Assembly: GCA_003856375.1 (NCBI GenBank)
Contig: CP034120.1
Location: 3,343,501 to 3,407,500, forward strand
Reading direction: 5' to 3'
DNA: 64,000 bases
Origin: Glaciecola amylolytica
GTDB taxonomy: Bacteria > Bacteroidota > Bacteroidia > Flavobacteriales_D > Crocinitomicaceae
In this document: one piece after another, positions 1-64,000 of the stretch
How positions within the stretch are numbered: the first letter of the stretch is position 1
How the letters are laid out: every line of letters begins with the position of its first letter
Notes under the pieces: generated by a model
Databases searched by the model: none
What the model saw: the letters and a program-made list of their open reading frames with translations, nothing else
Told to the model about the DNA's origin: nothing
Made by a program: the position numbers and the translations under genes

Positions 1-762
1 ACATTGGATAATGATCAGATCCGCATTGATCTGGCATTGGCAAAAACAACCCTTGAAAAAGCAAAATCAGACCTTGAGAAATACGAACGCATGGTAACAA
101 GCGGAGCTGTGAATAAGCAGCAAGTTGAAGAAATGCGCATGACCATGAATACTGCCGATGCAAAGGTGAAAACATTGCAGCACAGTTTGAAACTAACAAC
201 AATTGTTTCTCCGATTTCAGGAGTAGTATCCAATGTTTCCATTGAAAAAGGAAGTTATTTATCACCCGGAACAGCTATTGCAGACATCGTTGACATCAAA
301 TCATTGAAAATGAGCGTGAAATTGCTGGATGTACAGGTAGTTCGTGTAAAAACCGGCCAATCAGTGAATATCGTTCCGGATTTATACGCACATTCTACGA
401 TTCCGGGAAAAGTTGTTTCAGTTGCTCCTCAAGCAGATGGGTCAAAGAAATTTGATACTGAAATCCGTTTTACAAACCCGGCGAAAACGCCGCTTAAATC
501 CGGAATGACAGGAAAAGTGAAGTTTACATTCGGCGGAACCAAAGAAGCATTAACGATTCCGATCAAGTGTCTGGTTGGAAGTATCAAAGATCCGAAAGTA
601 TTTGTAATCCGTGATGGAGAAGCGAAACTGACGAAAATTGAAATTGGTTCGGTGGACGATGATAAACTGGAAATCGTATCCGGTTTAACACAAGGAATGC
701 AAGTGGTGAGAACAGGGCAGTTGAACATTGACAACGGCTCAAAAGTTAAGATCATCAAGTAA
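1..762 (+). CDS. RND efflux periplasmic adaptor (membrane fusion) subunit, 5' truncated
   Basis: The reading frame is open from the first base, so the N-terminus (lipid anchor and first lipoyl half) lies outside the window. What remains is the end of the coiled-coil hairpin (about residues 1-60), the second lipoyl half with 'SPISGVVSNVSIEKG', then the beta-barrel and membrane-proximal domains characteristic of HlyD/AcrA adaptors. The protein would link an inner-membrane RND pump to an outer-membrane channel in the periplasm. The pump gene follows 34 bases downstream, which fixes the assignment. The substrate cannot be told from the sequence. No TolC-like gene is visible here; it may lie upstream. 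Confidence 0.9.
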   Translation, partial: TLDNDQIRIDLALAKTTLEKAKSDLEKYERMVTSGAVNKQQVEEMRMTMNTADAKVKTLQHSLKLTTIVSPISGVVSNVSIEKGSYLSPGTAIADIVDIKSLKMSVKLLDVQVVRVKTGQSVNIVPDLYAHSTIPGKVVSVAPQADGSKKFDTEIRFTNPAKTPLKSGMTGKVKFTFGGTKEALTIPIKCLVGSIKDPKVFVIRDGEAKLTKIEIGSVDDDKLEIVSGLTQGMQVVRTGQLNIDNGSKVKIIK

Positions 763-796
763 TCATTTCGCTGCGGCGAACAATAATCAGAACAAT

Positions 797-3700
797 ATGT
801 CTATTACAGAATTAGCCATAAAAAGACCCTCGTTAATCGTGGTGATCTTTGCGGTCCTGGGCTTCCTCGGAATCCTCAGCTATTCCAAATTGAACTACGA
901 ATTGATGCCGAAATTCTCCATTCCAGTGGTAACTGTTACAACAGCTTATCCCGGAGCTTCTCCTTCAGAAGTTGAGAATTCGGTAACAAAGAAAATAGAG
1001 GACGCCCTTTCAGGTGTGGAAAACCTGGACCAAATTCAATCAACATCTATGGAAGGAATTTCTTCCATTGTATTGATGTTGAAAAACGATGCTGATCCGG
1101 ATAAAGCACTTCAGGAAGCACAGCGAAAAATTAACGCCATGCTTTCCACTTTGCCCGAAGAGATTTTATCTCCTTCCTTAGGAAAATTCTCTTTCGATGA
1201 AGCTCCGATCATGAACGTTGGTGTAACCGCCAATATGCCTCCAACCGAGTTGTATTCATTGATCAAAGACGAGATTTCTCCGTCGCTTGCAAAAATGGAC
1301 GGAATGGCGCAAGTAACCATGGTTGGTGGTGAAGAGCGTGAAATTAAAGTTCAGGTAGACCGCGAAGCATGTGAAAACTATGGAATTTCGATTCTTCAGA
1401 TTACAAATGCCATTCGCAGTGCCAACCTGGAATTGCCTACCGGTAAAGTAAAAAGCGACGACAGTCAGGCGCTTGTTCGTTTGCGCGGAAAATACAAAGA
1501 CCTGACGGAACTGAATAATCTCGTGATTCTAAATGATCCCAAAACAGGTTCACCGGTAAGATTGAACGAAGTAGCAACTGTTACGGATGCTTCTAAGGAA
1601 ATCAAGACTTACAACCGAATCAACGGAACAAACTCTTTGGGTTTATTGATTCAGAAACAAACCGATGCGAACGCGGTTGAGTTAAGTAAAAAAGTGAAAG
1701 AAGAATTCAAAAACCTGGAGAAGCAATATACAAAACAGGGAATGAAATTCGAAATTGCTTCCGATTCATCCGACTTTACACTTGCGGCAGCTGATGCGGT
1801 TGTAACCGATCTTGGTTTGGCGATCTTCATCGTGGCTTTGGTCATGCTTTTATTCCTGCACAGCGTCCGGAATGCATTCATCATCATGATTTCGATTCCG
1901 GCCTCATTGATCTCTGTTTTCATTGCCATGTATTTACTCGGGTTTACGATGAACCTTATGACTTTGCTTGCAATCTCGCTCGTGGTCGGAATTTTGGTCG
2001 ATGACTCGATTGTAGTCCTTGAAAACATCTACCGTCACCTTGAAATGGGGAAAGATCGCAAGAAAGCGGCATTAGAAGGACGAAATGAAATCGGATTTAC
2101 AGCGATGGGGATTACGTTGGTAGACGTTGTGGTATTCCTTCCGCTGACAATGGTCGGCGGTTTGATCTCGAACCTGCTTTCACAGTTTTCACTGGTAATC
2201 GTTATTTCGACCTTGATGTCCTTGTTTGTATCCTTTACCCTGACTCCATTATTGGCTTCCCGTTTTGCAAAAGAAACCAAGTTGACCAATAAGACTTTCG
2301 GTGGAAGAATTGTCATGACTTTCGAGCGCATTCTGAAAAACATCACCACCGCTTATGGTCGTATGTTGACAGTCGCATTGCGCAGAAAACGTTACATCAT
2401 TATAGCAGCAGCTGTCGGAATCATTGCTATTCCGGTCATGCTCGGACCTTATATCGGTGGAGAATTTGTGAGTCAGGGTGACCGCGGAGAATTCGTAATC
2501 TCTCTGGAATTGCCGCAAGACGCAACCATTCAACAGACCAATGCAACGGTTCAACGCGTAGAAGATTATTTGTTCAACGATCCGCAGGTAATCAACGTAT
2601 TTACAAGTGTCGGTACAGCAAGCGGAAACATGGGATCGTCCAGTAATGCCAATAACAAGGCCCAGCTGACCGTGAAGATCATTGACAAAGAGAAACGCGA
2701 TAAATCTGCAGCGATCATTGCTCAGTTGATGAAACAAGATTTGGAAGACATGCTTCCGGATGTAAAAGTGAACTCAGCAGCAGTTGGTATCATGGGTGGA
2801 GCAGATGATGCACCAATCCAGATTGCGGTAACCGGAAACGACATGGATTCCAATTACGTGGCTGCTTCCAAAGTGATGGAGAAACTAAAATCCATCAAAG
2901 GAACTGCTGAAGTAAAAGTATCCGTTGAAACCGGAAACCCGGAGATTACGGTGAATATCGACCGCGATAAAATGGCGGAACTGGGATTAACCATGAGTAC
3001 CGTTGGTTCTACTTTGCAAATGTCATTCAACGGAGATGATAATTCCAAGTACACAGAAGGTGGAAAGGATTACGATATCCTGGTAAACTACGATGATTTC
3101 GACCGAAAAAACACACAGGATGTGAAAGAAGTTTACTTCATCAATGACAAAGGAGAAGAAATCAAGTTGAGTCAGTTTGCGAAAATCGGTAAGGCAAGCG
3201 GCCCATCGAAATTAGAGCGCAAAAACCGGATTCCTTCCATTACAGTTACTTCACAGGTACTTGGAACATCCAGTCAGCAGGTAACTGACGAATTTGCTAA
3301 AATCATGGAAAAAGACCCGCTTCCAAGCAATACGGTTTACAGTTTTGAAGGAGATGCGAAAAACATGGCGGAAGCATTCGGGAACTTATTTTTAGCGATT
3401 CTTGCTTCTATCCTCTTCGTTTATCTGATCATGGTTGCATTGTACGATTCGTATGTTTATCCGTTCGTTGTCTTGTTCTCCATTCCGCTGGCGATCATCG
3501 GAGCCTTGCTTGCACTTGCATTGGCAATGGAACCAATCAGTATCTTCTCGATGCTGGGTATGATCATGCTGATCGGATTGGTAGCGAAGAATGCGATTTT
3601 GATTGTCGATTTTGCGAACCAGAAGAAGGCTGACGGACACAATACGGTGGAAGCATTGATTATTGCAGGTCAGGCGCGTTTACGTCCGATTTTGATGACG

Positions 3701-3949
3701 ACGCTTGCAATGGTTTTCGGGATGATGCCGATTGCCTTTGCTCACGGAGCGGGAGCTGAATGGAAAGCAGGATTAGCCTGGGTATTGATCGGTGGTTTGA
3801 CCAGCTCGATGTTGCTGACGCTGATCATTGTTCCATGTGTTTATCTGATCTTCGATATTTTCAAACGCGAAATTTCAAACAAAAAGGCGAAAGCCTTACT
3901 TAAAGAAGTTGATGTGGTTGCACTAGGGCACGAGTACGATCACAATTAA
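797..3949 (+). CDS. RND efflux pump inner-membrane permease (HAE1/AcrB-like)
   Basis: Proton-driven drug or solute exporter of about 1050 residues, the family's usual length. The start is taken at 797 (MSITELAIKRPSL) because the first transmembrane helix follows directly. A longer open frame to 728 overlaps the adaptor gene and adds a low-complexity stretch. Visible features are the porter-domain signature 'YPGASPSEVENSV', the TM4 motif with adjacent Asp402-Asp403 (GILVDDSIVV) used for proton relay, and the second-half signature 'GLVAKNAILIVDFAN'. The pair of acidic residues fits the HAE1 hydrophobe/amphiphile group rather than the heavy-metal group. It probably shares an mRNA with the adaptor and ends at a strong terminator. 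Confidence 0.95.
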   Translation: MSITELAIKRPSLIVVIFAVLGFLGILSYSKLNYELMPKFSIPVVTVTTAYPGASPSEVENSVTKKIEDALSGVENLDQIQSTSMEGISSIVLMLKNDADPDKALQEAQRKINAMLSTLPEEILSPSLGKFSFDEAPIMNVGVTANMPPTELYSLIKDEISPSLAKMDGMAQVTMVGGEEREIKVQVDREACENYGISILQITNAIRSANLELPTGKVKSDDSQALVRLRGKYKDLTELNNLVILNDPKTGSPVRLNEVATVTDASKEIKTYNRINGTNSLGLLIQKQTDANAVELSKKVKEEFKNLEKQYTKQGMKFEIASDSSDFTLAAADAVVTDLGLAIFIVALVMLLFLHSVRNAFIIMISIPASLISVFIAMYLLGFTMNLMTLLAISLVVGILVDDSIVVLENIYRHLEMGKDRKKAALEGRNEIGFTAMGITLVDVVVFLPLTMVGGLISNLLSQFSLVIVISTLMSLFVSFTLTPLLASRFAKETKLTNKTFGGRIVMTFERILKNITTAYGRMLTVALRRKRYIIIAAAVGIIAIPVMLGPYIGGEFVSQGDRGEFVISLELPQDATIQQTNATVQRVEDYLFNDPQVINVFTSVGTASGNMGSSSNANNKAQLTVKIIDKEKRDKSAAIIAQLMKQDLEDMLPDVKVNSAAVGIMGGADDAPIQIAVTGNDMDSNYVAASKVMEKLKSIKGTAEVKVSVETGNPEITVNIDRDKMAELGLTMSTVGSTLQMSFNGDDNSKYTEGGKDYDILVNYDDFDRKNTQDVKEVYFINDKGEEIKLSQFAKIGKASGPSKLERKNRIPSITVTSQVLGTSSQQVTDEFAKIMEKDPLPSNTVYSFEGDAKNMAEAFGNLFLAILASILFVYLIMVALYDSYVYPFVVLFSIPLAIIGALLALALAMEPISIFSMLGMIMLIGLVAKNAILIVDFANQKKADGHNTVEALIIAGQARLRPILMTTLAMVFGMMPIAFAHGAGAEWKAGLAWVLIGGLTSSMLLTLIIVPCVYLIFDIFKREISNKKAKALLKEVDVVALGHEYDHN

Positions 3950-3967
3950 CAAACCAATAACCAAAGG

Positions 3968-3999
3968 AAACGCCTTCGTCAGTGACGGAGGCGTTTTTT
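3968..3999 (+). terminator. Rho-independent terminator of the efflux operon
   Basis: A 12-bp stem (AACGCCTTCGTC with GACGGAGGCGTT, one wobble pair) closes a 3-nt loop and is followed by a run of six T. It lies about 20 bases after the pump stop codon. Confidence 0.9.
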
Positions 4000-4046
4000 G
4001 TTTGAATGCTCAATATCCATGTGAGTCGAATTTCAATGAATTCCTT

Positions 4047-4322
4047 TTACCAGGATTTTGAATCCCGTTGGGCCTTCTTTTGTCGTTTCTGATTTCTTTT
4101 AACACTTTTTCTGGCTTCTTTGGACTGACGTGCCCAAAAAGCTTTTTTGGCTTTTTTCGCTTCTTTCTTCGCAGCTTTTCCTTCCTGCTTGCGGCGTTTG
4201 GCAATTGTTTTCTCTGCTTTCGCCACCGATCCGTCTTGTGCATAGGTCGATTCAACTGATCCTCCACCAAAAATAAACAGTCCGCACAATAGAAACAGTT
4301 GTAAAATCGTTCTTAACTTCAT
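4047..4322 (-). CDS. Small secreted lysine/arginine-rich protein of unknown function
   Basis: A 91-residue protein. Residues 1-29 look like a cleavable signal peptide (MKLRTILQLFLLCGLFIFGG, then STYAQ). The mature part is almost entirely Lys, Arg, Ala, Glu and Gln (for example 'KRRKQEGKAAKKEAKKAKKA') and would be extremely basic and probably helical. I do not recognise a family. It could bind polyanions such as LPS, capsule or extracellular DNA, but this is inference. An overlapping minus-strand frame (4010-4270) lacks a signal peptide and is treated as a shadow. It is divergent from the lipoprotein gene, with only 25 bases between start codons. Confidence 0.6.
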   Translation of the reverse strand: MKLRTILQLFLLCGLFIFGGGSVESTYAQDGSVAKAEKTIAKRRKQEGKAAKKEAKKAKKAFWARQSKEARKSVKRNQKRQKKAQRDSKSW

Positions 4323-4347
4323 AATTTTATCATTCCAATAAAGTCAA

Positions 4348-4770
4348 GTGAAAATACGAATCTTTTTATTGATTTTAATTCTTGCAGGTGTTTCTTGTAA
4401 AAAAAACAGAACACACCCTGTTCCGAGTATTGCTTTCGACTTTGCGATTGACCTTACGCTTCCAAGTTATCAGGAACTAAACAGCGTGGGCGGTTGGGCT
4501 TATGTTTCCGGAGGAATTAAAGGAATCATCGTTTACCGTCAGTCGACAGAGGTTTTTGTAGCTTGGGAACGCATGTCTCCGGAAGATCCGGACAATGTTT
4601 GTGCAACAGGGCTTACTCCTGATTCGACTAACTTTCTGCAATTGTATGATCCTTGTTCCAGCGCCCGGTTTTCGATGTATGATGGTTCTCCGATCGCTAA
4701 TTCCAGTTGGGGTTTAAGAAAATATCAGGCCTTGTGGAACGGAAGTAATTTACTGCGGATTTACAATTAG
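4348..4770 (+). CDS. Lipoprotein, Rieske-fold-like but without metal ligands
   Basis: A 140-residue protein with a GTG start; an in-frame stop 9 bases upstream leaves no ATG option. Residues 1-17 form a lipoprotein signal ending in the lipobox GVSC, so the protein should be lipid-anchored. The mature sequence (GGWAYVSGGIKGIIVYRQS, then a short Cys region and 'DPCSSARFSMYDGSPI') recalls the layout of small bacterial Rieske domains. The Cys-x-His pairs that bind a 2Fe-2S cluster are not present, so electron transfer is unlikely. The fold assignment is from memory of similar Bacteroidota proteins and is tentative. Confidence 0.65.
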   Translation: MKIRIFLLILILAGVSCKKNRTHPVPSIAFDFAIDLTLPSYQELNSVGGWAYVSGGIKGIIVYRQSTEVFVAWERMSPEDPDNVCATGLTPDSTNFLQLYDPCSSARFSMYDGSPIANSSWGLRKYQALWNGSNLLRIYN

Positions 4771-4778
4771 AATTCAGT

Positions 4779-4833
4779 ATTTATCCGTTGCATAACCGTT
4801 AAAAACGGTTAGAGCCCCAGTATCAGTGAGTTT
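4779..4833. repeat. 55-bp direct repeat, copy 1
   Basis: Matches 4971-5025 with one mismatch. Each copy contains a 7-bp stem (TAACCGT and ACGGTTA, loop TAAAA; 4793-4811 here). Confidence 0.85.
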
Positions 4834-4970
4834 CAGGTAAATCATCAAATTTCAGAACGAACCCCTCCCTATTAAAAAAGACGAATAGACATGTGTCTGT
4901 TTTCCCAGTAACAGCAAGGGATACAGCGATAAAATCGAGGCCTGGAGTTATGCTTCCTGCATTCTCTCAC

Positions 4971-5025
4971 ATTTATCCGTTGCATAACCGTTAAAAACGG
5001 TTAGAACCCCAGTATCAGTGAGTTT
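4971..5025. repeat. 55-bp direct repeat, copy 2
   Basis: Second copy, 192 bases after the first. The ~140 bases between the copies carry no gene or evident signal. The repeat lies in the gap between two convergent genes. Confidence 0.85.
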
Positions 5026-5058
5026 TAGCGAAAATCCTGATTTCTCAGACAAATCCTA

Positions 5059-6558
5059 TTATTTCTTCGTTTCCGTTTTCCAGATTTCGACATAGGAGTT
5101 CGAGTTTCGCGGATTGATTCCATGTAAGAATTTATCTACAAATCCCGGCTGAATCTGAGCCTCCAGATGCATCTCCGGATAAATCAGTTTGAAGGTATCG
5201 ATACGCTGTTCCAAGGATTTTTCACCGAAGAAGAAAATGTAATCCTTCGGTTCAGCAGTGTAGAAACTCGCCGGATTAATGGTATCCATACTCCAGCGTT
5301 CCGTTACTTTGTAATCCCACTTCCCGGAATAGAAGAAAGGCATCATTTCTGGGTTTGTTTCTCCCGTCGCTTCAATCAAAATCCGCTCTCCTCCATGAAC
5401 TTTTCCATGCAACGCATACATCGTGTTCACACGGGATTTTTTGGATGGCATGACCGTAACGATACAAAACAACGGAATGTTCAGAATCCAGAATGCAACC
5501 CAGGAGACTTTCCAGAACCCGTTCCAGAATTTGCGTTTTCTCAGTTGTTCTATTCCCAGAAATGCGAGTATTAATACCAAGGGAAAAATCGTCAGGATAA
5601 ATCGTTCCTGTCTGTTGGGGAAGATCGTATGGAAAAGTAAGAATACAAAAGTGGGAATAAACAAAATCAGGTATTTCCTAGCCGATCTGAAGTATGCGAT
5701 CAAGGCCAGGATTCCAAGTGGGAACAATAACAAGCCGAAAAGCACATAAAAATACATGAAGTAGTTTTTGTTACTCATGTATCGCGTTCCTTCATTCATA
5801 TTGTAAACCACATAACCTTTGAATTCTGCAAACGGATAGCCCCAGATAAAATAATCGACGACTCCCTGAGTCAGCAGGAACATCACAAGAGAACCGGCAG
5901 TCATGAGAATCAATTTTCGCCACTCCATCTTAATCAGATAGTAAATTCCGAGTCCCACGGCGTAGATCGCGATTTGATAACGGAATGAAATTGCCACACC
6001 GATTAGTAATCCGGTGAAGAACAAAGCCCATTTCCGGTTTTCCTGTAAGCTTAACCAAACTGCCCACATCAGGAACGGAATACTTACAACTTCCACTAAG
6101 TTTCTGACAGATAAGAACGGCATTGCCCATAACAAAGCCAAAACCCATCCGACATAACTTGCAGTCTTTTTGTTGGAAAGCTTTTCTGTAATGAGGTATC
6201 CGAATCGAATCACGAGCAGTGAAAACCCTGCATGAATCATGCGGTTGATCAACATCAGCAATTTCGGATCTGAAATTCCGATTGCTTTCATGAATGAAAA
6301 ATAGAGGTAATTCAACCCTACATAAGTGAAGCTGTGTCCTTCCGGAGCCGCTCCTGCAGGTTTGTTCCACGGAAGCCAGTGATTGTAATCAAATCCGTCT
6401 GCCCAGGAACCCGCAGCTTCAATCACCAGAAAGTGGTCGTCATGCATCGCATAACCTTCGGAAAAAATTGCGGCAATCAAGCGGACAATCAATCCAAAAA
6501 ATAAAATTGTCTTTAATGAAGACCAATCAAGGGTTTTAATTCTTTCAGAAAGTTGCAT
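5059..6558 (-). CDS. GT-C type integral membrane glycosyltransferase (GT22/ALG9-like)
   Basis: A 499-residue protein with many predicted membrane helices. It has an early acidic pair after the first helix (AMHDDHF, about residues 38-44), typical of the first periplasmic loop of lipid-phosphosugar-dependent GT-C enzymes. 'PNRQERFILTIFP' (about residues 314-326) resembles the H(K/Q)E-R-F motif of GT22 mannosyltransferases. It would transfer a sugar from a polyprenyl-phosphate donor on the periplasmic side. The C-terminal 100 residues are soluble. Donor and acceptor are unknown. It stands alone, far from the polysaccharide locus of this window, so a link to it is not implied. Confidence 0.75.
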   Translation of the reverse strand: MQLSERIKTLDWSSLKTILFFGLIVRLIAAIFSEGYAMHDDHFLVIEAAGSWADGFDYNHWLPWNKPAGAAPEGHSFTYVGLNYLYFSFMKAIGISDPKLLMLINRMIHAGFSLLVIRFGYLITEKLSNKKTASYVGWVLALLWAMPFLSVRNLVEVVSIPFLMWAVWLSLQENRKWALFFTGLLIGVAISFRYQIAIYAVGLGIYYLIKMEWRKLILMTAGSLVMFLLTQGVVDYFIWGYPFAEFKGYVVYNMNEGTRYMSNKNYFMYFYVLFGLLLFPLGILALIAYFRSARKYLILFIPTFVFLLFHTIFPNRQERFILTIFPLVLILAFLGIEQLRKRKFWNGFWKVSWVAFWILNIPLFCIVTVMPSKKSRVNTMYALHGKVHGGERILIEATGETNPEMMPFFYSGKWDYKVTERWSMDTINPASFYTAEPKDYIFFFGEKSLEQRIDTFKLIYPEMHLEAQIQPGFVDKFLHGINPRNSNSYVEIWKTETKK

Positions 6559-6633
6559 GGAAACAAAATTAGTGAATCTGTCAGATTAAGCAATAGAAGT
6601 CAGTCCACTTCTTCAAGTTCAGTGCAAGGCACG

Positions 6634-6657
6634 TCCAAGGGGATTAATCCCCTTGGA
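6634..6657. repeat. 24-bp perfect palindrome
   Basis: TCCAAGGGGATT is followed immediately by its reverse complement, with no T-run on either side. It lies between the divergently oriented end regions of ahcY and the GT-C gene promoter. It could be a protein site or a relic of a palindromic repeat. Confidence 0.6.
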
Positions 6658-6682
6658 ACGCGCGTGCGTAGGACGATGAAAC

Positions 6683-6711
6683 AAAAAAGGAACCTCTATT
6701 GAGATTCCTTT
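6683..6711 (-). terminator. Terminator downstream of ahcY
   Basis: On the minus strand a hairpin (AAAGGAATCTC pairing with GAGGTTCCTTT, one internal mismatch, loop of about 4) is followed by a T-run. It is 23 bases after the ahcY stop. Confidence 0.8.
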
Positions 6712-6733
6712 CTTCAGTAAATTTTACTATTTC

Positions 6734-8047
6734 TTAATATCTGTATGCATCCGATTTGAACGGACCTTCAACAGTTACTCCGATATAAGCTGCTTGTTCT
6801 TGTGTCAATGTTTCCAATTCAACACCAATTTTAGCCAAATGCAAACGAGCTACTTTCTCATCCAAATGTTTCGGTAACACGTATACATCGTTCTCATAGT
6901 TTTTGTGGTTTTCCCACAACTCCAATTGAGCCAATGTTTGGTTTGTAAATGAATTTGACATTACGAATGAAGGGTGACCAGTTGCACAACCCAAGTTCAC
7001 CAAACGACCTTCAGCAAGGATAATCACATCGTTTCCTTTTACATTGTAAATGTCTACTTGTGGCTTCACTGTTGATTTTGTAGAACCGTAGTTTGCGTTC
7101 AACCAAGCCATATCGATTTCGTTATCGAAGTGACCGATGTTACAAACGATCGCTTTGTCTTTCATGTTTTCGAAATGACGACCAACGATGATGTCTTTGT
7201 TTCCTGTTGTAGTAACGATGATATCAGCATTACCAACAACTGAATCCAGTTTTCTTACTTCGTATCCGTCCATTGCTGCTTGCAACGCACAAATCGGGTC
7301 GATCTCAGTAACAATTACACGAGCTCCGGCACCACTCAAAGAAGCAGCAGATCCTTTACCAACGTCTCCGTAACCACAAACGATCGCTACTTTTCCAGCC
7401 ATCATTACGTCAGTTGCACGACGAATTGAATCTACCAAAGACTCCTTACATCCGTATTTGTTATCGAATTTTGATTTTGTTACTGAATCATTTACGTTGA
7501 TTGCAGGCATTACCAAAGTTCCGTTTTTCTTACGCTCATGCAAACGGTGAACTCCTGTTGTAGTTTCTTCTGACAATCCACGGATATCAGCTGTCAACTC
7601 AGGGAAACGATCAAACACCATGTTTGTCAAATCACCTCCGTCATCCAAAATCATGTTCAAAGGCTGACCACCTTCAAATGCGAATAACGTTTGCTCAATA
7701 CACCAGTCAAATTCCTCTTCATTCATACCTTTCCATGCATAAACAGGAATTCCAGCAGCAGCAATTGCAGCAGCAGCGTGATCTTGTGTAGAGAAAATGT
7801 TACAAGAAGACCAAGTAACCTCTGCCCCTAATTCAACCAAGGTTTCAATCAAAACCGCAGTTTGAATCGTCATATGCAAACATCCTGCGATACGAGCACC
7901 TTTCAACGGTTTTTTCGCACCGTATTCTGCACGCAATGACATTAATCCCGGCATCTCTGCTTCAGCCAAAACGATCTCTTTACGACCCCATTCTGCAAGC
8001 GAAATGTCCTTTACTTTGTAAGCTAATTTTTCTGTTGTATTACTCAT
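6734..8047 (-). CDS. ahcY: Adenosylhomocysteinase (S-adenosylhomocysteine hydrolase)
   Basis: Reversibly hydrolyses S-adenosylhomocysteine to adenosine and homocysteine, relieving product inhibition of methyltransferases in the activated methyl cycle. It is cytosolic and NAD-dependent. The 437-residue length is normal for the bacterial enzyme. The NAD-binding glycine motif [10 protein letters not shown] is near residue 225, the conserved '[15 protein letters not shown]' block precedes it, and the C-terminus ends in the typical '...KSDAYRY'. It appears monocistronic, with its own -7 element and terminator. The leader is only about 25-30 bases, leaving no room for an SAH riboswitch. The next upstream gene encodes a methyltransferase with its own regulated promoter. 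Confidence 0.97.
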
Positions 8048-8077
8048 AAATGATTTATTGCTCTTATTTTAAGACTG

Positions 8078-8085
8078 CAAAGATA
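8078..8085 (-). promoter_or_regulatory. Bacteroidota -7 element of ahcY
   Basis: The minus strand reads TATCTTTG, an exact match to the Bacteroidota TAnnTTTG element, 31 bases before the ahcY ATG. No clear TTG is present at the -33 position. Confidence 0.6.
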
Positions 8086-8198
8086 AGCGATAGGTTTGTG
8101 ATTTAAAAATGTAAAAATTGAAAATGAATAATTGAGAATTTAAAAATTCTTAAACATTCTTGTACAGATGCCTCTTTTCAATTTTACATTCTCCATTT

Positions 8199-8975
8199 TC
8201 AATTATTCTTAGGGCTTCCTATCAAATACAAAACACCCGCCGGACCTGATTTTTGCCTGCCGACTTTCCAATCGAAGGATTCGTTTCCTTTTACGCGTGA
8301 AATCAACTCATTCATTTCCGGAATGGTATATGTTCTCAGCGCAGATAAAATTCCGTCCAGCATCACAAACAACGGAACCAGCGGAATTAAATAAGTAAAC
8401 ACAATCCGGCCGATTGAAAACGGTTTGATAAACGGTGTCATCAGCAACACATTGATTGGTGAAAAAATCATCGCCAAAACGCTTTTCACGTCGCGTTCCT
8501 GTGATTCGAAAATAGCAATCGGACTTTTGGAATCAACCGCATTCTGAAGAATCTGAACGGCATCAGTTTCACTGAAATGATGCAGCGACAGAAACTGAGT
8601 TCGGACACCTTTTAAATGAGCAGGAACTTTCCGGGCGTCTACAGATTCTTTATGAAACTGAAAACTTTGATCTTGCCGGCCCACATATTCGAATGCTTTC
8701 AGATTTGGGTAAAAATCCGTCAGGACAATCTTCAGGTCGGGATGCTTTTCTCTCAATCGTTTCGACAAATTGAACAATCCACCACCACCACCGGATGCCA
8801 GATCGATGATGGTTTGTTCTCCGTTTTTCTCAATAACTTCCGACAAAAGCGGTGTAATTCCTTTGTAAATATCAAAGCGGTTGGAAATAAACTGCAAAAA
8901 GTCAGTCAGATAATTTCTTAGAAAACCCGGAAACCAGGTCTGATCTTCAAATTCAAATAATTGCTTTCGTTTCAT
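8199..8975 (-). CDS. Class I SAM-dependent methyltransferase
   Basis: A 258-residue protein. Motif I (IIDLASGGGGG, residues 56-66) binds S-adenosylmethionine, and 'IVLTDFYPN' is the acidic strand-2 motif that holds the ribose. A hydrophobic stretch in the C-terminal half (about residues 165-210, 'INVLLMTPFIKPFSIGRIVF...') suggests membrane association, so the substrate may be lipid-like. The substrate is not identifiable. It is divergent from a TetR gene and its promoter lies within repeats likely bound by that regulator. Its stop codon falls inside an AT-rich repeat also seen near 37930. Confidence 0.8.
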   Translation of the reverse strand: MKRKQLFEFEDQTWFPGFLRNYLTDFLQFISNRFDIYKGITPLLSEVIEKNGEQTIIDLASGGGGGLFNLSKRLREKHPDLKIVLTDFYPNLKAFEYVGRQDQSFQFHKESVDARKVPAHLKGVRTQFLSLHHFSETDAVQILQNAVDSKSPIAIFESQERDVKSVLAMIFSPINVLLMTPFIKPFSIGRIVFTYLIPLVPLFVMLDGILSALRTYTIPEMNELISRVKGNESFDWKVGRQKSGPAGVLYLIGSPKNN

Positions 8976-8995
8976 AAACCATTTTTTACTATCTT

Positions 8996-9043
8996 TAGGT
9001 CAAAGGTACTAAAATTATTTGAATTAGGTCAAGATTACTAAAA
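8996..9043. promoter_or_regulatory. Direct-repeat operator between methyltransferase and TetR genes
   Basis: Two 19-bp direct repeats (8996-9014 and 9025-9043; 16 of 19 identical, 29-bp period, core TAGGTCAA...TACTAAAA) fill the divergent intergenic region. On the minus strand they contain the methyltransferase promoter: TTG (plus-strand CAA at 9030-9032), 21-nt spacer, TACCTTTG (9001-9008). The second repeat abuts the TetR ATG. The obvious model is repression of both genes by the TetR protein. Confidence 0.75.
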
Positions 9044-9655
9044 ATGAAAACACGCGATAAAATATTACAAACAGCCTTGAACTTATTCAATAAACATGGA
9101 GTTCCGAATGTAACACTGCGCAGGATTGCAGCAGAAATGTTCATTAGCCAGGGAAATCTGAATTATCATTTTAAGCATCGGGAAGACATCATTGAAGCAC
9201 TTTATTTTCAATTGTTTGAGACATTTGAAACGGAAAAAGCCAAATTGGATACGGAAAAAATGGATTTTCAGTTTGTGTTGGATTCCACCAAAGCCGGAAT
9301 GGAAGCTCTTTTCAAGTATCGCTTTCTGATGATTGATTTCAACCAAAACATGCGTGAAAATCCCAAATTACATGAGCATTTCAAACAATTGGAAGAAGTA
9401 CGCAGAACAACTTACCTCTATTCCTTCGATTTAGCGATTAAAGCCGGAATTATGAGGGCTCCCGCTTTTGAAAAGGAATATGACGGCTTGAATGAACGCA
9501 TCCGTGTCTTCAGTGATTTCTGGATTGCCTCAGCGGAGGTTTACAATGAACCGCCCGAACACACGGTTGAGAAATACCACAATTTATTGGTCGAAATGTT
9601 CTTTCCGTATTTTACCAGAGAAGCTCAAAGAGAATTTTTGTTGAAGAGGTTGTAG
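9044..9655 (+). CDS. TetR/AcrR family transcriptional regulator
   Basis: A 203-residue protein. The N-terminal helix-turn-helix is canonical (residues 3-50: 'TRDKILQTALNLFNKHG...TLRRIAAEM...SQGNLNYHFKHREDII'). The C-terminal three-quarters is the variable helical ligand-binding/dimer domain. It probably represses itself and the divergent methyltransferase gene through the repeats at 8996-9043. The inducer is unknown; the partner gene suggests a lipid or envelope signal, but this is inference only. Confidence 0.92.
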   Translation: MKTRDKILQTALNLFNKHGVPNVTLRRIAAEMFISQGNLNYHFKHREDIIEALYFQLFETFETEKAKLDTEKMDFQFVLDSTKAGMEALFKYRFLMIDFNQNMRENPKLHEHFKQLEEVRRTTYLYSFDLAIKAGIMRAPAFEKEYDGLNERIRVFSDFWIASAEVYNEPPEHTVEKYHNLLVEMFFPYFTREAQREFLLKRL

Positions 9656-9703
9656 ATCGGAATCATCAACTTTCTTTGGGACCTCATGCATCGCATCCCA
9701 AAC

Positions 9704-9737
9704 AAAAAAATCCCTCCATCTACAGACAAAGGGATTT
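9704..9737 (-). terminator. Terminator of the ftsZ-yqeY end of the cluster
   Basis: AAATCCCT and AGGGATTT form an 8-bp stem. On the minus strand it is followed by a seven-T run, about 45 bases past the YqeY stop. Confidence 0.8.
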
Positions 9738-9783
9738 CCAACAATAAAAACAGAGTCTAAGGAAACTCGTGTTTAACAATACA

Positions 9784-10236
9784 TTACAAATTAGCCAAAG
9801 CTTCTTTTACCAGTTCGGAAACGCGTTTTCCGTCAGCTTTTCCAGCCAACTGACCGTTTACCGGCCCCATTACCTTACCCATGTCCTGAGGTCCGCCCGC
9901 TCCGACTTCAGCAATTTTAGCTGCAATCACCTGGCGCACTTCATCGTCAGACATCATTTTTGGCAAATAGTTCTCTAAAACTTTAGCTTGAAACAATTCT
10001 TCTTCTGCCAAATCGTTTCTTCCTTGTTCAACATAAATCTGGTACGTTTCCATACGCTGCTTGTGAAGTTTCAAAACGATTTTATTCGCTGCCTCTTCAG
10101 TCAGTTCGCCGGAACTACCGGATGTTGCTTCAAGTAATAATTTACTTTTAATATCACGCAAAACTGCCAGGCGTTCTTTTTCCTTTGCAAGCATTGCGTT
10201 TTTTATATCCTGATTGATTCTTTCTGTGAAATTCAT
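9784..10236 (-). CDS. GatB/YqeY domain protein
   Basis: A 150-residue YqeY-type protein (GatB C-terminal-like helical domain). The start is placed at MNFTERINQDIKNAMLAKEK (10236). A longer frame to 10272 would run through the inverted repeats after ftsZ and adds nothing conserved. The ending '...GKVMGPVNGQLAGKADGKRVSELVKEAL' is the family signature. Stand-alone YqeY proteins are thought to act on aminoacyl-tRNA or amide metabolism, but the role is not settled. It is the last gene of the ftsA-ftsZ unit and probably co-transcribed, subject to the stem-loops between it and ftsZ. Confidence 0.92.
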   Translation of the reverse strand: MNFTERINQDIKNAMLAKEKERLAVLRDIKSKLLLEATSGSSGELTEEAANKIVLKLHKQRMETYQIYVEQGRNDLAEEELFQAKVLENYLPKMMSDDEVRQVIAAKIAEVGAGGPQDMGKVMGPVNGQLAGKADGKRVSELVKEALANL

Positions 10237-10251
10237 TTTTGAGGATTTTAA

Positions 10252-10303
10252 GATTTTAGGACTTTCAGACATCAGGACTAATAAGTCTTAACATCCTAAA
10301 ATC
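10252..10303. repeat. Inverted repeats between ftsZ and yqeY
   Basis: GATTTTAGGA (10252-10261) and TCCTAAAATC (10294-10303) are perfect 10-bp inverted repeats. Shorter nested arms (GGACTAATAAGTCTTA) lie between them. They may attenuate read-through from ftsZ into yqeY; no clear T-run is seen. Confidence 0.6.
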
Positions 10304-10322
10304 CTGTTGTCTTAATGTCTGA

Positions 10323-11873
10323 TTAATCTACGTTATCGTGTAAAAAAGAGTTATTTGTTTTAATTCCGTCATCTGAAAGACCGAAACGGCTCACGTTGGA
10401 TTCTTCGCTTTTCACGACCTGATCCAAATGAATGTTTCTTCTTACAAATGCAGGCTCATCTTCCAACTCTTTCAAGCCTTCCGCTTTCTTCAACTTGTTG
10501 TTGTAGTTTTTGATTCGCTCCATGCGCTCCATATTTCGGCGCTGCAACTCTTCTGCGCTAACAGGCGCTTTCTGAACTACATTTTCCAACTCCGCTTTCG
10601 CTTCTGATTCGTCTTCCAGGAAGTAACGCTTCGGCTCTTCTTTTTCTTCAACGGAAGGAGAAGGAGTTGACGTAGGGCTTGTCATCGGTTTTGCTTCCGA
10701 TTTCATTTCCCAATCAAATTCAATCGTTCCTGAGTTCGTTGACGGCTTCACTTCTTCTTCTACTCTGCTCTCCGGCTTCAAAAAAGGCTCTTCTTCCTTT
10801 TTCTCAGGGATTACCTGATGCGTAGGCGAAGTTAAAGGTGTTTTGATCTCGTTTTTCGGCTCATCTTCCAAAACAGAAACTGTTTTTTCAGGAGCCTTTT
10901 CAAAACCCGTGAAAGGTGTTGAATGGAAACCCGTAGCAACCAAAGTCACACTTAATTTATCTCCTAAGCTCGGATCATAACCATGTCCCCAGATAACATC
11001 CGCAGTTGAACCTGCTTCATCCTGAATGTAATCCGTGATTTCACCGATTTCATCCATTGTTACCTCGATATCACCGTAAGTGATGTTCAACAAGATGTAT
11101 TTCGCGCCTTCGATATTGTTATCATTCAACAACGGAGAGTTCAATGCAGCCTGAACAGCAGAAATAGCACGTCCCTCACCTTCACCGACAGACGATCCCA
11201 TAATTGCCACACCGGAATTACGCATCACCGTGTTCACGTCGTTGAAGTCAACGTTGATTGCTCCTGTAGTTGTAATCACATCCGCAATTCCTTTTGCCGC
11301 AGTTGCCAATACGTTATCAGCCATCGCAAATGCTTGTGCCAAAGACATATTTCCTCCCACTTCACGCAAACGCTCGTTATTGATCACCAATAAAGTGTCA
11401 ACACATTGGCGCATCACGTCCAATCCTTCTTCTGCCTGTTGGCGGCGACGGCGACCTTCAAAAGCGAAAGGAACCGTTACGATACCAACAGTTAATATAT
11501 TTAGTTCTTTCGCAACCTGAGCAATTACAGGAGCAGCACCGGTTCCGGTTCCACCTCCCATTCCTGCGGTTACGAAAACCATTTTTGTTCCATTTGAAAG
11601 AAGTGCACGAATGTCCTCGATATTCTCAACGGCAGCATTTCTACCAATTTCAGGAATTGCACCCGCACCACGTCCTTCAGTCAGACTAGGTCCCAACTGA
11701 ATTTTATAAGGCACCGGAGAAATATCCAAAGCCTGACGGTCTGTATTACAAACGATGAAATCAACACCCTTGATTTCTTGATCGAACATGTGGTTTACAG
11801 CATTACTTCCACCACCACCAACACCAATCACTTTGATAATTGATGTTGTTCCTTTTGGCAAATCGAATTCCAT
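10323..11873 (-). CDS. ftsZ: Cell division protein FtsZ
   Basis: Tubulin-like GTPase that polymerises into the Z-ring. Residues 1-320 hold the core: N-terminal glycine loop '[13 protein letters not shown]', the tubulin signature GGGTGTG at residues 106-112, and the T7 region 'NVDFNDV' near 205-211. The remaining ~195 residues form a long acidic, Pro/Ser/Glu-rich linker and tail, longer than in E. coli, as is usual in Bacteroidota. The final residues differ from the proteobacterial FtsA-binding peptide. It follows ftsA after 48 bases rich in TTG/TTA repeats and is probably co-transcribed with it. Confidence 0.98.
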
Positions 11874-11921
11874 ATGCTTTCTTTTATTGTTGTTGTTATT
11901 GTTGTCTATTCTTATTATTCT

Positions 11922-13208
11922 TTACTCCTCCTCGGCAAAGAAATTCTTGCTCTTCGTTAACAAAGTATCGAAGAAACTTCCTCTTGTTTTTGTTGAATGT
12001 CCTTTCACCTGACCTGTAGTTGCTTCTACTTGTTTCTGAGGAACATCGTTTTCAAATCCTTTCATCACCAAACCGATCCCTGTTGCGTACATCGGTGATG
12101 TAATCGCATCAATCGTATTGGAAGACGCCAGATGCTCTGTCGGAAGCCCGATTCGCGTAGTCATTCCGGTCATGTATTCGAACAATTGCGTAATGTGCTT
12201 CAATTGAGATCCACCACCGGTAACCACAATTCCTGCAATCATTCGTTTCTCGTATCCTGAGTTCACGATTTCGTAATGAACGTGCTCAATGATCTCTTCC
12301 ATACGAGCCTGAATAATGCTTGCCAAATTACGAAGCGTGATCTCTTTCGGATCTCTGCCGCGCAATCCCGGAATACAAACTACTTCTGTTTCCAAACTTT
12401 CAGAAGCCAATGCCGACCCGAACTTCACCTTTAATGCTTCCGCATGACGGCGCAAGATCGTACAGCCTTCTTTGATATCATCCGTAATGACATTTCCTCC
12501 GAAAGGAATTACAGCCGTATGACGGATTACCCCTTCATGGAAAATCGCAACATCTGTAGTTCCACCACCGATATCAACCAAAACCACTCCGGCTTCTTTT
12601 TCTTCTTCATTCAATACCGCATCAGCAGAAGCAATCGGTTCCAGAATAATATCCTTCACCTGCAATCCTGATTTATCGACACAAACCTTGATATTTTTCG
12701 CAGCATTGATCTGTCCGGTAATGATATGGAAATTTGCTTCCAAACGCACTCCCATCATACCGATCGGATCGATAATTCCCTGCTCGTTATCAACGATGTA
12801 TTCCTGTGGCAACACGTGGATAATTTCTTCTCCCGGAGGCATTACCAATTTGTACATATCATCAATCAAAGCGTTGATATCTGCCTGAGAAATCTCTACT
12901 TCCGGATTATTTCGCGTATAAATTCCGCGGTGCTGCAAGCTCTTAATATGCTGTCCTGCAATCCCCACGTTCACCACACGGATAATCAAATCCGCATCCA
13001 CGCGATCCTGAGCTTCTTCAACAGCAGACTTGATCGATTGAACAGTTTTCTCAATATTGGACACGATTCCTCTGGAGACTCCCAAAGACTCGCTTTTTCC
13101 CATGGAAATAATTTCAATTTTCCCATGTTCATTTTTCGTACCAACTAAACATGCAATTTTAGTCGTTCCAATATCCAATCCAACTACAATCTTTTTTCCC
13201 GCTGACAT
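11922..13208 (-). CDS. ftsA: Cell division protein FtsA
   Basis: Actin-fold protein that tethers FtsZ to the membrane. The 428 residues begin with the phosphate-1 motif 'VVGLDIGTTKIACLVG'. The second phosphate loop ('VLVDIGGGTTDVAIF') and adenosine motif ('GIVVTGGGSQLKHI') are present. The C-terminal segment 'TRGSFFDTLLTKSKNFFAEEE' could be the membrane-binding amphipathic helix. Unlike the usual ftsQ-ftsA-ftsZ arrangement, ftsQ is about 7 kb away here, so ftsA must have its own promoter. A TAAGTTTG element lies about 165 bases upstream (13372-13379, minus). Confidence 0.97.
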   Translation of the reverse strand: MSAGKKIVVGLDIGTTKIACLVGTKNEHGKIEIISMGKSESLGVSRGIVSNIEKTVQSIKSAVEEAQDRVDADLIIRVVNVGIAGQHIKSLQHRGIYTRNNPEVEISQADINALIDDMYKLVMPPGEEIIHVLPQEYIVDNEQGIIDPIGMMGVRLEANFHIITGQINAAKNIKVCVDKSGLQVKDIILEPIASADAVLNEEEKEAGVVLVDIGGGTTDVAIFHEGVIRHTAVIPFGGNVITDDIKEGCTILRRHAEALKVKFGSALASESLETEVVCIPGLRGRDPKEITLRNLASIIQARMEEIIEHVHYEIVNSGYEKRMIAGIVVTGGGSQLKHITQLFEYMTGMTTRIGLPTEHLASSNTIDAITSPMYATGIGLVMKGFENDVPQKQVEATTGQVKGHSTKTRGSFFDTLLTKSKNFFAEEE

Positions 13209-13587
13209 AAACTCTTCTTTTTCTTCAACTTACATCCCGATAACTACCGGAACTAAATTCGACCGTTTTAACAATCCGTAATGTAGAAATTAATCCAACC
13301 AATTTCTGTCTTTATCGAACTAAAACCATCACATATCGACATTTTGGTTTTTTCCCAAGATACGGTATGTACAAACTTAAATTTTATTTTGTCGTCTTTC
13401 CCGTGAATTTAGAATACTTATTAAACGGGTATTGTTAATAAAGATACGCTTTGTTTTCAGTTAAAATCTTCCTTTTCCTCAACAAAACCGACCCTTCTCA
13501 ACTATTTCATTAATTGCCAAAGTATTTACATAACGGAAATAAAAAATTTACTTATTTTTAATCACTACACTTTGAACCTTTGTTACC
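13209..13587. promoter_or_regulatory. 379-bp divergent region between ftsA and the histidine kinase
   Basis: No gene is seen. It must hold the ftsA promoter (minus-strand TAAGTTTG at 13372-13379 fits the -7 consensus; no -33 TTG found) and the kinase promoter on the plus strand. Near 13565 the sequence CTACACTTTG resembles a -7 element with one extra spacer base. The rest is AT-rich. Confidence 0.45.
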
Positions 13588-15555
13588 ATGCCGAAGCAAC
13601 TCTACTGCGTTTTTTTGCTTTTACTCCTTTTTAAGCAATCCTTTGCTCAGAAACCAACTGTTCAAAAGCTCGAAGATTTAAAATTCAGGATCAAGCAAGC
13701 AACTTATTATGACAGCTCAACTGTTTTCTCCCTCGGAAAGCAATGTATTCAACTGGCCAAAGCGCTGAAAAAGGAAAATGAAATCGGGTATGTTTACCAG
13801 TATTACGGCAGTTTCAACTACTATGCCGGCGATCAGAAAGAAGCAAAAAAGTATTACCATAAAAGTATTGCCATAGGAGAAAAAACAAGTGATTTCAAAC
13901 TCATCAATTCCACCAAAATCAGACTCAATTTTCTGATTCTCGATCAGGATGTTTTAAAAGCCGAAGATGGTTTCAAAGCACTTCTGAAAGACGCTATTAA
14001 AGGAAATTACATCGAAAGTCAGCTGGAAATATACAACGGTCTCGGAATTATGTATGAAATGCGTTTGATGGACGACAAAGCCATTGAAAGCTACCTGAAA
14101 GGGCTCCGAATCGCTGAAAAACATCATAAAAAATTTGCAACCGGCTACCTGCTCAACAACCTGGCGTTGCTCAAAATGAAATCCAAAAAGTATCAGGAAG
14201 CAAGGAAAGATCTGGAGCGCGCATTGATCCTGGCAACAGAAACCAATGAATCGCGGCTGCAATTCAATGTTCTGAACAATCTTGGTCTCGTGACCCGGCA
14301 AACCGGTGACTTCAAAGGATCCATCAGTCACTACAAACAAACGGTTCAGAAAGCAAAAAAGATCGGTTTCCCTTCCGGAATTACAGTAGCCTACATCAAT
14401 CTGGCTTCGTCTTATCTGGATGACAAACAATTGGTGGAAGCCTCCAAAAGCAGCGACTCTGCTTTGGCAGCTATTATCACCGTTCGTGAACCGCTTCATC
14501 TGATCAAAGCCTACATCATGAGAGGATTGGTTTCGGCGGAACAAAAGAATTTCGCTGAAGCCGAAAGGTGCATCGATTCCATTCAGTCTTTCCTGACTTT
14601 TTTCAATGATCCGAACTGCCGCAAAGACCTGATTTCGCTGCAATCCAAACTGGCTTATGTTCAGGGAAACTACAAGCTGGCCTACGATCTGGAACGGAAA
14701 TACAGCGAACTTTCCGACAGCATCCGGGAAGTTTCCAATGAAAATGAACAAACCCGCTTGCAAACCATTTATGGCAAGGAACGCATGGAGAATGAACTGA
14801 CCGATCTGAACCAGCGAAATAAAATTCTGCACACAGAAAACAAGCTTAAATCGGCCAATTACCGGTTTATTTTTCTGGTGATTCTATCGCTTTTCATGCT
14901 GGTTCTTGCAATCATTTACATCAGCAATGTGCGCAGATCAAGAAGGATCAAATCCAATTTTTCGCAAAAATTAATTGAACAAATCGATGAAGAGCGTTCC
15001 CGGATTTCTAAAGATCTGCATGACGACATCGGTCAAAGTCTGGCAGTAGTCAAATCAAAATTAAACCTGTTCGCTACAGGGAAAATTTCTCAAATCAACG
15101 GATTGGATCAGGAAATCGGCGATATTCTGGAACAAACCCGTGTCTTAAGTCATCAGCTTCATCCGGCAGCTTTGGAAAAAATAGGCCTGGAAAGAGCCCT
15201 TCATTCCATTATCGAAAAAACACAATCCGGAACGGATATCGTCTGCAGTCTTGAATTTGACATTGACGGAAAGCCAATCAATACGGAAACCAGTTCTCAA
15301 ATTTACCGCATCATTCAGGAATGCATTTCGAATACCATCAAACACGCACACGCCAGCGCATTAAAAGTTCTGATTGAGCGAAAAAACGGCGAGCTGATTA
15401 TTCAATACAGAGACAATGGAGTGGGCATTTCTGATTCACAGAACAAACATGGTCTGGGACTTTTAACTATCCGCGAACGCACTGCTATTATCGGCGGGCA
15501 TTTGGACTTAAAAACAGGAAACAAAAAAGGTATTTCATTAACTATCAGTATTTAA
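13588..15555 (+). CDS. TPR-sensor histidine kinase (HisKA_3/NarX type)
   Basis: A 655-residue protein. Signal peptide 1-20; TPR repeats from about 30 to 370, which should lie in the periplasm; a coiled linker; one membrane helix at 424-446; then the kinase. The H-box 'ERSRISKDLHDDIGQSL' places the phospho-accepting histidine at residue 478, of the DHp type used by NarX/DesK kinases. The N-box ('IIQECISNTIKHAHA') and G-box ('DNGVGISD...HGLGLLTIRER') of the ATPase domain are intact. The response regulator begins at the base after its stop codon. The signal is unknown; TPRs point to protein or peptide sensing. The pair sits, on the opposite strand, inside the dcw cluster. Confidence 0.93.
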   Translation: MPKQLYCVFLLLLLFKQSFAQKPTVQKLEDLKFRIKQATYYDSSTVFSLGKQCIQLAKALKKENEIGYVYQYYGSFNYYAGDQKEAKKYYHKSIAIGEKTSDFKLINSTKIRLNFLILDQDVLKAEDGFKALLKDAIKGNYIESQLEIYNGLGIMYEMRLMDDKAIESYLKGLRIAEKHHKKFATGYLLNNLALLKMKSKKYQEARKDLERALILATETNESRLQFNVLNNLGLVTRQTGDFKGSISHYKQTVQKAKKIGFPSGITVAYINLASSYLDDKQLVEASKSSDSALAAIITVREPLHLIKAYIMRGLVSAEQKNFAEAERCIDSIQSFLTFFNDPNCRKDLISLQSKLAYVQGNYKLAYDLERKYSELSDSIREVSNENEQTRLQTIYGKERMENELTDLNQRNKILHTENKLKSANYRFIFLVILSLFMLVLAIIYISNVRRSRRIKSNFSQKLIEQIDEERSRISKDLHDDIGQSLAVVKSKLNLFATGKISQINGLDQEIGDILEQTRVLSHQLHPAALEKIGLERALHSIIEKTQSGTDIVCSLEFDIDGKPINTETSSQIYRIIQECISNTIKHAHASALKVLIERKNGELIIQYRDNGVGISDSQNKHGLGLLTIRERTAIIGGHLDLKTGNKKGISLTISI

Positions 15556-16215
15556 ATGAAAGTAATTTTAGCAGATGATCATCCGATTTTCAGAAGTGGC
15601 TTGACTTTTCTTCTCGAATCTTCCTTTGACCACGTTGAAATCCAGGCTTATGAAAACGGCTTGCAAGTCCTTGAAAACATTCCGGTTTTTAATCCGGATA
15701 TTGTTTTGTTGGATATTGACATGCCGATTAAAAACGGACTTGAAACCTGTTCTGCCATTCAGCAGCAGCATCCGGGTCTGGCAGTCATTATTCTTTCGAT
15801 CCACAAAACGACCGATATCGTGAAACTTGCTTTTTACAACGGCGCCAAAGGATATCTGATCAAGGACAACACGTCGGAAGAAATCGTTGAATGCATCAAT
15901 TGGGTCTTAGACGGAAAAACATACCTTCCTTTGGTTCTAAGGGATCAACACAACAAAAGACAGATCGATCCTTTAATGGAACTCATCACCGACGAAATCA
16001 AATCATTGACTCCAACGGAACTGAAGGTTTTGAAATTGGTCAGTAAAAAATACTCCAGTAAAGAAATTGCAGACCTGTTATTCGTCTCCCCAAAATCGGT
16101 CGAAAACTACCGTTCCCGCATTTGCAAAAAATTGAATCTGGATGCCCGGAACAACAGTCTATTGCTTTGGGTAATGGAAAACAAGTTTTTGCTGGATTCC
16201 GATCAGCTGCTGTAA
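15556..16215 (+). CDS. NarL/LuxR-family response regulator
   Basis: A 219-residue protein. It has a receiver domain with the acidic pocket Asp7-Asp8 and phospho-acceptor Asp53 ('PDIVLLDIDMP'), and a C-terminal LuxR-type helix-turn-helix ('LTPTELKVLKLVSKKYSSKE', about residues 150-200). It abuts the kinase gene without spacing, so the two form a cognate pair and are surely translated from one mRNA. Targets are unknown. The adjacent secreted protein gene and the neighbouring division genes are candidates by position only. Confidence 0.95.
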   Translation: MKVILADDHPIFRSGLTFLLESSFDHVEIQAYENGLQVLENIPVFNPDIVLLDIDMPIKNGLETCSAIQQQHPGLAVIILSIHKTTDIVKLAFYNGAKGYLIKDNTSEEIVECINWVLDGKTYLPLVLRDQHNKRQIDPLMELITDEIKSLTPTELKVLKLVSKKYSSKEIADLLFVSPKSVENYRSRICKKLNLDARNNSLLLWVMENKFLLDSDQLL

Positions 16216-16356
16216 AGCAAAAAAAATCAAAAGGGTTTAATTAAAAAGTTGAAGGTTATTTAAAGAAATGACTTGTCCGGGAATTTGGTTGACGATTTCT
16301 CAGAATAACGGTATTTAGACACTACTCATTTACATCAAGACAGGATGTAAATCCCC

Positions 16357-16438
16357 ACAGATAAATACTCGCCTGCCGGACTCGCTGGTTAAATTGTGGC
16401 GACTGGTAAGCGCCACCAACATCTGTGCATCTGTGGAA
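16357..16438. repeat. 82-bp palindromic repeat element, copy 1
   Basis: Bounded by CCACAGAT and ATCTGTGG as terminal inverted repeats. Inside is a GGCG...CGCC hairpin around CTGGTAAG. It shares the ends, 'CCGGACTC', 'CTGGTAAG' and 'ATCTGTGCATCTGTGG' with 38814-38896. Confidence 0.8.
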
Positions 16439-16522
16439 AATCACCCGCATTCTCTTACAAAACCTAAGGAAAATACATTTAAACAAAAACATCCTGAACC
16501 TGTCGAAGCATGGACGTATCAC

Positions 16523-16553
16523 AAAAAAGAGATCACATTCTCATGCAATCTCT
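16523..16553 (-). terminator. Terminator of the secreted CUB/Ig-like protein gene
   Basis: On the minus strand AGAGATTGCAT-GAGA-ATGTGATCTCT forms an 11-bp stem (two wobbles) on a GNRA-type loop, followed by six T. Confidence 0.85.
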
Positions 16554-16620
16554 TCATCACCGCGGCATAGTTGTGTGCGCCAATCTTAAACTAAGTAGTA
16601 GTAGTGAATCGGGTTATAAA

Positions 16621-19600
16621 TCATTCATCTTCCAGTAGCATAACACGTTCAGAGGTTCCGTCTTCGTAAATCAAAATCACCAAACCTTTTTGATCTTCGG
16701 AGATCCTCTGACCTAATAAATTTGTTCTGCCGACAATCTTTTTGAATTTCATTCTGTTATCAATAGAAACAACATCATCCAGCACAGTCACTTGCCCATT
16801 AAAATCCTTTTGTACTAATCTGTAATAGTTAATCGCTTTCTCAAATTCAGTATCGTAAACCTGATAATAGTTTTCTTCCGAAGTAGTTCCATTTCCATTG
16901 ACCTCGGCTACTTTTTCCCAATTAACCAAATCAACGGAGCGTTCTAAACGGAATGACTGATTATCTCTTTCCGATTGGGTCACCCAAAAGAGTCTGTTTT
17001 CCCTTTCGTTATCCTTTTTCCCGTCAAACATGGAAACTTCAACCGGCAAAGGACTAAAACAAGCGATCTGGCAATTGCTCATAAAACTCGAAATTCCGTT
17101 ACACGTTCCTCCAACCGGAGTAATTTGAAGCGCATAAGAGGTTGGTCCTGCAGCCAAAGGTGGGTTGTAAGATGACATCGGAGCCTGATAAATATCTGCC
17201 TGAATGTTCACATTATCCACCAAAGCCGGTTGAGTTGAAGAACAAGCCGCAGCGTTGTTATTCACCCATCTGAAACCGATGTAAAGTGTTGTATTGTTAT
17301 AAGTCGCCGGCAATGAAATGGTTGCCGTTTGAGCCGCAGTTTGATTGTAATAAGGTCCTCCGACACTTGTCCAGGTGGTTCCGTTGGTTGAAACAACCGC
17401 TTCCAGATAATCATTTGCATTTGCCGAAGCACCAATGCAGGCAAATCCACCGGAAGTTTCACCTTTTGCCTTCCAATTGAATGAGAATACAATATTCGAA
17501 GCATTCGTCGTGGAAATCGGGCCGTACTTCGCTATTTGATTCGCATCATCCGTATTATTATAAGCATTGTAGGTCGTTCCGTTATGAATCTCTAAAAACT
17601 TGCCTGCTATTGCTCCAACTGCTCCTGTGCTTCCAATTGCCCAATTATTTACAGACCCGACAACTGTTTGCTGCGACCAGCCGCCTGAACCAGCTCCCAA
17701 TGTTGTTGAAGTTGTGAGTGCATTGAAATTCTCGCTGTACAAACTTTGATTAATGATCGCCGATTTTGTTTCCTGGAATACCTGCGTACCACCGGATGTG
17801 GATGTCGGACAAGGTGTTTGCGAACCATTATACGAATACCAGGTAAATGTAAATTGCGTCGCTCCGGCCATATTCGGCGGACTCACCATATTGATAGCCG
17901 ACAAATCACAAAGAGAAGTGTTTTCGGAAGGAATTGCGCCGTAATCAGCCAAGGTAACTGACATCATATCGCTATAAGAACAACCCGTAGCACTTGTAGC
18001 CGTGTAGTAATAATTCGTTGTTCCGGTCGGATTAACGGTTGTTGTAGGAGTCGTTGCAACCTGCGCACCTGTCGGTGAACCCACGTTCCAGCTAAAAGTT
18101 GTTCCGTTGGTATTTGTTCCGCTCAAATTGATCGGAGAACCTGAAGCACAAGCTAACTGATCAACTCCTGCACCCGACAAAATCGGATCAATGGTCAGTT
18201 TGATATAATCCGATCCCGTACAATATCCGCTTGGAGATGTCACATTCACCTGATAGTAAATCGTGGTTGTTCCGGGAGGAGCAGCGCTGTAATTTGCTGC
18301 AGTTGCACCTCCGATATTACTCCAGTTACTTGGAGTACCAAAAAATCCGGTAGTCGTTGTAGATTGCCACTGATAATTTCCGCCGCCGGTTGCCACCAAA
18401 TTCGTGCTTGATCCCTGACAAACGGTTCTATCAGCTCCCAGATTAGGGGCAGGAGTTACTTCCGGAGTAACAACAACCTGATCCTGTGCAGAACAAGATC
18501 CGTTAATTGCCGTTACCGTATACGTTACCGCCGAAGACGGATTTACCGTAATGGATGCACCCGTTTGATTGGTACTCCACAGATAAGTCGTTCCATTTCC
18601 GGTAGCCGTTAAAGTCACATCCGAATAAGTATAACCGATTCCCAAAAATCCCGGAGTCCGGCAATTCGAAATATCAGGCCCCGCATTAACGACCGGGACA
18701 GCCAGAGTATTTATCGGGTAAACCTGATTTAACGGATTACCGCACATATCATTCATATTACTAACCGTCATGGAGTAATTGCCCGGTGGCATTGACGGAG
18801 AAACTCCGATAACCACACTGTTTGTTTTTCCGTTCACACAATTTGTTGTGATCAGTGAAACGGTATATCCCGGAATTACAAAATCAGAAGCCTGCAAGGT
18901 ATTACAATCAATGTATTCTGAAAAAGTAACTGTAAATGAAGTCGAAGCTGCGCAATTCGCGCTATATGCATTTGTAATGGTAGGAACTGTATTGTCTACA
19001 ATATTTACCGTAGAAGCGATGTTATGGAAATTCAATGTGAAACCGGCATTGTTTCCGCCGTAATAATTGATACACAGGGCATAAATTTTGGTTGTCTGAA
19101 CAGCTACCAATGAATTATTTGTTGTTCCGGAAGCATCCTGAGAATTGCTGGATCCGGCCGCATTTAACCCTGTTGCTCCTTGTGTTGCCGAGTAATTACA
19201 GGACAATTGCGTTTTGTTCGCACAACCATTCGTGATATCCCATAACACAAAGTCATAATCCGTAGATCCTGTCGGATTGATCATGAAATCCAGGTTTCCG
19301 TTTGTCTGCGGGGAAAAGGAATACCAAACCGATCCACCATTTCCTGTTCCGGAATAACAACTTCCGTTATCATCGTTTACATTTCCAGTGTTTTCGTATT
19401 GATTTGCTGAAGTATTTACGGTAAGATTACTACATAACGGAATTGCCCCAACACAATCACTTTCAGGCATCGTTGCTTTCTCTATCCCCGATAATTCGGC
19501 TAATACTCCTCCAGCTGTAGTAGGCTCAACAGCTCCGGCAAATCCCGGACGGGTTCCAACAGAAGATTTCGGATCATAGACAATTGTGAAGCCTTTTCCG

Positions 19601-19917
19601 TAAAAATCCATCGGTTTGTAGGTTCCGTCATAAAAACCCAGTAATTCGAGAGTGTCACTTCCTTTGTAGATACGCAACTCGCTCCCGCTGGGAATATCAA
19701 TCGCCGTAAAAAAAGCGTGAATATAACCAGCAGGAGCTTTGATAGTTGCTTGCAAATATTCATTTGGCATCTCTCCATTTTCACCTCCTTGATCAAAGAA
19801 GCGTCCACTACCAAGTTGAACGGTTTGCAGATGGTTTAACGTAATATCCTGTTGTGCTACAGAACTAAAATGCACAACGATCAATAAAAGTAGTAGTAGT
19901 AGATTATTACGTTTCAT
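16621..19917 (-). CDS. Large secreted multidomain protein, probable T9SS cargo
   Basis: 1098 residues from MKRNN at 19917. The open frame extends to 19959, but the signal peptide (MKRNNLLLLLLLIVVHFSSVAQ) starts here. N-terminal 25-130 is CUB-like ('GYIHAFFTAIDIPSGSELRI'). Residues about 140-310 form a Cys-containing module ending in 'AGFTLNF', followed by Ig/PKD-like segments rich in Gly, Thr and Ser and a jelly-roll-like region. The C-terminal 'LPVEVSMFDGKK...LFWVTQSERDNQSFRLERS' module and short tail ('NLLGQRISEDQKGLVILIYE') resemble the sorting end of flavobacterial T9SS cargo, though divergent from classic Por_Secre_tail. Likely a cell-surface or matrix protein. It lies between ftsQ and ftsA and has its own -7 element and terminator. 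Confidence 0.82.
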   Translation of the reverse strand: MKRNNLLLLLLLIVVHFSSVAQQDITLNHLQTVQLGSGRFFDQGGENGEMPNEYLQATIKAPAGYIHAFFTAIDIPSGSELRIYKGSDTLELLGFYDGTYKPMDFYGKGFTIVYDPKSSVGTRPGFAGAVEPTTAGGVLAELSGIEKATMPESDCVGAIPLCSNLTVNTSANQYENTGNVNDDNGSCYSGTGNGGSVWYSFSPQTNGNLDFMINPTGSTDYDFVLWDITNGCANKTQLSCNYSATQGATGLNAAGSSNSQDASGTTNNSLVAVQTTKIYALCINYYGGNNAGFTLNFHNIASTVNIVDNTVPTITNAYSANCAASTSFTVTFSEYIDCNTLQASDFVIPGYTVSLITTNCVNGKTNSVVIGVSPSMPPGNYSMTVSNMNDMCGNPLNQVYPINTLAVPVVNAGPDISNCRTPGFLGIGYTYSDVTLTATGNGTTYLWSTNQTGASITVNPSSAVTYTVTAINGSCSAQDQVVVTPEVTPAPNLGADRTVCQGSSTNLVATGGGNYQWQSTTTTGFFGTPSNWSNIGGATAANYSAAPPGTTTIYYQVNVTSPSGYCTGSDYIKLTIDPILSGAGVDQLACASGSPINLSGTNTNGTTFSWNVGSPTGAQVATTPTTTVNPTGTTNYYYTATSATGCSYSDMMSVTLADYGAIPSENTSLCDLSAINMVSPPNMAGATQFTFTWYSYNGSQTPCPTSTSGGTQVFQETKSAIINQSLYSENFNALTTSTTLGAGSGGWSQQTVVGSVNNWAIGSTGAVGAIAGKFLEIHNGTTYNAYNNTDDANQIAKYGPISTTNASNIVFSFNWKAKGETSGGFACIGASANANDYLEAVVSTNGTTWTSVGGPYYNQTAAQTATISLPATYNNTTLYIGFRWVNNNAAACSSTQPALVDNVNIQADIYQAPMSSYNPPLAAGPTSYALQITPVGGTCNGISSFMSNCQIACFSPLPVEVSMFDGKKDNERENRLFWVTQSERDNQSFRLERSVDLVNWEKVAEVNGNGTTSEENYYQVYDTEFEKAINYYRLVQKDFNGQVTVLDDVVSIDNRMKFKKIVGRTNLLGQRISEDQKGLVILIYEDGTSERVMLLEDE

Positions 19918-19956
19918 CTTATGCTCGTATAAATCTTTAAGTTTCAATTTACAGGA

Positions 19957-19964
19957 CAAATCTA
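19957..19964 (-). promoter_or_regulatory. -7 element of the large secreted protein gene
   Basis: The minus strand reads TAGATTTG, matching TAnnTTTG, 39 bases before the ATG. No -33 TTG at the usual distance. Its presence means the gene need not depend on dcw read-through. Confidence 0.5.
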
Positions 19965-20075
19965 GACGTACAAAAGCATATAATTAAGAGGGCTAGCCCC
20001 TCAAAAATGAGTTACTAAAATTTAGTATTAGGAAAATTCAACAAAGGGGATTTAGAAGTGTTTAGAAAACAACAC

Positions 20076-20882
20076 TTACAGGGTGTCACGAAGATAGGTG
20101 CACACCACCTGGTTACGATATTTGAGGTTAATCGTCTTGTATTTGTTCCATCCAACATAAGGCAATCCGTTGGTATAAAAAACAATCAATTTTTTCAATT
20201 TTTCAGTCACATCTCTTTCAGACGGTGCAGAACCCAAAATGATTCGTTGTGCACCGACACGCGGAACGAGGATAAAATCCCCCCATCTGTCCCGATAAAT
20301 CTGGCTGATTTGTGCTGTTAAAAACGGATTCTCATGAATCACTTTTGAAATCCGGAAAATCTCATCCAGACTGCGTTCATTTTTCAGTTTGGGATTTGCT
20401 TCAATGTCACTGACCATCAGCGTATCGGATTTATCTTTGATGTTTCCGGTAAAAACCAAAATTCTTGCAGTGAAATTCGGAGAAGGATCCATTGTTGCTC
20501 CTTTCGAATCTACGTAAAAGCTTTCTCCGTATTGATTAAATATTCGCGCATAGGGCTGTCTCACTTTCAAACGGATTCCCCAGTTTCCTCCCAACTGTTT
20601 GTAAACATTCACCTCTTCCACTTCGTGCATCTTGCGAATATTCTCTTCGATAGCGGTCGTGTTCAGGTTTTTCATTATTTGATTGGGATAATAGAGATTC
20701 AACCTTTTCAAACGAACGAGCAATTCATCTTCCGTCAAAAAGGCATTTTCATCCACCACTGAAATAGAAACATTTGGTTCCAGCACCAATGCCTCATCCT
20801 GACTCTTACCTGCCATAATGAGTATCGCGATGACTGCAACAGCAAACAAAGCCCAAGCCGCTATTTTCAGTTTTCCTTTCAA
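20076..20882 (-). CDS. ftsQ: Cell division protein FtsQ/DivIB
   Basis: A 268-residue bitopic membrane protein: short cytoplasmic tail, one helix (about residues 5-24, 'IAAWALFAVAVIAILIMAG'), a POTRA-like segment ('ISVVDENAFLTEDELLVRLK') and the beta domain ('DRWGDFILVPRVGAQRIILG'). It scaffolds the divisome in the periplasm with FtsL and FtsI. The only workable start is TTG, directly after the murC stop (TAA-G-TTG). The next ATG would remove the membrane helix. It is the last gene of the continuous dcw run on this side. Confidence 0.93.
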   Translation of the reverse strand: MKGKLKIAAWALFAVAVIAILIMAGKSQDEALVLEPNVSISVVDENAFLTEDELLVRLKRLNLYYPNQIMKNLNTTAIEENIRKMHEVEEVNVYKQLGGNWGIRLKVRQPYARIFNQYGESFYVDSKGATMDPSPNFTARILVFTGNIKDKSDTLMVSDIEANPKLKNERSLDEIFRISKVIHENPFLTAQISQIYRDRWGDFILVPRVGAQRIILGSAPSERDVTEKLKKLIVFYTNGLPYVGWNKYKTINLKYRNQVVCTYLRDTL

Positions 20883-20883
20883 C

Positions 20884-22248
20884 TTATTTTTTTTCCAATA
20901 TCTTTTTCAATTCCGGTACAATGCGGTCAATATCACCTGCACCAATCGTTAATACAACTCCATCATGAACCGAAGCTGCAAACTCCAATACTTCCTGCGG
21001 AGTTTTCAAACTGGCCTTTTCGCCTATTTTGCGCACCAATTCATCGCTTGTAACTCCCGGAATCGGTTCTTCTCTTGCAGGATAGATCGGCATAATGATC
21101 GCTTCATCCAATTTCGACAATTCAGCTACAAATCCGGGTTCAAAATCGCGCGTACGTGAAAACAAATGCGGTTGAAAAATCCCGACTACTTTTTTATCCG
21201 GATACAGCAAACGGATCGACGACACCAAAGAAGCAATCTCTGTCGGGTGATGCGCATAATCATCGATGTAAATCAATTTCTCCGTGCGAACCTGATATTC
21301 AAAGCGGCGTTTAACTCCTTTAAAATCTTTCAAGCCATTGCGAATTTCCGTTTCGGATAACCCCAACTCCTTACACATGGCTGTTACCGCCAAAGCATTT
21401 TCCGCATTGTGAATTCCGGGCAAGCCCAAAATCACTTCTTTCCATACTTCATTTCCGAAGTGAATATCCATAAGGAATTTTCCGGCTTCATAATGCAGAT
21501 TTGTTCCGCTGACCTGCGCTTCCGGAGCATTGATTCCATAAGAGATTCCTTTAAATCCGCTTTGCTTTAAAGGTAAATTGTATTTGTAAACAACCAGATT
21601 TCCATCTTTGTGTTTATCTGCATATTCCTGAAAACCTTCCCGGAAAGATTCTTCCGTTCCGTAAATATCCAGGTGATCCGGATCCATTGCCGTAATAATG
21701 CTTGCAAATGGTTTCAGACGTAAAAAAGAGCGGTCGAATTCATCTGCTTCAATCACCGAGTAATCTGCTTCCGGTTCAACCAGAACATTTGAATTGAAGT
21801 TGGAAGAAATTCCGCCAAGAAACGCCGAGCATTTCAAATGTGACTGACTCAACACATAAGCCAGCATGGTTGAAGTGGTTGTTTTACCATGCGTTCCGGC
21901 AACTCCCAAGCCTTTACTTGTTTGCGTAATCAATCCCAAAACCTCACTTCGTTTTAAGACGTAATGTTTTTGCTGAACATAAACCAATTCCCCCATTGTT
22001 TTGGGAATAGCGGGAGTGTAAACAACCAACGTCGATTCCGTTTCCTGATATGCAGCCGGAATATTCGCACCCAAATCTTCGAAATGAACCGCGATTCCTT
22101 CTTTCTGCAATTCATCTGTCAATGGTGAAGGAGTTTTATCATATCCGGCCACATCAAAGCCTTTCGCCTTGAAATAACGCGCCAGAGCTGACATTCCGAT
22201 TCCGCCAATGCCAATGAAATAAAACCGTTTTATGTTGTTCAAATCCAT
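20884..22248 (-). CDS. murC: UDP-N-acetylmuramate--L-alanine ligase
   Basis: ATP-dependent ligase adding L-Ala to UDP-MurNAc, the first amino-acid step of peptidoglycan precursor synthesis; cytosolic. 454 residues, normal length. The N-terminal UDP-binding motif 'GIGGIGMSALARY' and ATP-binding P-loop GTHGKTTT (residues 118-125) are intact, as is 'DDYAHHPTEI' in the C-terminal domain. It is separated from murG by a 177-base gap holding paired GC-rich repeats, unlike the tight spacing elsewhere in the cluster. Confidence 0.98.
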   Translation of the reverse strand: MDLNNIKRFYFIGIGGIGMSALARYFKAKGFDVAGYDKTPSPLTDELQKEGIAVHFEDLGANIPAAYQETESTLVVYTPAIPKTMGELVYVQQKHYVLKRSEVLGLITQTSKGLGVAGTHGKTTTSTMLAYVLSQSHLKCSAFLGGISSNFNSNVLVEPEADYSVIEADEFDRSFLRLKPFASIITAMDPDHLDIYGTEESFREGFQEYADKHKDGNLVVYKYNLPLKQSGFKGISYGINAPEAQVSGTNLHYEAGKFLMDIHFGNEVWKEVILGLPGIHNAENALAVTAMCKELGLSETEIRNGLKDFKGVKRRFEYQVRTEKLIYIDDYAHHPTEIASLVSSIRLLYPDKKVVGIFQPHLFSRTRDFEPGFVAELSKLDEAIIMPIYPAREEPIPGVTSDELVRKIGEKASLKTPQEVLEFAASVHDGVVLTIGAGDIDRIVPELKKILEKK

Positions 22249-22257
22249 TTTTCAAAC

Positions 22258-22411
22258 TTCCCCCTTTGGAGGGGGACTGAGGGGGAGGATTTATCAAATC
22301 ACCTTGACAAAAATTCTTCCCGCCGGTTATCTTAATTATTCTACTTATCAGTTTTCAGGGTTGGATTAATATACAACTTTCCTCCCCCTTTATTCCCCTG
22401 CAAAAGGGGAA
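22258..22411. repeat. Inverted pair of GC-rich ~32-bp repeats between murG and murC
   Basis: Copy 1 (22258-22289, TTCCCCCTTTGGAGGGGGAC then TGAGGGGGAGGA) and copy 2 in reverse orientation (about 22380-22411) match at most positions. Each can form a CCCC...GGGG hairpin, and the two copies can pair with each other. Confidence 0.8.
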
Positions 22412-22425
22412 AACACATCGCGTCC

Positions 22426-23529
22426 CTACGCCAATGTTTCAATCACATCCACAATATCTTTCGTTGCACTTGGCTTTGCCATTCGCTTGATGGCAACCCG
22501 CAACTCATTCATCCGGTCTTGATCCTGCAGCAAAACAATCGCTTCTGAAATCAACTGTTCTTTTGCCACTGCATCTTTAATCAAAACTGCCGCACTGTTT
22601 TTCACCAAAGCCATTGCATTTTTGGTCTGATGATCTTCCGAAACATTCGGAGAAGGCACCAGAATGGTCGGCTTTCCAACAATACACAATTCCGAAATAG
22701 ACAAGGCTCCTGCTCTCGATACGATCACATCCGCCAAGCCATAAGCAGCATCCATTCTCGAAATAAAATCCGTTACATGCACATTCTTCACTCCGGAAGA
22801 AGCCAATTCCATTTTCATAGCTTCCAGATAATATTTTCCGCACTGCCACAAAACCTGTACTCCGGCAGCTTCCAATTGATTCAAACCATAAAGCACTCCT
22901 TCGTTCATCGTTCGTGCACCCAAACTTCCTCCCATCACGAAAATGGTTGGCTTTGCAGGATCCAGCATCGGGAAAGCTACGAAGGATTCTTCTTTGCTGA
23001 TCGTCATTTGATTTAACTCTTCACGAACCGGATTTCCCGTTAGGCGAATGGTGGAAGGAGGAAATACACTTTCCAAACCTTCGTATGCCGTACAAACTGC
23101 TTTTACTTTTTTAGCGAGTAAACGATTCGTTTTTCCCGGATATGAATTCTGCTCCTGAATCAGGGTTGGAATTCCCAAACGCTGAGCCATTTTCAAAGTC
23201 GGTCCGCTGGCGTAACCTCCTACTCCGATTACGACTTCCGGTTTAAACTCTTTCAAAATGCGTTTTGCCATTGAAAGACTCTTCAATAATTTGAACGGAA
23301 GCAGCAAATTTTTCAGGGTCAATTTTCGCTGCAAACCAACGATTGGTAAACCAACAATTTTGTAACCTGCAGCCGGAACTTTTTCCATTTCCATTTTACC
23401 TTCCGCGCCTACAAACAGAATTTCTGCCTGCGGGTTGCGTTTTTTGATCTCATTTGCAATGGCCAGTGCAGGAAAGATATGTCCACCTGTTCCACCTCCT
23501 GAGATCACTATTTTCTTCAATTCTTTCAT
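22426..23529 (-). CDS. murG: UDP-GlcNAc--undecaprenyl-pyrophosphoryl-MurNAc-pentapeptide GlcNAc transferase
   Basis: Adds GlcNAc to lipid I to make lipid II, at the inner face of the membrane. 367 residues with the two glycine-rich loops of the family ('SGGGTGGHIFPALAIA' at 9-24 and 'VIGVGGYASGPTL' near 99-111) and the donor-site region 'DVIVSRAGALSISEL'. It overlaps ftsW by 4 bases (ATGA), indicating translational coupling. Confidence 0.98.
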   Translation of the reverse strand: MKELKKIVISGGGTGGHIFPALAIANEIKKRNPQAEILFVGAEGKMEMEKVPAAGYKIVGLPIVGLQRKLTLKNLLLPFKLLKSLSMAKRILKEFKPEVVIGVGGYASGPTLKMAQRLGIPTLIQEQNSYPGKTNRLLAKKVKAVCTAYEGLESVFPPSTIRLTGNPVREELNQMTISKEESFVAFPMLDPAKPTIFVMGGSLGARTMNEGVLYGLNQLEAAGVQVLWQCGKYYLEAMKMELASSGVKNVHVTDFISRMDAAYGLADVIVSRAGALSISELCIVGKPTILVPSPNVSEDHQTKNAMALVKNSAAVLIKDAVAKEQLISEAIVLLQDQDRMNELRVAIKRMAKPSATKDIVDVIETLA

Positions 23530-24701
23530 GCAAAAACACTTTCAGATTCTACAGAACTTTTTTCTTCTTGTTTCTGAGCAACACCTTGTACAATTCCGAT
23601 TCCGATACAAGCCATAATCATGGCAGATCCTCCCATTGCCAAAAATGGCATGTTTTGTCCCGTAACCGGGAAGATTCCCGTACAGACCATCATGTTTACG
23701 GCGGCCTGAGAGAGCAGCAGAATTCCGATTCCCAGACAAACGTAGGTTTCAAACAGCTGATCCGACCGCAATGCGATCCGCATGATCCGGTAAAGCAGAA
23801 TCAAATAGAACAAAACCAGAATAACTGCTGAGAACGAACCGAATTCTTCTACAAAGGATGCGTAAAAGAAATCGGCGTAAGCTTCCGGAATAAATTCTTT
23901 CACTTTCCCCTTTCCGATTCCCTGACCAAGGAAGCCTCCCAGATAAATTGCCTGTTCGGCATTATTGGCCTGTAAGTTTCCTGCCTGATCAATGTCGCCG
24001 CTATTTTCATACCGATTCGAGATCCTGTTCATCCAGGTATCATAACGCGGTAAAATATTCAAATCCGGCAATGCTTTGTGCAAACCTATGGCCATCACAA
24101 ACAACAAAACTCCGGCAAAAATGACCGAAAAGAGTTTCGAGAAAGGCACTCGTCCCAGAAAGAGCAAGGTGAAGCTGATCATGAACAAAATGGCTGCCGT
24201 GGAAAAGTTATCTTTAACAATCAACCCACAAATAATAACTATCGGCGCCATAATCGGCAAAAAGCCTTTTTTCCAATCGTTCATCTCATCTTTCTTCTTC
24301 ACCAGCATTCGCGAGACATAGATCAGCAAAGCCAGCTTGGCAAAATCGGACGACTGAAAGGTCAGTCCCACAAACGGAATCTTCACCCAACGACCTGCTT
24401 CATTTACTTTCGTTCCGAAAAACAAGGTAAAGATCAACAAGCCTATTGCTCCGTAATAAATGATTTTGGACATCCTGGAAATGTACATCGGATCGCGTTT
24501 GTGAACCCAATACATTGCCAGAACAGCCAGTAATATATAGATGAAATGTTTAAACAAATACTTGAATGGCGTTCCGCCTTCGATCTTCACCAAAATCGGA
24601 ACGAAACTGTATACAGAAACCAATGAAAAGCCAAGCAAGATGAGCGTAATCACCCAAATCACCAGATCTCCCTTAAAGTGCTTTCTTAGAAACTGTACCA
24701 T
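23526..24701 (-). CDS. ftsW: SEDS-family septal peptidoglycan polymerase FtsW
   Basis: 391 residues with about ten membrane helices. It polymerises lipid II into glycan strands at the septum together with FtsI. The SEDS signature region ('GLTFQSSDFAKLALLIYVSR') and the late 'TGIFPVTGQNMPFLAMGGSAM' loop are conserved. The division-site role is inferred from the dcw context rather than from sequence separating FtsW and RodA. The unknown gene at 24705 lies 3 bases upstream. Confidence 0.96.
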   Translation of the reverse strand: MVQFLRKHFKGDLVIWVITLILLGFSLVSVYSFVPILVKIEGGTPFKYLFKHFIYILLAVLAMYWVHKRDPMYISRMSKIIYYGAIGLLIFTLFFGTKVNEAGRWVKIPFVGLTFQSSDFAKLALLIYVSRMLVKKKDEMNDWKKGFLPIMAPIVIICGLIVKDNFSTAAILFMISFTLLFLGRVPFSKLFSVIFAGVLLFVMAIGLHKALPDLNILPRYDTWMNRISNRYENSGDIDQAGNLQANNAEQAIYLGGFLGQGIGKGKVKEFIPEAYADFFYASFVEEFGSFSAVILVLFYLILLYRIMRIALRSDQLFETYVCLGIGILLLSQAAVNMMVCTGIFPVTGQNMPFLAMGGSAMIMACIGIGIVQGVAQKQEEKSSVESESVFA

Positions 24702-24704
24702 TTT

Positions 24705-25172
24705 TTATTGATGCAGCTTGACAAAATTCTCGAAGATTTCCATCTTGGTTTTCCATTCATTTCCCTGAACGGTAAACAATAAAATATGTCTTGCCTGTTT
24801 ATTCTTTTTTAAAAATTCAAGCGCATCTTCCAACGATTCAGTTCCCGTTACCAAAGGCATCAGGGAAATAATATCCGAAGGAATTGAAAGCTGCGGATTG
24901 TCGAACTGAGCACACCATTGAATGGAGCGCAAGGTCTCAGGATCCACCTGAGCCATTTCCTGAATGATCAATTCATTTGACAACCAAAAAACCGGGAATG
25001 GAAATGTTGAAATCGTTGCAGAAAGTTCTACAATAGCAGGTTTGTACCACGTGAATACATCCATGCCCCACAATTTACCCAAAGGTCTGAGGGACATTTT
25101 CTCAGCGGCCTCAAGCGATTCTTTCCGCGCCTGAAGCAATTGAGCTTGCTGATCAACTTTTTTAATTTCCAT
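24705..25172 (-). CDS. Uncharacterised 155-residue protein in the dcw cluster
   Basis: Not a recognised dcw gene. It is packed between murD (9-base gap) and ftsW (3-base gap), so it is certainly part of the operon. No signal peptide or membrane helix is obvious. It starts with a charged helical segment (residues 1-25, Gln/Ala/Glu-rich), then 'KLWGMDVFTWYKPAIVELSA', and ends in an alpha/beta-looking stretch ('SLEDALEFLKKNKQARHILL') that could be a nucleotide-binding-like fold. No catalytic motif was recognised. Position suggests a role in wall synthesis or in tuning MurD or FtsW. Confidence 0.8.
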   Translation of the reverse strand: MEIKKVDQQAQLLQARKESLEAAEKMSLRPLGKLWGMDVFTWYKPAIVELSATISTFPFPVFWLSNELIIQEMAQVDPETLRSIQWCAQFDNPQLSIPSDIISLMPLVTGTESLEDALEFLKKNKQARHILLFTVQGNEWKTKMEIFENFVKLHQ

Positions 25173-25181
25173 GACTAGAAT

Positions 25182-26525
25182 CTAAAGTGAACGTACGGCC
25201 TCTTTAAATTGATTTCCTCTGTCTTCGTAATTCTCAAACAGGTCAAAACTTGCACATGCAGGAGACAACAATACCGTTTCGTCTTTTTTAGCCAGTCGGT
25301 AACCGTAAGCAACAGCTTCCATTGCAGAACCTGCTTCTACGATCGTTTCCACGTGACCTGTAAAAGTATCGATGATTTTTTGGTTGTCTTTTCCAAGGCA
25401 GATAATTGCTTTTACCTTTTCTTTTACCAAATCCAACAACTCGGAGTAGTCATTTCCTTTATCCACACCACCAACAATCCAAACTGTCGGCTGCTCCATG
25501 CTTTCCAATGCAAACCACGTTGAGTTTACATTCGTAGCTTTGGAATCGTTGATAAATTCAATTCCGCACACCTTGGCAACAAATTCCAGGCGGTGCTCTA
25601 CATTTACGAAGTCGGACAGACTCTCGCGCACGATTTCCTTGCGAATGTCAAGGATTCTTCCCGTTAGCCCTGAAGCTAAGGAATTCTGGGTATTGTGCTT
25701 ACCCTTCAATGCTAGATCATGTATAGACATAGTGAATTGATTGTTAAAGTTTATGATGAGTTGTTTGTTTGCTACATATCCTCCTTCTTCAAAAACCTGA
25801 GTCAGTGAAAAAGGAAGTTTTTTTGCCGGAACGGAGCGTTTCTCCATTTCAGCCATGATTGTCTGATCATCCGCATTGTAGATGAAATAATCATCCGCAG
25901 TTTGGTTGTTCAGGATGCGGAACTTCGAGTTGACATACAATTGCATGTTGTACTCGTAGCGATCCAAATGATCCGGAGTGATGTTTGTCAGGATTGCAAT
26001 TTCAGCTTTGAAATCCTCCATATCATCCAATTGGAAAGAGCTCAATTCCAATACATAGATCTCGTTATCTTCCAGCGCCACCTGTTTTGCAAAGCTGTAT
26101 CCGACATTTCCTGCCAATCCCACATTCAATCCTGCTTTTTTCAGCATGTGGTGAATCAGCATTGTAGTGGTCGTTTTTCCGTTACTTCCGGTAATGCACA
26201 CTTTCTTCGCCGTAGTGAAATATCCTGCGAATTCGATCTCTGAAATCACTTTGATTCCTTTTTCACGAATGGCTTTCATTACAGGAGCTTTTTCAGGAAT
26301 TCCCGGCGATTTGATCACTAAATCTGCTTCCAGAATGCGCTCCATGCTGTGTTTTCCTTCTTCCCATTCCAGCTCATACTGATCCAGTTCAGCCTGAAAC
26401 GAATCTTTGATGCTTCCAAAGTCAGAAACAAACACTTTTGCTTCCTTCACTTTCGCAAGAATCGCAGCACCGACACCACTTTCGCCAGCGCCCAAAACAA
26501 CCACTATTTTGTTTTGAATGTTCAT
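25182..26525 (-). CDS. murD: UDP-N-acetylmuramoyl-L-alanine--D-glutamate ligase
   Basis: Adds D-Glu to UDP-MurNAc-L-Ala using ATP; cytosolic. 447 residues: N-terminal UDP-binding 'VVVLGAGESGVGAAILA', P-loop ITGSNGKTTT (111-120), and the C-terminal 'INDSKATNVNSTWFALESM' motif typical of MurD. Its start overlaps the mraY stop by one base (TAATG), so translation is probably coupled. Confidence 0.98.
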   Translation of the reverse strand: MNIQNKIVVVLGAGESGVGAAILAKVKEAKVFVSDFGSIKDSFQAELDQYELEWEEGKHSMERILEADLVIKSPGIPEKAPVMKAIREKGIKVISEIEFAGYFTTAKKVCITGSNGKTTTTMLIHHMLKKAGLNVGLAGNVGYSFAKQVALEDNEIYVLELSSFQLDDMEDFKAEIAILTNITPDHLDRYEYNMQLYVNSKFRILNNQTADDYFIYNADDQTIMAEMEKRSVPAKKLPFSLTQVFEEGGYVANKQLIINFNNQFTMSIHDLALKGKHNTQNSLASGLTGRILDIRKEIVRESLSDFVNVEHRLEFVAKVCGIEFINDSKATNVNSTWFALESMEQPTVWIVGGVDKGNDYSELLDLVKEKVKAIICLGKDNQKIIDTFTGHVETIVEAGSAMEAVAYGYRLAKKDETVLLSPACASFDLFENYEDRGNQFKEAVRSL

Positions 26526-27775
26526 TAACGCAGTTTCAGAGTTACAATGGATACAACAGCCAGAAGAATGGCAACAATCCAGAAGCGGGAAACAATCTTC
26601 GCTTCATGCAGTCCTTTTTTCTGGTAATGGTGATGGAGCGGAGCCATTCTAAAAATCCGGCGCCCTTCCCCGAATCGTTTTTTCGTGTATTTGAAATAAC
26701 CCACCTGCATGATCACCGATAAATTCTCCACCAGGAAGATTCCGCACAAAACCGGGATCAATAATTCCTTACGGATAGAAATCGCGAACACCGCAATGAT
26801 TCCACCCAAAGCCAAACTTCCGGTATCTCCCATGAACACCTGCGCCGGATAACTGTTATACCACAAGAATCCGATACACGCCCCCACAAAAGCCGCGATG
26901 AAAATCACGAGTTCTTCCGCATACGGAACATACATCACATTCAGGTAATCTGCGAAATGAACGTTGGAAGTCACGTACGCTAAAACTGCGAGTGCAATTC
27001 CGGCTATGGCACTTGTTCCCGTGGCCAGACCATCGAGTCCGTCGGTCATATTTGCTCCGTTCGAAACGGCTATCACGACAATGATCACAAAGGGAATAAA
27101 CAAAGCCCAGCCATAGGACTTATCAATATCCCCGATCAACCAGTTGTAATTGAATTCGTTGTTTTTCACAAACGGAATCGTCGTCGTCATATCACGGGTC
27201 ACAATCCACTTGGAAGGAATTGTATCCACCACATCTTTTGAATGCTGATGTGTTACGAAAGATTCTCCTGCCTGCAACTTATAATTTGCCGCCACACGCT
27301 TGTGAACCTGAACATCCGGGTGAAAATACAGGATTGATCCTACGATGATTCCCACACCGATCTGACCAACAACCTTGAATTTCCCTTTCAGACCTTCTTT
27401 ATTCTTTTTGAAAACTTTGATGTAATCATCTATAAATCCGATCGCTCCCAACCAAACTGTTGCCACCAACATGGTAAATACATACACGTTGTGCAGTTTT
27501 GCAAATAAAAGAGTCGGGATTAAAATCGCGGAAAGAATGATCAGCCCTCCCATTGTCGGAGTACCTGATTTTTCAATTTGTCCGGCCAAACCTAAGTCGC
27601 GGACAGTTTCTCCAATCTGCTGACGACGCAGCAAATTGATCAGGCGTTTCCCGAAAATGATGGACACAATCAAAGAAGTAATCAATGCCATCGCTGCACG
27701 GAAAGAGATGTAATGAAACACCCCGGCTCCCGGAAAATCTAATTGCTCTAAATAATTGAATAAATAAGTAAGCAT
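26525..27775 (-). CDS. mraY: Phospho-N-acetylmuramoyl-pentapeptide transferase
   Basis: Transfers phospho-MurNAc-pentapeptide to undecaprenyl phosphate, making lipid I; polytopic inner-membrane enzyme. 416 residues, longer than the ~360 of E. coli because of an extra hydrophilic block around residues 155-215 ('[20 protein letters not shown]...'), which I recall as usual for Bacteroidota. Conserved 'GTPTMGGL', '[19 protein letters not shown]', '[12 protein letters not shown]' and '[11 protein letters not shown]' are all present. Confidence 0.98.
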
Positions 27776-27843
27776 ATCCTTGATTATTAAATTTTATGTT
27801 ATCTGCGCTGCCGCTTGATTTGTATCAAAAGCTTCGCTTTTTC

Positions 27844-29304
27844 TTATTTTTTGAGTTTAGTGAAGTAATTCTTTACAACATCGAAATCATCGAAGGGATG
27901 TTTCACTCCATTGATTTCCTGATATTTTTCGTGTCCTTTTCCTGCAATCAGGATAATATCTTTTGGCTGCGCCAATGACACAGCCGTTTTAATGGCCTGA
28001 TCCCTATCCAAAATGGAAAGGACCTTCATTGTTTGGTGTGCTCCGACCCCGGCTTCCATTTGCTTTAAAATTTCTGCAGGATCTTCTGTTCGAGGGTTGT
28101 CTGAAGTCAAAATGACCTTGTTGCTTAATTCGCAAGCAATTCGTGCCATTTCGGGTCTTTTGAGTGCATCACGATCGCCGCCGCAACCCACCACCGTGAT
28201 TACCTGCTCGTTTCGAGTACGAATATTTTCAATCGTTTTTAATACATTTTCCAAAGCATCCGGTGTGTGGGCATAATCCACAATTGCCGTAATGTCCGAT
28301 TCACTTTTGGTGAACTGAAAACGTCCGTCAACGGATTCCAATCTGCTTAAAACCGTCAGAACTTCCGTTGAATCGGAACCAAGTAATTGACTGATTCCGT
28401 AGACAGTTGCAATGTTGTATGCATTGAAATCGCCGATCAAACGCGTCCAAAGTTCAATTCCATTGACTGTCAAAAGCAAGCCGTTGAAGCTGTTCTCCAA
28501 TACCTTCACTTTGAAATCGGAATGTGTTTTCAATCCGAAAGTGGAGATCTTTGCTTTGGTATTCTGAACCATTACCATTCCGTTCTTATCATCCGCATTT
28601 ACCAGAGCAAAAGCTTCTTTCGACAAACCATCAAAAAATGCTTTTTTAGCTTCGATGTATGCTTTGAACGTTCCGTGATAATCCAAATGATCGTGCGTAA
28701 TATTTGTGAATGCCGCCCCTTTGAAAACCAATCCTGCAATCCGGTTTTGAACCACCGAATGAGAACTCACCTCCATGAAACAATACGAACAGCCCTGAAT
28801 CACCATGTCAGCCAATAACGCATTCAAAGCAATCGGATCGGGAGTTGTATGCGTGGAAGGAATCGTTTCTTTTCCGATCAGATTCACCACCGTTGAAATC
28901 AATCCCACTTTGTAGCCTAATCCGGTATACAAATCGTGTAAAAGTGTTGTCGTGGTTGTTTTTCCGTTCGTCCCGGTAACTCCCACCAACTGCAAAGACT
29001 GCGAAGGATAATCGTAAAAAGCATGTGCCAGTTCTCCCAAAGCTTTCGAAGTATCCGGAACAAGCAAGACTGTTACGTTCGACGGAACTTCCACATTCTT
29101 TTCAAGTACCAAAGTCGTACATCCTTGCGCCAGTACCTGAGGAATGAAATCGTGTGCATCTACTTTCGTTCCTTTCACAGCAATGAAAAGCGTTCCTGCA
29201 AGAGCCTTGCGGGAATCTGAAACAAGCGCAGAAACAGTTACTTCAGCCGGACCAATCCACTGAGTTACTTTCGTTGCTTTTGCTATTTCATGTAAGGTTT
29301 TCAT
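27844..29304 (-). CDS. murE: UDP-N-acetylmuramyl-tripeptide synthetase, DAP-adding
   Basis: Adds the third stem-peptide residue. 486 residues from MKTLHEIAKA at 29304. A longer frame runs back through the ftsI gene and is discarded. The ATG overlaps the ftsI stop (ATGA). The P-loop GVTGTNGKTTTTT is at 108-120. The DNPR motif ('LTSDNPRTEDP') indicates meso-diaminopimelate rather than lysine, as expected for a Gram-negative wall. Confidence 0.97.
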   Translation of the reverse strand: MKTLHEIAKATKVTQWIGPAEVTVSALVSDSRKALAGTLFIAVKGTKVDAHDFIPQVLAQGCTTLVLEKNVEVPSNVTVLLVPDTSKALGELAHAFYDYPSQSLQLVGVTGTNGKTTTTTLLHDLYTGLGYKVGLISTVVNLIGKETIPSTHTTPDPIALNALLADMVIQGCSYCFMEVSSHSVVQNRIAGLVFKGAAFTNITHDHLDYHGTFKAYIEAKKAFFDGLSKEAFALVNADDKNGMVMVQNTKAKISTFGLKTHSDFKVKVLENSFNGLLLTVNGIELWTRLIGDFNAYNIATVYGISQLLGSDSTEVLTVLSRLESVDGRFQFTKSESDITAIVDYAHTPDALENVLKTIENIRTRNEQVITVVGCGGDRDALKRPEMARIACELSNKVILTSDNPRTEDPAEILKQMEAGVGAHQTMKVLSILDRDQAIKTAVSLAQPKDIILIAGKGHEKYQEINGVKHPFDDFDVVKNYFTKLKK

Positions 29305-31403
29305 TCCAATATCAATTCCATTAATCCTCCTGCGACTACTGGTGAGCCAGCAGGAATTGTTTGTTTTACTACTTTTCCGTTTCCACGGATATACACATGC
29401 ATTCCCAATCGTTCGATGAGATAAACCGCATCTTTTGCAGTCAAGCCCACTACGCTCGGAACAGTTGTTGATGAAATTTTTCGGGGAACAATCGAAATAT
29501 TCGAACCGGATGAACGAACGTGCGACCATTCGCTGTAAGCATCCAATTGGTACGGCAAATGCAGACGTTTCAAAACTGTCATCAAATCCGTAATGTTCCC
29601 GTCTTTGATCACCGGAGCATCTGCCACCCTTTTTTTCTCCTCATTAATCGCCTTGTGATAATTCAATGAGTTCGAATAAACTTTGTTTGCAATCGCAGAG
29701 AACACCGTTCCCGAAACCGTTGCTCCGTAAATATCTTTGGAAGGTGCCGCAACTACTACAATACAAGAGTAAAGCGGTTCGTCTGCCGGGAAGTAACCAA
29801 CGAAAGAAGCCTGGTAAGTTTTGTTCCCTTCTTCTCCGTAGCGCCCGTCAGCATTCTGAACTACCGCCGTTCCCGTTTTCCCCGCAATGTCAAAAAGAGC
29901 CGATTTCAAAGCACTTCCCGTTCCGCGTTTCACAACTCCTTTCAAACATTCCTGCAAAGCGCGCAAGGTTTTATCGGAGCAAATCTTCGGACGAAGAACA
30001 ATCGGTTTGTACGTCTTCACTATTCGCTGTCCTCTGCGGATGTGTTCCACAAACTGAGGACGAACCAAAGTCCCGTTATTCGCTACCGCATTGTAAAAAG
30101 CCAAAGTCTGCAAAGGCGTTTGCTGCACCTCATAACCGATCGCCATCCACGGAAGAGAAATTCCCGACCACTGCTTGGTTCCCGGCGCGTACAAAGTTGG
30201 TTTCGGCTCACCCTGAAGATCAATCCCCAGTGAATCTCCAATTCCGAATGAACGCAAACGATCAATAAACAATTGAGGTTCTTTCCGGTATGCATTGTGA
30301 ATAACACGCGCAATCACGTTCGAAGAAAGCTCGAATGCCCTGCGAATCGTAATCTTTCCGTAACCGTACGGATTCGAATCTTTTAATTTCAGGTCATAGA
30401 ATTGGTACTCACCAACGGCATTCACCGTATCATCCAAACTAATCTTTTGGTCTTCCAAAGCAGCCATCAAAACAGCCAACTTGAAAGTCGACCCCGGAAC
30501 TTCCTTCGTTCCGATCGCGTGATTGTACAACTCGTAATAATCACCATCCGAAGCCAATTGCAAGTTTGAAACCGCACGAACAAAACCTGTTTTCACATCC
30601 ATTACGATCACACAACCGCTTTTCGCACCCTGATTTTTCAACTGCCGGTACAACTCGGAATGTGCAACTTCCTGGATTTCCATATCGAGAGAAGTGATCA
30701 AATCCGCCCCTTCGATTGGTTCGCGGATCATTTTCCCGGTTCTTTTCCAGCCGGAAGAAATTTTTTGTTCCACTTCTTCACCAGGTTCCCCGGCAAGCAC
30801 TTCGTTAAATGCACCTTCAATTCCAACCCGTAATTCTTTGGAGTTTTCATTGTGCTGATAATAACCAAGCGTCCGCTTTAAGATTTCACCGTGAGGTCGT
30901 TTACGCAAAATAGTTTCATCCGTATCGATCAAACCTCCTTTGTTTCTTCCCAAATTGAAAATCGGCAATTCTCTTAAACGATGTCTTTGCTCATTGGTCG
31001 CTTTCAGCTTGATCGTGATATAACGTCTTCCTCTTGCCCTTCCCTTCCGGATGTAATTTTCAAAATCACGGGAAGAAGTTTCCGGGAATAAGCGACTCAA
31101 TCCACGACTCAAATCACTGATTTCCTTATCGAATGTTTCCTGATCCACAACTGTTGGATCCATGTGTATGTCAAAGAACGACACCGATGTAATCAACGGT
31201 GTATAATTTCTGTCAAGTACTTCTCCGCGTCTCGGGTAACGTTTTACCGCACGGGTTGGTATTTTTTCTTTGGTTGCCGCGAACAACGAAGCACTTCCCT
31301 CAGACTGGATGATTACCGTTTTCACAATCACCACAATCAAAGCGATGAAGAAACCTATGTAAACCAGGTAAGCCCGCCACATTAAGTCCTTTTTATCACT
31401 CAT
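29301..31403 (-). CDS. ftsI: Penicillin-binding protein / septal transpeptidase FtsI
   Basis: Class B PBP that cross-links septal peptidoglycan. 700 residues: N-terminal membrane anchor (about 10-32), dimerisation domain, and a transpeptidase domain with active Ser305 in PGSTFK, the SSN triad at 360-362 and KTG at 509-511. A C-terminal PASTA domain (about 640-700, 'VPSVVGLTAKDAVYLIERLG') is present, as is common in Bacteroidota but not in E. coli FtsI. It overlaps the FtsL-like gene by 8 bases and murE by 4. Confidence 0.97.
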   Translation of the reverse strand: MSDKKDLMWRAYLVYIGFFIALIVVIVKTVIIQSEGSASLFAATKEKIPTRAVKRYPRRGEVLDRNYTPLITSVSFFDIHMDPTVVDQETFDKEISDLSRGLSRLFPETSSRDFENYIRKGRARGRRYITIKLKATNEQRHRLRELPIFNLGRNKGGLIDTDETILRKRPHGEILKRTLGYYQHNENSKELRVGIEGAFNEVLAGEPGEEVEQKISSGWKRTGKMIREPIEGADLITSLDMEIQEVAHSELYRQLKNQGAKSGCVIVMDVKTGFVRAVSNLQLASDGDYYELYNHAIGTKEVPGSTFKLAVLMAALEDQKISLDDTVNAVGEYQFYDLKLKDSNPYGYGKITIRRAFELSSNVIARVIHNAYRKEPQLFIDRLRSFGIGDSLGIDLQGEPKPTLYAPGTKQWSGISLPWMAIGYEVQQTPLQTLAFYNAVANNGTLVRPQFVEHIRRGQRIVKTYKPIVLRPKICSDKTLRALQECLKGVVKRGTGSALKSALFDIAGKTGTAVVQNADGRYGEEGNKTYQASFVGYFPADEPLYSCIVVVAAPSKDIYGATVSGTVFSAIANKVYSNSLNYHKAINEEKKRVADAPVIKDGNITDLMTVLKRLHLPYQLDAYSEWSHVRSSGSNISIVPRKISSTTVPSVVGLTAKDAVYLIERLGMHVYIRGNGKVVKQTIPAGSPVVAGGLMELILE

Positions 31404-31941
31404 TATCTGCTCGCTTTAGTCGTATTACTTTCGCCGGATTTACCGTTTCCTTCAATCCTCTTTTCTCCAATGCCTGAACCAAGCGATAGCGGGAAGTCGA
31501 TTCTTCCAAACGCGCTTTGTTCTCTATATATTCAGCTGTTTGCGCATCTACATCAGCCTGCAGATCCGTAATATCTTTCTGCAATTGCTTGCCGTAATAT
31601 CCTTTTGCCACCATCAACATCAGCAGTAAGAGGATGAAAAAGATGAACGTCAGGTTGTTCAATACAAAATCCCTTGTCAGAATTTCCCCGTTTAACACCT
31701 GGATCAGCAAATTCTGGCGGCGGGGTTTTGCAGCCGTTGCTGCTTTCACTTTCGCCTTAGGATTTGAACTGTTCTCAACTTTCGGTTTCGCTGAAGCGTT
31801 CTTCACCGATTCTTTTCTTGTTGCCTTTTCCTTCTTTACTACTTTCTCCTCCGGGATTTCCGTGGAGTATTTTTCGCGAGATGATTTCCCCCGTACAGCA
31901 TCCATTGGATTTTCAGCCCGTTCTCTGTACTCATTTTCCAT
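31396..31941 (-). CDS. FtsL-like cell division protein
   Basis: A 181-residue bitopic protein: a long basic, Lys/Ala-rich cytoplasmic tail (1-90), one membrane helix (93-113, 'VLNNLTFIFFILLLLMLMVA') and a periplasmic coiled coil (114-160) ending in a 'KRGLKETVNPAKVIRL' segment. Sequence identity is not diagnostic. Topology, coiled coil and location between rsmH and ftsI identify it as the FtsL equivalent bridging FtsQ and the FtsWI synthase. The cytoplasmic tail is longer than in E. coli. It overlaps rsmH by 11 bases. Confidence 0.85.
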   Translation of the reverse strand: MENEYRERAENPMDAVRGKSSREKYSTEIPEEKVVKKEKATRKESVKNASAKPKVENSSNPKAKVKAATAAKPRRQNLLIQVLNGEILTRDFVLNNLTFIFFILLLLMLMVAKGYYGKQLQKDITDLQADVDAQTAEYIENKARLEESTSRYRLVQALEKRGLKETVNPAKVIRLKRADNE

Positions 31942-32857
31942 CGCTCATCTTTTTAGCCACACGCAGCTTCGCGCTTCGTGCACGCGAATTCTGTTGAATC
32001 TCTTCTTCTGTTGGTAAAATCGGCTTGCGATTCACCTCTTCAAAAGGCTTCAATACTTTCCCGAAAAAGTCTTTCTCAATCGAACCATCCAGATTTCCGC
32101 GTTTCATCAGGTTTTTTACCAAACGATCCTCCAGAGAATGATACGACATCACCACCAAACGTCCGTCCGGCTTCAGCACTTCTGCCGTTTGAAGCAGAAA
32201 CTTCTCCAACACATCCATTTCCTGATTCACTTCGATACGAAGCGCCTGAAATACCTGTGCAAAGAATTTATGATCTTTAAACTTCGGAGCAACCGGCATC
32301 AAAGCCCCCATCAACTCACCGGTTGTTTTGATTTTTGATTTATTGCGTGCCTTCACCAATTCAACAGCCGTCTTAAACGGGTGATCCAATTCGCCGTATT
32401 TCCGGAAAATTGCAGCCAACTGTTCTTCATCGTAAGTCTGAACAATTTTTGCAGCCGTGAAATCTCCCGACTGATTCATACGCATATCCAAAGCCTCGTT
32501 GGAACGAATGGAAAATCCTCTTTTCGCATCATCAAACTGATGAGACGAAACACCCAGATCCGCCAGAATTCCATCAACAGCAGGAATACCAAGAACACGT
32601 AAATGATTTCTGAGAAAAGCAAAGTTGGCAGCCACAAAATGGAAATTCGGAGCTTCCCATGCATTTGCACGAGCATCCGGATCCTGATCAAACACGATCA
32701 GCTGGCCTTTTGGAGAAAGTTTTTCGAAAATTGCACGCGAGTGACCGCCACCGCCAAAGGTAACATCTACGTAAATCCCATCCGGATTAATCGCCAATCC
32801 ATCAAGACACTCCTGTAACATGACAGGCACGTGGTATGCAGCATCGTTATTCGTCAT
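31931..32857 (-). CDS. rsmH: 16S rRNA (cytosine1402-N4)-methyltransferase
   Basis: Methylates N4 of C1402 in 16S rRNA; formerly MraW. 308 residues from MTNNDAAYHVPVML at 32857; ATGs at 32860 and 32872 are also in frame, all overlapping the end of mraZ. 'YHVPVMLQECLDGL' is the family start, 'VDVTFGGGGHSRAI' is the SAM-binding motif, and 'GRLVVMSYHSLEDRLVKN' is the conserved block near the C-terminus. It is the second gene of the dcw operon. Confidence 0.97.
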   Translation of the reverse strand: MTNNDAAYHVPVMLQECLDGLAINPDGIYVDVTFGGGGHSRAIFEKLSPKGQLIVFDQDPDARANAWEAPNFHFVAANFAFLRNHLRVLGIPAVDGILADLGVSSHQFDDAKRGFSIRSNEALDMRMNQSGDFTAAKIVQTYDEEQLAAIFRKYGELDHPFKTAVELVKARNKSKIKTTGELMGALMPVAPKFKDHKFFAQVFQALRIEVNQEMDVLEKFLLQTAEVLKPDGRLVVMSYHSLEDRLVKNLMKRGNLDGSIEKDFFGKVLKPFEEVNRKPILPTEEEIQQNSRARSAKLRVAKKMSDGK

Positions 32858-33308
32858 CATTCCCCAAATCACCCATTACTTCATCTGCCAAATCAGCAAA
32901 ATCAGCCATGTTTCCATCAATCAGTTGGAAATACTTGTCCTTGTCCCAGATCTCAATTCGATCGTTGTATGCGATCAGCATCACATCCTTATCCAAACCA
33001 ACACGCTCCATATGCATCACCGGAATCAATGCGCGACCCGCATTGTCCAGAGCAATTTGTTTTGCCCCCTGATGAAACAAGCGGTAAAACATTCGGTTTT
33101 GTGGTTTGAACAAGTTCAGTTTCGACAATTTTGCCGACAACTTTTCCCACTCATTCATCGGGTAAAGCGTCAAACAGTCTTCAAAACCTTTGTTCAACAT
33201 GAATTGTTCCTGAGCTTCCGGAGAAAGTTGCTTGCGTAGCCCTGCAGGGAAGAGGAATCGTCCTTTTCCATCCAGTTTTACTTCAAATTCTCCTACAAGT
33301 CCAGCCAT
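32847..33308 (-). CDS. mraZ: Transcriptional regulator MraZ
   Basis: A 153-residue double-SpoVT/AbrB-domain protein, usual length. The two repeats begin 'FEVKLDGKGRFLFPAGLRKQ' and 'QIALDNAGRALIPVMHMERV', carrying the Dxx-GR-x-x-x-P pattern. It forms a ring-shaped oligomer that binds direct repeats upstream of its own gene and controls the dcw operon. Three 10-bp repeats of that type lie 33-62 bases upstream of its start. Confidence 0.97.
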   Translation of the reverse strand: MAGLVGEFEVKLDGKGRFLFPAGLRKQLSPEAQEQFMLNKGFEDCLTLYPMNEWEKLSAKLSKLNLFKPQNRMFYRLFHQGAKQIALDNAGRALIPVMHMERVGLDKDVMLIAYNDRIEIWDKDKYFQLIDGNMADFADLADEVMGDLGNDDE

Positions 33309-33340
33309 AGCTATTAATAATGGGTAAAATTAGGGAGAAT

Positions 33341-33370
33341 CACCCACTTTTTACCACCAAATTACACTTT
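33341..33370 (-). promoter_or_regulatory. Predicted MraZ operator (three 10-bp direct repeats)
   Basis: On the minus strand three consecutive decamers read AAAGTGTAAT, TTGGTGGTAA and AAAGTGGGTG, that is TGKKN every 10 bp. This equals the TGGGN-N5 repeat architecture known for E. coli MraZ and the AAAGTG boxes known in mollicutes. It sits 33 bases before the mraZ ATG, where it can control transcription. Confidence 0.75.
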
Positions 33371-33460
33371 GTTGATAACTTCTAACGTAAACAACAATCA
33401 TAAGGTTACAACATTTTATTCAAAAGGTTTGATTTTGTTGATTTTTTAGATTTTTGAACC

Positions 33461-33480
33461 ATGGTGGTAAAAAGTGGTAA
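33461..33480 (+). promoter_or_regulatory. Second MraZ-like box in opposite orientation
   Basis: TGGTGGTAAAAAGTGG here on the plus strand repeats exactly the core of the operator at 33341-33370 on the minus strand, giving two copies facing away from each other about 110 bases apart. Two TGGTA units keep the 10-bp period (33465 and 33475). Confidence 0.55.
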
Positions 33481-33952
33481 CAAATGAATAATTGTGGAAA
33501 AATTGTTTTTGAGAGATGAAATGATGCAGAAACAAAAAAGAGTCCAAACATTAAATCAAACATCTGAAAAACAAATGATTAAATTCAATTAATTGCCATT
33601 CAAACAATTCTTTAACATGAAGATCGAAAAAAGCAGAACGGTCTATAAATGACAAAAAGAACTGAAACAATTTCATCACATATTTCATGATCTTAATGAA
33701 TGACAATTACAAAATGATTCGGGTTAAAAAGCACTTTCATTTTAGCGGATATTTCTCAAAGGAAAACACGAATGCGAAGGCTCTGTTTTTACGGATCTGA
33801 AAACAAAAAAACGTCCATTATTCCCCCGCTGATTTATGAGAAATAAAAATCTTTCATCTCATCATGTGATAAATTGAACTATTTATCAAGTATTTAGTTG
33901 TAAAATCAACTAATTTCGGAAAACCACATATGCATTTTCAGTATTTATACGG
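33481..33952. other. AT-rich non-coding stretch between the MraZ boxes and the RNA promoter
   Basis: No ORF with coding character on either strand. The one notable element is a 7-bp inverted repeat (TTAGTTG and CAACTAA, 33894-33913) 40 bases before the -33 element of the downstream transcript, a possible operator. Confidence 0.6.
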
Positions 33953-33983
33953 TTGTATAATCCTTATGAAGGTTCTACTTTTG
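33953..33983 (+). promoter_or_regulatory. Bacteroidota consensus promoter with no ORF downstream
   Basis: TTG (33953-33955), 20-nt spacer, TACTTTTG (33976-33983): an exact match to the TTG/TAnnTTTG promoter class with ideal spacing. Expected transcription start is about 33989. No plausible plus-strand gene follows before the terminator at 34266-34300. Confidence 0.8.
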
Positions 33984-33988
33984 TAATA

Positions 33989-34300
33989 ACACTATTCACT
34001 ATATGAGTCAGAATTGAAAGCTGAATCGGACAGACTGTTGGTCAAGGATCAGGCAAAGCCGAAAGGATATCAGATGACTTAAAAATACGGAATACGACTG
34101 GGAAACTTGTTTATTTCCTGCAAAGGCGGTAACTTTCCCAGTCGATTCACTAGACTGCTTAATAAGAAACATAAAGATATTGAGCCGAGGGTGTTCCTGA
34201 AAAATCATCCAATACGTCTCGCAAAGCACTCTTACGCAAGAGTTAGTTAGGTTAAGTTGTAGTAGAAAAGCCCTTTGAATTAATGTTCAAAGGGCTTTTT
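33989..34300 (+). ncRNA. Candidate structured non-coding RNA (~310 nt), family unknown
   Basis: A transcript defined by a consensus promoter (start about 33989) and a perfect 14-bp terminator hairpin. The plus strand has no ORF with coding character. Nested helices can be drawn by eye: AGAC/GUCU (34032-34035 with 34216-34219), UUGG/CCAA (34038-34041 with 34209-34212), UCAGG/CCUGA (34049-34053 with 34196-34200), AUAUC/GAUAU (34067-34071 with 34176-34180) and a perfect 11-bp stem (34095-34105 with 34134-34144) capped by a small CCU-GCAA-AGG hairpin. A separate hairpin ACUCUU-ACGC-AAGAGU lies at 34228-34243. It lacks the signatures of RNase P RNA, tmRNA and SRP RNA. A minus-strand 73-residue frame over it looks non-coding. 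The exact 5' end is inferred. Confidence 0.6.
34266..34300 (+). terminator. Strong terminator ending the RNA; also downstream of truC
   Basis: AAAAGCCCTTTGAA and its exact reverse complement form a 14-bp stem with a 6-nt loop, followed by T5 on the plus strand. On the minus strand it follows truC by about 25 bases and reads into TTTTCT, so it may work both ways. Confidence 0.9.
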
Positions 34301-34325
34301 CCATTGTATTGTTTCCAACGATCAA

Positions 34326-35012
34326 TCAGGTTCCATTTAAGAATACAGACCAGAAATCGGGCAAGCTTGCCTGAAGATCTATGAAATTTCCTGATATCGG
34401 TTGTTTAAACTTCAAACTGTATGCGTGCAGGAAAAGCTCGTGAATGCCCAGTTTCTCCTGAAAATAATGATTGTGATGCCGATTTCCGTATTTCGGATCA
34501 TTGATAATGGGATGGGAAATCTTGTTTGCATGAATCCGCAATTGATGCATTCTTCCGGTAACCGGAATCATTTCCACCAAACTGTAGCGCTGTTTTTCAT
34601 AAGGAGGAATAACATAATTCCGCTCGAACTGCTCCAAACAGTTGAAAATCGTTTTTGCTTCCTTGTAATTTCCCCGATCATTTTTTACCGGCGAATCAAT
34701 GATTCCTTCCGCAGCTACAAAACCTCTTAACAAAGCCAGGTATTTCTTTTCGATTTCGTTCTTGTCAAACAAACTTTGAAATTCCGCAACCCATTTCGAC
34801 TCTTTTGCGAATAGCAGCAACCCGGAAGTTTTACGATCCAGACGATGAACCGGACTTGCATTCTCCCAACCCTGAGCACGAATCAGATCCGTCAAAGATG
34901 TTTCTTCGATATTTCTTGCGTAATAGGAATGATGCACGATCAGATTCCCCGGCTTATTCACCACCAGACACTGTTCATCTTCAAATAATACGCTTATTGT
35001 TTCCTGACTCAA
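34326..35012 (-). CDS. truC: RluA-family tRNA pseudouridine synthase, TruC-like
   Basis: 228 residues. The catalytic motif 'PVHRLDRKTSG' places the nucleophile at Asp59. The segments 'LVVNKPGNLIVHHS', 'VTGRMHQLRIHANKISHPII' and 'HELFLHAYSL' match my memory of E. coli TruC, which modifies U65 of tRNA; an S4 domain is absent, as in TruC. The start must be TTG at 35012: an in-frame TAA lies 12 bases upstream and no ATG is available before the catalytic domain. A TAACTTTG -7 element sits 18 bases upstream (35031-35038). Confidence 0.85.
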   Translation of the reverse strand: MSQETISVLFEDEQCLVVNKPGNLIVHHSYYARNIEETSLTDLIRAQGWENASPVHRLDRKTSGLLLFAKESKWVAEFQSLFDKNEIEKKYLALLRGFVAAEGIIDSPVKNDRGNYKEAKTIFNCLEQFERNYVIPPYEKQRYSLVEMIPVTGRMHQLRIHANKISHPIINDPKYGNRHHNHYFQEKLGIHELFLHAYSLKFKQPISGNFIDLQASLPDFWSVFLNGT

Positions 35013-35030
35013 TTTCCCGGTTTAAAAAAA

Positions 35031-35038
35031 CAAAGTTA
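35031..35038 (-). promoter_or_regulatory. -7 element of truC
   Basis: The minus strand reads TAACTTTG, matching TAnnTTTG, 18 bases before the TTG start. No TTG at the -33 spacing. Confidence 0.5.
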
Positions 35039-35219
35039 GCAGAATAAAAAAGTGTGAAAGATCATCAATCCTCCGCAGCTGAAATTACGTGTGCGTAATT
35101 ATTCTGTTATTACCTCAATTGATCCCGATTTGGACAAAACAAACTTAGAACAAGCTCAAAAAGCATTCAGCACGTCACTTGCCGTATTTTGAATCAGGGT
35201 TCGAACAAAAATATTCTCG

Positions 35220-35227
35220 TACCTTTG
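35220..35227 (+). promoter_or_regulatory. -7 element of engB
   Basis: TACCTTTG, 16 bases before the engB ATG. No -33 TTG at standard spacing. Confidence 0.5.
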
Positions 35228-35243
35228 CAACAAAAAAAAGCAC

Positions 35244-35852
35244 ATGGTTATCAAGGAAGCAAAATTCATCATCAGTAATACGGACATCAATTTATGCCCG
35301 AAAGACGGGAAACCTGAATACGCATTCATTGGTCGTTCGAACGTGGGAAAATCTTCCTTGATTAACATGTTGGTTGACAAAAAGGATTTGGCAAAAACTT
35401 CCGGAAGACCTGGAAAAACGCAATTAATCAATCACTTTTTGATCAACGAAGAATGGTATTTGGTGGATTTACCGGGATACGGTTATGCAAAAGCTTCCAA
35501 GTCGAGCAGACATCAGTGGGAAAAATTCATTTCCGAGTATTTGACTACTCGTGAAACACTGATCAATACCTTCGTTTTAATTGACTCACGTTTGGAACCT
35601 CAGAAAATTGACTTGGAGTTTATGACCTGGTGTGCTGAAAAACAACTTCCTTTCTCGATGGTTTTCACTAAAATTGATAAGCTTTCCAGCTCTGCATTGC
35701 AGAAAAACCTGGCAGCTTATAAAAAGGAAATGTTAAAGTATTGGGAGGCGCTTCCTCCGGTATTCACGACTTCTGCCGAGTCTAAATTCGGTCGGGAAAA
35801 AATCCTGAATTACATCGAGCAGATTAATTTTGATTTGGCAAACAGCAAGTAA
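35244..35852 (+). CDS. engB: Ribosome biogenesis GTPase EngB/YsxC (YihA)
   Basis: A TRAFAC-class GTPase needed for late 50S subunit assembly. 202 residues, usual length. G1 GRSNVGKS (30-37), G2 region '[10 protein letters not shown]', G3 DLPGYG (75-80), G4 TKID (142-145) and a G5-like 'TTSAES' are all visible. Single gene, divergent from truC. Confidence 0.97.
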
Positions 35853-35905
35853 TCATTCAGAAAGGTAAAAATTGCGAATTCACTTTACAGTTTAGCTTTT
35901 GCATT

Positions 35906-36922
35906 TCAAAGATCCATACGACCTTTAATCGTCACATCAATGGTATCTTCCAGTTTGGTGAATGTGAAATCGGGAAAATCACTCAGCAACTTATCGTTGG
36001 AAAATTTGGAATTGCTTTGAGAACTTCGGGCACTTTCTTTTGTGATCGTTGGGCGTTTTCCGGTAAACCGGCCTGAAATTCCCGACAAACGCCAGGCAAG
36101 CCCTGTTAAAAATGGTCCGGCTAAAACAGATGGTGCTTTGACATTCAGCTTCTCACAAATCCGGTCGAACAATTCCTTGAAAGTAAGATTCGAACCCGTA
36201 ACCAGATAGCGTTCTCCTGTTTTCTCCGTTTCGATAAGCCGCACAATTAAAGCTGAAACATCCCGGACATCTACAAAAGCATTTGACCCTTTGGTATAAA
36301 ACTTCAATCCTTTGTGAAGCGTTCTGAAAATCTTCAGGGAGCTTTCTTCCCAGGAACCCGGACCAAACATCACACTCGGATTTACGATCGAAACAGGCAA
36401 TCCTTCTTCGTTTGCTCTCCAAACCTCCTTTTCAGCACTGAATTTGGAAAGTGAATAACCGCTCACCTCATCATTCGGGTTCCATGCATTGGATTCGCGT
36501 TTCAGTCCGTCTGTAAACCTTGAATCACTTCCCACAGCCGCCGTGGAAGAAACATGTACGAATTGATTTACCCCGGAACTCAGGGCAAAATTGACCATAT
36601 TAGCTGTCCCCTGGCGATTCACTTTAAAAAGCGTATTGAAATCCCGCCGGTGAAACGAAACCAAAGCCGCGCAATGCACTACTTTCGAAATTCCGATCAA
36701 GGCATCTTCCACATCTGAAAGATCCAGCACATCTCCCTGAAACCAACTTAATTTTGCTTCCAGAAAAGTCGCTTTTTCCGGGTAATAGAATTTCAACAGG
36801 CGGTAAACCACTTCTTTCCGGGATTCTTCACGATACATCGCACGAACTTCATATCCTCTGAGAAGCAAGTCGACCACAACATGTGATCCAAGAAGTCCGG
36901 TTGCACCTGTGACTAAAATCAT
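35906..36922 (-). CDS. NAD(P)-dependent epimerase/dehydratase, dihydroflavonol-reductase-like SDR
   Basis: 338 residues from MILVTGATGLLGSHVV at 36922; an upstream extension to 36967 would disrupt the Rossmann start. The cofactor motif GATGLLG is at 6-12 and the active-site Tyr-x-x-x-Lys occurs in 'SGYSLSKFSAEKEV'. The overall pattern ('VVHCAALVSFH', 'GTANMVNFAL', 'GVNQFVHVSST') is that of extended SDRs acting on sugars or small alcohols. Substrate unknown. A TACCTTTG element ends 6 bases before the ATG, suggesting a leaderless or nearly leaderless mRNA. Confidence 0.88.
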   Translation of the reverse strand: MILVTGATGLLGSHVVVDLLLRGYEVRAMYREESRKEVVYRLLKFYYPEKATFLEAKLSWFQGDVLDLSDVEDALIGISKVVHCAALVSFHRRDFNTLFKVNRQGTANMVNFALSSGVNQFVHVSSTAAVGSDSRFTDGLKRESNAWNPNDEVSGYSLSKFSAEKEVWRANEEGLPVSIVNPSVMFGPGSWEESSLKIFRTLHKGLKFYTKGSNAFVDVRDVSALIVRLIETEKTGERYLVTGSNLTFKELFDRICEKLNVKAPSVLAGPFLTGLAWRLSGISGRFTGKRPTITKESARSSQSNSKFSNDKLLSDFPDFTFTKLEDTIDVTIKGRMDL

Positions 36923-36927
36923 CCTTA

Positions 36928-36935
36928 CAAAGGTA
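36928..36935 (-). promoter_or_regulatory. -7 element adjoining the SDR start codon
   Basis: The minus strand reads TACCTTTG with 5 bases between it and the ATG, so transcription would begin at or next to the start codon. Confidence 0.5.
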
Positions 36936-36969
36936 ATCAGTAATCTTACGCGCGAAATAAATGGCAAAG

Positions 36970-37031
36970 AATATTCATCAGGACGTTTGTTCAGAAAGAA
37001 TGAATATTTAACGATTCTGAGTAAACAAACG
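36970..37031. repeat. Two interleaved inverted repeats in a divergent promoter region
   Basis: AATATTCAT (36970-36978) pairs with ATGAATATT (37000-37008), and CGTTTGTT (36984-36991) with AACAAACG (37024-37031), in order A-B-A'-B'. Both pairs are perfect. Confidence 0.6.
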
Positions 37032-37057
37032 ATTTTTCTAATCAGGGACTTTGTTCG

Positions 37058-37065
37058 TACCTTTG
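37058..37065 (+). promoter_or_regulatory. -7 element adjoining the lipoprotein start codon
   Basis: TACCTTTG followed by TTTT and the ATG at 37070, again implying a leaderless transcript. Confidence 0.5.
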
Positions 37066-37069
37066 TTTT

Positions 37070-37390
37070 ATGAAAAGGAAAAATTTACTACAGCTCCTTT
37101 CAGTTATTTTTATTCTTGCGTTTGTAAGTTCTTGCCAATCGGAGTATGAACGCCAGATAGGACATGCTAGAAAGTTAGTCAAAAAAGAAAGGATTTTATT
37201 GAATCAGATGGGAGAAATGGAAACCATTTCCCACAATTATAAAGCGTTGGAATCCATTCAAAAAGAGCTTTCCTTCCGGGCTCATCTTTCCGGAAACGAA
37301 GAGCTATTCAACGAGCAGGTTAAAAACTACAGAACCAATTATGAACTAAGAGCAACAAGGGAACAGCACCTCATTTCCAAGTTTCCTTAA
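37070..37390 (+). CDS. Small lipoprotein, unknown function
   Basis: 106 residues with a lipoprotein signal (1-22, lipobox VSSC) followed by a charged, helix-prone domain ('ARKLVKKERILLNQMGEMET'). It should be anchored in a membrane facing the periplasm. No family recognised. Convergent with the alkyltransferase-like gene: the two stop codons share the bases TTAA at 37387-37390. Confidence 0.75.
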   Translation: MKRKNLLQLLSVIFILAFVSSCQSEYERQIGHARKLVKKERILLNQMGEMETISHNYKALESIQKELSFRAHLSGNEELFNEQVKNYRTNYELRATREQHLISKFP

Positions 37391-37746
37391 CCGATTTCCA
37401 ATTCATTTAAAGGATCCCAAAAAACTTCTTTCCAGTTTACAATCCGGTCATCTACCACTTCTACTCCATCCATTTTCAAGAGTTCCTCCATATGAGTCGG
37501 AGTTTGGAAATGCATCTTACCAGTCAGCATCCCGTTTCTGTTTACGACTCTTTGCGCCGGAACACCTTCCTGACTATGGGCTGCATTCATTGCCCATCCC
37601 ACCATCCGGCTTCCGCTTTTCGTACCCAAATATGCTGCAATTGCTCCATAAGAAGTGGCTCTTCCTCTTGGAATTAAACGGACAACCTGATATACACGGT
37701 CGAAAAAATCTGCGTTTGCTTCTGAAAGTTTGATTGGTTTTACCAT
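37387..37746 (-). CDS. Alkyltransferase-like (ATL) DNA repair protein, MGMT fold
   Basis: 119 residues with the DNA-binding domain of O6-alkylguanine transferases ('VYQVVRLIPRGRATSYGAIA', 'SGSRMVGWAMNAA'). The active-site PCHR is replaced by PAQR (63-66): the reactive Cys is Ala and the His is Gln. Such ATL proteins bind O6-alkylguanine without repairing it and hand the lesion to nucleotide excision repair. The assignment rests on these motifs. Confidence 0.9.
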   Translation of the reverse strand: MVKPIKLSEANADFFDRVYQVVRLIPRGRATSYGAIAAYLGTKSGSRMVGWAMNAAHSQEGVPAQRVVNRNGMLTGKMHFQTPTHMEELLKMDGVEVVDDRIVNWKEVFWDPLNELEIG

Positions 37747-38005
37747 GCTTTAAAAGTAGAAATTTGTTCAAAGAGTTGAAAAGGTTCAACGGTTTTAAAC
37801 CAGAATTCATTAAACGATGTTTTTCTTTAACCTGAAGAATCGTCCTATGAACTCTTCAAGATTCTGAATACTATCATTTTAAGATCGAAGGCAAATTCGA
37901 ATTGCACAAAGAGATAATCCTTACCGTCAATTCTCCATTCTCAATTTTCAATTCTTTTGTAACGTTTCCCGATTAGTCCAATTATAAGGTTAAATCCAAG
38001 AACCC

Positions 38006-38326
38006 ATGAAAACCTTCGTTTTGTTAAGTGGACTTTTCCTTATTTCCACTTCGTTAAATGCACAATTGGCAGATCCTCCGGAAGAAAATGTTCTACCGAG
38101 TTGGGATCTCAAAGTGTATCCGAATCCGACCAGTGACTTGCTTATCGTTTCTTCTTCTGTTGATATCAAAGACATTACCCTGATTGATCTGAACGGTCAG
38201 GTGATTAAAAACCGGGCTATGCCGAATTGGTGTTTTTCACTTCACGACTTGCCTGCAGGATGGATTTTTGTCTACGTTGAAAGCGCAGACGGAAGAATCG
38301 AAAAGAAAAACGTTTATAAAAATTAA
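38006..38326 (+). CDS. Minimal secreted protein made of a T9SS type A sorting domain
   Basis: 106 residues: signal peptide (1-19, ending SLNAQ), a 12-residue linker, then a Por_Secre_tail-like domain starting 'LKVYPNPTSDLLIVSSSVDI' and ending 'VYVESADGRIEKKNVYKN'. There is essentially no cargo between signal and sorting tail. A perfect terminator right after the stop supports it as a real transcription unit. Function unknown. Confidence 0.8.
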   Translation: MKTFVLLSGLFLISTSLNAQLADPPEENVLPSWDLKVYPNPTSDLLIVSSSVDIKDITLIDLNGQVIKNRAMPNWCFSLHDLPAGWIFVYVESADGRIEKKNVYKN

Positions 38327-38330
38327 ACCG

Positions 38331-38358
38331 AATCCCGCACATGCGGGATTTCTTTTTT
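38331..38358 (+). terminator. Terminator of the minimal T9SS protein gene
   Basis: AATCCCGCA and TGCGGGATT with a 2-nt centre, then a T-rich tail TCTTTTTT. The apparent ATG at 38341 is inside this hairpin, so it is not a gene start. Confidence 0.88.
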
Positions 38359-38367
38359 CCAATCTCT

Positions 38368-38375
38368 TACATTTG
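38368..38375 (+). promoter_or_regulatory. -7 element of the DUF486 gene
   Basis: TACATTTG, 13 bases before the ATG at 38389. Confidence 0.5.
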
Positions 38376-38388
38376 TAAGAAAAATCTG

Positions 38389-38760
38389 ATGAGAATCATT
38401 CTTACGATCGTTCTGTTACTCATTTCAAATTCATTCATGACGTATGCCTGGTACGGGCATCTGAAAGATCATTCAAGCGAAAAGAAAACAGGAATCTGGG
38501 TATTTGCCGCAACAATATTAATGAGTTGGGGAATTGCCTTTTTCGAATACATTTTCATGGTTCCCGCCAATAAGATCGGCTATCAGGGAAATGGAGGGCC
38601 GTTCTCATTGATTCAGCTGAAAATCATTCAGGAAGTATCATCCATTGTGATTTTCATGATCTTTTCCCTTCTGTTCTTCAAAGACGAAGTCTTCAAATGG
38701 AATCATGCAGTTGCCTTTTTATTGATTTTGATTGCGGTTTATCTGGTATTCAAAAAGTAG
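38389..38760 (+). CDS. DMT-superfamily membrane protein (DUF486)
   Basis: 123 residues from MRIILTIVLLLISNSFMTYA at 38389. A longer frame from 38341 begins in the preceding terminator. Four membrane helices with the family blocks 'FMTYAWYGHLK', 'SWGIAFFEYIFMVPANKIGY' and 'LKIIQEVSSIVIFMIFSL'. DUF486 is a small half-size relative of drug/metabolite transporters; no substrate is established. Single gene with its own promoter. Confidence 0.9.
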   Translation: MRIILTIVLLLISNSFMTYAWYGHLKDHSSEKKTGIWVFAATILMSWGIAFFEYIFMVPANKIGYQGNGGPFSLIQLKIIQEVSSIVIFMIFSLLFFKDEVFKWNHAVAFLLILIAVYLVFKK

Positions 38761-38813
38761 GCACGCGATGCATTGAGAATTAATCACAATTCACACTCAC
38801 TTCTATTTTTCTA

Positions 38814-38896
38814 CCACAGATAATTAGAGGTGCTAGCCTACCGGACTCACTTAAATGGCGGCTGGTAAGAGCCATAAAAAATCTGTGCATCTGTGG
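38814..38896. repeat. 83-bp palindromic repeat element, copy 2
   Basis: Same family as 16357-16438: CCACAGAT and ATCTGTGG ends, internal CTGGTAAG hairpin (GGCGGCTGGTAAGAGCC), and the duplicated 'ATCTGTGCATCTGTGG' right arm. It lies after DUF486 and before the polysaccharide locus. Confidence 0.8.
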
Positions 38897-38938
38897 GAAA
38901 TTATCATTTGAATCTTTGGACAAAAGTAGCCGGGCAAT

Positions 38939-39529
38939 TTACTTCGATACAATTTTCAAAAAAGTCTGCCACATGATTTTGATATCCTGGCTTAATGTCG
39001 GATTGGCGATGTATTTTTTATTCAATTCAATTTTGGCCGGCATGATCTCATGGATATAGGTTTCACGCGGGTTTTCCGATTTACCAAGCAGTTCATTCTC
39101 TTTGAAATACTCCAAAGAAGCATAATCTGTAATTCCGGGTTTTACGGAAAGAATCTTTCGCTGATCTTCCGTGTAAAGACTTACATATTCCTGAACTTCC
39201 GGTCTGGGACCTACAATACTCATTTCTCCGACCAGTACATTTAAAAACTGTGGAAACTCATCCAGTTTTGATTTGCGGATAAAATATCCGACGCGTGTGA
39301 TTCTCGGATCCCTCATTCCAACGGTCAGTTTTCCCAATTTGTCGGCATTGACGCGCATGGTGCGAAACTTCCACAATTTAAACGGAACACCATTCTTCCC
39401 GATTCGTTCCTGCCTGTAAAATGCACCGCCTCTGCTTTCCAAAACGATTGCAAGAGCGATTAAGATTCCAAAAGGAAGGAACACCGACAAAATGATGAAT
39501 GAAACAAGGATATCGAACAAGCGTTTCAT
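38939..39529 (-). CDS. Initiating sugar-phosphate transferase (monotopic PGT, PglC/WcaJ-like)
   Basis: 196 residues. One N-terminal hydrophobic re-entrant segment ('LFDILVSFIILSVFLPFGIL'), then 'YRQERIGKNGVPFKLWKFRT', the catalytic region with the 'PRITRVGYFIRKSKLDEFPQ' block and 'VGPRPE'. It transfers a phospho-sugar from a UDP-sugar to undecaprenyl phosphate, starting the repeat unit on the cytoplasmic face. This is the short form without the WcaJ N-terminal helices. The preceding aminotransferase gene overlaps it by one base (TAATG); the PglE/PglC-type pairing suggests an amino- or diamino-sugar start. Confidence 0.93.
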   Translation of the reverse strand: MKRLFDILVSFIILSVFLPFGILIALAIVLESRGGAFYRQERIGKNGVPFKLWKFRTMRVNADKLGKLTVGMRDPRITRVGYFIRKSKLDEFPQFLNVLVGEMSIVGPRPEVQEYVSLYTEDQRKILSVKPGITDYASLEYFKENELLGKSENPRETYIHEIMPAKIELNKKYIANPTLSQDIKIMWQTFLKIVSK

Positions 39530-40740
39530 TATCCCATGATCTGTTTTACGGCCGTTTTCACAGCGTGAAGTACTATTTGAATCTGTTCGTCCGTTAAATC
39601 AAAATAAACAGGCAGAGTGATCTCATTTGAGTATTTATCCCAAGCCTCCGGATAATCCGACATCTTGTAGCCTAATTTTTTATATGCCGTCAATATCGGC
39701 AAAGGCTGGAAATGAACATTTACTGATACATCCTGATCGAAAATTGCCTGCATAATTGCATCTCTCTGTTCTTCTGATGCTCCGGCAATTCTCAATTGAT
39801 ACAAATGATAGCATGTTTCCCGCTTCTCATCTTTCATTTTCGGCAGAATGGCCCAGGATTCATTTTTCAATCCTTCGTTATATGCCAGGCAAATGGTTTT
39901 TCTGCGATCCAGGTTTTCATGAAAGCGATCCAGTTCCACCAAACCGATTGCCGCCTGAAGATCCGTCATATTGCATTTGAATCCCGGTTCGGCAACATCG
40001 TAGCGCCAATTTCCTTTTTGTGCTTTGGCCAGTGCATCTTTGCTTTGACCATGAAGAATCTTAATACATAATTCTTTGTAGATTTCCTCGTGATCGAAAT
40101 CATCCGGCAAGTTGATGGTCATCGTTCCACCTTCTGCCGTTGTGAGGTTTTTCACCGCATGGAATGAAAAAGCGCTTACGTCAGCCAAACTTCCCGAGCG
40201 TTTTCCGGCATAAGTAGCACCAAAAGAATGCGCCGCGTCTGCAGCAACCAAAATCCGGCCTAATTTTTTCTGATATTCCGAATTTGCCTGAAACAATTTC
40301 TTGATTTCAGGGTCGTTTACGATTTCATAGATTCCGTCATAATCGCATGGAAAACCAGCGATATCGACAGGCATAATTGCTTTTGTACGCGGAGTAATTG
40401 CCGCACGGATTGCTTCAACCGAAATATTGAAATCATCCGGATTAATGTCCACCATAACCGGTTTTGCTCCGGTGTGAATCACCACATTTGCGGATGCGCA
40501 ATACGTAATTGCCGGAATGATCACCTCATCTCCAGCTCCGATTCCCCACCAACGCAATAACAGTTCCATTCCCGCAGTCCAGGAACTAACAGCAACAGTA
40601 CATTTGTTTCCGCAATATTCGGTCAGCTGTTTTTCAAACAACTTTGTTCTTGGGCCGGTTGTGATCCAACCGGAAGTTAAAGCACTTGTTACTTCATCAA
40701 TTACTCGTTGATCGATGCGGGGTGGTGAAAACGGAATCAT
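39529..40740 (-). CDS. DegT/DnrJ/EryC1/StrS-family sugar aminotransferase
   Basis: 403 residues. PLP-dependent enzyme making amino-sugars from keto-sugar nucleotides. The Schiff-base lysine is Lys197 in 'SAFSFHAVKNLTTAEGG'; 'ITTGPRTKLFEKQLTEYCG' and 'LVAADAAHSFGA' are family blocks. It overlaps the initiating transferase and may supply its substrate, although no 4,6-dehydratase is seen in this locus. Confidence 0.93.
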   Translation of the reverse strand: MIPFSPPRIDQRVIDEVTSALTSGWITTGPRTKLFEKQLTEYCGNKCTVAVSSWTAGMELLLRWWGIGAGDEVIIPAITYCASANVVIHTGAKPVMVDINPDDFNISVEAIRAAITPRTKAIMPVDIAGFPCDYDGIYEIVNDPEIKKLFQANSEYQKKLGRILVAADAAHSFGATYAGKRSGSLADVSAFSFHAVKNLTTAEGGTMTINLPDDFDHEEIYKELCIKILHGQSKDALAKAQKGNWRYDVAEPGFKCNMTDLQAAIGLVELDRFHENLDRRKTICLAYNEGLKNESWAILPKMKDEKRETCYHLYQLRIAGASEEQRDAIMQAIFDQDVSVNVHFQPLPILTAYKKLGYKMSDYPEAWDKYSNEITLPVYFDLTDEQIQIVLHAVKTAVKQIMG

Positions 40741-40820
40741 ATTAAAATTTATTAAAATTTGTCTTTCTGATCAAAAGCAATTTCTGCTCTCATTTGGATG
40801 CGAAATTACTGAATATTCTA

Positions 40821-41837
40821 CTAGCGCGACATTTTTTTGTACTTATCGCCCGGCTTTCTGCCGGCTATCAGGAAGGTCGCAATTCCTTTCAGATATCCCC
40901 AACCATAGCTGATATGCAGAATCGGGAAAATCACAAAAATCCGGTTAAACTCATTGACACTTTCTGCAATCCGGGAGGTTACCAAAAGTCCTAAAAGGAC
41001 ATAAATTCCCAGGAAAGACAATCCACAAAGCCAAAGCATCGGATGAATCAAAAATAAAAACTGAACCAGAATCAGGTACAAGACAAACAATGGTGGAACC
41101 AATTGTCTGAGCGTTGTAACAGCTTTGTGTTTCTTATTGACATATACTTTCCAGTATCCATATTGCATGAATTGCTTCCACAATTGACCGATACTTCCGC
41201 GCACATAGTACTTCAGGGAAATGGATGCATTGTACCAGATTTTTCCTCCGGCCTTCGTCACCCGAAAATTAAAATCGTCATCCTGATTGCGGATCAGTTC
41301 TTCGTCAAAATATCCGATTTTTTCAAAAACCCATGCCGGATACATCGGAGTTCCGACCGTATCGACAAATCCGGATTCAGTGAGTGTCCGGAAATTTCCC
41401 AATCCCATTCCGAAGGATGTTCCCATTGCTTTGGCAATCAGTTTTCCTTCTGCGTTGAGAAAAACGTTGTTTACTGCTCCGCCGACACACCAGATTTCCG
41501 GATTCTTTTGCAGCGTTTCTGCTGCATCTTTCAAATAATTGGGTGAAACAACCTGACGCGCTCCGATAATCTGATAGAAATCCGCATTTTTCGTAGCATG
41601 AATTCCCAAATTAAAGGCATAAGGCGTGAGCTGTTTTTCATTCGGAACGATTTTCAGTTCCTGATACCTTGCTTGAAGGGCTTGCAACAATTCAAGTGTT
41701 CCGTCGTTGCTTTTTCCATCAACTACATTGACGAAAAGTTCACAATTTTCGGGTAAATCGGATGCATAAATAGCCTGAATACATTCTTCTATGTTTCTGA
41801 CTTCATTTCTGCACGGAATAACAACTGCGATTTTCAT
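40821..41837 (-). CDS. Family 2 glycosyltransferase with C-terminal membrane helices
   Basis: 338 residues. GT-A fold start 'KIAVVIPCRNEVRNIEECIQ', metal-binding region around 'NVVDGKSNDGT' and acceptor-site 'RNQDDDFNFRVTKAGG'. Three hydrophobic segments from about 245 to 325 anchor it in the membrane. It extends a lipid-linked glycan at the inner leaflet. Specificity is unknown. It overlaps the upstream acyltransferase gene by 4 bases. Confidence 0.92.
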   Translation of the reverse strand: MKIAVVIPCRNEVRNIEECIQAIYASDLPENCELFVNVVDGKSNDGTLELLQALQARYQELKIVPNEKQLTPYAFNLGIHATKNADFYQIIGARQVVSPNYLKDAAETLQKNPEIWCVGGAVNNVFLNAEGKLIAKAMGTSFGMGLGNFRTLTESGFVDTVGTPMYPAWVFEKIGYFDEELIRNQDDDFNFRVTKAGGKIWYNASISLKYYVRGSIGQLWKQFMQYGYWKVYVNKKHKAVTTLRQLVPPLFVLYLILVQFLFLIHPMLWLCGLSFLGIYVLLGLLVTSRIAESVNEFNRIFVIFPILHISYGWGYLKGIATFLIAGRKPGDKYKKMSR

Positions 41838-42739
41838 TTTTTCTCAAACGGTTTTGCAGGATTTCCGGCCACAATACTTCCCTTATCCACATTTTTCACT
41901 ACCACGCTTCCCAATCCTACCAAAGAATTGTCGGCAATCTGTAGTTTTTGTCTGATAGACGAAGATGGAGAAATCCATACGTTCTCTCCAATTTCCACAC
42001 TTCCGGCAACCATCGCATTTGCAATGATCAAACTGTTTTTTCCGATTTTAACTCCGTGAGCGATATGAACCAGGTTATCAACCTTTACATTTTCTTCCAG
42101 CAAAGTGGAACCCAAAACCGCCCGGTCAATGCATACATTATTTCCGATCTCAACGCGGTTTCGAAGAACTACATTTCCGATATGCGGCATTAATTCGTAT
42201 TCGTTCTCTTCATTCATTTCGTAGCCGAAACCAACTCCACCGATCGTATTGTTTGAACCCAGTGTGCAATCGTCTCCGATTTCCGTCTGTGCGTTAATCA
42301 CCGTATTTGCTCCGATTGTGACCTGATTTCCAAGCACACAATTTTTATCAATAAACACATTGGCTCCGATATTCACGGTATTCGGATCAAATTTCACCGA
42401 CGGATCAATGACCGCAGTCGGATGAACAAATCCAAAGGTCTTTTTGTCTGCAAAAAATTCCTGAAGCACCTTTAAAAATGCACTTCGGGGCTTTTCTACC
42501 GGAATCAGATTGAGTTGTGACAGCTGGTCTTTCATTTCAGTATAGACCGCTGTGCTCACAATCACGTTTCCAGCTTTCAACCCGTTCAGGTTTTCTTTGT
42601 TTTTGTCTGAACACCAACCCAGCGATGACGCACCAAAATCCGCATCGTCAATCGAGCGAATCTGAGCAATCTGCTGATCATTACCTGAGCTTTCCGAATC
42701 GGACAGCAAGAAGCTTCTAATTTCTTCTAAACGAATCAT
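41834..42739 (-). CDS. LpxD-like hexapeptide-repeat acyltransferase
   Basis: 301 residues from ATG 42739, which overlaps the deacetylase stop in TGATATG; the frame extends to a TTG at 42748, judged less likely. An N-terminal substrate-binding domain (1-100) is followed by left-handed beta-helix repeats ('VNIGANVFIDKNCVLGNQVT'). It resembles LpxD of lipid A synthesis. The setting in a glycan locus, right after a PIG-L deacetylase, suggests N-acylation of a sugar freed by that enzyme; this is inference. The catalytic His is likely in 'LVHIAHGVKIG'. Confidence 0.8.
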   Translation of the reverse strand: MIRLEEIRSFLLSDSESSGNDQQIAQIRSIDDADFGASSLGWCSDKNKENLNGLKAGNVIVSTAVYTEMKDQLSQLNLIPVEKPRSAFLKVLQEFFADKKTFGFVHPTAVIDPSVKFDPNTVNIGANVFIDKNCVLGNQVTIGANTVINAQTEIGDDCTLGSNNTIGGVGFGYEMNEENEYELMPHIGNVVLRNRVEIGNNVCIDRAVLGSTLLEENVKVDNLVHIAHGVKIGKNSLIIANAMVAGSVEIGENVWISPSSSIRQKLQIADNSLVGLGSVVVKNVDKGSIVAGNPAKPFEKK

Positions 42740-42740
42740 A

Positions 42741-43376
42741 TCAATCAATTATCCAGCGAACAATGTTAAATGCTTCGGCATATTTTGTTCCGATCTGAAC
42801 TCCTCTTGTTCTTGCAACAGATCTCAGGAAGTCTTCATCAGAATAGGGTCTGTGAGCCTGAGACTGGTATTCGTTCAAGGCATTCACCTTTGTTTGAACA
42901 TGATTTTCAGTCAAATGAATGAAACTGGAAGTGGAGAAAGACAAATTATTCCATGGAAGTTCATACGACATAATGGACGAAAATTTGAACGCTCTCAAAC
43001 CTTCCGTAGCAATAGTTGCATGATCCTGATGTACATCCTGCAAATCCGGCATGAAGATCAATTCCGGTTTGATTTCCGAACGAAGCTTGATCAAGTCATC
43101 CAAAATATCCTGACGGCGATATCCAAACGTGCGCACATCGTAGTCAAACAAAATCAGGTTTTCGGGTTTAATTCCAAGAACCTTCGTAGCCGCTTTCACT
43201 TCCGTGATCAAAATATCTGACGGGAATTGAGGAAGTACCGATTGCTGGCAAGCAGAAAAAGCCGCATAATAAACATCATGCCCTTCTTCAATAAATTTCG
43301 CTATCGATCCACCACATCCGAACTCACCGTCATCTGTGTGAGGCGCCAAAACAAGTACTCTTTTTTTATTTTTCAT
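42741..43376 (-). CDS. PIG-L family zinc deacetylase
   Basis: 211 residues from MKNKKRVLVLAPHTDDGEFG at 43376. The zinc motif is PHTDDGEFGCGG (P-H-x-D-D-x-E, His13 and Asp16) with the distal His in 'DVHQDHATIATEGL'. The family removes N-acetyl groups from GlcNAc-type sugars or glycolipids. Together with the following acyltransferase it could swap the N-acyl group of a repeat-unit sugar. Confidence 0.9.
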   Translation of the reverse strand: MKNKKRVLVLAPHTDDGEFGCGGSIAKFIEEGHDVYYAAFSACQQSVLPQFPSDILITEVKAATKVLGIKPENLILFDYDVRTFGYRRQDILDDLIKLRSEIKPELIFMPDLQDVHQDHATIATEGLRAFKFSSIMSYELPWNNLSFSTSSFIHLTENHVQTKVNALNEYQSQAHRPYSDEDFLRSVARTRGVQIGTKYAEAFNIVRWIID

Positions 43377-43448
43377 TCTATTCAATCGTGTTTATATATT
43401 GCGTGTTGTGAAGCACTCATCATGAAATTAGCTAAATAATACAGAAAT

Positions 43449-44525
43449 TCATGAATCTGCGACAACCCTTTCAATCAAATCTTTAATCTTCGTTGTGGAT
43501 GTTCCATCTCCGAAGTGGTTCTTTCTTTCGGTTTCGGGTAAAAATGAGACTATTGCTTCCAGAATCACATCTTTTGAAGCTCCTGCAAGTGTATTCCATC
43601 CATCTTCGACTGTCTCAACCCATTCCGTTTCCTCTCTCAATGTAACGCATGGAATTCCCAAAAAGAAAGCTTCTTTTTGCACTCCGCCACTATCCGTTAC
43701 AATTTTCTTTGCCGCATCCTCTAATCGAACCATATCCAGATACCCGAGCGGTTCAATAATCCGGACGTTTTCAGATGCTTTTATTCCGTAATCCGACATG
43801 TATTTCAATGTCCGGGGATGAAGCGGTAAAATAATTTGTTCGCCCGACTCATTCAAAGCCTGAAAAATCGCTTTCAAACGATCCGCATTATTTGTGTTTT
43901 CCGCCCGATGAATCGTACAAAGGATAAATCCCTTTTCCTGAATGTTCAATGTATCCAGAATAGCACTTTTTTCTCTGGCAATGTCAGCAAAACGTAAAAT
44001 TCCGTCATACATTACATCACCAACCAAATAAACTTCTTCCGTAATTCCTTCTTTTTTCAGATTCTCAACTGCTGTTTGTGTCGGTGCGAACAACAGGCTT
44101 GACAAATGATCCGTTAAGATGCGGTTTTGTTCTTCCGGCATGGATTTATTAAAACTCCTCAATCCGGCTTCAACATGAATGACCGGAATCAGCATTTTTG
44201 ACGCCGCTAAAGCTCCTGCCAATGTCGAGTTGGTATCTCCATAAACCAATACAAAATCCGGTTTTTCGATTTCAAGTACTTTTTCGATTTCGATCAGCAT
44301 TTCACCAGTCATGGCTCCGTGAGAACCCGAACCTATATTCAAATGATAATCCGGTTTGGGAATCTTCAATTCCTCAAAAAACACATCCGACATATTCGGG
44401 TCGTAATGCTGGCCCGTGTGAACCAAAACCTCATCAAAGCTCTCTTTCAAAACGACAGACAAAGCTGCTGCTTTAATAAATTGCGGACGAGCTCCCAGAA
44501 TTGTGACTATTTTGTGTTTCCCCAT
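43449..44525 (-). CDS. wecB: UDP-N-acetylglucosamine 2-epimerase (non-hydrolysing)
   Basis: 358 residues. Converts UDP-GlcNAc to UDP-ManNAc. Family blocks: 'ILGARPQFIKAAAL', 'VLVHTGQHYDPNMSD', 'HVEAGLRSFNKSMPEEQNR' and 'IVTDSGGVQKEAF'. No wecC-type dehydrogenase is present, so the product may be ManNAc itself or a downstream derivative. Confidence 0.96.
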   Translation of the reverse strand: MGKHKIVTILGARPQFIKAAALSVVLKESFDEVLVHTGQHYDPNMSDVFFEELKIPKPDYHLNIGSGSHGAMTGEMLIEIEKVLEIEKPDFVLVYGDTNSTLAGALAASKMLIPVIHVEAGLRSFNKSMPEEQNRILTDHLSSLLFAPTQTAVENLKKEGITEEVYLVGDVMYDGILRFADIAREKSAILDTLNIQEKGFILCTIHRAENTNNADRLKAIFQALNESGEQIILPLHPRTLKYMSDYGIKASENVRIIEPLGYLDMVRLEDAAKKIVTDSGGVQKEAFFLGIPCVTLREETEWVETVEDGWNTLAGASKDVILEAIVSFLPETERKNHFGDGTSTTKIKDLIERVVADS

Positions 44526-44527
44526 TT

Positions 44528-45784
44528 TCAGTCTTTATTTTCGTCTACCCTTCCTGAAGAACTTTGAATGAACGTCAGTAAGACCGGAATCCAGAACGAG
44601 TAAAAAACTACTCCTGATTGACGTTGCAGCATGGATTCAAACAACATGTTGAAAGCCAAGCCACAGATCAGAAGCAAAAGCAAAAAGTTGCGGTGTTTGA
44701 TTGCAGTATGGATACATGAACCGATCAATCCCAATAAGATCAACAAACCGAAGACCCCGATTTCAAGCGTAGTCTGTAAATACTGATTGTGTGGATTGAG
44801 ATCATTTGCAACCAATTGATGGAAACCGTAATGATCCAATCTTCCAAAAAGGTATTCATCTACATTTCCTGTACCTACTCCAAACGGATGCTCCAGAATC
44901 AGTTCGGTTGATATCGTCCACATGACCAATCGTTTTTGATTTCCCGGAATTGCAGGATCATCTACCCGTTTATTCAAAAATGCATGAGGATCTGAAATAT
45001 ATTCTGAAATAGCTCCTTTTGTTACCCGTACATCGTCTTCAATCCCGGGAAGTTTACTTAGAATTACAAAAAGCAGAACCGGCCCAAGGAACAAAACGGA
45101 AAGTGCGACCCATTTCCCCAATTTCCTGTAAAGGAGATAAACAAGCAGTCCTACCAATAGAATTCCCAAAAACAAGATTCCCGCCAAACTCAAACAGAAA
45201 AAATAAAATACCGATGCAAACAAGGTATACGGAATAATTACAAACAAGGAAAAGCCTTTCCATTTTTTCCGATAACCATACCATGCCGAAGCAGTTGCAA
45301 AAAGCAAAAATCCGGAGAAATAACTCGGGTGATGAATCGGAGAAATATAGCTGGATGAAAAACAATACAACAGCCACTGATGCCGCTCATAGCAATTACA
45401 AGCACTCAAAATTCCGATTCCCGCTACCACCAATGTTCCTGCCAACAATCCGACAACAGGCCATTGGAGCTTCATCTCAAATTTCGGCTTGATCGATAAT
45501 AACAAAGGAATGATCAGTAAAGACAACTTGTATTCGGCATATTTCAGTCCGTTTGTCAATTCATGGGCAAAAAAGATTCCGATCAGATAAGCTACATAAA
45601 GCAGCATCATGAACATTCCGGGTCTATTCAATTTCCAGCTTACTTCTTTTTTGATATATCCTGCAATAACCAAAACAAGAAGCAGTATGACCATCGGGGC
45701 TGCCAACTTTGGAAAAACCAATGTCCCAAACGAAAACATTCCGAGATATATGGAAAAAATGTGTCCGAAGCTGACTTGTTTCAT
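44528..45784 (-). CDS. O-antigen ligase/polymerase family membrane protein
   Basis: 418 residues, about 10-12 membrane helices, with a periplasmic loop in the last third containing 'HPFGVGTGNVDEYLFGRLDH' and 'ANDLNPHNQYLQTTLEIGVF', the Wzy_C/WaaL signature (H-N-x-Y/F-L). It would polymerise or ligate lipid-linked glycan on the outer face. It is one of two such genes in the locus; which one is polymerase and which ligase cannot be told. Confidence 0.9.
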   Translation of the reverse strand: MKQVSFGHIFSIYLGMFSFGTLVFPKLAAPMVILLLVLVIAGYIKKEVSWKLNRPGMFMMLLYVAYLIGIFFAHELTNGLKYAEYKLSLLIIPLLLSIKPKFEMKLQWPVVGLLAGTLVVAGIGILSACNCYERHQWLLYCFSSSYISPIHHPSYFSGFLLFATASAWYGYRKKWKGFSLFVIIPYTLFASVFYFFCLSLAGILFLGILLVGLLVYLLYRKLGKWVALSVLFLGPVLLFVILSKLPGIEDDVRVTKGAISEYISDPHAFLNKRVDDPAIPGNQKRLVMWTISTELILEHPFGVGTGNVDEYLFGRLDHYGFHQLVANDLNPHNQYLQTTLEIGVFGLLILLGLIGSCIHTAIKHRNFLLLLLICGLAFNMLFESMLQRQSGVVFYSFWIPVLLTFIQSSSGRVDENKD

Positions 45785-46002
45785 GTTACGAATTTAGGAA
45801 ATAATTAATTGTTGTTTCGGATGACAATTGATTCCTATGAACAAAATAAGCATGTGAAAAATGCGTTGTATCGAGGAATCATTACTAAAACTGGTTTTAT
45901 ATTGTTTAATTTTACTCTCTAAATCCTTCACTTTAGTTCGAATGCTATCCATATATCATTCATGCAACAAAAATGAATCACCTGAAAATCAAAAAAACAC
46001 TT

Positions 46003-46701
46003 ATGTATCGATTTTTAATCTTTCTCCTCTTTTTTCAAATTCCAACAGCACAAAGTCAACGAATTTTTTCGGCATCCGGAGTTTTAGTTTCATTTCTGGA
46101 TCTGAAATCCGAGTATCAAACGCAAACAATCAACGATTATTCCAAGGGAATGATTCAATCATCTATCTCTCTTGGGTTCGAAACCAAATCGTGGCATCGC
46201 ATTTCATTAACCGTATCAGCAGCCAATTTTAATAGTGGAGGAAGAAGAACCTCTCCAGATCCTACTTATTTTTCCAGTTATGAGAAGATGATCTTCAATA
46301 ATTCATGTCTCGGAATAAGTGGAAATTACTATATCATTGACAAAAAGACTCAACTTTATATTGGGATCGGCCCACGGGTTGACTATATCAGATCAGAACG
46401 TGAAATCTTCCACAAATTAATCGGAGATTCCTATCAAAAAGAGGATTTGCGCACTTTTCAATTCGGTATATCCGGAAGTATCGGAGTCAACTTTCAGTTA
46501 GAAAATTTTTATTGGGGTTTTAAATCCAATTATTACTACCGGCATGGATACCTCTTTCAGGGACAATCCTTCGGTTCCAATTTAAACGGAGTAAGCAGCT
46601 TTATAAAAAGTAGGACTATCCGGGACAATGTGTTCGATCTTCAAGCGGTTTTCGGATATCAATTCAGAAAAAACAAATCGGACAAGAACTCATTGAGATA
46701 A
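46003..46701 (+). CDS. Outer-membrane beta-barrel-like protein, duplicate A
   Basis: 232 residues from MYRFLIFLLFFQIPTAQSQR at 46003, chosen over ATG 45973 because the next gene's product aligns from here. Signal peptide, then alternating aromatic/polar strands ('ISLGFETKSWHRISLTVSAA', 'FYWGFKSNYYYRHGYLFQGQ') ending in 'FDLQAVFGYQF', which suits an outer-membrane barrel. Strongly similar along its length to 46744-47409, so the pair arose by tandem duplication. Function unknown. Confidence 0.75.
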   Translation: MYRFLIFLLFFQIPTAQSQRIFSASGVLVSFLDLKSEYQTQTINDYSKGMIQSSISLGFETKSWHRISLTVSAANFNSGGRRTSPDPTYFSSYEKMIFNNSCLGISGNYYIIDKKTQLYIGIGPRVDYIRSEREIFHKLIGDSYQKEDLRTFQFGISGSIGVNFQLENFYWGFKSNYYYRHGYLFQGQSFGSNLNGVSSFIKSRTIRDNVFDLQAVFGYQFRKNKSDKNSLR

Positions 46702-46743
46702 ATTATCTGTCTAAAAACATTATAACTTTCTAAGTAACAGAAC

Positions 46744-47409
46744 ATGCCTCGTTTTTTAACCTTCATCTTTATTTCTTTCACGTTAGTTGCCAGTAGTCAA
46801 AGAATCTTCACTGCAAACGGCGTTTTGCTCTCATTTCTGGATTGGGAGTCTAATTATCAAATATCTAAAACGACAAGTTATCGCGGCGCTCTCGTTCAAC
46901 CTTCTGTTTCCCTTGGATTTGAAACAAAAATATGGAAGCGTTTTTCATTAACTGTTTCTGCAGCCAATTTTAGAAGTGGTGGTAAGAATCCATACAATCC
47001 CTATTATTCCAACGGTAATGGAAGGATAACCTTCAACAACACTTCAGCCGGAGTCGTTGCAAACTATTATGCTGTCAATAAGAATACTCAATTCTATATT
47101 GGTCTTGGTCCAAGAATAGATTATGTAAAACCCGGAAGTGAACTATCTTCTGCTCCCAACATGTATCAAAAAAAAGATTTCAATCAAGTTAAAGTCGGTC
47201 TGACCGGAAATATCGGAACAAACTACCAATTCAATGATTTCTATTTCGGGATCAGACTCAATTACTATTACCGGTTTGGTTACCTTTTCCGATCCCAAAC
47301 AACAAATGGAGATCAATTTTGGGGGAATACCCTCTCTATCAGAGATAATCTTTTCGATCTGCAACTTGTTTTCGGATATCAATTCGGGAAGAAGAAAAAA
47401 GCAGAATAA
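46744..47409 (+). CDS. Outer-membrane beta-barrel-like protein, duplicate B
   Basis: 221 residues: signal peptide (1-18), then the same blocks as its neighbour ('SQRIF-A-GVL-SFLD', 'VSLGFETK-W-R-SLTVSAANF-SGG', 'TQ-YIG-GPR-DY'). It ends 'LQLVFGYQFGKKKKAE'. A stem-loop terminator follows. Possibly a receptor or channel related to the secreted glycan-acting protein downstream; this is positional inference. Confidence 0.78.
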   Translation: MPRFLTFIFISFTLVASSQRIFTANGVLLSFLDWESNYQISKTTSYRGALVQPSVSLGFETKIWKRFSLTVSAANFRSGGKNPYNPYYSNGNGRITFNNTSAGVVANYYAVNKNTQFYIGLGPRIDYVKPGSELSSAPNMYQKKDFNQVKVGLTGNIGTNYQFNDFYFGIRLNYYYRFGYLFRSQTTNGDQFWGNTLSIRDNLFDLQLVFGYQFGKKKKAE

Positions 47410-47438
47410 TTTCTTTCTTCTGCATCCAAAAAACAATT

Positions 47439-47465
47439 GCATTCATCTTCGGAATGCTTATTTTT
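47439..47465 (+). terminator. Terminator after the duplicated barrel genes
   Basis: GCATTC and GAATGC (6 bp, 7-nt loop) followed by TTATTTTT. Confidence 0.6.
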
Positions 47466-47487
47466 CTAAAAATTTAATCCACCTCAA

Positions 47488-50238
47488 ATGAAAGTTGTAA
47501 AATTTATTCTGACCTGTGCAGCAACCGCTGTCGTCACTATTTCTCAGACACAAACCATTCCCGCATCCAGAAAGGTAGACTGGAGTAACGCCGGTTATGG
47601 TGGCGTAATCCCCACAACCTATGCCACAACCATTAACATTACTTCGCATGGTGCAAATGGTTCGGATCTTCTTCCTGATGATGCGGCACTAACTTCTGCT
47701 CTCGCAGCAGCTAATCCTGCATTCCTCACTATGATTTATTTTCCAAAGGGGAATTACATCTTTAATCAACAGATTACCATTTCACAAAACAATATTGTGC
47801 TCAAAGGTGCTGGTCCCAGTTATACCAAATTCACTTTTAATAACACTACCAGAAGTTGTATTTCAATTCAAGGCTCTGAAATGGGTAATGAGGTTCCAAT
47901 TATTTCAGGAACAGCAAAAGGTACTACTGTATTGGGATTAGATCCCGCAGTAGCTACGACAATTGGACAGGGAGATTATATTGAACTAAAAAGAGATATG
48001 ATTCCGAGTGAACAATGCTCACCCCCTGGAGCAGCTTCAAATTATTCGAGCTGTTTGCAGGCAACAGCTGATCATGCCTATGGACAAGTAGTAAAAGTAA
48101 TTTCCAAAGTGGGTAATGTTATAACCATTGAAGACGGATTATCGATGGACCATGCTTTAAGTACCTTTCGGGCAAAAAAACTCCTCATGGTTCAAAATGT
48201 TGGGATCCAGGATTTGACTCTATTTGAACATGTTGTCAGCAACGACAAAACCGATTATAAATTATATGTAGATAGAGCTGCACGTATTTGGGTCTCCGGT
48301 GTCGAATCCAATTTTGCTTATGCACATCATTTTGGGGTTGAAAGATCTTCACGTGTTGAAATCAGAGGATGTTATATTCATCGTTCGTCAAACTATGAAG
48401 GGAGTGCCGGGTATTCAATTTACATAGGGATGCGCAGTACAAATTGCCTGGCAGAGGATAATATTCTAACCCAGCATCGCCATTCTGTTGTACTTTCAGG
48501 AAGTCCGAATCGAAATGTTATCGGCTACAATTATTCTACAGAATCAGAATATACAAATTCTCCCTCCGAATTCGTTCTTCATGGTTATTATCCGCATGCC
48601 AACTTATTCGAAGGCAACGTAGCAGGAGCAATGGACATTGATGAATGGTGGGGATGGAATGGGCCTTTTAATACCATGTTTCGAAATAAATTCGCCAATT
48701 GGAGCATCTTAAATGCACCATCTATAAATATTGTTGGTAATACTGCTGTTTCAAATCCCTACCCAAATCCTCCCGGCTTGCTTGCAGCTAATAACAGTAT
48801 AATCTCTGTTGAACCTGTCTTTTCTCATTATTATTCAGCAAAACCTGATTTCCTTGGCAACAAATATACCTGGCCGCCAATCGGGGCTAAAACATCTGCC
48901 GGCAGCCCTGCGCTGACTCATTCCAATCCGGCAGTAGAGCGTTATAACAACGGCGGTCAATTCACGATAAACCGTCGTGATCCTATTGCCGGGTACTCGA
49001 TTGCAAATACCGGTTTATATTCTGTATTTAATAGTGGGACTGTAGCGAGAACTTACCGTAATCCAGGAGAATTATCAATTGGTGGAGAAGGATATTACGC
49101 TAATTCAGATCCGGAATGGATTGCAGGACCGATTGCAACGGTAATACTGCCTACCGGACAAGAAGAAATTTTGTCTGCTTACAATTACGATCACCCCGGA
49201 ACAAAGTATGCTAACGTTTATATTTCATCCGGGAAAAATCCCAATGCCCAGTCTTTGGTTTTCACGATGCCGAACTGTGTCATCACTGCACTTACTACTG
49301 GTGATTTTAATGGAGACGGAGTGGATGAAATCGTCATCGGTTTCCTGCAAAATGGGATGCCAAGGTTGTATAAATCGGATACACCAACCAATCTTACACA
49401 AACATTGCTTTACTCTAACGGAAATATTTATTGGACCATTAGCGACCTTTGCACAGGTGATTTTGATGGAAACGGCAAGGATGAACTAATTATCGGATTG
49501 AACTCTACTGGTGTTGATACACAAATCTATAAGAGTGTAAATGCTGATGGTTTGGGAACAGCCATCTATACGAGCACAGGAGGTTACTGGAGGATCGGTG
49601 CTCTTGCAGCAATTGATTCAGACGGAGACGGCAGCGACGAACTGATAGAAGGATTCAATTGTTCGGACGGAACTGCCATTTACAGAAGCATTGGAGCTAC
49701 CAGTACTTCAGGAAATATCTTTCCGTTGCTTAGTAATTATCACGTCAGTGCAATGGCTGTTGGTGACATGGATAATGATGGCGATGAAGAATTAGTAACC
49801 GGGTTCAATTCATATGGGTATTCTACCCAGAGAGTAGGTATTTTTAAAAGTGAAACAGTAGGCAAAATTGATGATGTTTCCATCTACTTTAAGATAGATC
49901 TTGGAATGCGACTTAGTTCACTTGTAATAGAAAAAATACATCCTACGGCTCCCGGAGGCAAACCACTAGGAATACAAGAGAATACTACTAACTATTCTAC
50001 CCAGGAATTGCTCATCTCACCTAATCCGGCATCGCGTTTTCTAAACATTGCGATCACCGGATCACAAGAAGGTACTCAACGTATTGAAATGTACAATTCA
50101 CTGGGTGCGCTGATCCTGACCGGTGAACTTCAAAATGGAACAGGTGTTCTTAACTTCTCAGAAGTGAATCCGGGTGTTTATTTCATTCGTGTAGATACAG
50201 ATAATGGAACTCTTCAGGAAAAAGTAATTATTCAATAA
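47488..50238 (+). CDS. Secreted parallel beta-helix protein with FG-GAP repeats and T9SS sorting tail
   Basis: 916 residues. Signal peptide (1-20). Residues about 45-400 look like a right-handed beta-helix of the pectate-lyase type ('NITSHGANGSDLLPDDAALT', then repeated 'GNYIFNQQITISQNNIVLKG' and '...VSGVESNFAYAHHF'), a fold shared by polysaccharide lyases and epimerases. Four Ca-binding FG-GAP-like repeats follow at about 606, 658, 710 and 760 (DFNGDGVDE, DFDGNGKDE, DSDGDGSDE, DMDNDGDEE). A Por_Secre_tail domain ('LLISPNPASRFLNIAITG') closes the chain. Probably a surface or released glycan-acting enzyme; no catalytic residues could be assigned. Confidence 0.85.
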   Translation: MKVVKFILTCAATAVVTISQTQTIPASRKVDWSNAGYGGVIPTTYATTINITSHGANGSDLLPDDAALTSALAAANPAFLTMIYFPKGNYIFNQQITISQNNIVLKGAGPSYTKFTFNNTTRSCISIQGSEMGNEVPIISGTAKGTTVLGLDPAVATTIGQGDYIELKRDMIPSEQCSPPGAASNYSSCLQATADHAYGQVVKVISKVGNVITIEDGLSMDHALSTFRAKKLLMVQNVGIQDLTLFEHVVSNDKTDYKLYVDRAARIWVSGVESNFAYAHHFGVERSSRVEIRGCYIHRSSNYEGSAGYSIYIGMRSTNCLAEDNILTQHRHSVVLSGSPNRNVIGYNYSTESEYTNSPSEFVLHGYYPHANLFEGNVAGAMDIDEWWGWNGPFNTMFRNKFANWSILNAPSINIVGNTAVSNPYPNPPGLLAANNSIISVEPVFSHYYSAKPDFLGNKYTWPPIGAKTSAGSPALTHSNPAVERYNNGGQFTINRRDPIAGYSIANTGLYSVFNSGTVARTYRNPGELSIGGEGYYANSDPEWIAGPIATVILPTGQEEILSAYNYDHPGTKYANVYISSGKNPNAQSLVFTMPNCVITALTTGDFNGDGVDEIVIGFLQNGMPRLYKSDTPTNLTQTLLYSNGNIYWTISDLCTGDFDGNGKDELIIGLNSTGVDTQIYKSVNADGLGTAIYTSTGGYWRIGALAAIDSDGDGSDELIEGFNCSDGTAIYRSIGATSTSGNIFPLLSNYHVSAMAVGDMDNDGDEELVTGFNSYGYSTQRVGIFKSETVGKIDDVSIYFKIDLGMRLSSLVIEKIHPTAPGGKPLGIQENTTNYSTQELLISPNPASRFLNIAITGSQEGTQRIEMYNSLGALILTGELQNGTGVLNFSEVNPGVYFIRVDTDNGTLQEKVIIQ

Positions 50239-50303
50239 TGTAGAAAAGAGTCCGGACTTAAGCATTGCGGCTGAAACCAAAAACAATTAAACTAACAGAT
50301 GAG

Positions 50304-50334
50304 AGCCTTCCTATATTCTTATGGGAAGGCTTTT
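50304..50334 (+). terminator. Terminator of the beta-helix protein gene
   Basis: AGCCTTCC and GGAAGGCT form an 8-bp stem over a 12-nt loop, followed by TTTTC. Confidence 0.75.
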
Positions 50335-50372
50335 CACCAAAAGATCGAATTCGAAAAGAAGCAGGTTCATTT

Positions 50373-51149
50373 TTAGAATCTGGTGTTTTGATCAAAAATT
50401 CTTTTCAATTCCTTCTGGTCCGGATAGCTGATCAGAACTGCCCTGTGTTTTCCGTGAAACACAAACATACTTCCCGCGGCAACTGCGGATGCTCCTGCCT
50501 GATTAATTGCTTGATCGAAATCATCTATTGTTGATGCTCCTCCGCAGGCAATCACGGGAATCCCGACAGATGCGCTGATTTCTGAAATCAATTCCAGATC
50601 ATAGCCTTTCATTGTTCCATCGCGATCTACCGATTGGATCATGATTTCACCTACTCCGATTTTTTCCAGTTCCTGAGCAAAGACCATCGGATTCTTTTTT
50701 GTGTTTGTTTTTCCGTTATGCGAATGCAATTCATACTTTCCAAAGAAATTCTTTTTGACATCCAGAGAAGCCACAATTGTTGAGCTTCCGAATTCATGAA
50801 CAGCTTCTTTTACTACGTGCAGATCCTGATACAAGAGCGAATTGATGATTACTTTTTCAATCCCGATCTTTAAAACGGAGCGAATATCTTCCAGTGTTTT
50901 GATTCCACCTCCATAAGCCAAAGGCATAAAGCATTCTTCGGCAATTTCTTTTAAGAATTCATACGGAATAGGCTGTGATTCAGAAGAAGCCGAAATATTC
51001 AGAAAAATCAATTCGTCTACTTCCTTTTCATTAAAAATCCTTACCGCATTTAAGGGATCGCCGACATATTTCGGTTCTTTGAATTGAAGGGTTTTAACCA
51101 ATCCTTCATTTTGAAGCAGCAAAACAGGAATGACTCTCGGAATTGCCAT
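50373..51149 (-). CDS. HisF-like cyclase subunit of sugar acetamidino modification (WbuZ type)
   Basis: 258 residues, (beta/alpha)8 barrel related to HisF. 'ASLDVKKNFFGKYELHSHNG' and 'GGGIKTLEDIRSVLKIG' follow the WbuZ/PseG-operon branch rather than histidine synthesis, and no his genes are nearby. With HisH it supplies ammonia to an N-acetyl-sugar amidotransferase (WbuX/WbpG/PseA) making an acetamidino group. That third partner is not in the locus. It overlaps hisH by one base. Confidence 0.85.
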   Translation of the reverse strand: MAIPRVIPVLLLQNEGLVKTLQFKEPKYVGDPLNAVRIFNEKEVDELIFLNISASSESQPIPYEFLKEIAEECFMPLAYGGGIKTLEDIRSVLKIGIEKVIINSLLYQDLHVVKEAVHEFGSSTIVASLDVKKNFFGKYELHSHNGKTNTKKNPMVFAQELEKIGVGEIMIQSVDRDGTMKGYDLELISEISASVGIPVIACGGASTIDDFDQAINQAGASAVAAGSMFVFHGKHRAVLISYPDQKELKRIFDQNTRF

Positions 51150-51766
51150 TAGAAATGAGTGATAAAATTGGACAATAATTTCATTCCGTATTTGTGGCTT
51201 TTTTCCGGGTGAAACTGAACTCCGAGCATCTTTTCCTTCTGCAAAGCAGAATCAAACTCGTGAATATAATGGCTCGTTAAAATCACTTCATCCCGGTTAT
51301 TGCATTTGACATAGTAGGAATGCCCGAAATAAAACTTCGGTTCTTCATACATTTCGTTCAGCAAAAGACTGTCTTTTTTTCCGGAAACATATTCCCAACC
51401 CATATGCGGAACCGGAAATTTCTTCTCTGTTTCCGAAGGTTCAAAACGAATCGTTTCTGCATCTATCCACCCCAATCCAGCAAGTGTTCCTTCTTCACTT
51501 TTCCGGGTAAATAGCTGCATTCCTAAACAAATGCCCAAAACAGGTGTTTTTTCTGTCAAAACCTTTTGATTCAGCAGTGGAATCAACCCTCTTTCCTCGA
51601 GATTTTTCATTCCCTGATCAAAGGCTCCGACTCCCGGAAGGATCAATTTTTCAGCTGTTAAAATTACCTGATGGTCTGAAGAAATGACTGAATCGGTCCC
51701 GATTTTTCGAAGCATGTTTTTGATAGAGCCCGGATTTCCCAAACCGTAATCGACGATAACAACCAT
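51149..51766 (-). CDS. HisH-like glutaminase subunit of sugar acetamidino modification (WbuY type)
   Basis: 205 residues, class I glutamine amidotransferase. Nucleophile Cys80 in 'VLGICLGMQLF' and a late His-x-Glu in 'GVQFHPEKSHKYG' complete the triad. It generates ammonia for the adjacent HisF-like subunit. The N-terminus 'VVIVDYGLGNPGSIKNMLRK' is typical. Confidence 0.9.
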   Translation of the reverse strand: MVVIVDYGLGNPGSIKNMLRKIGTDSVISSDHQVILTAEKLILPGVGAFDQGMKNLEERGLIPLLNQKVLTEKTPVLGICLGMQLFTRKSEEGTLAGLGWIDAETIRFEPSETEKKFPVPHMGWEYVSGKKDSLLLNEMYEEPKFYFGHSYYVKCNNRDEVILTSHYIHEFDSALQKEKMLGVQFHPEKSHKYGMKLLSNFITHF

Positions 51767-51819
51767 TCAATTCACTTATAAATCAAGGTGAAAAATTACA
51801 AATTAAAATGCCTTCTTTT

Positions 51820-53097
51820 TCATAAGGTACTTTCATCCGTGCGTTTAATCATCCGGATAGCCACTCCGATTACGAAGACATAGAAGATGAAACGCGCAAT
51901 ACTGAATCCCCACAAAGCGGATTCCATGCTTTTTGAATAGGAATGACCGATGAAAAAACCGGCTAAAATGACCACTAAATGAAGTACATCATAATACAGC
52001 AGCACCTGCTGTTTTTGTAAACGGATAAAAATGAATGACAAAGAAGAAGAAACAAACCACGCAGCTAACCAAAGCACCATGATTCGGGCTATCGGCATTA
52101 ATTCCACCCATTGTTTTCCCAAAATACCGGCAACAAATGAACCCGGAATCAGATACACGATGACAATCGGAATTAAAGCTATCAAGGCCAGATTTTTGGC
52201 AAAACGGATATACATGTGAAGCAAGTGTTCCTTGCTTTTGGTTTCCGCCAGTTTGGAATAAAACACCTGGGAAAACGAAATGGCTACAACTCCGAAACCT
52301 GCAGATAAGTAGGTCATTGAAACTCCCATCATTCCCACTGTTTGTTCTCCGAAATAAATCAAAAACAACTGAAGGTAAACCACGTTGATCAGGTTCCCTA
52401 AAAACACACTCGGTGTCGTGAAAAACAGAAATTTCTTGTTCTCCCGGACAGTTTCACGACTCGTTTTGTTGTCCAGCAATCTCAAAGCTTTACTATCCCG
52501 TTTTACAAATGTCCGTACGTAATACAAAACTGCTCCGATAAATCCGGAAAGTCTTCCGATAATCAAACCGAAAACTCCGAGGTGCAACATCCCGGACACT
52601 AATTTCACGGATTCTGAAGTTCCGGTTTGAACCAGTTTTGCAAATGAAATGACCTTAAATCTTTTCTTCCGGTTAAACCAATAGGAAAACAAATCGGTCA
52701 TGGAAAAGAAAATGATGTAGATCGGCAGCAGGAACAGGTAGTCGCTTAAACGTGGTTCTTCGAGATAATCCGCAATAAAACCTCTGAAGACCAACACCAA
52801 AACACTGCTGATTACCGTCACAATCAACACAATTTTCAATGCTCCGAAAAACAGATTGATTGCATTTTTTTCCCGGTTTTGCAAAACAATTCCGTACTCC
52901 AGTTTACCGGAAGCAACGGACGAAAAAAGTTCGGAAAACGAAATGAAAACGGCCAGCAAGCCAAAATCTGCCGGAGAATAATAATAGCGCTGTAAAATGG
53001 GTAAAATAAAAAAGGGGATTAACTGCGAAAGAAGTGAACCGCTGAAAAGTACCAGTATGTTTCTTATAAAATCCGATTCCTTAATTCGCTGAATCAT
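51820..53097 (-). CDS. Wzx-type oligosaccharide flippase, paralogue 1
   Basis: 425 residues with about 12-14 membrane helices, polysaccharide-export (MATE-fold) family: 'SGSLLSQLIPFFILPILQRY' at the start and 'FLKSFAGF...' style later helices. It moves lipid-linked repeat units across the inner membrane. Clearly similar over its full length to the product of 57296-58567 (shared 'ILPILQ-YYY-PADFG-LAVFIS', 'SAGFGVV-ISFSQVF-SK'). Confidence 0.92.
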   Translation of the reverse strand: MIQRIKESDFIRNILVLFSGSLLSQLIPFFILPILQRYYYSPADFGLLAVFISFSELFSSVASGKLEYGIVLQNREKNAINLFFGALKIVLIVTVISSVLVLVFRGFIADYLEEPRLSDYLFLLPIYIIFFSMTDLFSYWFNRKKRFKVISFAKLVQTGTSESVKLVSGMLHLGVFGLIIGRLSGFIGAVLYYVRTFVKRDSKALRLLDNKTSRETVRENKKFLFFTTPSVFLGNLINVVYLQLFLIYFGEQTVGMMGVSMTYLSAGFGVVAISFSQVFYSKLAETKSKEHLLHMYIRFAKNLALIALIPIVIVYLIPGSFVAGILGKQWVELMPIARIMVLWLAAWFVSSSLSFIFIRLQKQQVLLYYDVLHLVVILAGFFIGHSYSKSMESALWGFSIARFIFYVFVIGVAIRMIKRTDESTL

Positions 53098-53202
53098 GTT
53101 TCCTTTTCTTTCTTGGATTACCCTACGAATTTAACCAAATTGGGCAGATGACAGCGTGAACAAAAACGGATGTTCTTTTCTTTTACTTTCTCAAACTCTT
53201 AA

Positions 53203-54306
53203 TTAAAGAGCTTCATAAAGTGTAAAAAGCTTCTTTTTTTCGATCTCCCAGTTGTATTTTTCAAGGATAGCAAGCCGTCCGTTTTGTCCCATTTTCTTCG
53301 CTTCTTCCGGTTGGCTCAACAAAGATTCAATAGCCGAAGCAATCAATTCGGGCTGTGTAGGATCGACACAAACACCACACTTATTCTCCCCAACAATTTC
53401 TTCCCACAAAGGGAAGTTTGAGCAGATTACAGGAATTCCCGCACTCATATACTCAAACATCTTGATTGGTAAGGATTCCATATGATTGGGCGTTGGTAAA
53501 AGCGTCACCATTCCGATCTTTGATCGCTGAAAGATTGACAAAAGCTCTTTTCGACCTACATACCCATAAAACTCAACCCGATTCCAGGCTTCTTTCGCTT
53601 TGATTTGTTCTTCCAATTCTGCATTTGAAAAATTTCCTGCCAGATTCAGTCTGAAATCAGGAAGTAAAACCAAAGCATCCATCAATTCCTGAATTCCTCG
53701 CACAACAGAAATTCCTCCTACGTAGCAAATTTCGTTCTGCTTATCATCCCAACTGCTTGGCTCCATTAATTCGGTCAACAGAGGATAATTACAGACATCT
53801 ATCGTTTTGGGATGAACCTGAATAAAACGCTTACGGATATGTGGTGTAGAAACAACTACTGCACTCAGTCTTTTAGCTACATAATTTTCATATTTCTCAA
53901 AACAAACAGAGATCAGTTTCCGGAAGACTTTAGGAATCCAGAATTTTGCCATGATCTGACGCGGAACATCTTCATGTGCATCGTAAACGACCTTTTTCCC
54001 CCGGCGTTTTAATTTCAATCCAAAACGCAGCAATTCCGGATCGTGAAAATGATAAATATCCGCCTCAACTGCTTTTGCAGCCTTGTAAACTTCTTTTGTG
54101 GTGAAAAGCATCCGGCTGATTCGACCTCTTGCTTTGGAACCTGCATGGATAAACTTCACATCTCCCGATAATGTATCCGACTGATAAGCGGAAACCAAAA
54201 ACACCTCATAACCTGCTTCAGCAAGTGAAGTGCACTCTTTGTGAAAAATTCGAATATCATCCGGTTTGTGAGCCGAAGTAAAATGACAGACTTTTGGTTT
54301 ATTCAT
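53203..54306 (-). CDS. Family 4 glycosyltransferase
   Basis: 367 residues, GT-B fold. C-terminal donor-site signature 'KMFEYMSAGIPVICSNFPLW' (EX7E region) and 'NEICYVGGISVVRGIQELMD'. It adds a sugar to the lipid-linked unit in the cytoplasm. Sugar unknown. It follows the AsnB-like gene by 23 bases. Confidence 0.93.
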   Translation of the reverse strand: MNKPKVCHFTSAHKPDDIRIFHKECTSLAEAGYEVFLVSAYQSDTLSGDVKFIHAGSKARGRISRMLFTTKEVYKAAKAVEADIYHFHDPELLRFGLKLKRRGKKVVYDAHEDVPRQIMAKFWIPKVFRKLISVCFEKYENYVAKRLSAVVVSTPHIRKRFIQVHPKTIDVCNYPLLTELMEPSSWDDKQNEICYVGGISVVRGIQELMDALVLLPDFRLNLAGNFSNAELEEQIKAKEAWNRVEFYGYVGRKELLSIFQRSKIGMVTLLPTPNHMESLPIKMFEYMSAGIPVICSNFPLWEEIVGENKCGVCVDPTQPELIASAIESLLSQPEEAKKMGQNGRLAILEKYNWEIEKKKLFTLYEAL

Positions 54307-54329
54307 TGAATTCTCTTAACAAGTTCCTT

Positions 54330-56129
54330 TTAAGCAATACGGACATTAAACAGCAACTCCCACTTTGCCAGATTGTAAATCCTCCAACGCATCCGTTTAT
54401 CCAGTTGATTCAAATCGATCTGGTTCAAATTTGCAATGGTATTCAAAATAACTGATTCGTGAATCACCTTCTCCATTTCAACAGCATGCTGTTCCAACCA
54501 CAAATTTTCCGGAGCATTGAATCCTAATTTATTCTTACGCCAAACTATTTCTTTTGGCAATAATCCCGACATCCCTTTTCGCAAAACATATTTTGTCCAG
54601 CCATCTTGAATTTTGGCTTCGTTTTCCATATTCAAAGCAAATTCAACAACCCGATAATCGATAAACGGAAGTCTGGCTTCAACGGAATGTTTCATCGAAT
54701 TTTTATCCTCGTAACGCAACAAATGAGGCAATTGACTTCGTGTCAATTCCATCTTTTGCATTTTTCGGACATCCGAATAGCTTTCAGATATTTTCTTCAA
54801 TGCTTCGGATTTAAAGTTCGCCAAATATTCCGGGCGAATAAAACCTGCCCGACGTTTTACCCGGCTTAAACGGCTTTTGTAATTCCCGAAATATAACATG
54901 TATTTAATGACTTCCAACATGCTCAATCGTGAGTTCTTTTTGGAATTCAACAATGCTTTCAATCGTTTGGACCAGGGTAAACTGCGGATAAGTGCAGGAT
55001 AGTAGCGCTCGTAACCCAAAAGTGTTTCATCGCCGCCTTGCCCATCCAGCATCACAATACAATTATTTTTTCGGGCTTCTTTAAACACAAAATACTGCAT
55101 AAACACCGAAGGACTTCCGAATGGCTCTTCCTGCGTGTAAATGACTTCATCCATGTTACTTTCGAAATCGCGATATCCCGGGACAACGGTCTTTAGATTC
55201 AAATTCAGATGACTTGAAACCAAAGTCGCAAATGCGCTTTCATCAGTAGCTGTTTCTTCTGATTTTGCATGAATGGCGTAAAATTGTTCCTGATAATTGT
55301 AATTTTTGCTTGCCAATGCCGCAACCGTACTGGAATCAAGTCCTCCGCTTAAACAGGTTCCGACCCGAACATCCGAACGCATACGCAGCTTGACACTTTC
55401 CTCCAGAAGAGAAATATAGTCTGTAATCGAATCACTGCTTTTGTTTTCCTTTTCCTGATCTGGTAAGGAATAGAATGCTTCGATCTGATAAGTGTTTTTT
55501 GCTAAATCAAAGGTTAGATTGTGTCCCGGAGTCAATTTCACGATTCCCTTGAAAAAAGTTTCATCCGAAGCTTCTTCTATTCCGGTAATAATAAAATCCA
55601 ATGCCACAGGCAGGTTCACTATCGGCTGTTCGTCTATTAATTGCTTAATCTCAGATCCGAAACGAAATTCCTCTTCGGAAATTGTATAATAAAACGGTTT
55701 GATTCCGAATCTGTCGCGGCTGCAGAACAAACTGTTCTTCACTTTGTCCAAAATAGCGAAAGACCACATTCCGTTGAAACGCGTCACACAGTCTTTTCCC
55801 CAAAGATCGTATGCAGCCAAAATAACTTCCGTATCTGATTCTGACTTAAACGCATACCCTTCTTTTAATAAAACTTCCCGAATTTCAATGTAGTTGTATA
55901 CTTCTCCATTGAAAATAATGGTGTATTTCTCTTCCCAGTGCATGGGCTGTTTTCCCAATTCAGAAAGATCCAGAATGGCTAATCTGCGGTGTCCGAGTGC
56001 AACATTCTGATAACAGTAAATTCCTTCTCCATCCGGACCCCGGTGTTCAATAATGTCATTCATTCTGCGGATTTCCCGTTCAGAATCTATCATTGTTTTT
56101 CTGGCTACAATTCCACTAATTCCACACAT
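54330..56129 (-). CDS. AsnB-like glutamine-dependent amidotransferase
   Basis: 599 residues from MCGISGIV at 56129, so that the catalytic Cys2 becomes N-terminal; a start at 56138 would bury it. N-terminal Ntn glutaminase ('HRGPDGEGIYCY', 'IIFNGEVYNYIEIREVLL') and PP-loop synthetase domain (SGGLDSS, 261-267). Annotated as asparagine synthase by family. Similar proteins in exopolysaccharide loci are suspected of amidating sugars (for example uronamides); which applies here is open. It sits between two GT4 genes. Confidence 0.85.
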   Translation of the reverse strand: MCGISGIVARKTMIDSEREIRRMNDIIEHRGPDGEGIYCYQNVALGHRRLAILDLSELGKQPMHWEEKYTIIFNGEVYNYIEIREVLLKEGYAFKSESDTEVILAAYDLWGKDCVTRFNGMWSFAILDKVKNSLFCSRDRFGIKPFYYTISEEEFRFGSEIKQLIDEQPIVNLPVALDFIITGIEEASDETFFKGIVKLTPGHNLTFDLAKNTYQIEAFYSLPDQEKENKSSDSITDYISLLEESVKLRMRSDVRVGTCLSGGLDSSTVAALASKNYNYQEQFYAIHAKSEETATDESAFATLVSSHLNLNLKTVVPGYRDFESNMDEVIYTQEEPFGSPSVFMQYFVFKEARKNNCIVMLDGQGGDETLLGYERYYPALIRSLPWSKRLKALLNSKKNSRLSMLEVIKYMLYFGNYKSRLSRVKRRAGFIRPEYLANFKSEALKKISESYSDVRKMQKMELTRSQLPHLLRYEDKNSMKHSVEARLPFIDYRVVEFALNMENEAKIQDGWTKYVLRKGMSGLLPKEIVWRKNKLGFNAPENLWLEQHAVEMEKVIHESVILNTIANLNQIDLNQLDKRMRWRIYNLAKWELLFNVRIA

Positions 56130-56134
56130 TTGAA

Positions 56135-57295
56135 TCAAGCATTAGATTTTGAAACGATCGTTTGATATACATGCATCAACTGGTTTATTACCACCTCATT
56201 GGAAAACCGATCTATTGCATGTTTCCGGATAACGTCTCTATTATAATCAGATTTATTTTGAATCATTTGAATCATTGCTGAAGCTAAATCAGAAGTATTC
56301 TGTTCGCAAAGAATTCCGACCTCAGGTGAAGTCACAATTGATTCCGGTCCGAAACATTTTGTTGACACAACCGGTTTTCCACAGCTCAAAGCTTCAATAA
56401 GGACAACTCCAAAAGTTTCCACTCTGCTGGAGAGCACAAAAGCGTCCATTTGCTGCATTTCCTTCACGATTTCAGTTCGAGGTAATACACCTAAAAAATC
56501 TACCTGTTTATCAATTTTCAATGCTCCGGCATATTCCTTTGTACTCTGCTCATTTGGGCCTGTTCCTGCAAGTCTTAAACGACATTTCGGATGAGTTTCC
56601 AGAACTTTGGCGAAAGCTTCCAAAAGCATCGGTTGATTTTTTTCTACAACAAAGGCAGCCGCATTGAAAAAGGTAAATTCAGAGTTCTCCTTTAGATCCG
56701 GAGCAATCTGAAAGATATTTGTATCCACCACATTCGGAATGTATTGAAACTCTCTTCCGTAGCGTTTTGTCATGATCTGAGCAAAGGGAACACTTACCGC
56801 AATTGCCACATCTGCGTGTTCAAAAACGGATTTTGCAAAAGGTTCCAAACCAGGAGCAACAATATCATCGATAAACTGAGTGGAATGTTCAGTTACCACA
56901 TAAGGAATGCCGAATTTCTTTTTGGCGTCTATGGCTTGTAAGCCTGATTGAAATCCATGAAGATGAATCAAATCCGGTTTTCCGAATTCCCGGATATATG
57001 CTTCGATCAGTTTCATGGCTTCCTTACGCGATTTGAGCATGCGGTAACGGTGAACCTTCGGAAGGTTTAAAAAAGTATAAACGATCGTCCGAACATCATT
57101 TCTGAGCGTTTTCTTTGCTCCGAATGACCAAAGTCTTTTTTTCAAAACCGCCTTGATCGATACCGGTACAGTAGCAATAACCGCGACCTGATTCTCTTTG
57201 TTTCGAGCCAGAGATTCTGCCTGATCACGAAAAAAAATGCCCTGATTCAGAGAATATTCTGTTGGATAACCGGAAGCAAGTATAAGAATGTGCAT
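56135..57295 (-). CDS. Family 4 glycosyltransferase
   Basis: 386 residues, GT-B fold: N-terminal 'ILILASGYPTEYSLNQGIFF', acceptor region 'PDLIHLHGFQSG', and C-terminal 'SSRVETFGVVLIEALSCGKP' with the E-x7-E pattern. It abuts the second flippase gene without a gap. Confidence 0.94.
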   Translation of the reverse strand: MHILILASGYPTEYSLNQGIFFRDQAESLARNKENQVAVIATVPVSIKAVLKKRLWSFGAKKTLRNDVRTIVYTFLNLPKVHRYRMLKSRKEAMKLIEAYIREFGKPDLIHLHGFQSGLQAIDAKKKFGIPYVVTEHSTQFIDDIVAPGLEPFAKSVFEHADVAIAVSVPFAQIMTKRYGREFQYIPNVVDTNIFQIAPDLKENSEFTFFNAAAFVVEKNQPMLLEAFAKVLETHPKCRLRLAGTGPNEQSTKEYAGALKIDKQVDFLGVLPRTEIVKEMQQMDAFVLSSRVETFGVVLIEALSCGKPVVSTKCFGPESIVTSPEVGILCEQNTSDLASAMIQMIQNKSDYNRDVIRKHAIDRFSNEVVINQLMHVYQTIVSKSNA

Positions 57296-58567
57296 CTAAG
57301 CTTGTTTTGATTTCTTAATAAAATAGATCGCAATAAATATCGCAAACAAATAATACACTGACTGGCTGATTGAGAAGCCCCAAAGCGCACTTGTCAATGA
57401 AGGATTAATGAATTTCGCTGTGAAAAAACCTATGACTACCAACAACAAATGTACACAATCGAATAACAACATTTCTTTTTGGCGACCCAAACGGATATAA
57501 ATAAACGACAAGGAAGAGGACACAAACCAAATACTCAACCAAACAGCCATAATTCGCGCCACAACCATCAATTGATTCCATTCTTCTCCCAAAAGGTAAA
57601 CGACCATTTTGGTTGGAATCAGGTAAATGACCGCTAAAGGAACCAAAGCCATCAGAGCCAATTGTCCGGCAAATTTCTTATACACCTGAAGTAAATGATT
57701 CGAATCTGCAATTTCGGATACTTTAGAAAAGAAAACCTGGGAAAAGGAGATGGAAATAACTCCGAAACCTGCCGATAAATAAGCCATCGAGACTCCTAAC
57801 AAACCCGCAACATCTTTTCCAAAGTAACTGATAAACAAATTCAGATAAGTTAAGTTGATCAGACTGTTGACAAATACCCCTGGAGTTGTAAAAAAGACGT
57901 ATTGTTTATTGGCCTTCACCAATTCATTGCTTGTTTTATTCCGAATCAACCGGAGTGCTTTAAAATCCCTTTTCAAAAATCTCCATATCAAATAACAGGC
58001 GGAAAAGAAGAAGCCCAGCAATCTTCCCAATAACAGTCCCACATAATTTGCTCCCAGGTAGCCTAAAGCAAGTTTTACTGTTTCGGCAAAGGAAGTTTGC
58101 ACAACCTTCGATGAAGAAATGGTTTTGAATTTCTGCTTACGATTAAACCAATAAGTCAGAATATCGTTCATTCCGACCAAAAAAACGTACAAGGGAAGCA
58201 AAAACAGGTAATTTGCCAATTTGGGCTCATTATAGTATCTGCTCAATTCATTCTTGAACAGCAGCACAATAATCAATGACAACAAGGTCATCATCCCGGT
58301 AATTTTGAATGCTGCAAATGCTACATTGATCGCATTTCTAATAGTTCTTTGAACTACAATGGCAAATTCCATTTTTAAGCAGGCAATTCCGGAAAAGACT
58401 TCACACATGGAAATAAACACTGCCAGAATTCCGAAATCTGCAGGTTTATAAAAATACTTTTGAAGAATGGGAAGTAACAGGAAGGGAAGGATTTGTGAAA
58501 TGACCGATCCTGTTAACAGAATGAATACATTTTGCGCAAACGGCGACTTTTTAATGTTTATTTTCAT
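57296..58567 (-). CDS. Wzx-type oligosaccharide flippase, paralogue 2
   Basis: 423 residues, same family and evident paralogue of 51820-53097 (both carry 'FFTTP-VF--NLIN--YL-LF-IYFG' and 'SSLSFI-IRL-'). It overlaps the end of the upstream O-antigen ligase-like gene by 17 bases. The duplication spans one gene only; flanking genes are not repeated. Confidence 0.92.
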   Translation of the reverse strand: MKINIKKSPFAQNVFILLTGSVISQILPFLLLPILQKYFYKPADFGILAVFISMCEVFSGIACLKMEFAIVVQRTIRNAINVAFAAFKITGMMTLLSLIIVLLFKNELSRYYNEPKLANYLFLLPLYVFLVGMNDILTYWFNRKQKFKTISSSKVVQTSFAETVKLALGYLGANYVGLLLGRLLGFFFSACYLIWRFLKRDFKALRLIRNKTSNELVKANKQYVFFTTPGVFVNSLINLTYLNLFISYFGKDVAGLLGVSMAYLSAGFGVISISFSQVFFSKVSEIADSNHLLQVYKKFAGQLALMALVPLAVIYLIPTKMVVYLLGEEWNQLMVVARIMAVWLSIWFVSSSLSFIYIRLGRQKEMLLFDCVHLLLVVIGFFTAKFINPSLTSALWGFSISQSVYYLFAIFIAIYFIKKSKQA

Positions 58568-60434
58568 TAAGATCTTTCCTTGACTCCATTAATTCATTTG
58601 CGAATACTAACACCAATACTACCAAAAACCAATTGATCGGGAGCGACAAAAATGTTGAATTTGCATTTCCCATAAAAACCAGTGTTATAAGCAACCACAA
58701 AGCTAAAAAATGTTTCTCATCCCACAATCCTCTTTTCAAGGCACAAAACAAAACATATATGATCCAGATAAAGACCGACATCAACATCCCGAAAATGATG
58801 ACACCATACTGCGACAATATTTCAATGATAAAATTATGCGCACCAACAACACCATTGTCAGGATATTTATTCAATTTCAGCACATTACTTGCCTGAAACC
58901 CACCAGCTCCCAAGCCCATGTAATGGGATTTTTTCAGATAATCTAAACCATTCAGCAACAGGTTTTTACGGACAGAGTTACTGTTCAGTTTATTTTTCAA
59001 TCTTGCCTCATCAAGATTTTCATTTTCTTTCGAATAAAGGAATGTTTCTACGCTCCCTCCTTTCAGCAATAATTCTCCGGTTTCTGCATCAGTAGAAATA
59101 ATACCTAAATCGGTCTTCACCAAACCTTTCGTATCAGAAGCAGGCTCAGTGAGAATAATTTCTTTGTATCCTGAAAAAGGGTATTTATACGGATTCCACG
59201 GCAACAGTACAATCACGAATAGTCCAATACAAGAAATCAGGGCAATCATGTAATACTTTTCAAATTGATGTGCTGCCAAATAAACAGTAATTAAACCCGC
59301 AAACATCAAAAACAACAAAGCTATTAATAAGGTATTGTCTCCCATGAACAGAATGTCACGCAGCTGCGGATCAATCCGTTTCAATTTCAGTTTCACACTG
59401 TCATTGTTAAGCAGTTTCAGGTATGCATTATGTTCTATTGCAAATACTCTGTCTGTTTTCAAGGCAGTATCGGTTTCTTTTAAAGTCGCTTTGCTCAGAA
59501 GAAGGATTTTTCCGTCTTTATTTATCCGCGCATCCAATTTCTCACATACGGCAGAATAAACCGGTCCGGGATTTTCATATTCATGAAATTGAAAATCGGA
59601 ATTTGCTTGTAAGAACTGAACTTCTGAATAAATTACAAAGGAGTTGAAGGCTACGATCAGCAAAATCACTATTCGTTGTTTTCTACTGAATGCTAAAGGG
59701 ATTTTTGATCGGATGTTTTTAAAAAGGAGTAGGAAAAGTGTCATTACAAGCAACAGAAACATGCATAAAATTCCTAAACGGGATTCTGTCAAAAGCAAGA
59801 AGTCCAGTGCAACCAAGATCATTGAGCAATGCAACAAGGTATTTTTGTTTTGGAGCAGAAGATATCCCGAAAACACAATCGATATACAGAAGTAAATTCC
59901 TAAAATGTTTTGATTGATGAATGTGAAAATAGGAATGAAATTGGTTTTGTGAAAAGCCCCTAATTCAGCCAGTTTCTGAAGGTATTCTCCTTCAAAATGT
60001 TGTTGAGTAAACATTTCAAACAACAAAAACCCGATAACAGCAATAAAACTGATGATCCAAATCCTTTCCAGGGATGATTTAAATGTGCTTTCAAAGCGTG
60101 AGAACGAAAGGAAAACCACATAGGTGGCCAGGCCGACTCCCAAATAGAAGAGCTCCTTTATTCCATACATCACTAACGGAGTCCAAAGCAGTGAAACCGC
60201 TCCATAAAGCACCCAAAGCAAAAAAACATAGAACACATACTTTGAAAAGCGATTGGTATAACAAACCAGTTGTTTCGTCGCCAATAAGTAAATTCCGGTT
60301 AATGTCAGAACAAAACGATAAGCAGAAAACTCAACACCTCCGATATGACAGATAACCATGTGGCTTCCTCCTATCAAAGTAAAAATCAATAAAAAAATAA
60401 ATGCGAAATTTAATTTAGAGGTGTGTTTAATCAT
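58551..60434 (-). CDS. Large O-antigen ligase/polymerase family protein with extra extracytoplasmic regions
   Basis: 627 residues against about 400-450 for typical members. N-terminal helices (about 5-250) are followed by a soluble stretch ('VQFLQANSDFQFHEYENPGP', about 270-365), more helices, then another soluble stretch (about 415-505). The catalytic-type loop contains 'SHYMGLGAGGFQASNVLKLN' and 'GVVGAHNFIIEILSQYG' (H-N-x-x-I-E), the Wzy_C/WaaL pattern. Likely polymerase or ligase; the added domains have no recognised family. Confidence 0.85.
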   Translation of the reverse strand: MIKHTSKLNFAFIFLLIFTLIGGSHMVICHIGGVEFSAYRFVLTLTGIYLLATKQLVCYTNRFSKYVFYVFLLWVLYGAVSLLWTPLVMYGIKELFYLGVGLATYVVFLSFSRFESTFKSSLERIWIISFIAVIGFLLFEMFTQQHFEGEYLQKLAELGAFHKTNFIPIFTFINQNILGIYFCISIVFSGYLLLQNKNTLLHCSMILVALDFLLLTESRLGILCMFLLLVMTLFLLLFKNIRSKIPLAFSRKQRIVILLIVAFNSFVIYSEVQFLQANSDFQFHEYENPGPVYSAVCEKLDARINKDGKILLLSKATLKETDTALKTDRVFAIEHNAYLKLLNNDSVKLKLKRIDPQLRDILFMGDNTLLIALLFLMFAGLITVYLAAHQFEKYYMIALISCIGLFVIVLLPWNPYKYPFSGYKEIILTEPASDTKGLVKTDLGIISTDAETGELLLKGGSVETFLYSKENENLDEARLKNKLNSNSVRKNLLLNGLDYLKKSHYMGLGAGGFQASNVLKLNKYPDNGVVGAHNFIIEILSQYGVIIFGMLMSVFIWIIYVLFCALKRGLWDEKHFLALWLLITLVFMGNANSTFLSLPINWFLVVLVLVFANELMESRKDLNENKH

Positions 60435-60536
60435 ACAATTTTAAATGGGTATTCTTTTTAAAAGTAATCTATACAGCTACAACGCACTTTTTCAGAAATC
60501 GTTGGATTACTTTTCTTTTTTTTTCATTCTTTTTTG

Positions 60537-60544
60537 CAAAAGTA
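60537..60544 (-). promoter_or_regulatory. -7 element upstream of the 60434-to-53203 operon
   Basis: The minus strand reads TACTTTTG, matching TAnnTTTG, about 103 bases before the ATG of the large ligase-like gene. No -33 TTG at standard spacing. The 207-base gap otherwise holds no credible gene. Confidence 0.5.
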
Positions 60545-60641
60545 TGCATTTTAGGTTGGTTGAAGGGCGTTTTCCAATCAATCAAATCAGCAGCTTCCTC
60601 AATGAAATGACACTACTGACACATGAAAAATTGGTTTCTCC

Positions 60642-61643
60642 TTATAATTCAGGTTGTAAAACATGACGAAGGTATTCCTGAATACCTTCTTCGAATGTAT
60701 ATACGGGTTTATAGTCTAAATATTGTTCTATTTTGGCAGTTGATGCCAAAGAATCTTTAATATCTCCTTTTCTAGGAGGACCATAAGTGATTGTATTTTG
60801 AGGTGTTTCCCCCAAAGATCTCAAACCTTCTTCAAGACCATGAATGACATTATTTAAGGTCAGACTGCGGCCACAAGCCACATTGTAGACCTGACCAAAT
60901 GCCTCCTTATTTTCTGAGATCAATGACAGCAGGTTTGCATGAATCGCGTTACGTACGTAAGTGAAATCGCGCGATTGCTCTCCGTCTCCGTTGACAACAA
61001 TTTCTCCTCCCTGAAGCATCTTATCCAAAAATTTCGGGATTGCAGCTGCATAAACTCCGTTGGGATTCTGATACGGACCGAATACGTTGAAATAACGCAA
61101 TCCGATGGTTTCCATGTCGTGCAATTGGTGATACACACGGCCATACTCCTCATTCAACTGCTTGGTGGCAGCGTAAGGTGAAAGGACATTTCCTTCCTGC
61201 CCTTCATGTTTCGGAGAAGTAATTGAATCTCCGTATACGGAAGACGAACTGGCATAAACGAAGCGTTTCACATTCGCAGTTTTCGCTTCGTGCAGGATCG
61301 TGAGAAATCCTGTTGCATTCACCCGATGCGTGTTCAGAGGAAACTCAATAGACCGGGGCACAGAACCCAAAGCAGCCTGATTCGAGATTGCATCTACTTC
61401 CTGCAACAATTCGCGGTAATCTTCCGGATTGCAGATGTCTCCTTTTACGAAACGGAATTTGTCGTATTGAGACAATCTGTCGATGTTTGACTGAAGTCCC
61501 GTTTCCAAATTATCCAAAACAATAACAGAGGCACCTATTTTTAATAGAGCCTCTGTCAAATTTGAACCTATAAATCCGGCACCGCCGGTTACCAATATGG
61601 TTTTATTTTTTAATCGATCAGATATGAGCTGAACTTCCGTCAT
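60642..61643 (-). CDS. UDP-N-acetylhexosamine 4-epimerase (WbpP-like SDR)
   Basis: 333 residues, extended SDR: GGAGFIG (20-26) binds NAD and Tyr157-x3-Lys161 ('SPYAATKQ') is catalytic. 'SNQAALGSVPRSIEFPLNTH' is the WbpP hallmark for enzymes acting on N-acetylated UDP-sugars such as UDP-GlcNAc to UDP-GalNAc. It begins 2 bases after the end of rny, so it may be read from the same mRNA while belonging functionally to the glycan locus. Confidence 0.9.
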   Translation of the reverse strand: MTEVQLISDRLKNKTILVTGGAGFIGSNLTEALLKIGASVIVLDNLETGLQSNIDRLSQYDKFRFVKGDICNPEDYRELLQEVDAISNQAALGSVPRSIEFPLNTHRVNATGFLTILHEAKTANVKRFVYASSSSVYGDSITSPKHEGQEGNVLSPYAATKQLNEEYGRVYHQLHDMETIGLRYFNVFGPYQNPNGVYAAAIPKFLDKMLQGGEIVVNGDGEQSRDFTYVRNAIHANLLSLISENKEAFGQVYNVACGRSLTLNNVIHGLEEGLRSLGETPQNTITYGPPRKGDIKDSLASTAKIEQYLDYKPVYTFEEGIQEYLRHVLQPEL

Positions 61644-61645
61644 AC

Positions 61646-63181
61646 TTATTTTGCGTAATTAACAGAACGTTTTTCACGGATCACGGTCACTTTCACCTGT
61701 CCCGGATAAGTCATCTCGGTTTGAATTTTCTGAGAGATCGCAAACGATAATTCATCTGCACGCAAATCCGTTACTTTTTCACTTTCAACCAAAACGCGTA
61801 ATTCACGTCCTGCCTGAATAGCGTATGCTGAATTCACACCGTCATAAGACAACGCAAGGTTCTCCAGGTCTTTGATTCGTTTGATGTACGATTCCACCAC
61901 TTCACGGCGTGCTCCCGGTCGTGCTCCAGAAATGGAGTCACAGATCTGAACAATCGGTGAAATCAGTGTTGTCATTTCAATTTCATCATGGTGAGCTCCG
62001 ATCGCATTCAATACATCTGGTTTTTCACCAAATTTCTCTGCGATTTTCATTCCCAGGATAGCATGCGGCAATTCTGGTTCTTCGTCCGGAACTTTACCGA
62101 TATCGTGCAATAATCCGGCGCGTTTCGCAACCTTCACATTCAATCCTAATTCGGCAGCCATAATTGCACAAAGATTGGCTACTTCGCGGCTATGCTGCAA
62201 CAAGTTTTGTCCGTAAGACGAACGGTATTTCATACGTCCGACCATACGAATCAATTCAGGATGCAATCCGTGAATTCCCAAGTCGATACACGTTCTTCTT
62301 CCGGTTTCAGCGATTTCTTCTTCCAACGATTTTTTCGTTTTGGAAACGACTTCTTCGATTCGCGCAGGGTGAATACGACCATCCGAAACCAATTGATGCA
62401 ATGCCAATCGTGCAATTTCTCTTCTGACAGGGTCGAAACAAGAAAGGATAATTGCTTCAGGAGTATCGTCTACAATGATTTCAACTCCGGTTGCAGCTTC
62501 AAGTGCGCGGATATTTCGTCCTTCACGCCCAATGATTCTTCCTTTTACTTCATCTGAATCGATGTTAAACACAGAAACTGCGTTTTCAACCGCCTGCTCT
62601 GAAGCCACACGTTGAATCGTTTGAATCACGATTCGTTTTGCTTCGCGATTCGCATTCAATTTCGCTTCCTCCGTAATTTCCTTGATGTGTGCCATTGCAG
62701 AAGTTCTCGCTTCGTCTTTCAACGACTCCATCAACAGGTTCTTCGCATCTTCGATCGACATTCCCGTAATCTTCGTTAGCTCAGCAACACGTTTCTGGTG
62801 CATTTTATCTAACTCCTGATGACGAATTTCATTGGCTTCAACTTTACTTGCCAATTCTGCCTGTAAACGATCCGTATCTTTTTCTTTTCTGGAAACTTCT
62901 TCGATTTTCTGAGTCAGTGATTTTTCTTTGCTTTTCACTCTGTCTTCATTCGACTGCATACGTCTTTCACGTTCTTTCACGTTTTCCTCATGCTCTTCTT
63001 TCAATTTCAGGAAGCGTTCCTTTGCTTGAAGAATCTTATCTTTTTTCATCGCTTCTCCTTCCAGATCAGCTTCTCTCAAGATTTGTTCTTTTCGTTTCTT
63101 AAGCATCGTATTCTGGATAATGAAAGTAGCGACACCACCTCCTATTAACCCGATCAATGCTCCAATAATTACATTTACCAT
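61646..63181 (-). CDS. rny: Ribonuclease Y
   Basis: 511 residues. Membrane-anchored endoribonuclease starting bulk mRNA decay. N-terminal helix (1-24), long coiled coil (25-190), KH domain with '[10 protein letters not shown]' (214-223), HD domain with His359-Asp360 ('GLLHDIGK') and the C-terminal '[18 protein letters not shown]' block. All are intact and of standard length. Confidence 0.97.
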
Positions 63182-63193
63182 AGTTTCTTAAAT

Positions 63194-63236
63194 AAAAAAA
63201 TCCCACTGCTTACGAGGATGTTACGTAAACAAGTGA
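63194..63236 (-). terminator. Strong stem-loop terminator between zapA and rny
   Basis: On the minus strand TCTCAC + TGTTTACG pairs with CGTAAGCA + GTGGGA (14 bp with one bulged U, 9-nt loop) and is followed by seven T. An outer GUUUCU/AGAAAC pairing is also possible. It would end the zapA mRNA or a small RNA. Confidence 0.8.
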
Positions 63237-63261
63237 GAAACAATTCTGCGTGATAGCTCAA

Positions 63262-63558
63262 TCAATTCAATGCATCCAGGTCATCCGAAAGCGCTTTCAA
63301 AGCTGCTGTGGCTTCCGAATAATCAGCCGGAGGAGCAGGTGCATTTGCTGCAGGTGCTTTTCCTCCTCGTGTAGACAATTGCAGAGCGGTCATTGCCAGC
63401 AAGTCTTGCATATCACGAACAGCAAAGTTATCTTGTAGTTGTTTGATTGCTTTATTGATATCTTCAGCAGCACGTTGTACTTTTTCAACTTCCGATTCCT
63501 GGACAGTTAAAGGGTACGTGCGGCCTGCAACCACTACTTTTAAAGATACTTTACTCAT
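63262..63558 (-). CDS. zapA: Cell division protein ZapA
   Basis: 98 residues. Bundles FtsZ protofilaments. N-terminal beta-hairpin head ('VSLKVVVAGRTYPLTVQESE'), then the helix 'VEKVQRAAEDINKAIKQLQD' and coiled region; an Ala/Pro linker (72-84) precedes a short C-terminal helix. It overlaps the upstream coiled-coil gene by 8 bases. Confidence 0.9.
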   Translation of the reverse strand: MSKVSLKVVVAGRTYPLTVQESEVEKVQRAAEDINKAIKQLQDNFAVRDMQDLLAMTALQLSTRGGKAPAANAPAPPADYSEATAALKALSDDLDALN

Positions 63559-63862
63559 TCGCTATTTTTAATTGTTGAATGCAGAAATCAATCTCTTTCA
63601 CAAGTACGTCGATCTCAACTCCATTGGTCGAAACAGGCGGTACTTGAACTTGTTCACGCGCTTGGCTTAATTCTGTTTTCAGATTTTGGAGTTCATCCTC
63701 CATCACCTTTTTCTGATTTTGAACCTCAGAAACCTCAGCATTAAGACGATTAATTTCATCTGTCATAGAACGAACGCGCTCTCTTTCAGCAACCAGCGAC
63801 TGGTGTAACTGACGAGATTTCGCGCCAATCTGTTCAATTAAAGATTTCAACTCAGACGTCAT
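63551..63862 (-). CDS. Coiled-coil protein co-operonic with zapA
   Basis: 103 residues: an almost unbroken coiled coil (about 15-70, Glu/Gln/Lys/Arg heptads) and a C-terminal 'GVEIDVLVKEIDFCIQQLKI' segment. No catalytic domain. By place and shape it could act as a ZapB-like partner of ZapA; similarity to E. coli ZapB is not evident. First gene of the operon, 16 bases downstream of a consensus promoter. Confidence 0.75.
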   Translation of the reverse strand: MTSELKSLIEQIGAKSRQLHQSLVAERERVRSMTDEINRLNAEVSEVQNQKKVMEDELQNLKTELSQAREQVQVPPVSTNGVEIDVLVKEIDFCIQQLKIANE

Positions 63863-63878
63863 CCAATAAGCGTTTGTA

Positions 63879-63908
63879 CAAAAATAACAGGTAAAACCAA
63901 TTCTACAA
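63879..63908 (-). promoter_or_regulatory. Consensus promoter of the coiled-coil/zapA operon
   Basis: On the minus strand TTG (plus-strand CAA 63906-63908), 19-nt spacer, TATTTTTG (63879-63886), with the ATG 16 bases downstream. Exact Bacteroidota consensus. Confidence 0.75.
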
Positions 63909-64000
63909 CAATTTTATGGGAAGTTGTGAACACTTTTTTGGTGAGACCTCCAAAATTGGTTCGGCCTTGAGCATTTTAAACGGATCAATTCCAGTAAAAT

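Follow-up and report, generated by a model that had tools for sequence, protein, structure and literature searches.

A predicted structured RNA gene beside mraZ with a conserved 3' domain, probably a member of an undescribed Fluviicola small RNA family

Results

Genes and signals at the locus

The window, by which we mean the whole stretch of 64,000 nucleotides that was analysed (contig CP034120.1), carries on its plus strand a predicted structured RNA gene of about 314 nt (33987-34300, the start being placed from the promoter), referred to as the A-type RNA, with homologues in 8 relatives and with covariation. As had been described, the unit is divergent from mraZ, which lies on the minus strand (32847-33308; NCBIfam TIGR00242, 120.9 bits, over the cut-off). 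On its other side it converges with a minus-strand gene for an RluA-family pseudouridine synthase (34326-35012), which is TruC-like: the best NCBIfam model is TruC with 179.6 bits, below its cut-off of 328, and Pfam PF00849 is over its cut-off. The RNA promoter and the mraZ start are about 650 bp apart, and this spacer is largely unconserved. Upstream of mraZ, two copies of GGTGGTAAAAAGTGG stand in opposite orientation (33343-33358 and 33463-33478), about 115 bp apart, and both stretches are conserved in relatives. We take these copies to resemble the operator repeats of MraZ, and the pair suggests a second operator upstream of mraZ.

Bacteroidota promoters have a consensus of the TTG-N20-TAnnTTTG type, and the textbook promoter of the preliminary description is found at its place on the plus strand (33953-33983), with TTG at 33953-33955, 20 nt, and TACTTTTG at 33976-33983. 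The TTG is present in 8 of 9 aligned regions, with ATG in L044, and the TAnnTTTG box in 8 of 9, with TACTTTCG in L036. Directly 5' of the TTG, the −33 box, is an upstream element, AAAACCACATNTNCATTTTCAGTATTTATACGG (33920-33952, plus strand), a candidate for a transcription factor site or for an UP-like element, over which the 9 aligned upstream regions are nearly identical. A 29-nt pattern, comprising part of the element and the TTG, has a single match in the own genome when up to 3 mismatches are allowed. Judged from this conserved sequence, the element before the −33 box is probably the site of a regulator. Near the predicted transcript start of the A-type RNA, CACTATTC is conserved as well.

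The unit ends in a Rho-independent terminator (34265-34300, plus strand) of 16 pairs, within which sits the perfect 14-bp core noted earlier, and 5 of its pairs have changes on both sides in relatives; for the region, one terminator was observed against 0.5 (sd 0.8) in shuffles. The sequence features of an independently transcribed sRNA, an own promoter and a Rho-independent terminator around a non-coding body, are present. The longest sense frame in the unit has 47 aa and a TTG start, and no sense frame of at least 20 aa was found to be kept across the 9 A-type RNAs, in agreement with the earlier remark that the unit holds no credible ORF.

Homologues of the unit in relatives

Among 59 related genomes searched at the DNA level, 8 contain a homologue of the entire unit, which makes 9 sequences when the window is counted; these 8 are among the 13 other genomes of the genus. 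All 8 homologues lie beside mraZ and/or a truC-like gene: six are flanked by both, L035 by mraZ and engB, and L038 by the truC-like gene alone, the mraZ of this genome (G008) being on another contig. Of the eighteen stretches fetched around the matches, the alignments exclude four: L047, L048 and L049, whose 31-nt matches fall inside an open frame running the full length of the stretch, and L050, which matches the terminator only.

In the interval alignment (7 intervals, L038 and L035 not included), identity to the window is 0.5-1.0 in the mraZ-side region, drops to 0.1-0.5 over the next ~400 bases (spacer 33506-33910), rises to 0.87-0.98 in the element at 33911-33955, and is 0.2-0.9 in the RNA body and 0.88-1.0 in the 3' block. 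The conservation and structure of the unit exceed those of neutral spacer. With an unconserved spacer, a conserved upstream element and the covariation given below, the unit is more than chance, and from sequence comparison it looks like a real, conserved and folded non-coding RNA gene.

Fold and covariation of the A-type RNA

With the terminator, the fold energy of the window RNA is better than that of 100/100 shuffles (z = −4.0). Without the terminator it is moderately unusual (z = −2.1, 4/150 shuffles equally good), so that the window sequence alone is suggestive, not convincing. For the 8 homologues without terminator, z is −2.3 to −4.8 in 7 and −1.2 in L035.

The consensus fold was derived from 8 A-type sequences, several of them close relatives (alignment A4; L035, whose shorter 5' part was misaligned by MAFFT, was left out of A4 and of both covariation counts). 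It comprises a closing helix, a branched 5' domain, a long central hairpin, a variable hairpin P2, an ACGC-loop hairpin and the terminator, all on the plus strand. This structure is larger than the five nested helices drawn earlier at 34032-34219, since the predicted closing helix joins the 5' end to the 3' tail. Conservation is highest at the 3' end (34229-34264), not in the central helices.

The 5' strand of the predicted closing helix P0 (33991-33999) pairs with 34256-34263; it is 100% paired, and as 6 of its 7 pairs never vary, it has no covariation support. In the 5' domain (34004-34081), the helix 34004-34010/34075-34081 encloses a stem-loop (34021-34066), with 84-92% of cells paired and two pairs changed on both sides, one in each of two helices. 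The long central hairpin (34089-34149) is 94% paired, with 3 pairs changed on both sides, and contains the perfect 11-bp stem CGACUGGGAAA/UUUCCCAGUCG that had been pointed out before (CGACTGGGAAA at 34095-34105 with TTTCCCAGTCG at 34134-34144). It is followed by an AAGAUAU linker and the variable P2 hairpin with its GAG...CUC base (34174-34222; 91% paired, 5 pairs changed on both sides). The separate ACUCUU-ACGC-AAGAGU hairpin, also present as described, lies at 34228-34243.

Over A4, 93.1% of 653 cells are paired and double-sided changes occur in 15 pairs, where the shuffles have 6.6 (sd 1.9); the covariation score is 0.182 against 0.141 and was reached by 0/500 shuffles. Slid versions of the structure gave 1 to 4 such pairs; as the structure was derived from the same sequences, it is favoured over this control. 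When the terminator is left out, 93.3% of 541 cells are paired, with 10 double-sided pairs against 4.7 (sd 1.4), 0/500 shuffles, and 1 to 2 in the slid versions. The double-sided pairs are distributed as 3 in the central hairpin, 5 in P2, 5 in the terminator and 2 in the 5' helices. Further pair types are not above the shuffles (142/500 with the terminator, 162/500 without it). The ACGC hairpin is invariant and the closing helix nearly so, hence the support for these two comes from conservation only. The check proposed with the preliminary description, an alignment of the interval in relatives with a covariation count, has thus found the unit kept in 8 relatives with double-sided pairs above the shuffles.

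A shared 3' domain in paralogues at other loci

The 3' domain (34229-34264, plus strand) consists of the hairpin CUCUU-ACGC-AAGAG and a single-stranded tail, UURGUUAGGUUAAGUUGUAGUA, and is common to three kinds of loci, A, B and C. Of the 15 aligned RNAs, 12 have exactly the same 36-nt block and 3 deviate from it at one position each. Six paralogues in four genomes carry this block (L039, L040, L042, L043, L045 and L046); they are 173-200 nt long with inferred ends, shorter than the A-type, and have other promoters. The four B-type RNAs (L039, L040, L042 and L043) lie between an OmpA-family gene and a gene with ABC domains in Pfam, which we take to be uvrA. Upstream they have the palindrome CCCTTG(C/T)(A/G)AGGGT, in the form ATACCCTTGCAAGGGTAT in L039 and L042; as it is unlike the A-type upstream element, the B-type RNAs may have a different regulator. 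The one C-type RNA stands between prfB and gcvH, and one further paralogue adjoins a pentapeptide-repeat HTH gene.

A hairpin is predicted between an AAGAUA-like linker and the 36-nt block in 15/15 RNAs, a count made without shuffle control, and the folds of the B-type and C-type RNAs without their terminators are not clearly more stable than those of shuffles (z 0.6 to −1.6). The same 3' domain recurs across loci behind differing 5' domains, which points to a family of sRNAs that have this domain in common and vary in their 5' part. As the covariance model detects a single copy of the 3' domain in the own genome, the term family rests on the relatives.

The sequence AUGACUU (34074-34080, plus strand), kept in 8/9 A-type and 2/4 B-type RNAs, could pair with AAGUUGU of the tail (34254-34260) as an alternative to the closing helix. 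When pairing between the 3' tail and the 5' part was compared with shuffles, no sequence was clearly better (lowest 8/100, in L040), with AUGACUU recurring as the partner. A switch between this pairing and the closing helix is possible, at a level not above chance.

Range across genomes

Of 240 genomes of the family, 9 have matches to the covariance model of the 3' domain, 15 in total, and every one of these genomes belongs to the window's genus (9/14). No match was found in the 226 other genomes of the family, in a search that scored 18 candidates per genome under stricter filters and could miss diverged copies. In a collection of 84,980 species, the exact tail pattern occurs in 12 stretches, 8 from Fluviicola and 4 from Flavobacteriales MAGs (UBA5869, UBA7666) of the same genus. 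On a tree of the mraZ region from 13 genomes (without G010, whose mraZ was missed by the motif), the 9 carriers form one group with a support of 100/100. One genome, G003, is a draft of 83% completeness. With its filters off, the model was also run on two further loci and on the mraZ locus of each of the five non-carriers, and gave one match only, with E = 9.9. An origin in a mobile element was considered and rejected: neither the 50,697 phage records nor the 72,556 plasmid records contain a match, and the tail pattern is absent from viral contigs.

Comparison with known RNA families

At the gathering score, no Rfam family matches the window or the 14 relative loci, so that the search against the Rfam models, the other check that had been proposed, leaves the novelty of the RNA intact. 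At E up to 10 there are 17 matches, all below their gathering scores and 13 overlapping the terminator, which were taken as chance. The earlier remark that the unit lacks the conserved cores of RNase P RNA, tmRNA and SRP RNA agrees with these searches: neither tmRNA nor SRP RNA has an Rfam match in the window, and the RNase P RNA of this genome (RF00010, 246.8 bits) is encoded elsewhere, at G000:C1:101273-101681, with no RF00010 match at the window unit. Likewise, neither 6S model (RF00013, RF01685) matches at the window locus, and nothing in the own genome matches 6S-Flavo. A weak RF00013 match lies on the minus strand, about 3.4 kb away from the gene for RNase P RNA (L112, G000:C1:97675-97853; 20.7 bits for a cut-off of 46.4). 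Given this weak candidate, the 6S RNA of the genus may be unrecognised. Among the papers found for Fluviicola small RNAs, the F. taffensis transcriptome and Crocinitomicaceae noncoding RNA, none is on such an RNA, judged by title.

Possible partners and targets

Hfq was not detected in the genome, which encodes two RRM_1 proteins, so RRM-type proteins are candidate partners. These two proteins (L116 and L117), read as 201 and 185 aa, have long C-terminal tails that are low-complexity, charged or Gly/Ser-rich; from their sequences they are candidate RNA chaperones.

A near-perfect partner of a 20-nt tail stretch, with at most 3 mismatches, was sought in 14 genomes. Among the 18 matches were the 15 sRNA loci themselves and three 3-mismatch matches, and the reversed control gave 38. 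Since there is no near-perfect partner beyond these three chance-like matches, any targeting would be by imperfect pairing, which is usual for sRNAs.

Discussion

The locus was proposed to hold a new structured RNA, and this proposal is borne out by a conserved promoter and terminator, covariation, the lack of a conserved ORF, the absence of an Rfam family at the gathering score and an RNase P RNA gene elsewhere in the genome. From its sequence and that of its relatives, it is probably part of an undescribed Fluviicola sRNA family, found so far in one genus. As to its function, we favour, with some reserve, a trans-acting, independently transcribed sRNA that would be the long A-type member of this family and whose shared tail would bind a protein and/or pair with mRNAs. 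All copies would work through the shared 3' domain, as the binding site of a single RNA-binding protein, for which the RRM-type proteins are candidates, and/or as an exposed seed for imperfect pairing with several mRNAs. Stability, targets or conditions would be set for each copy by its 5' domain and its separate promoter.

The preliminary description had offered two roles, a regulator of the division cluster or a housekeeping RNA, and neither fits well with the relatives. An RNA that regulates mraZ and the division cluster in cis, by pairing with the mraZ start or through divergent transcription, would agree with the position of the A-type RNA beside mraZ in 7/8 relatives and with a predicted duplex between tail and mraZ start of −13.9 kcal/mol, which is tied fourth among the 47 genes of the window. 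However, the mraZ start region is the same in five genomes of the genus in which no RNA was detected there, and in these non-carriers the duplex amounts to −12.1 to −14.4, compared with −13.9 in 8/9 carriers and −10.8 in the ninth. It was also equalled by 40/500 shuffled seeds; the long spacer, mostly unconserved, separates the promoter from mraZ; in G008 the two genes are on different contigs; and paralogues with the same tail are found elsewhere, beside unrelated genes. As the tail pairs equally well in genomes that lack the RNA and some shuffled seeds match it, mraZ as a target is unsupported and control of the division cluster is not claimed. We regard such regulation as improbable, and the mraZ neighbourhood is most likely just the address of the RNA. 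The size of about 300 nt and the multi-helix fold would suit an ancestral housekeeping RNA (RNase P, SRP, tmRNA or 6S) too diverged to be recognised. This reading is very improbable in our estimation: the genome has its own RNase P RNA, all Rfam matches are below their gathering scores, and the restriction of the RNA, in the genomes searched, to one group within the genus argues against a universal or ancestral housekeeping RNA. The tail can furthermore be read as ...SYARVS-stop, as if the unit were a small mRNA for a short peptide, and this frame is open for at least 20 aa upstream in 6/15 members (the window, L033, L034, L036, L041 and L045). It is not so in the other 9, the silent positions of the tail are as invariant as the rest, and L043 has a 1-nt deletion in the tail, which makes a peptide a highly improbable product.

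A protein-binding structural or titrating RNA, similar to 6S or CsrB, in which the tail would be a protein site and the RNA would control the polymerase or an RNA-binding protein, deserves more weight, and we still consider it rather unlikely. It would explain the near-invariance of the tail, which extends over 36 nt and takes in a hairpin, more than a seed requires, and it goes along with the branched fold, the predicted closing helix, the lack of a near-perfect partner for the 20-nt stretch in the 14 genomes and the lack of a clear 6S RNA in the genome. 6S RNA consists of one long hairpin that opens into a central bubble. The window RNA resembles it as a stand-alone structured RNA and differs in being branched and in having no 6S match at the locus; moreover, no copy was detected in five genomes of the genus, and the weak 6S candidate lies elsewhere, near the RNase P RNA gene. 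That RNA too is similar to ours in size and in having several helices, and is set apart by its own gene. On a bolder reading, also rather unlikely, these RNAs would form a clade-specific 3'-handle RNP system of Fluviicola in place of Hfq, in which several RNAs with differing 5' domains and promoters present one 36-nt handle to a dedicated RNA-binding protein, perhaps of the RRM type.

The trans-acting sRNA that we favour has a possible counterpart in Bacteroides, where the RRM protein RbpB is described as binding FopS, a paralogous sRNA family of 14 members with conserved sequence, which represses SusC-like transporters (PMC11697453). By analogy with FopS and RbpB, the invariant tail is taken as the common working part and the 5' domains as the specialisers. 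FopS/GibS of Bacteroides thetaiotaomicron, as described there, likewise comprises paralogues of a Bacteroidota species at several loci with one conserved block and a Rho-independent terminator, and is bound by an RRM protein (PMC11697453); the present genome encodes two RRM proteins. The two differ, going by that description, in the place of the block: R1 of FopS is in a single-stranded 5' stretch, whereas the block in Fluviicola is a hairpin and tail at the 3' end, before the terminator and behind a long folded 5' part (PMC11697453). Rfp18 and other sRNAs of Flavobacterium psychrophilum are similar in being independently transcribed, structured and genus-conserved in Flavobacteriia (PMC9723704), and the present family differs in its exact tail, which was found only in the window's genus.

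The clear boundaries and the covariation make the RNA a candidate for a new Rfam family. To our knowledge, the regulatory RNAs of Bacteroidota are little known outside a few genera, and an RNA family present in several copies, whose 3' domain hardly varies, would offer a bait for the RNA-binding protein or the targets that are used instead of Hfq.
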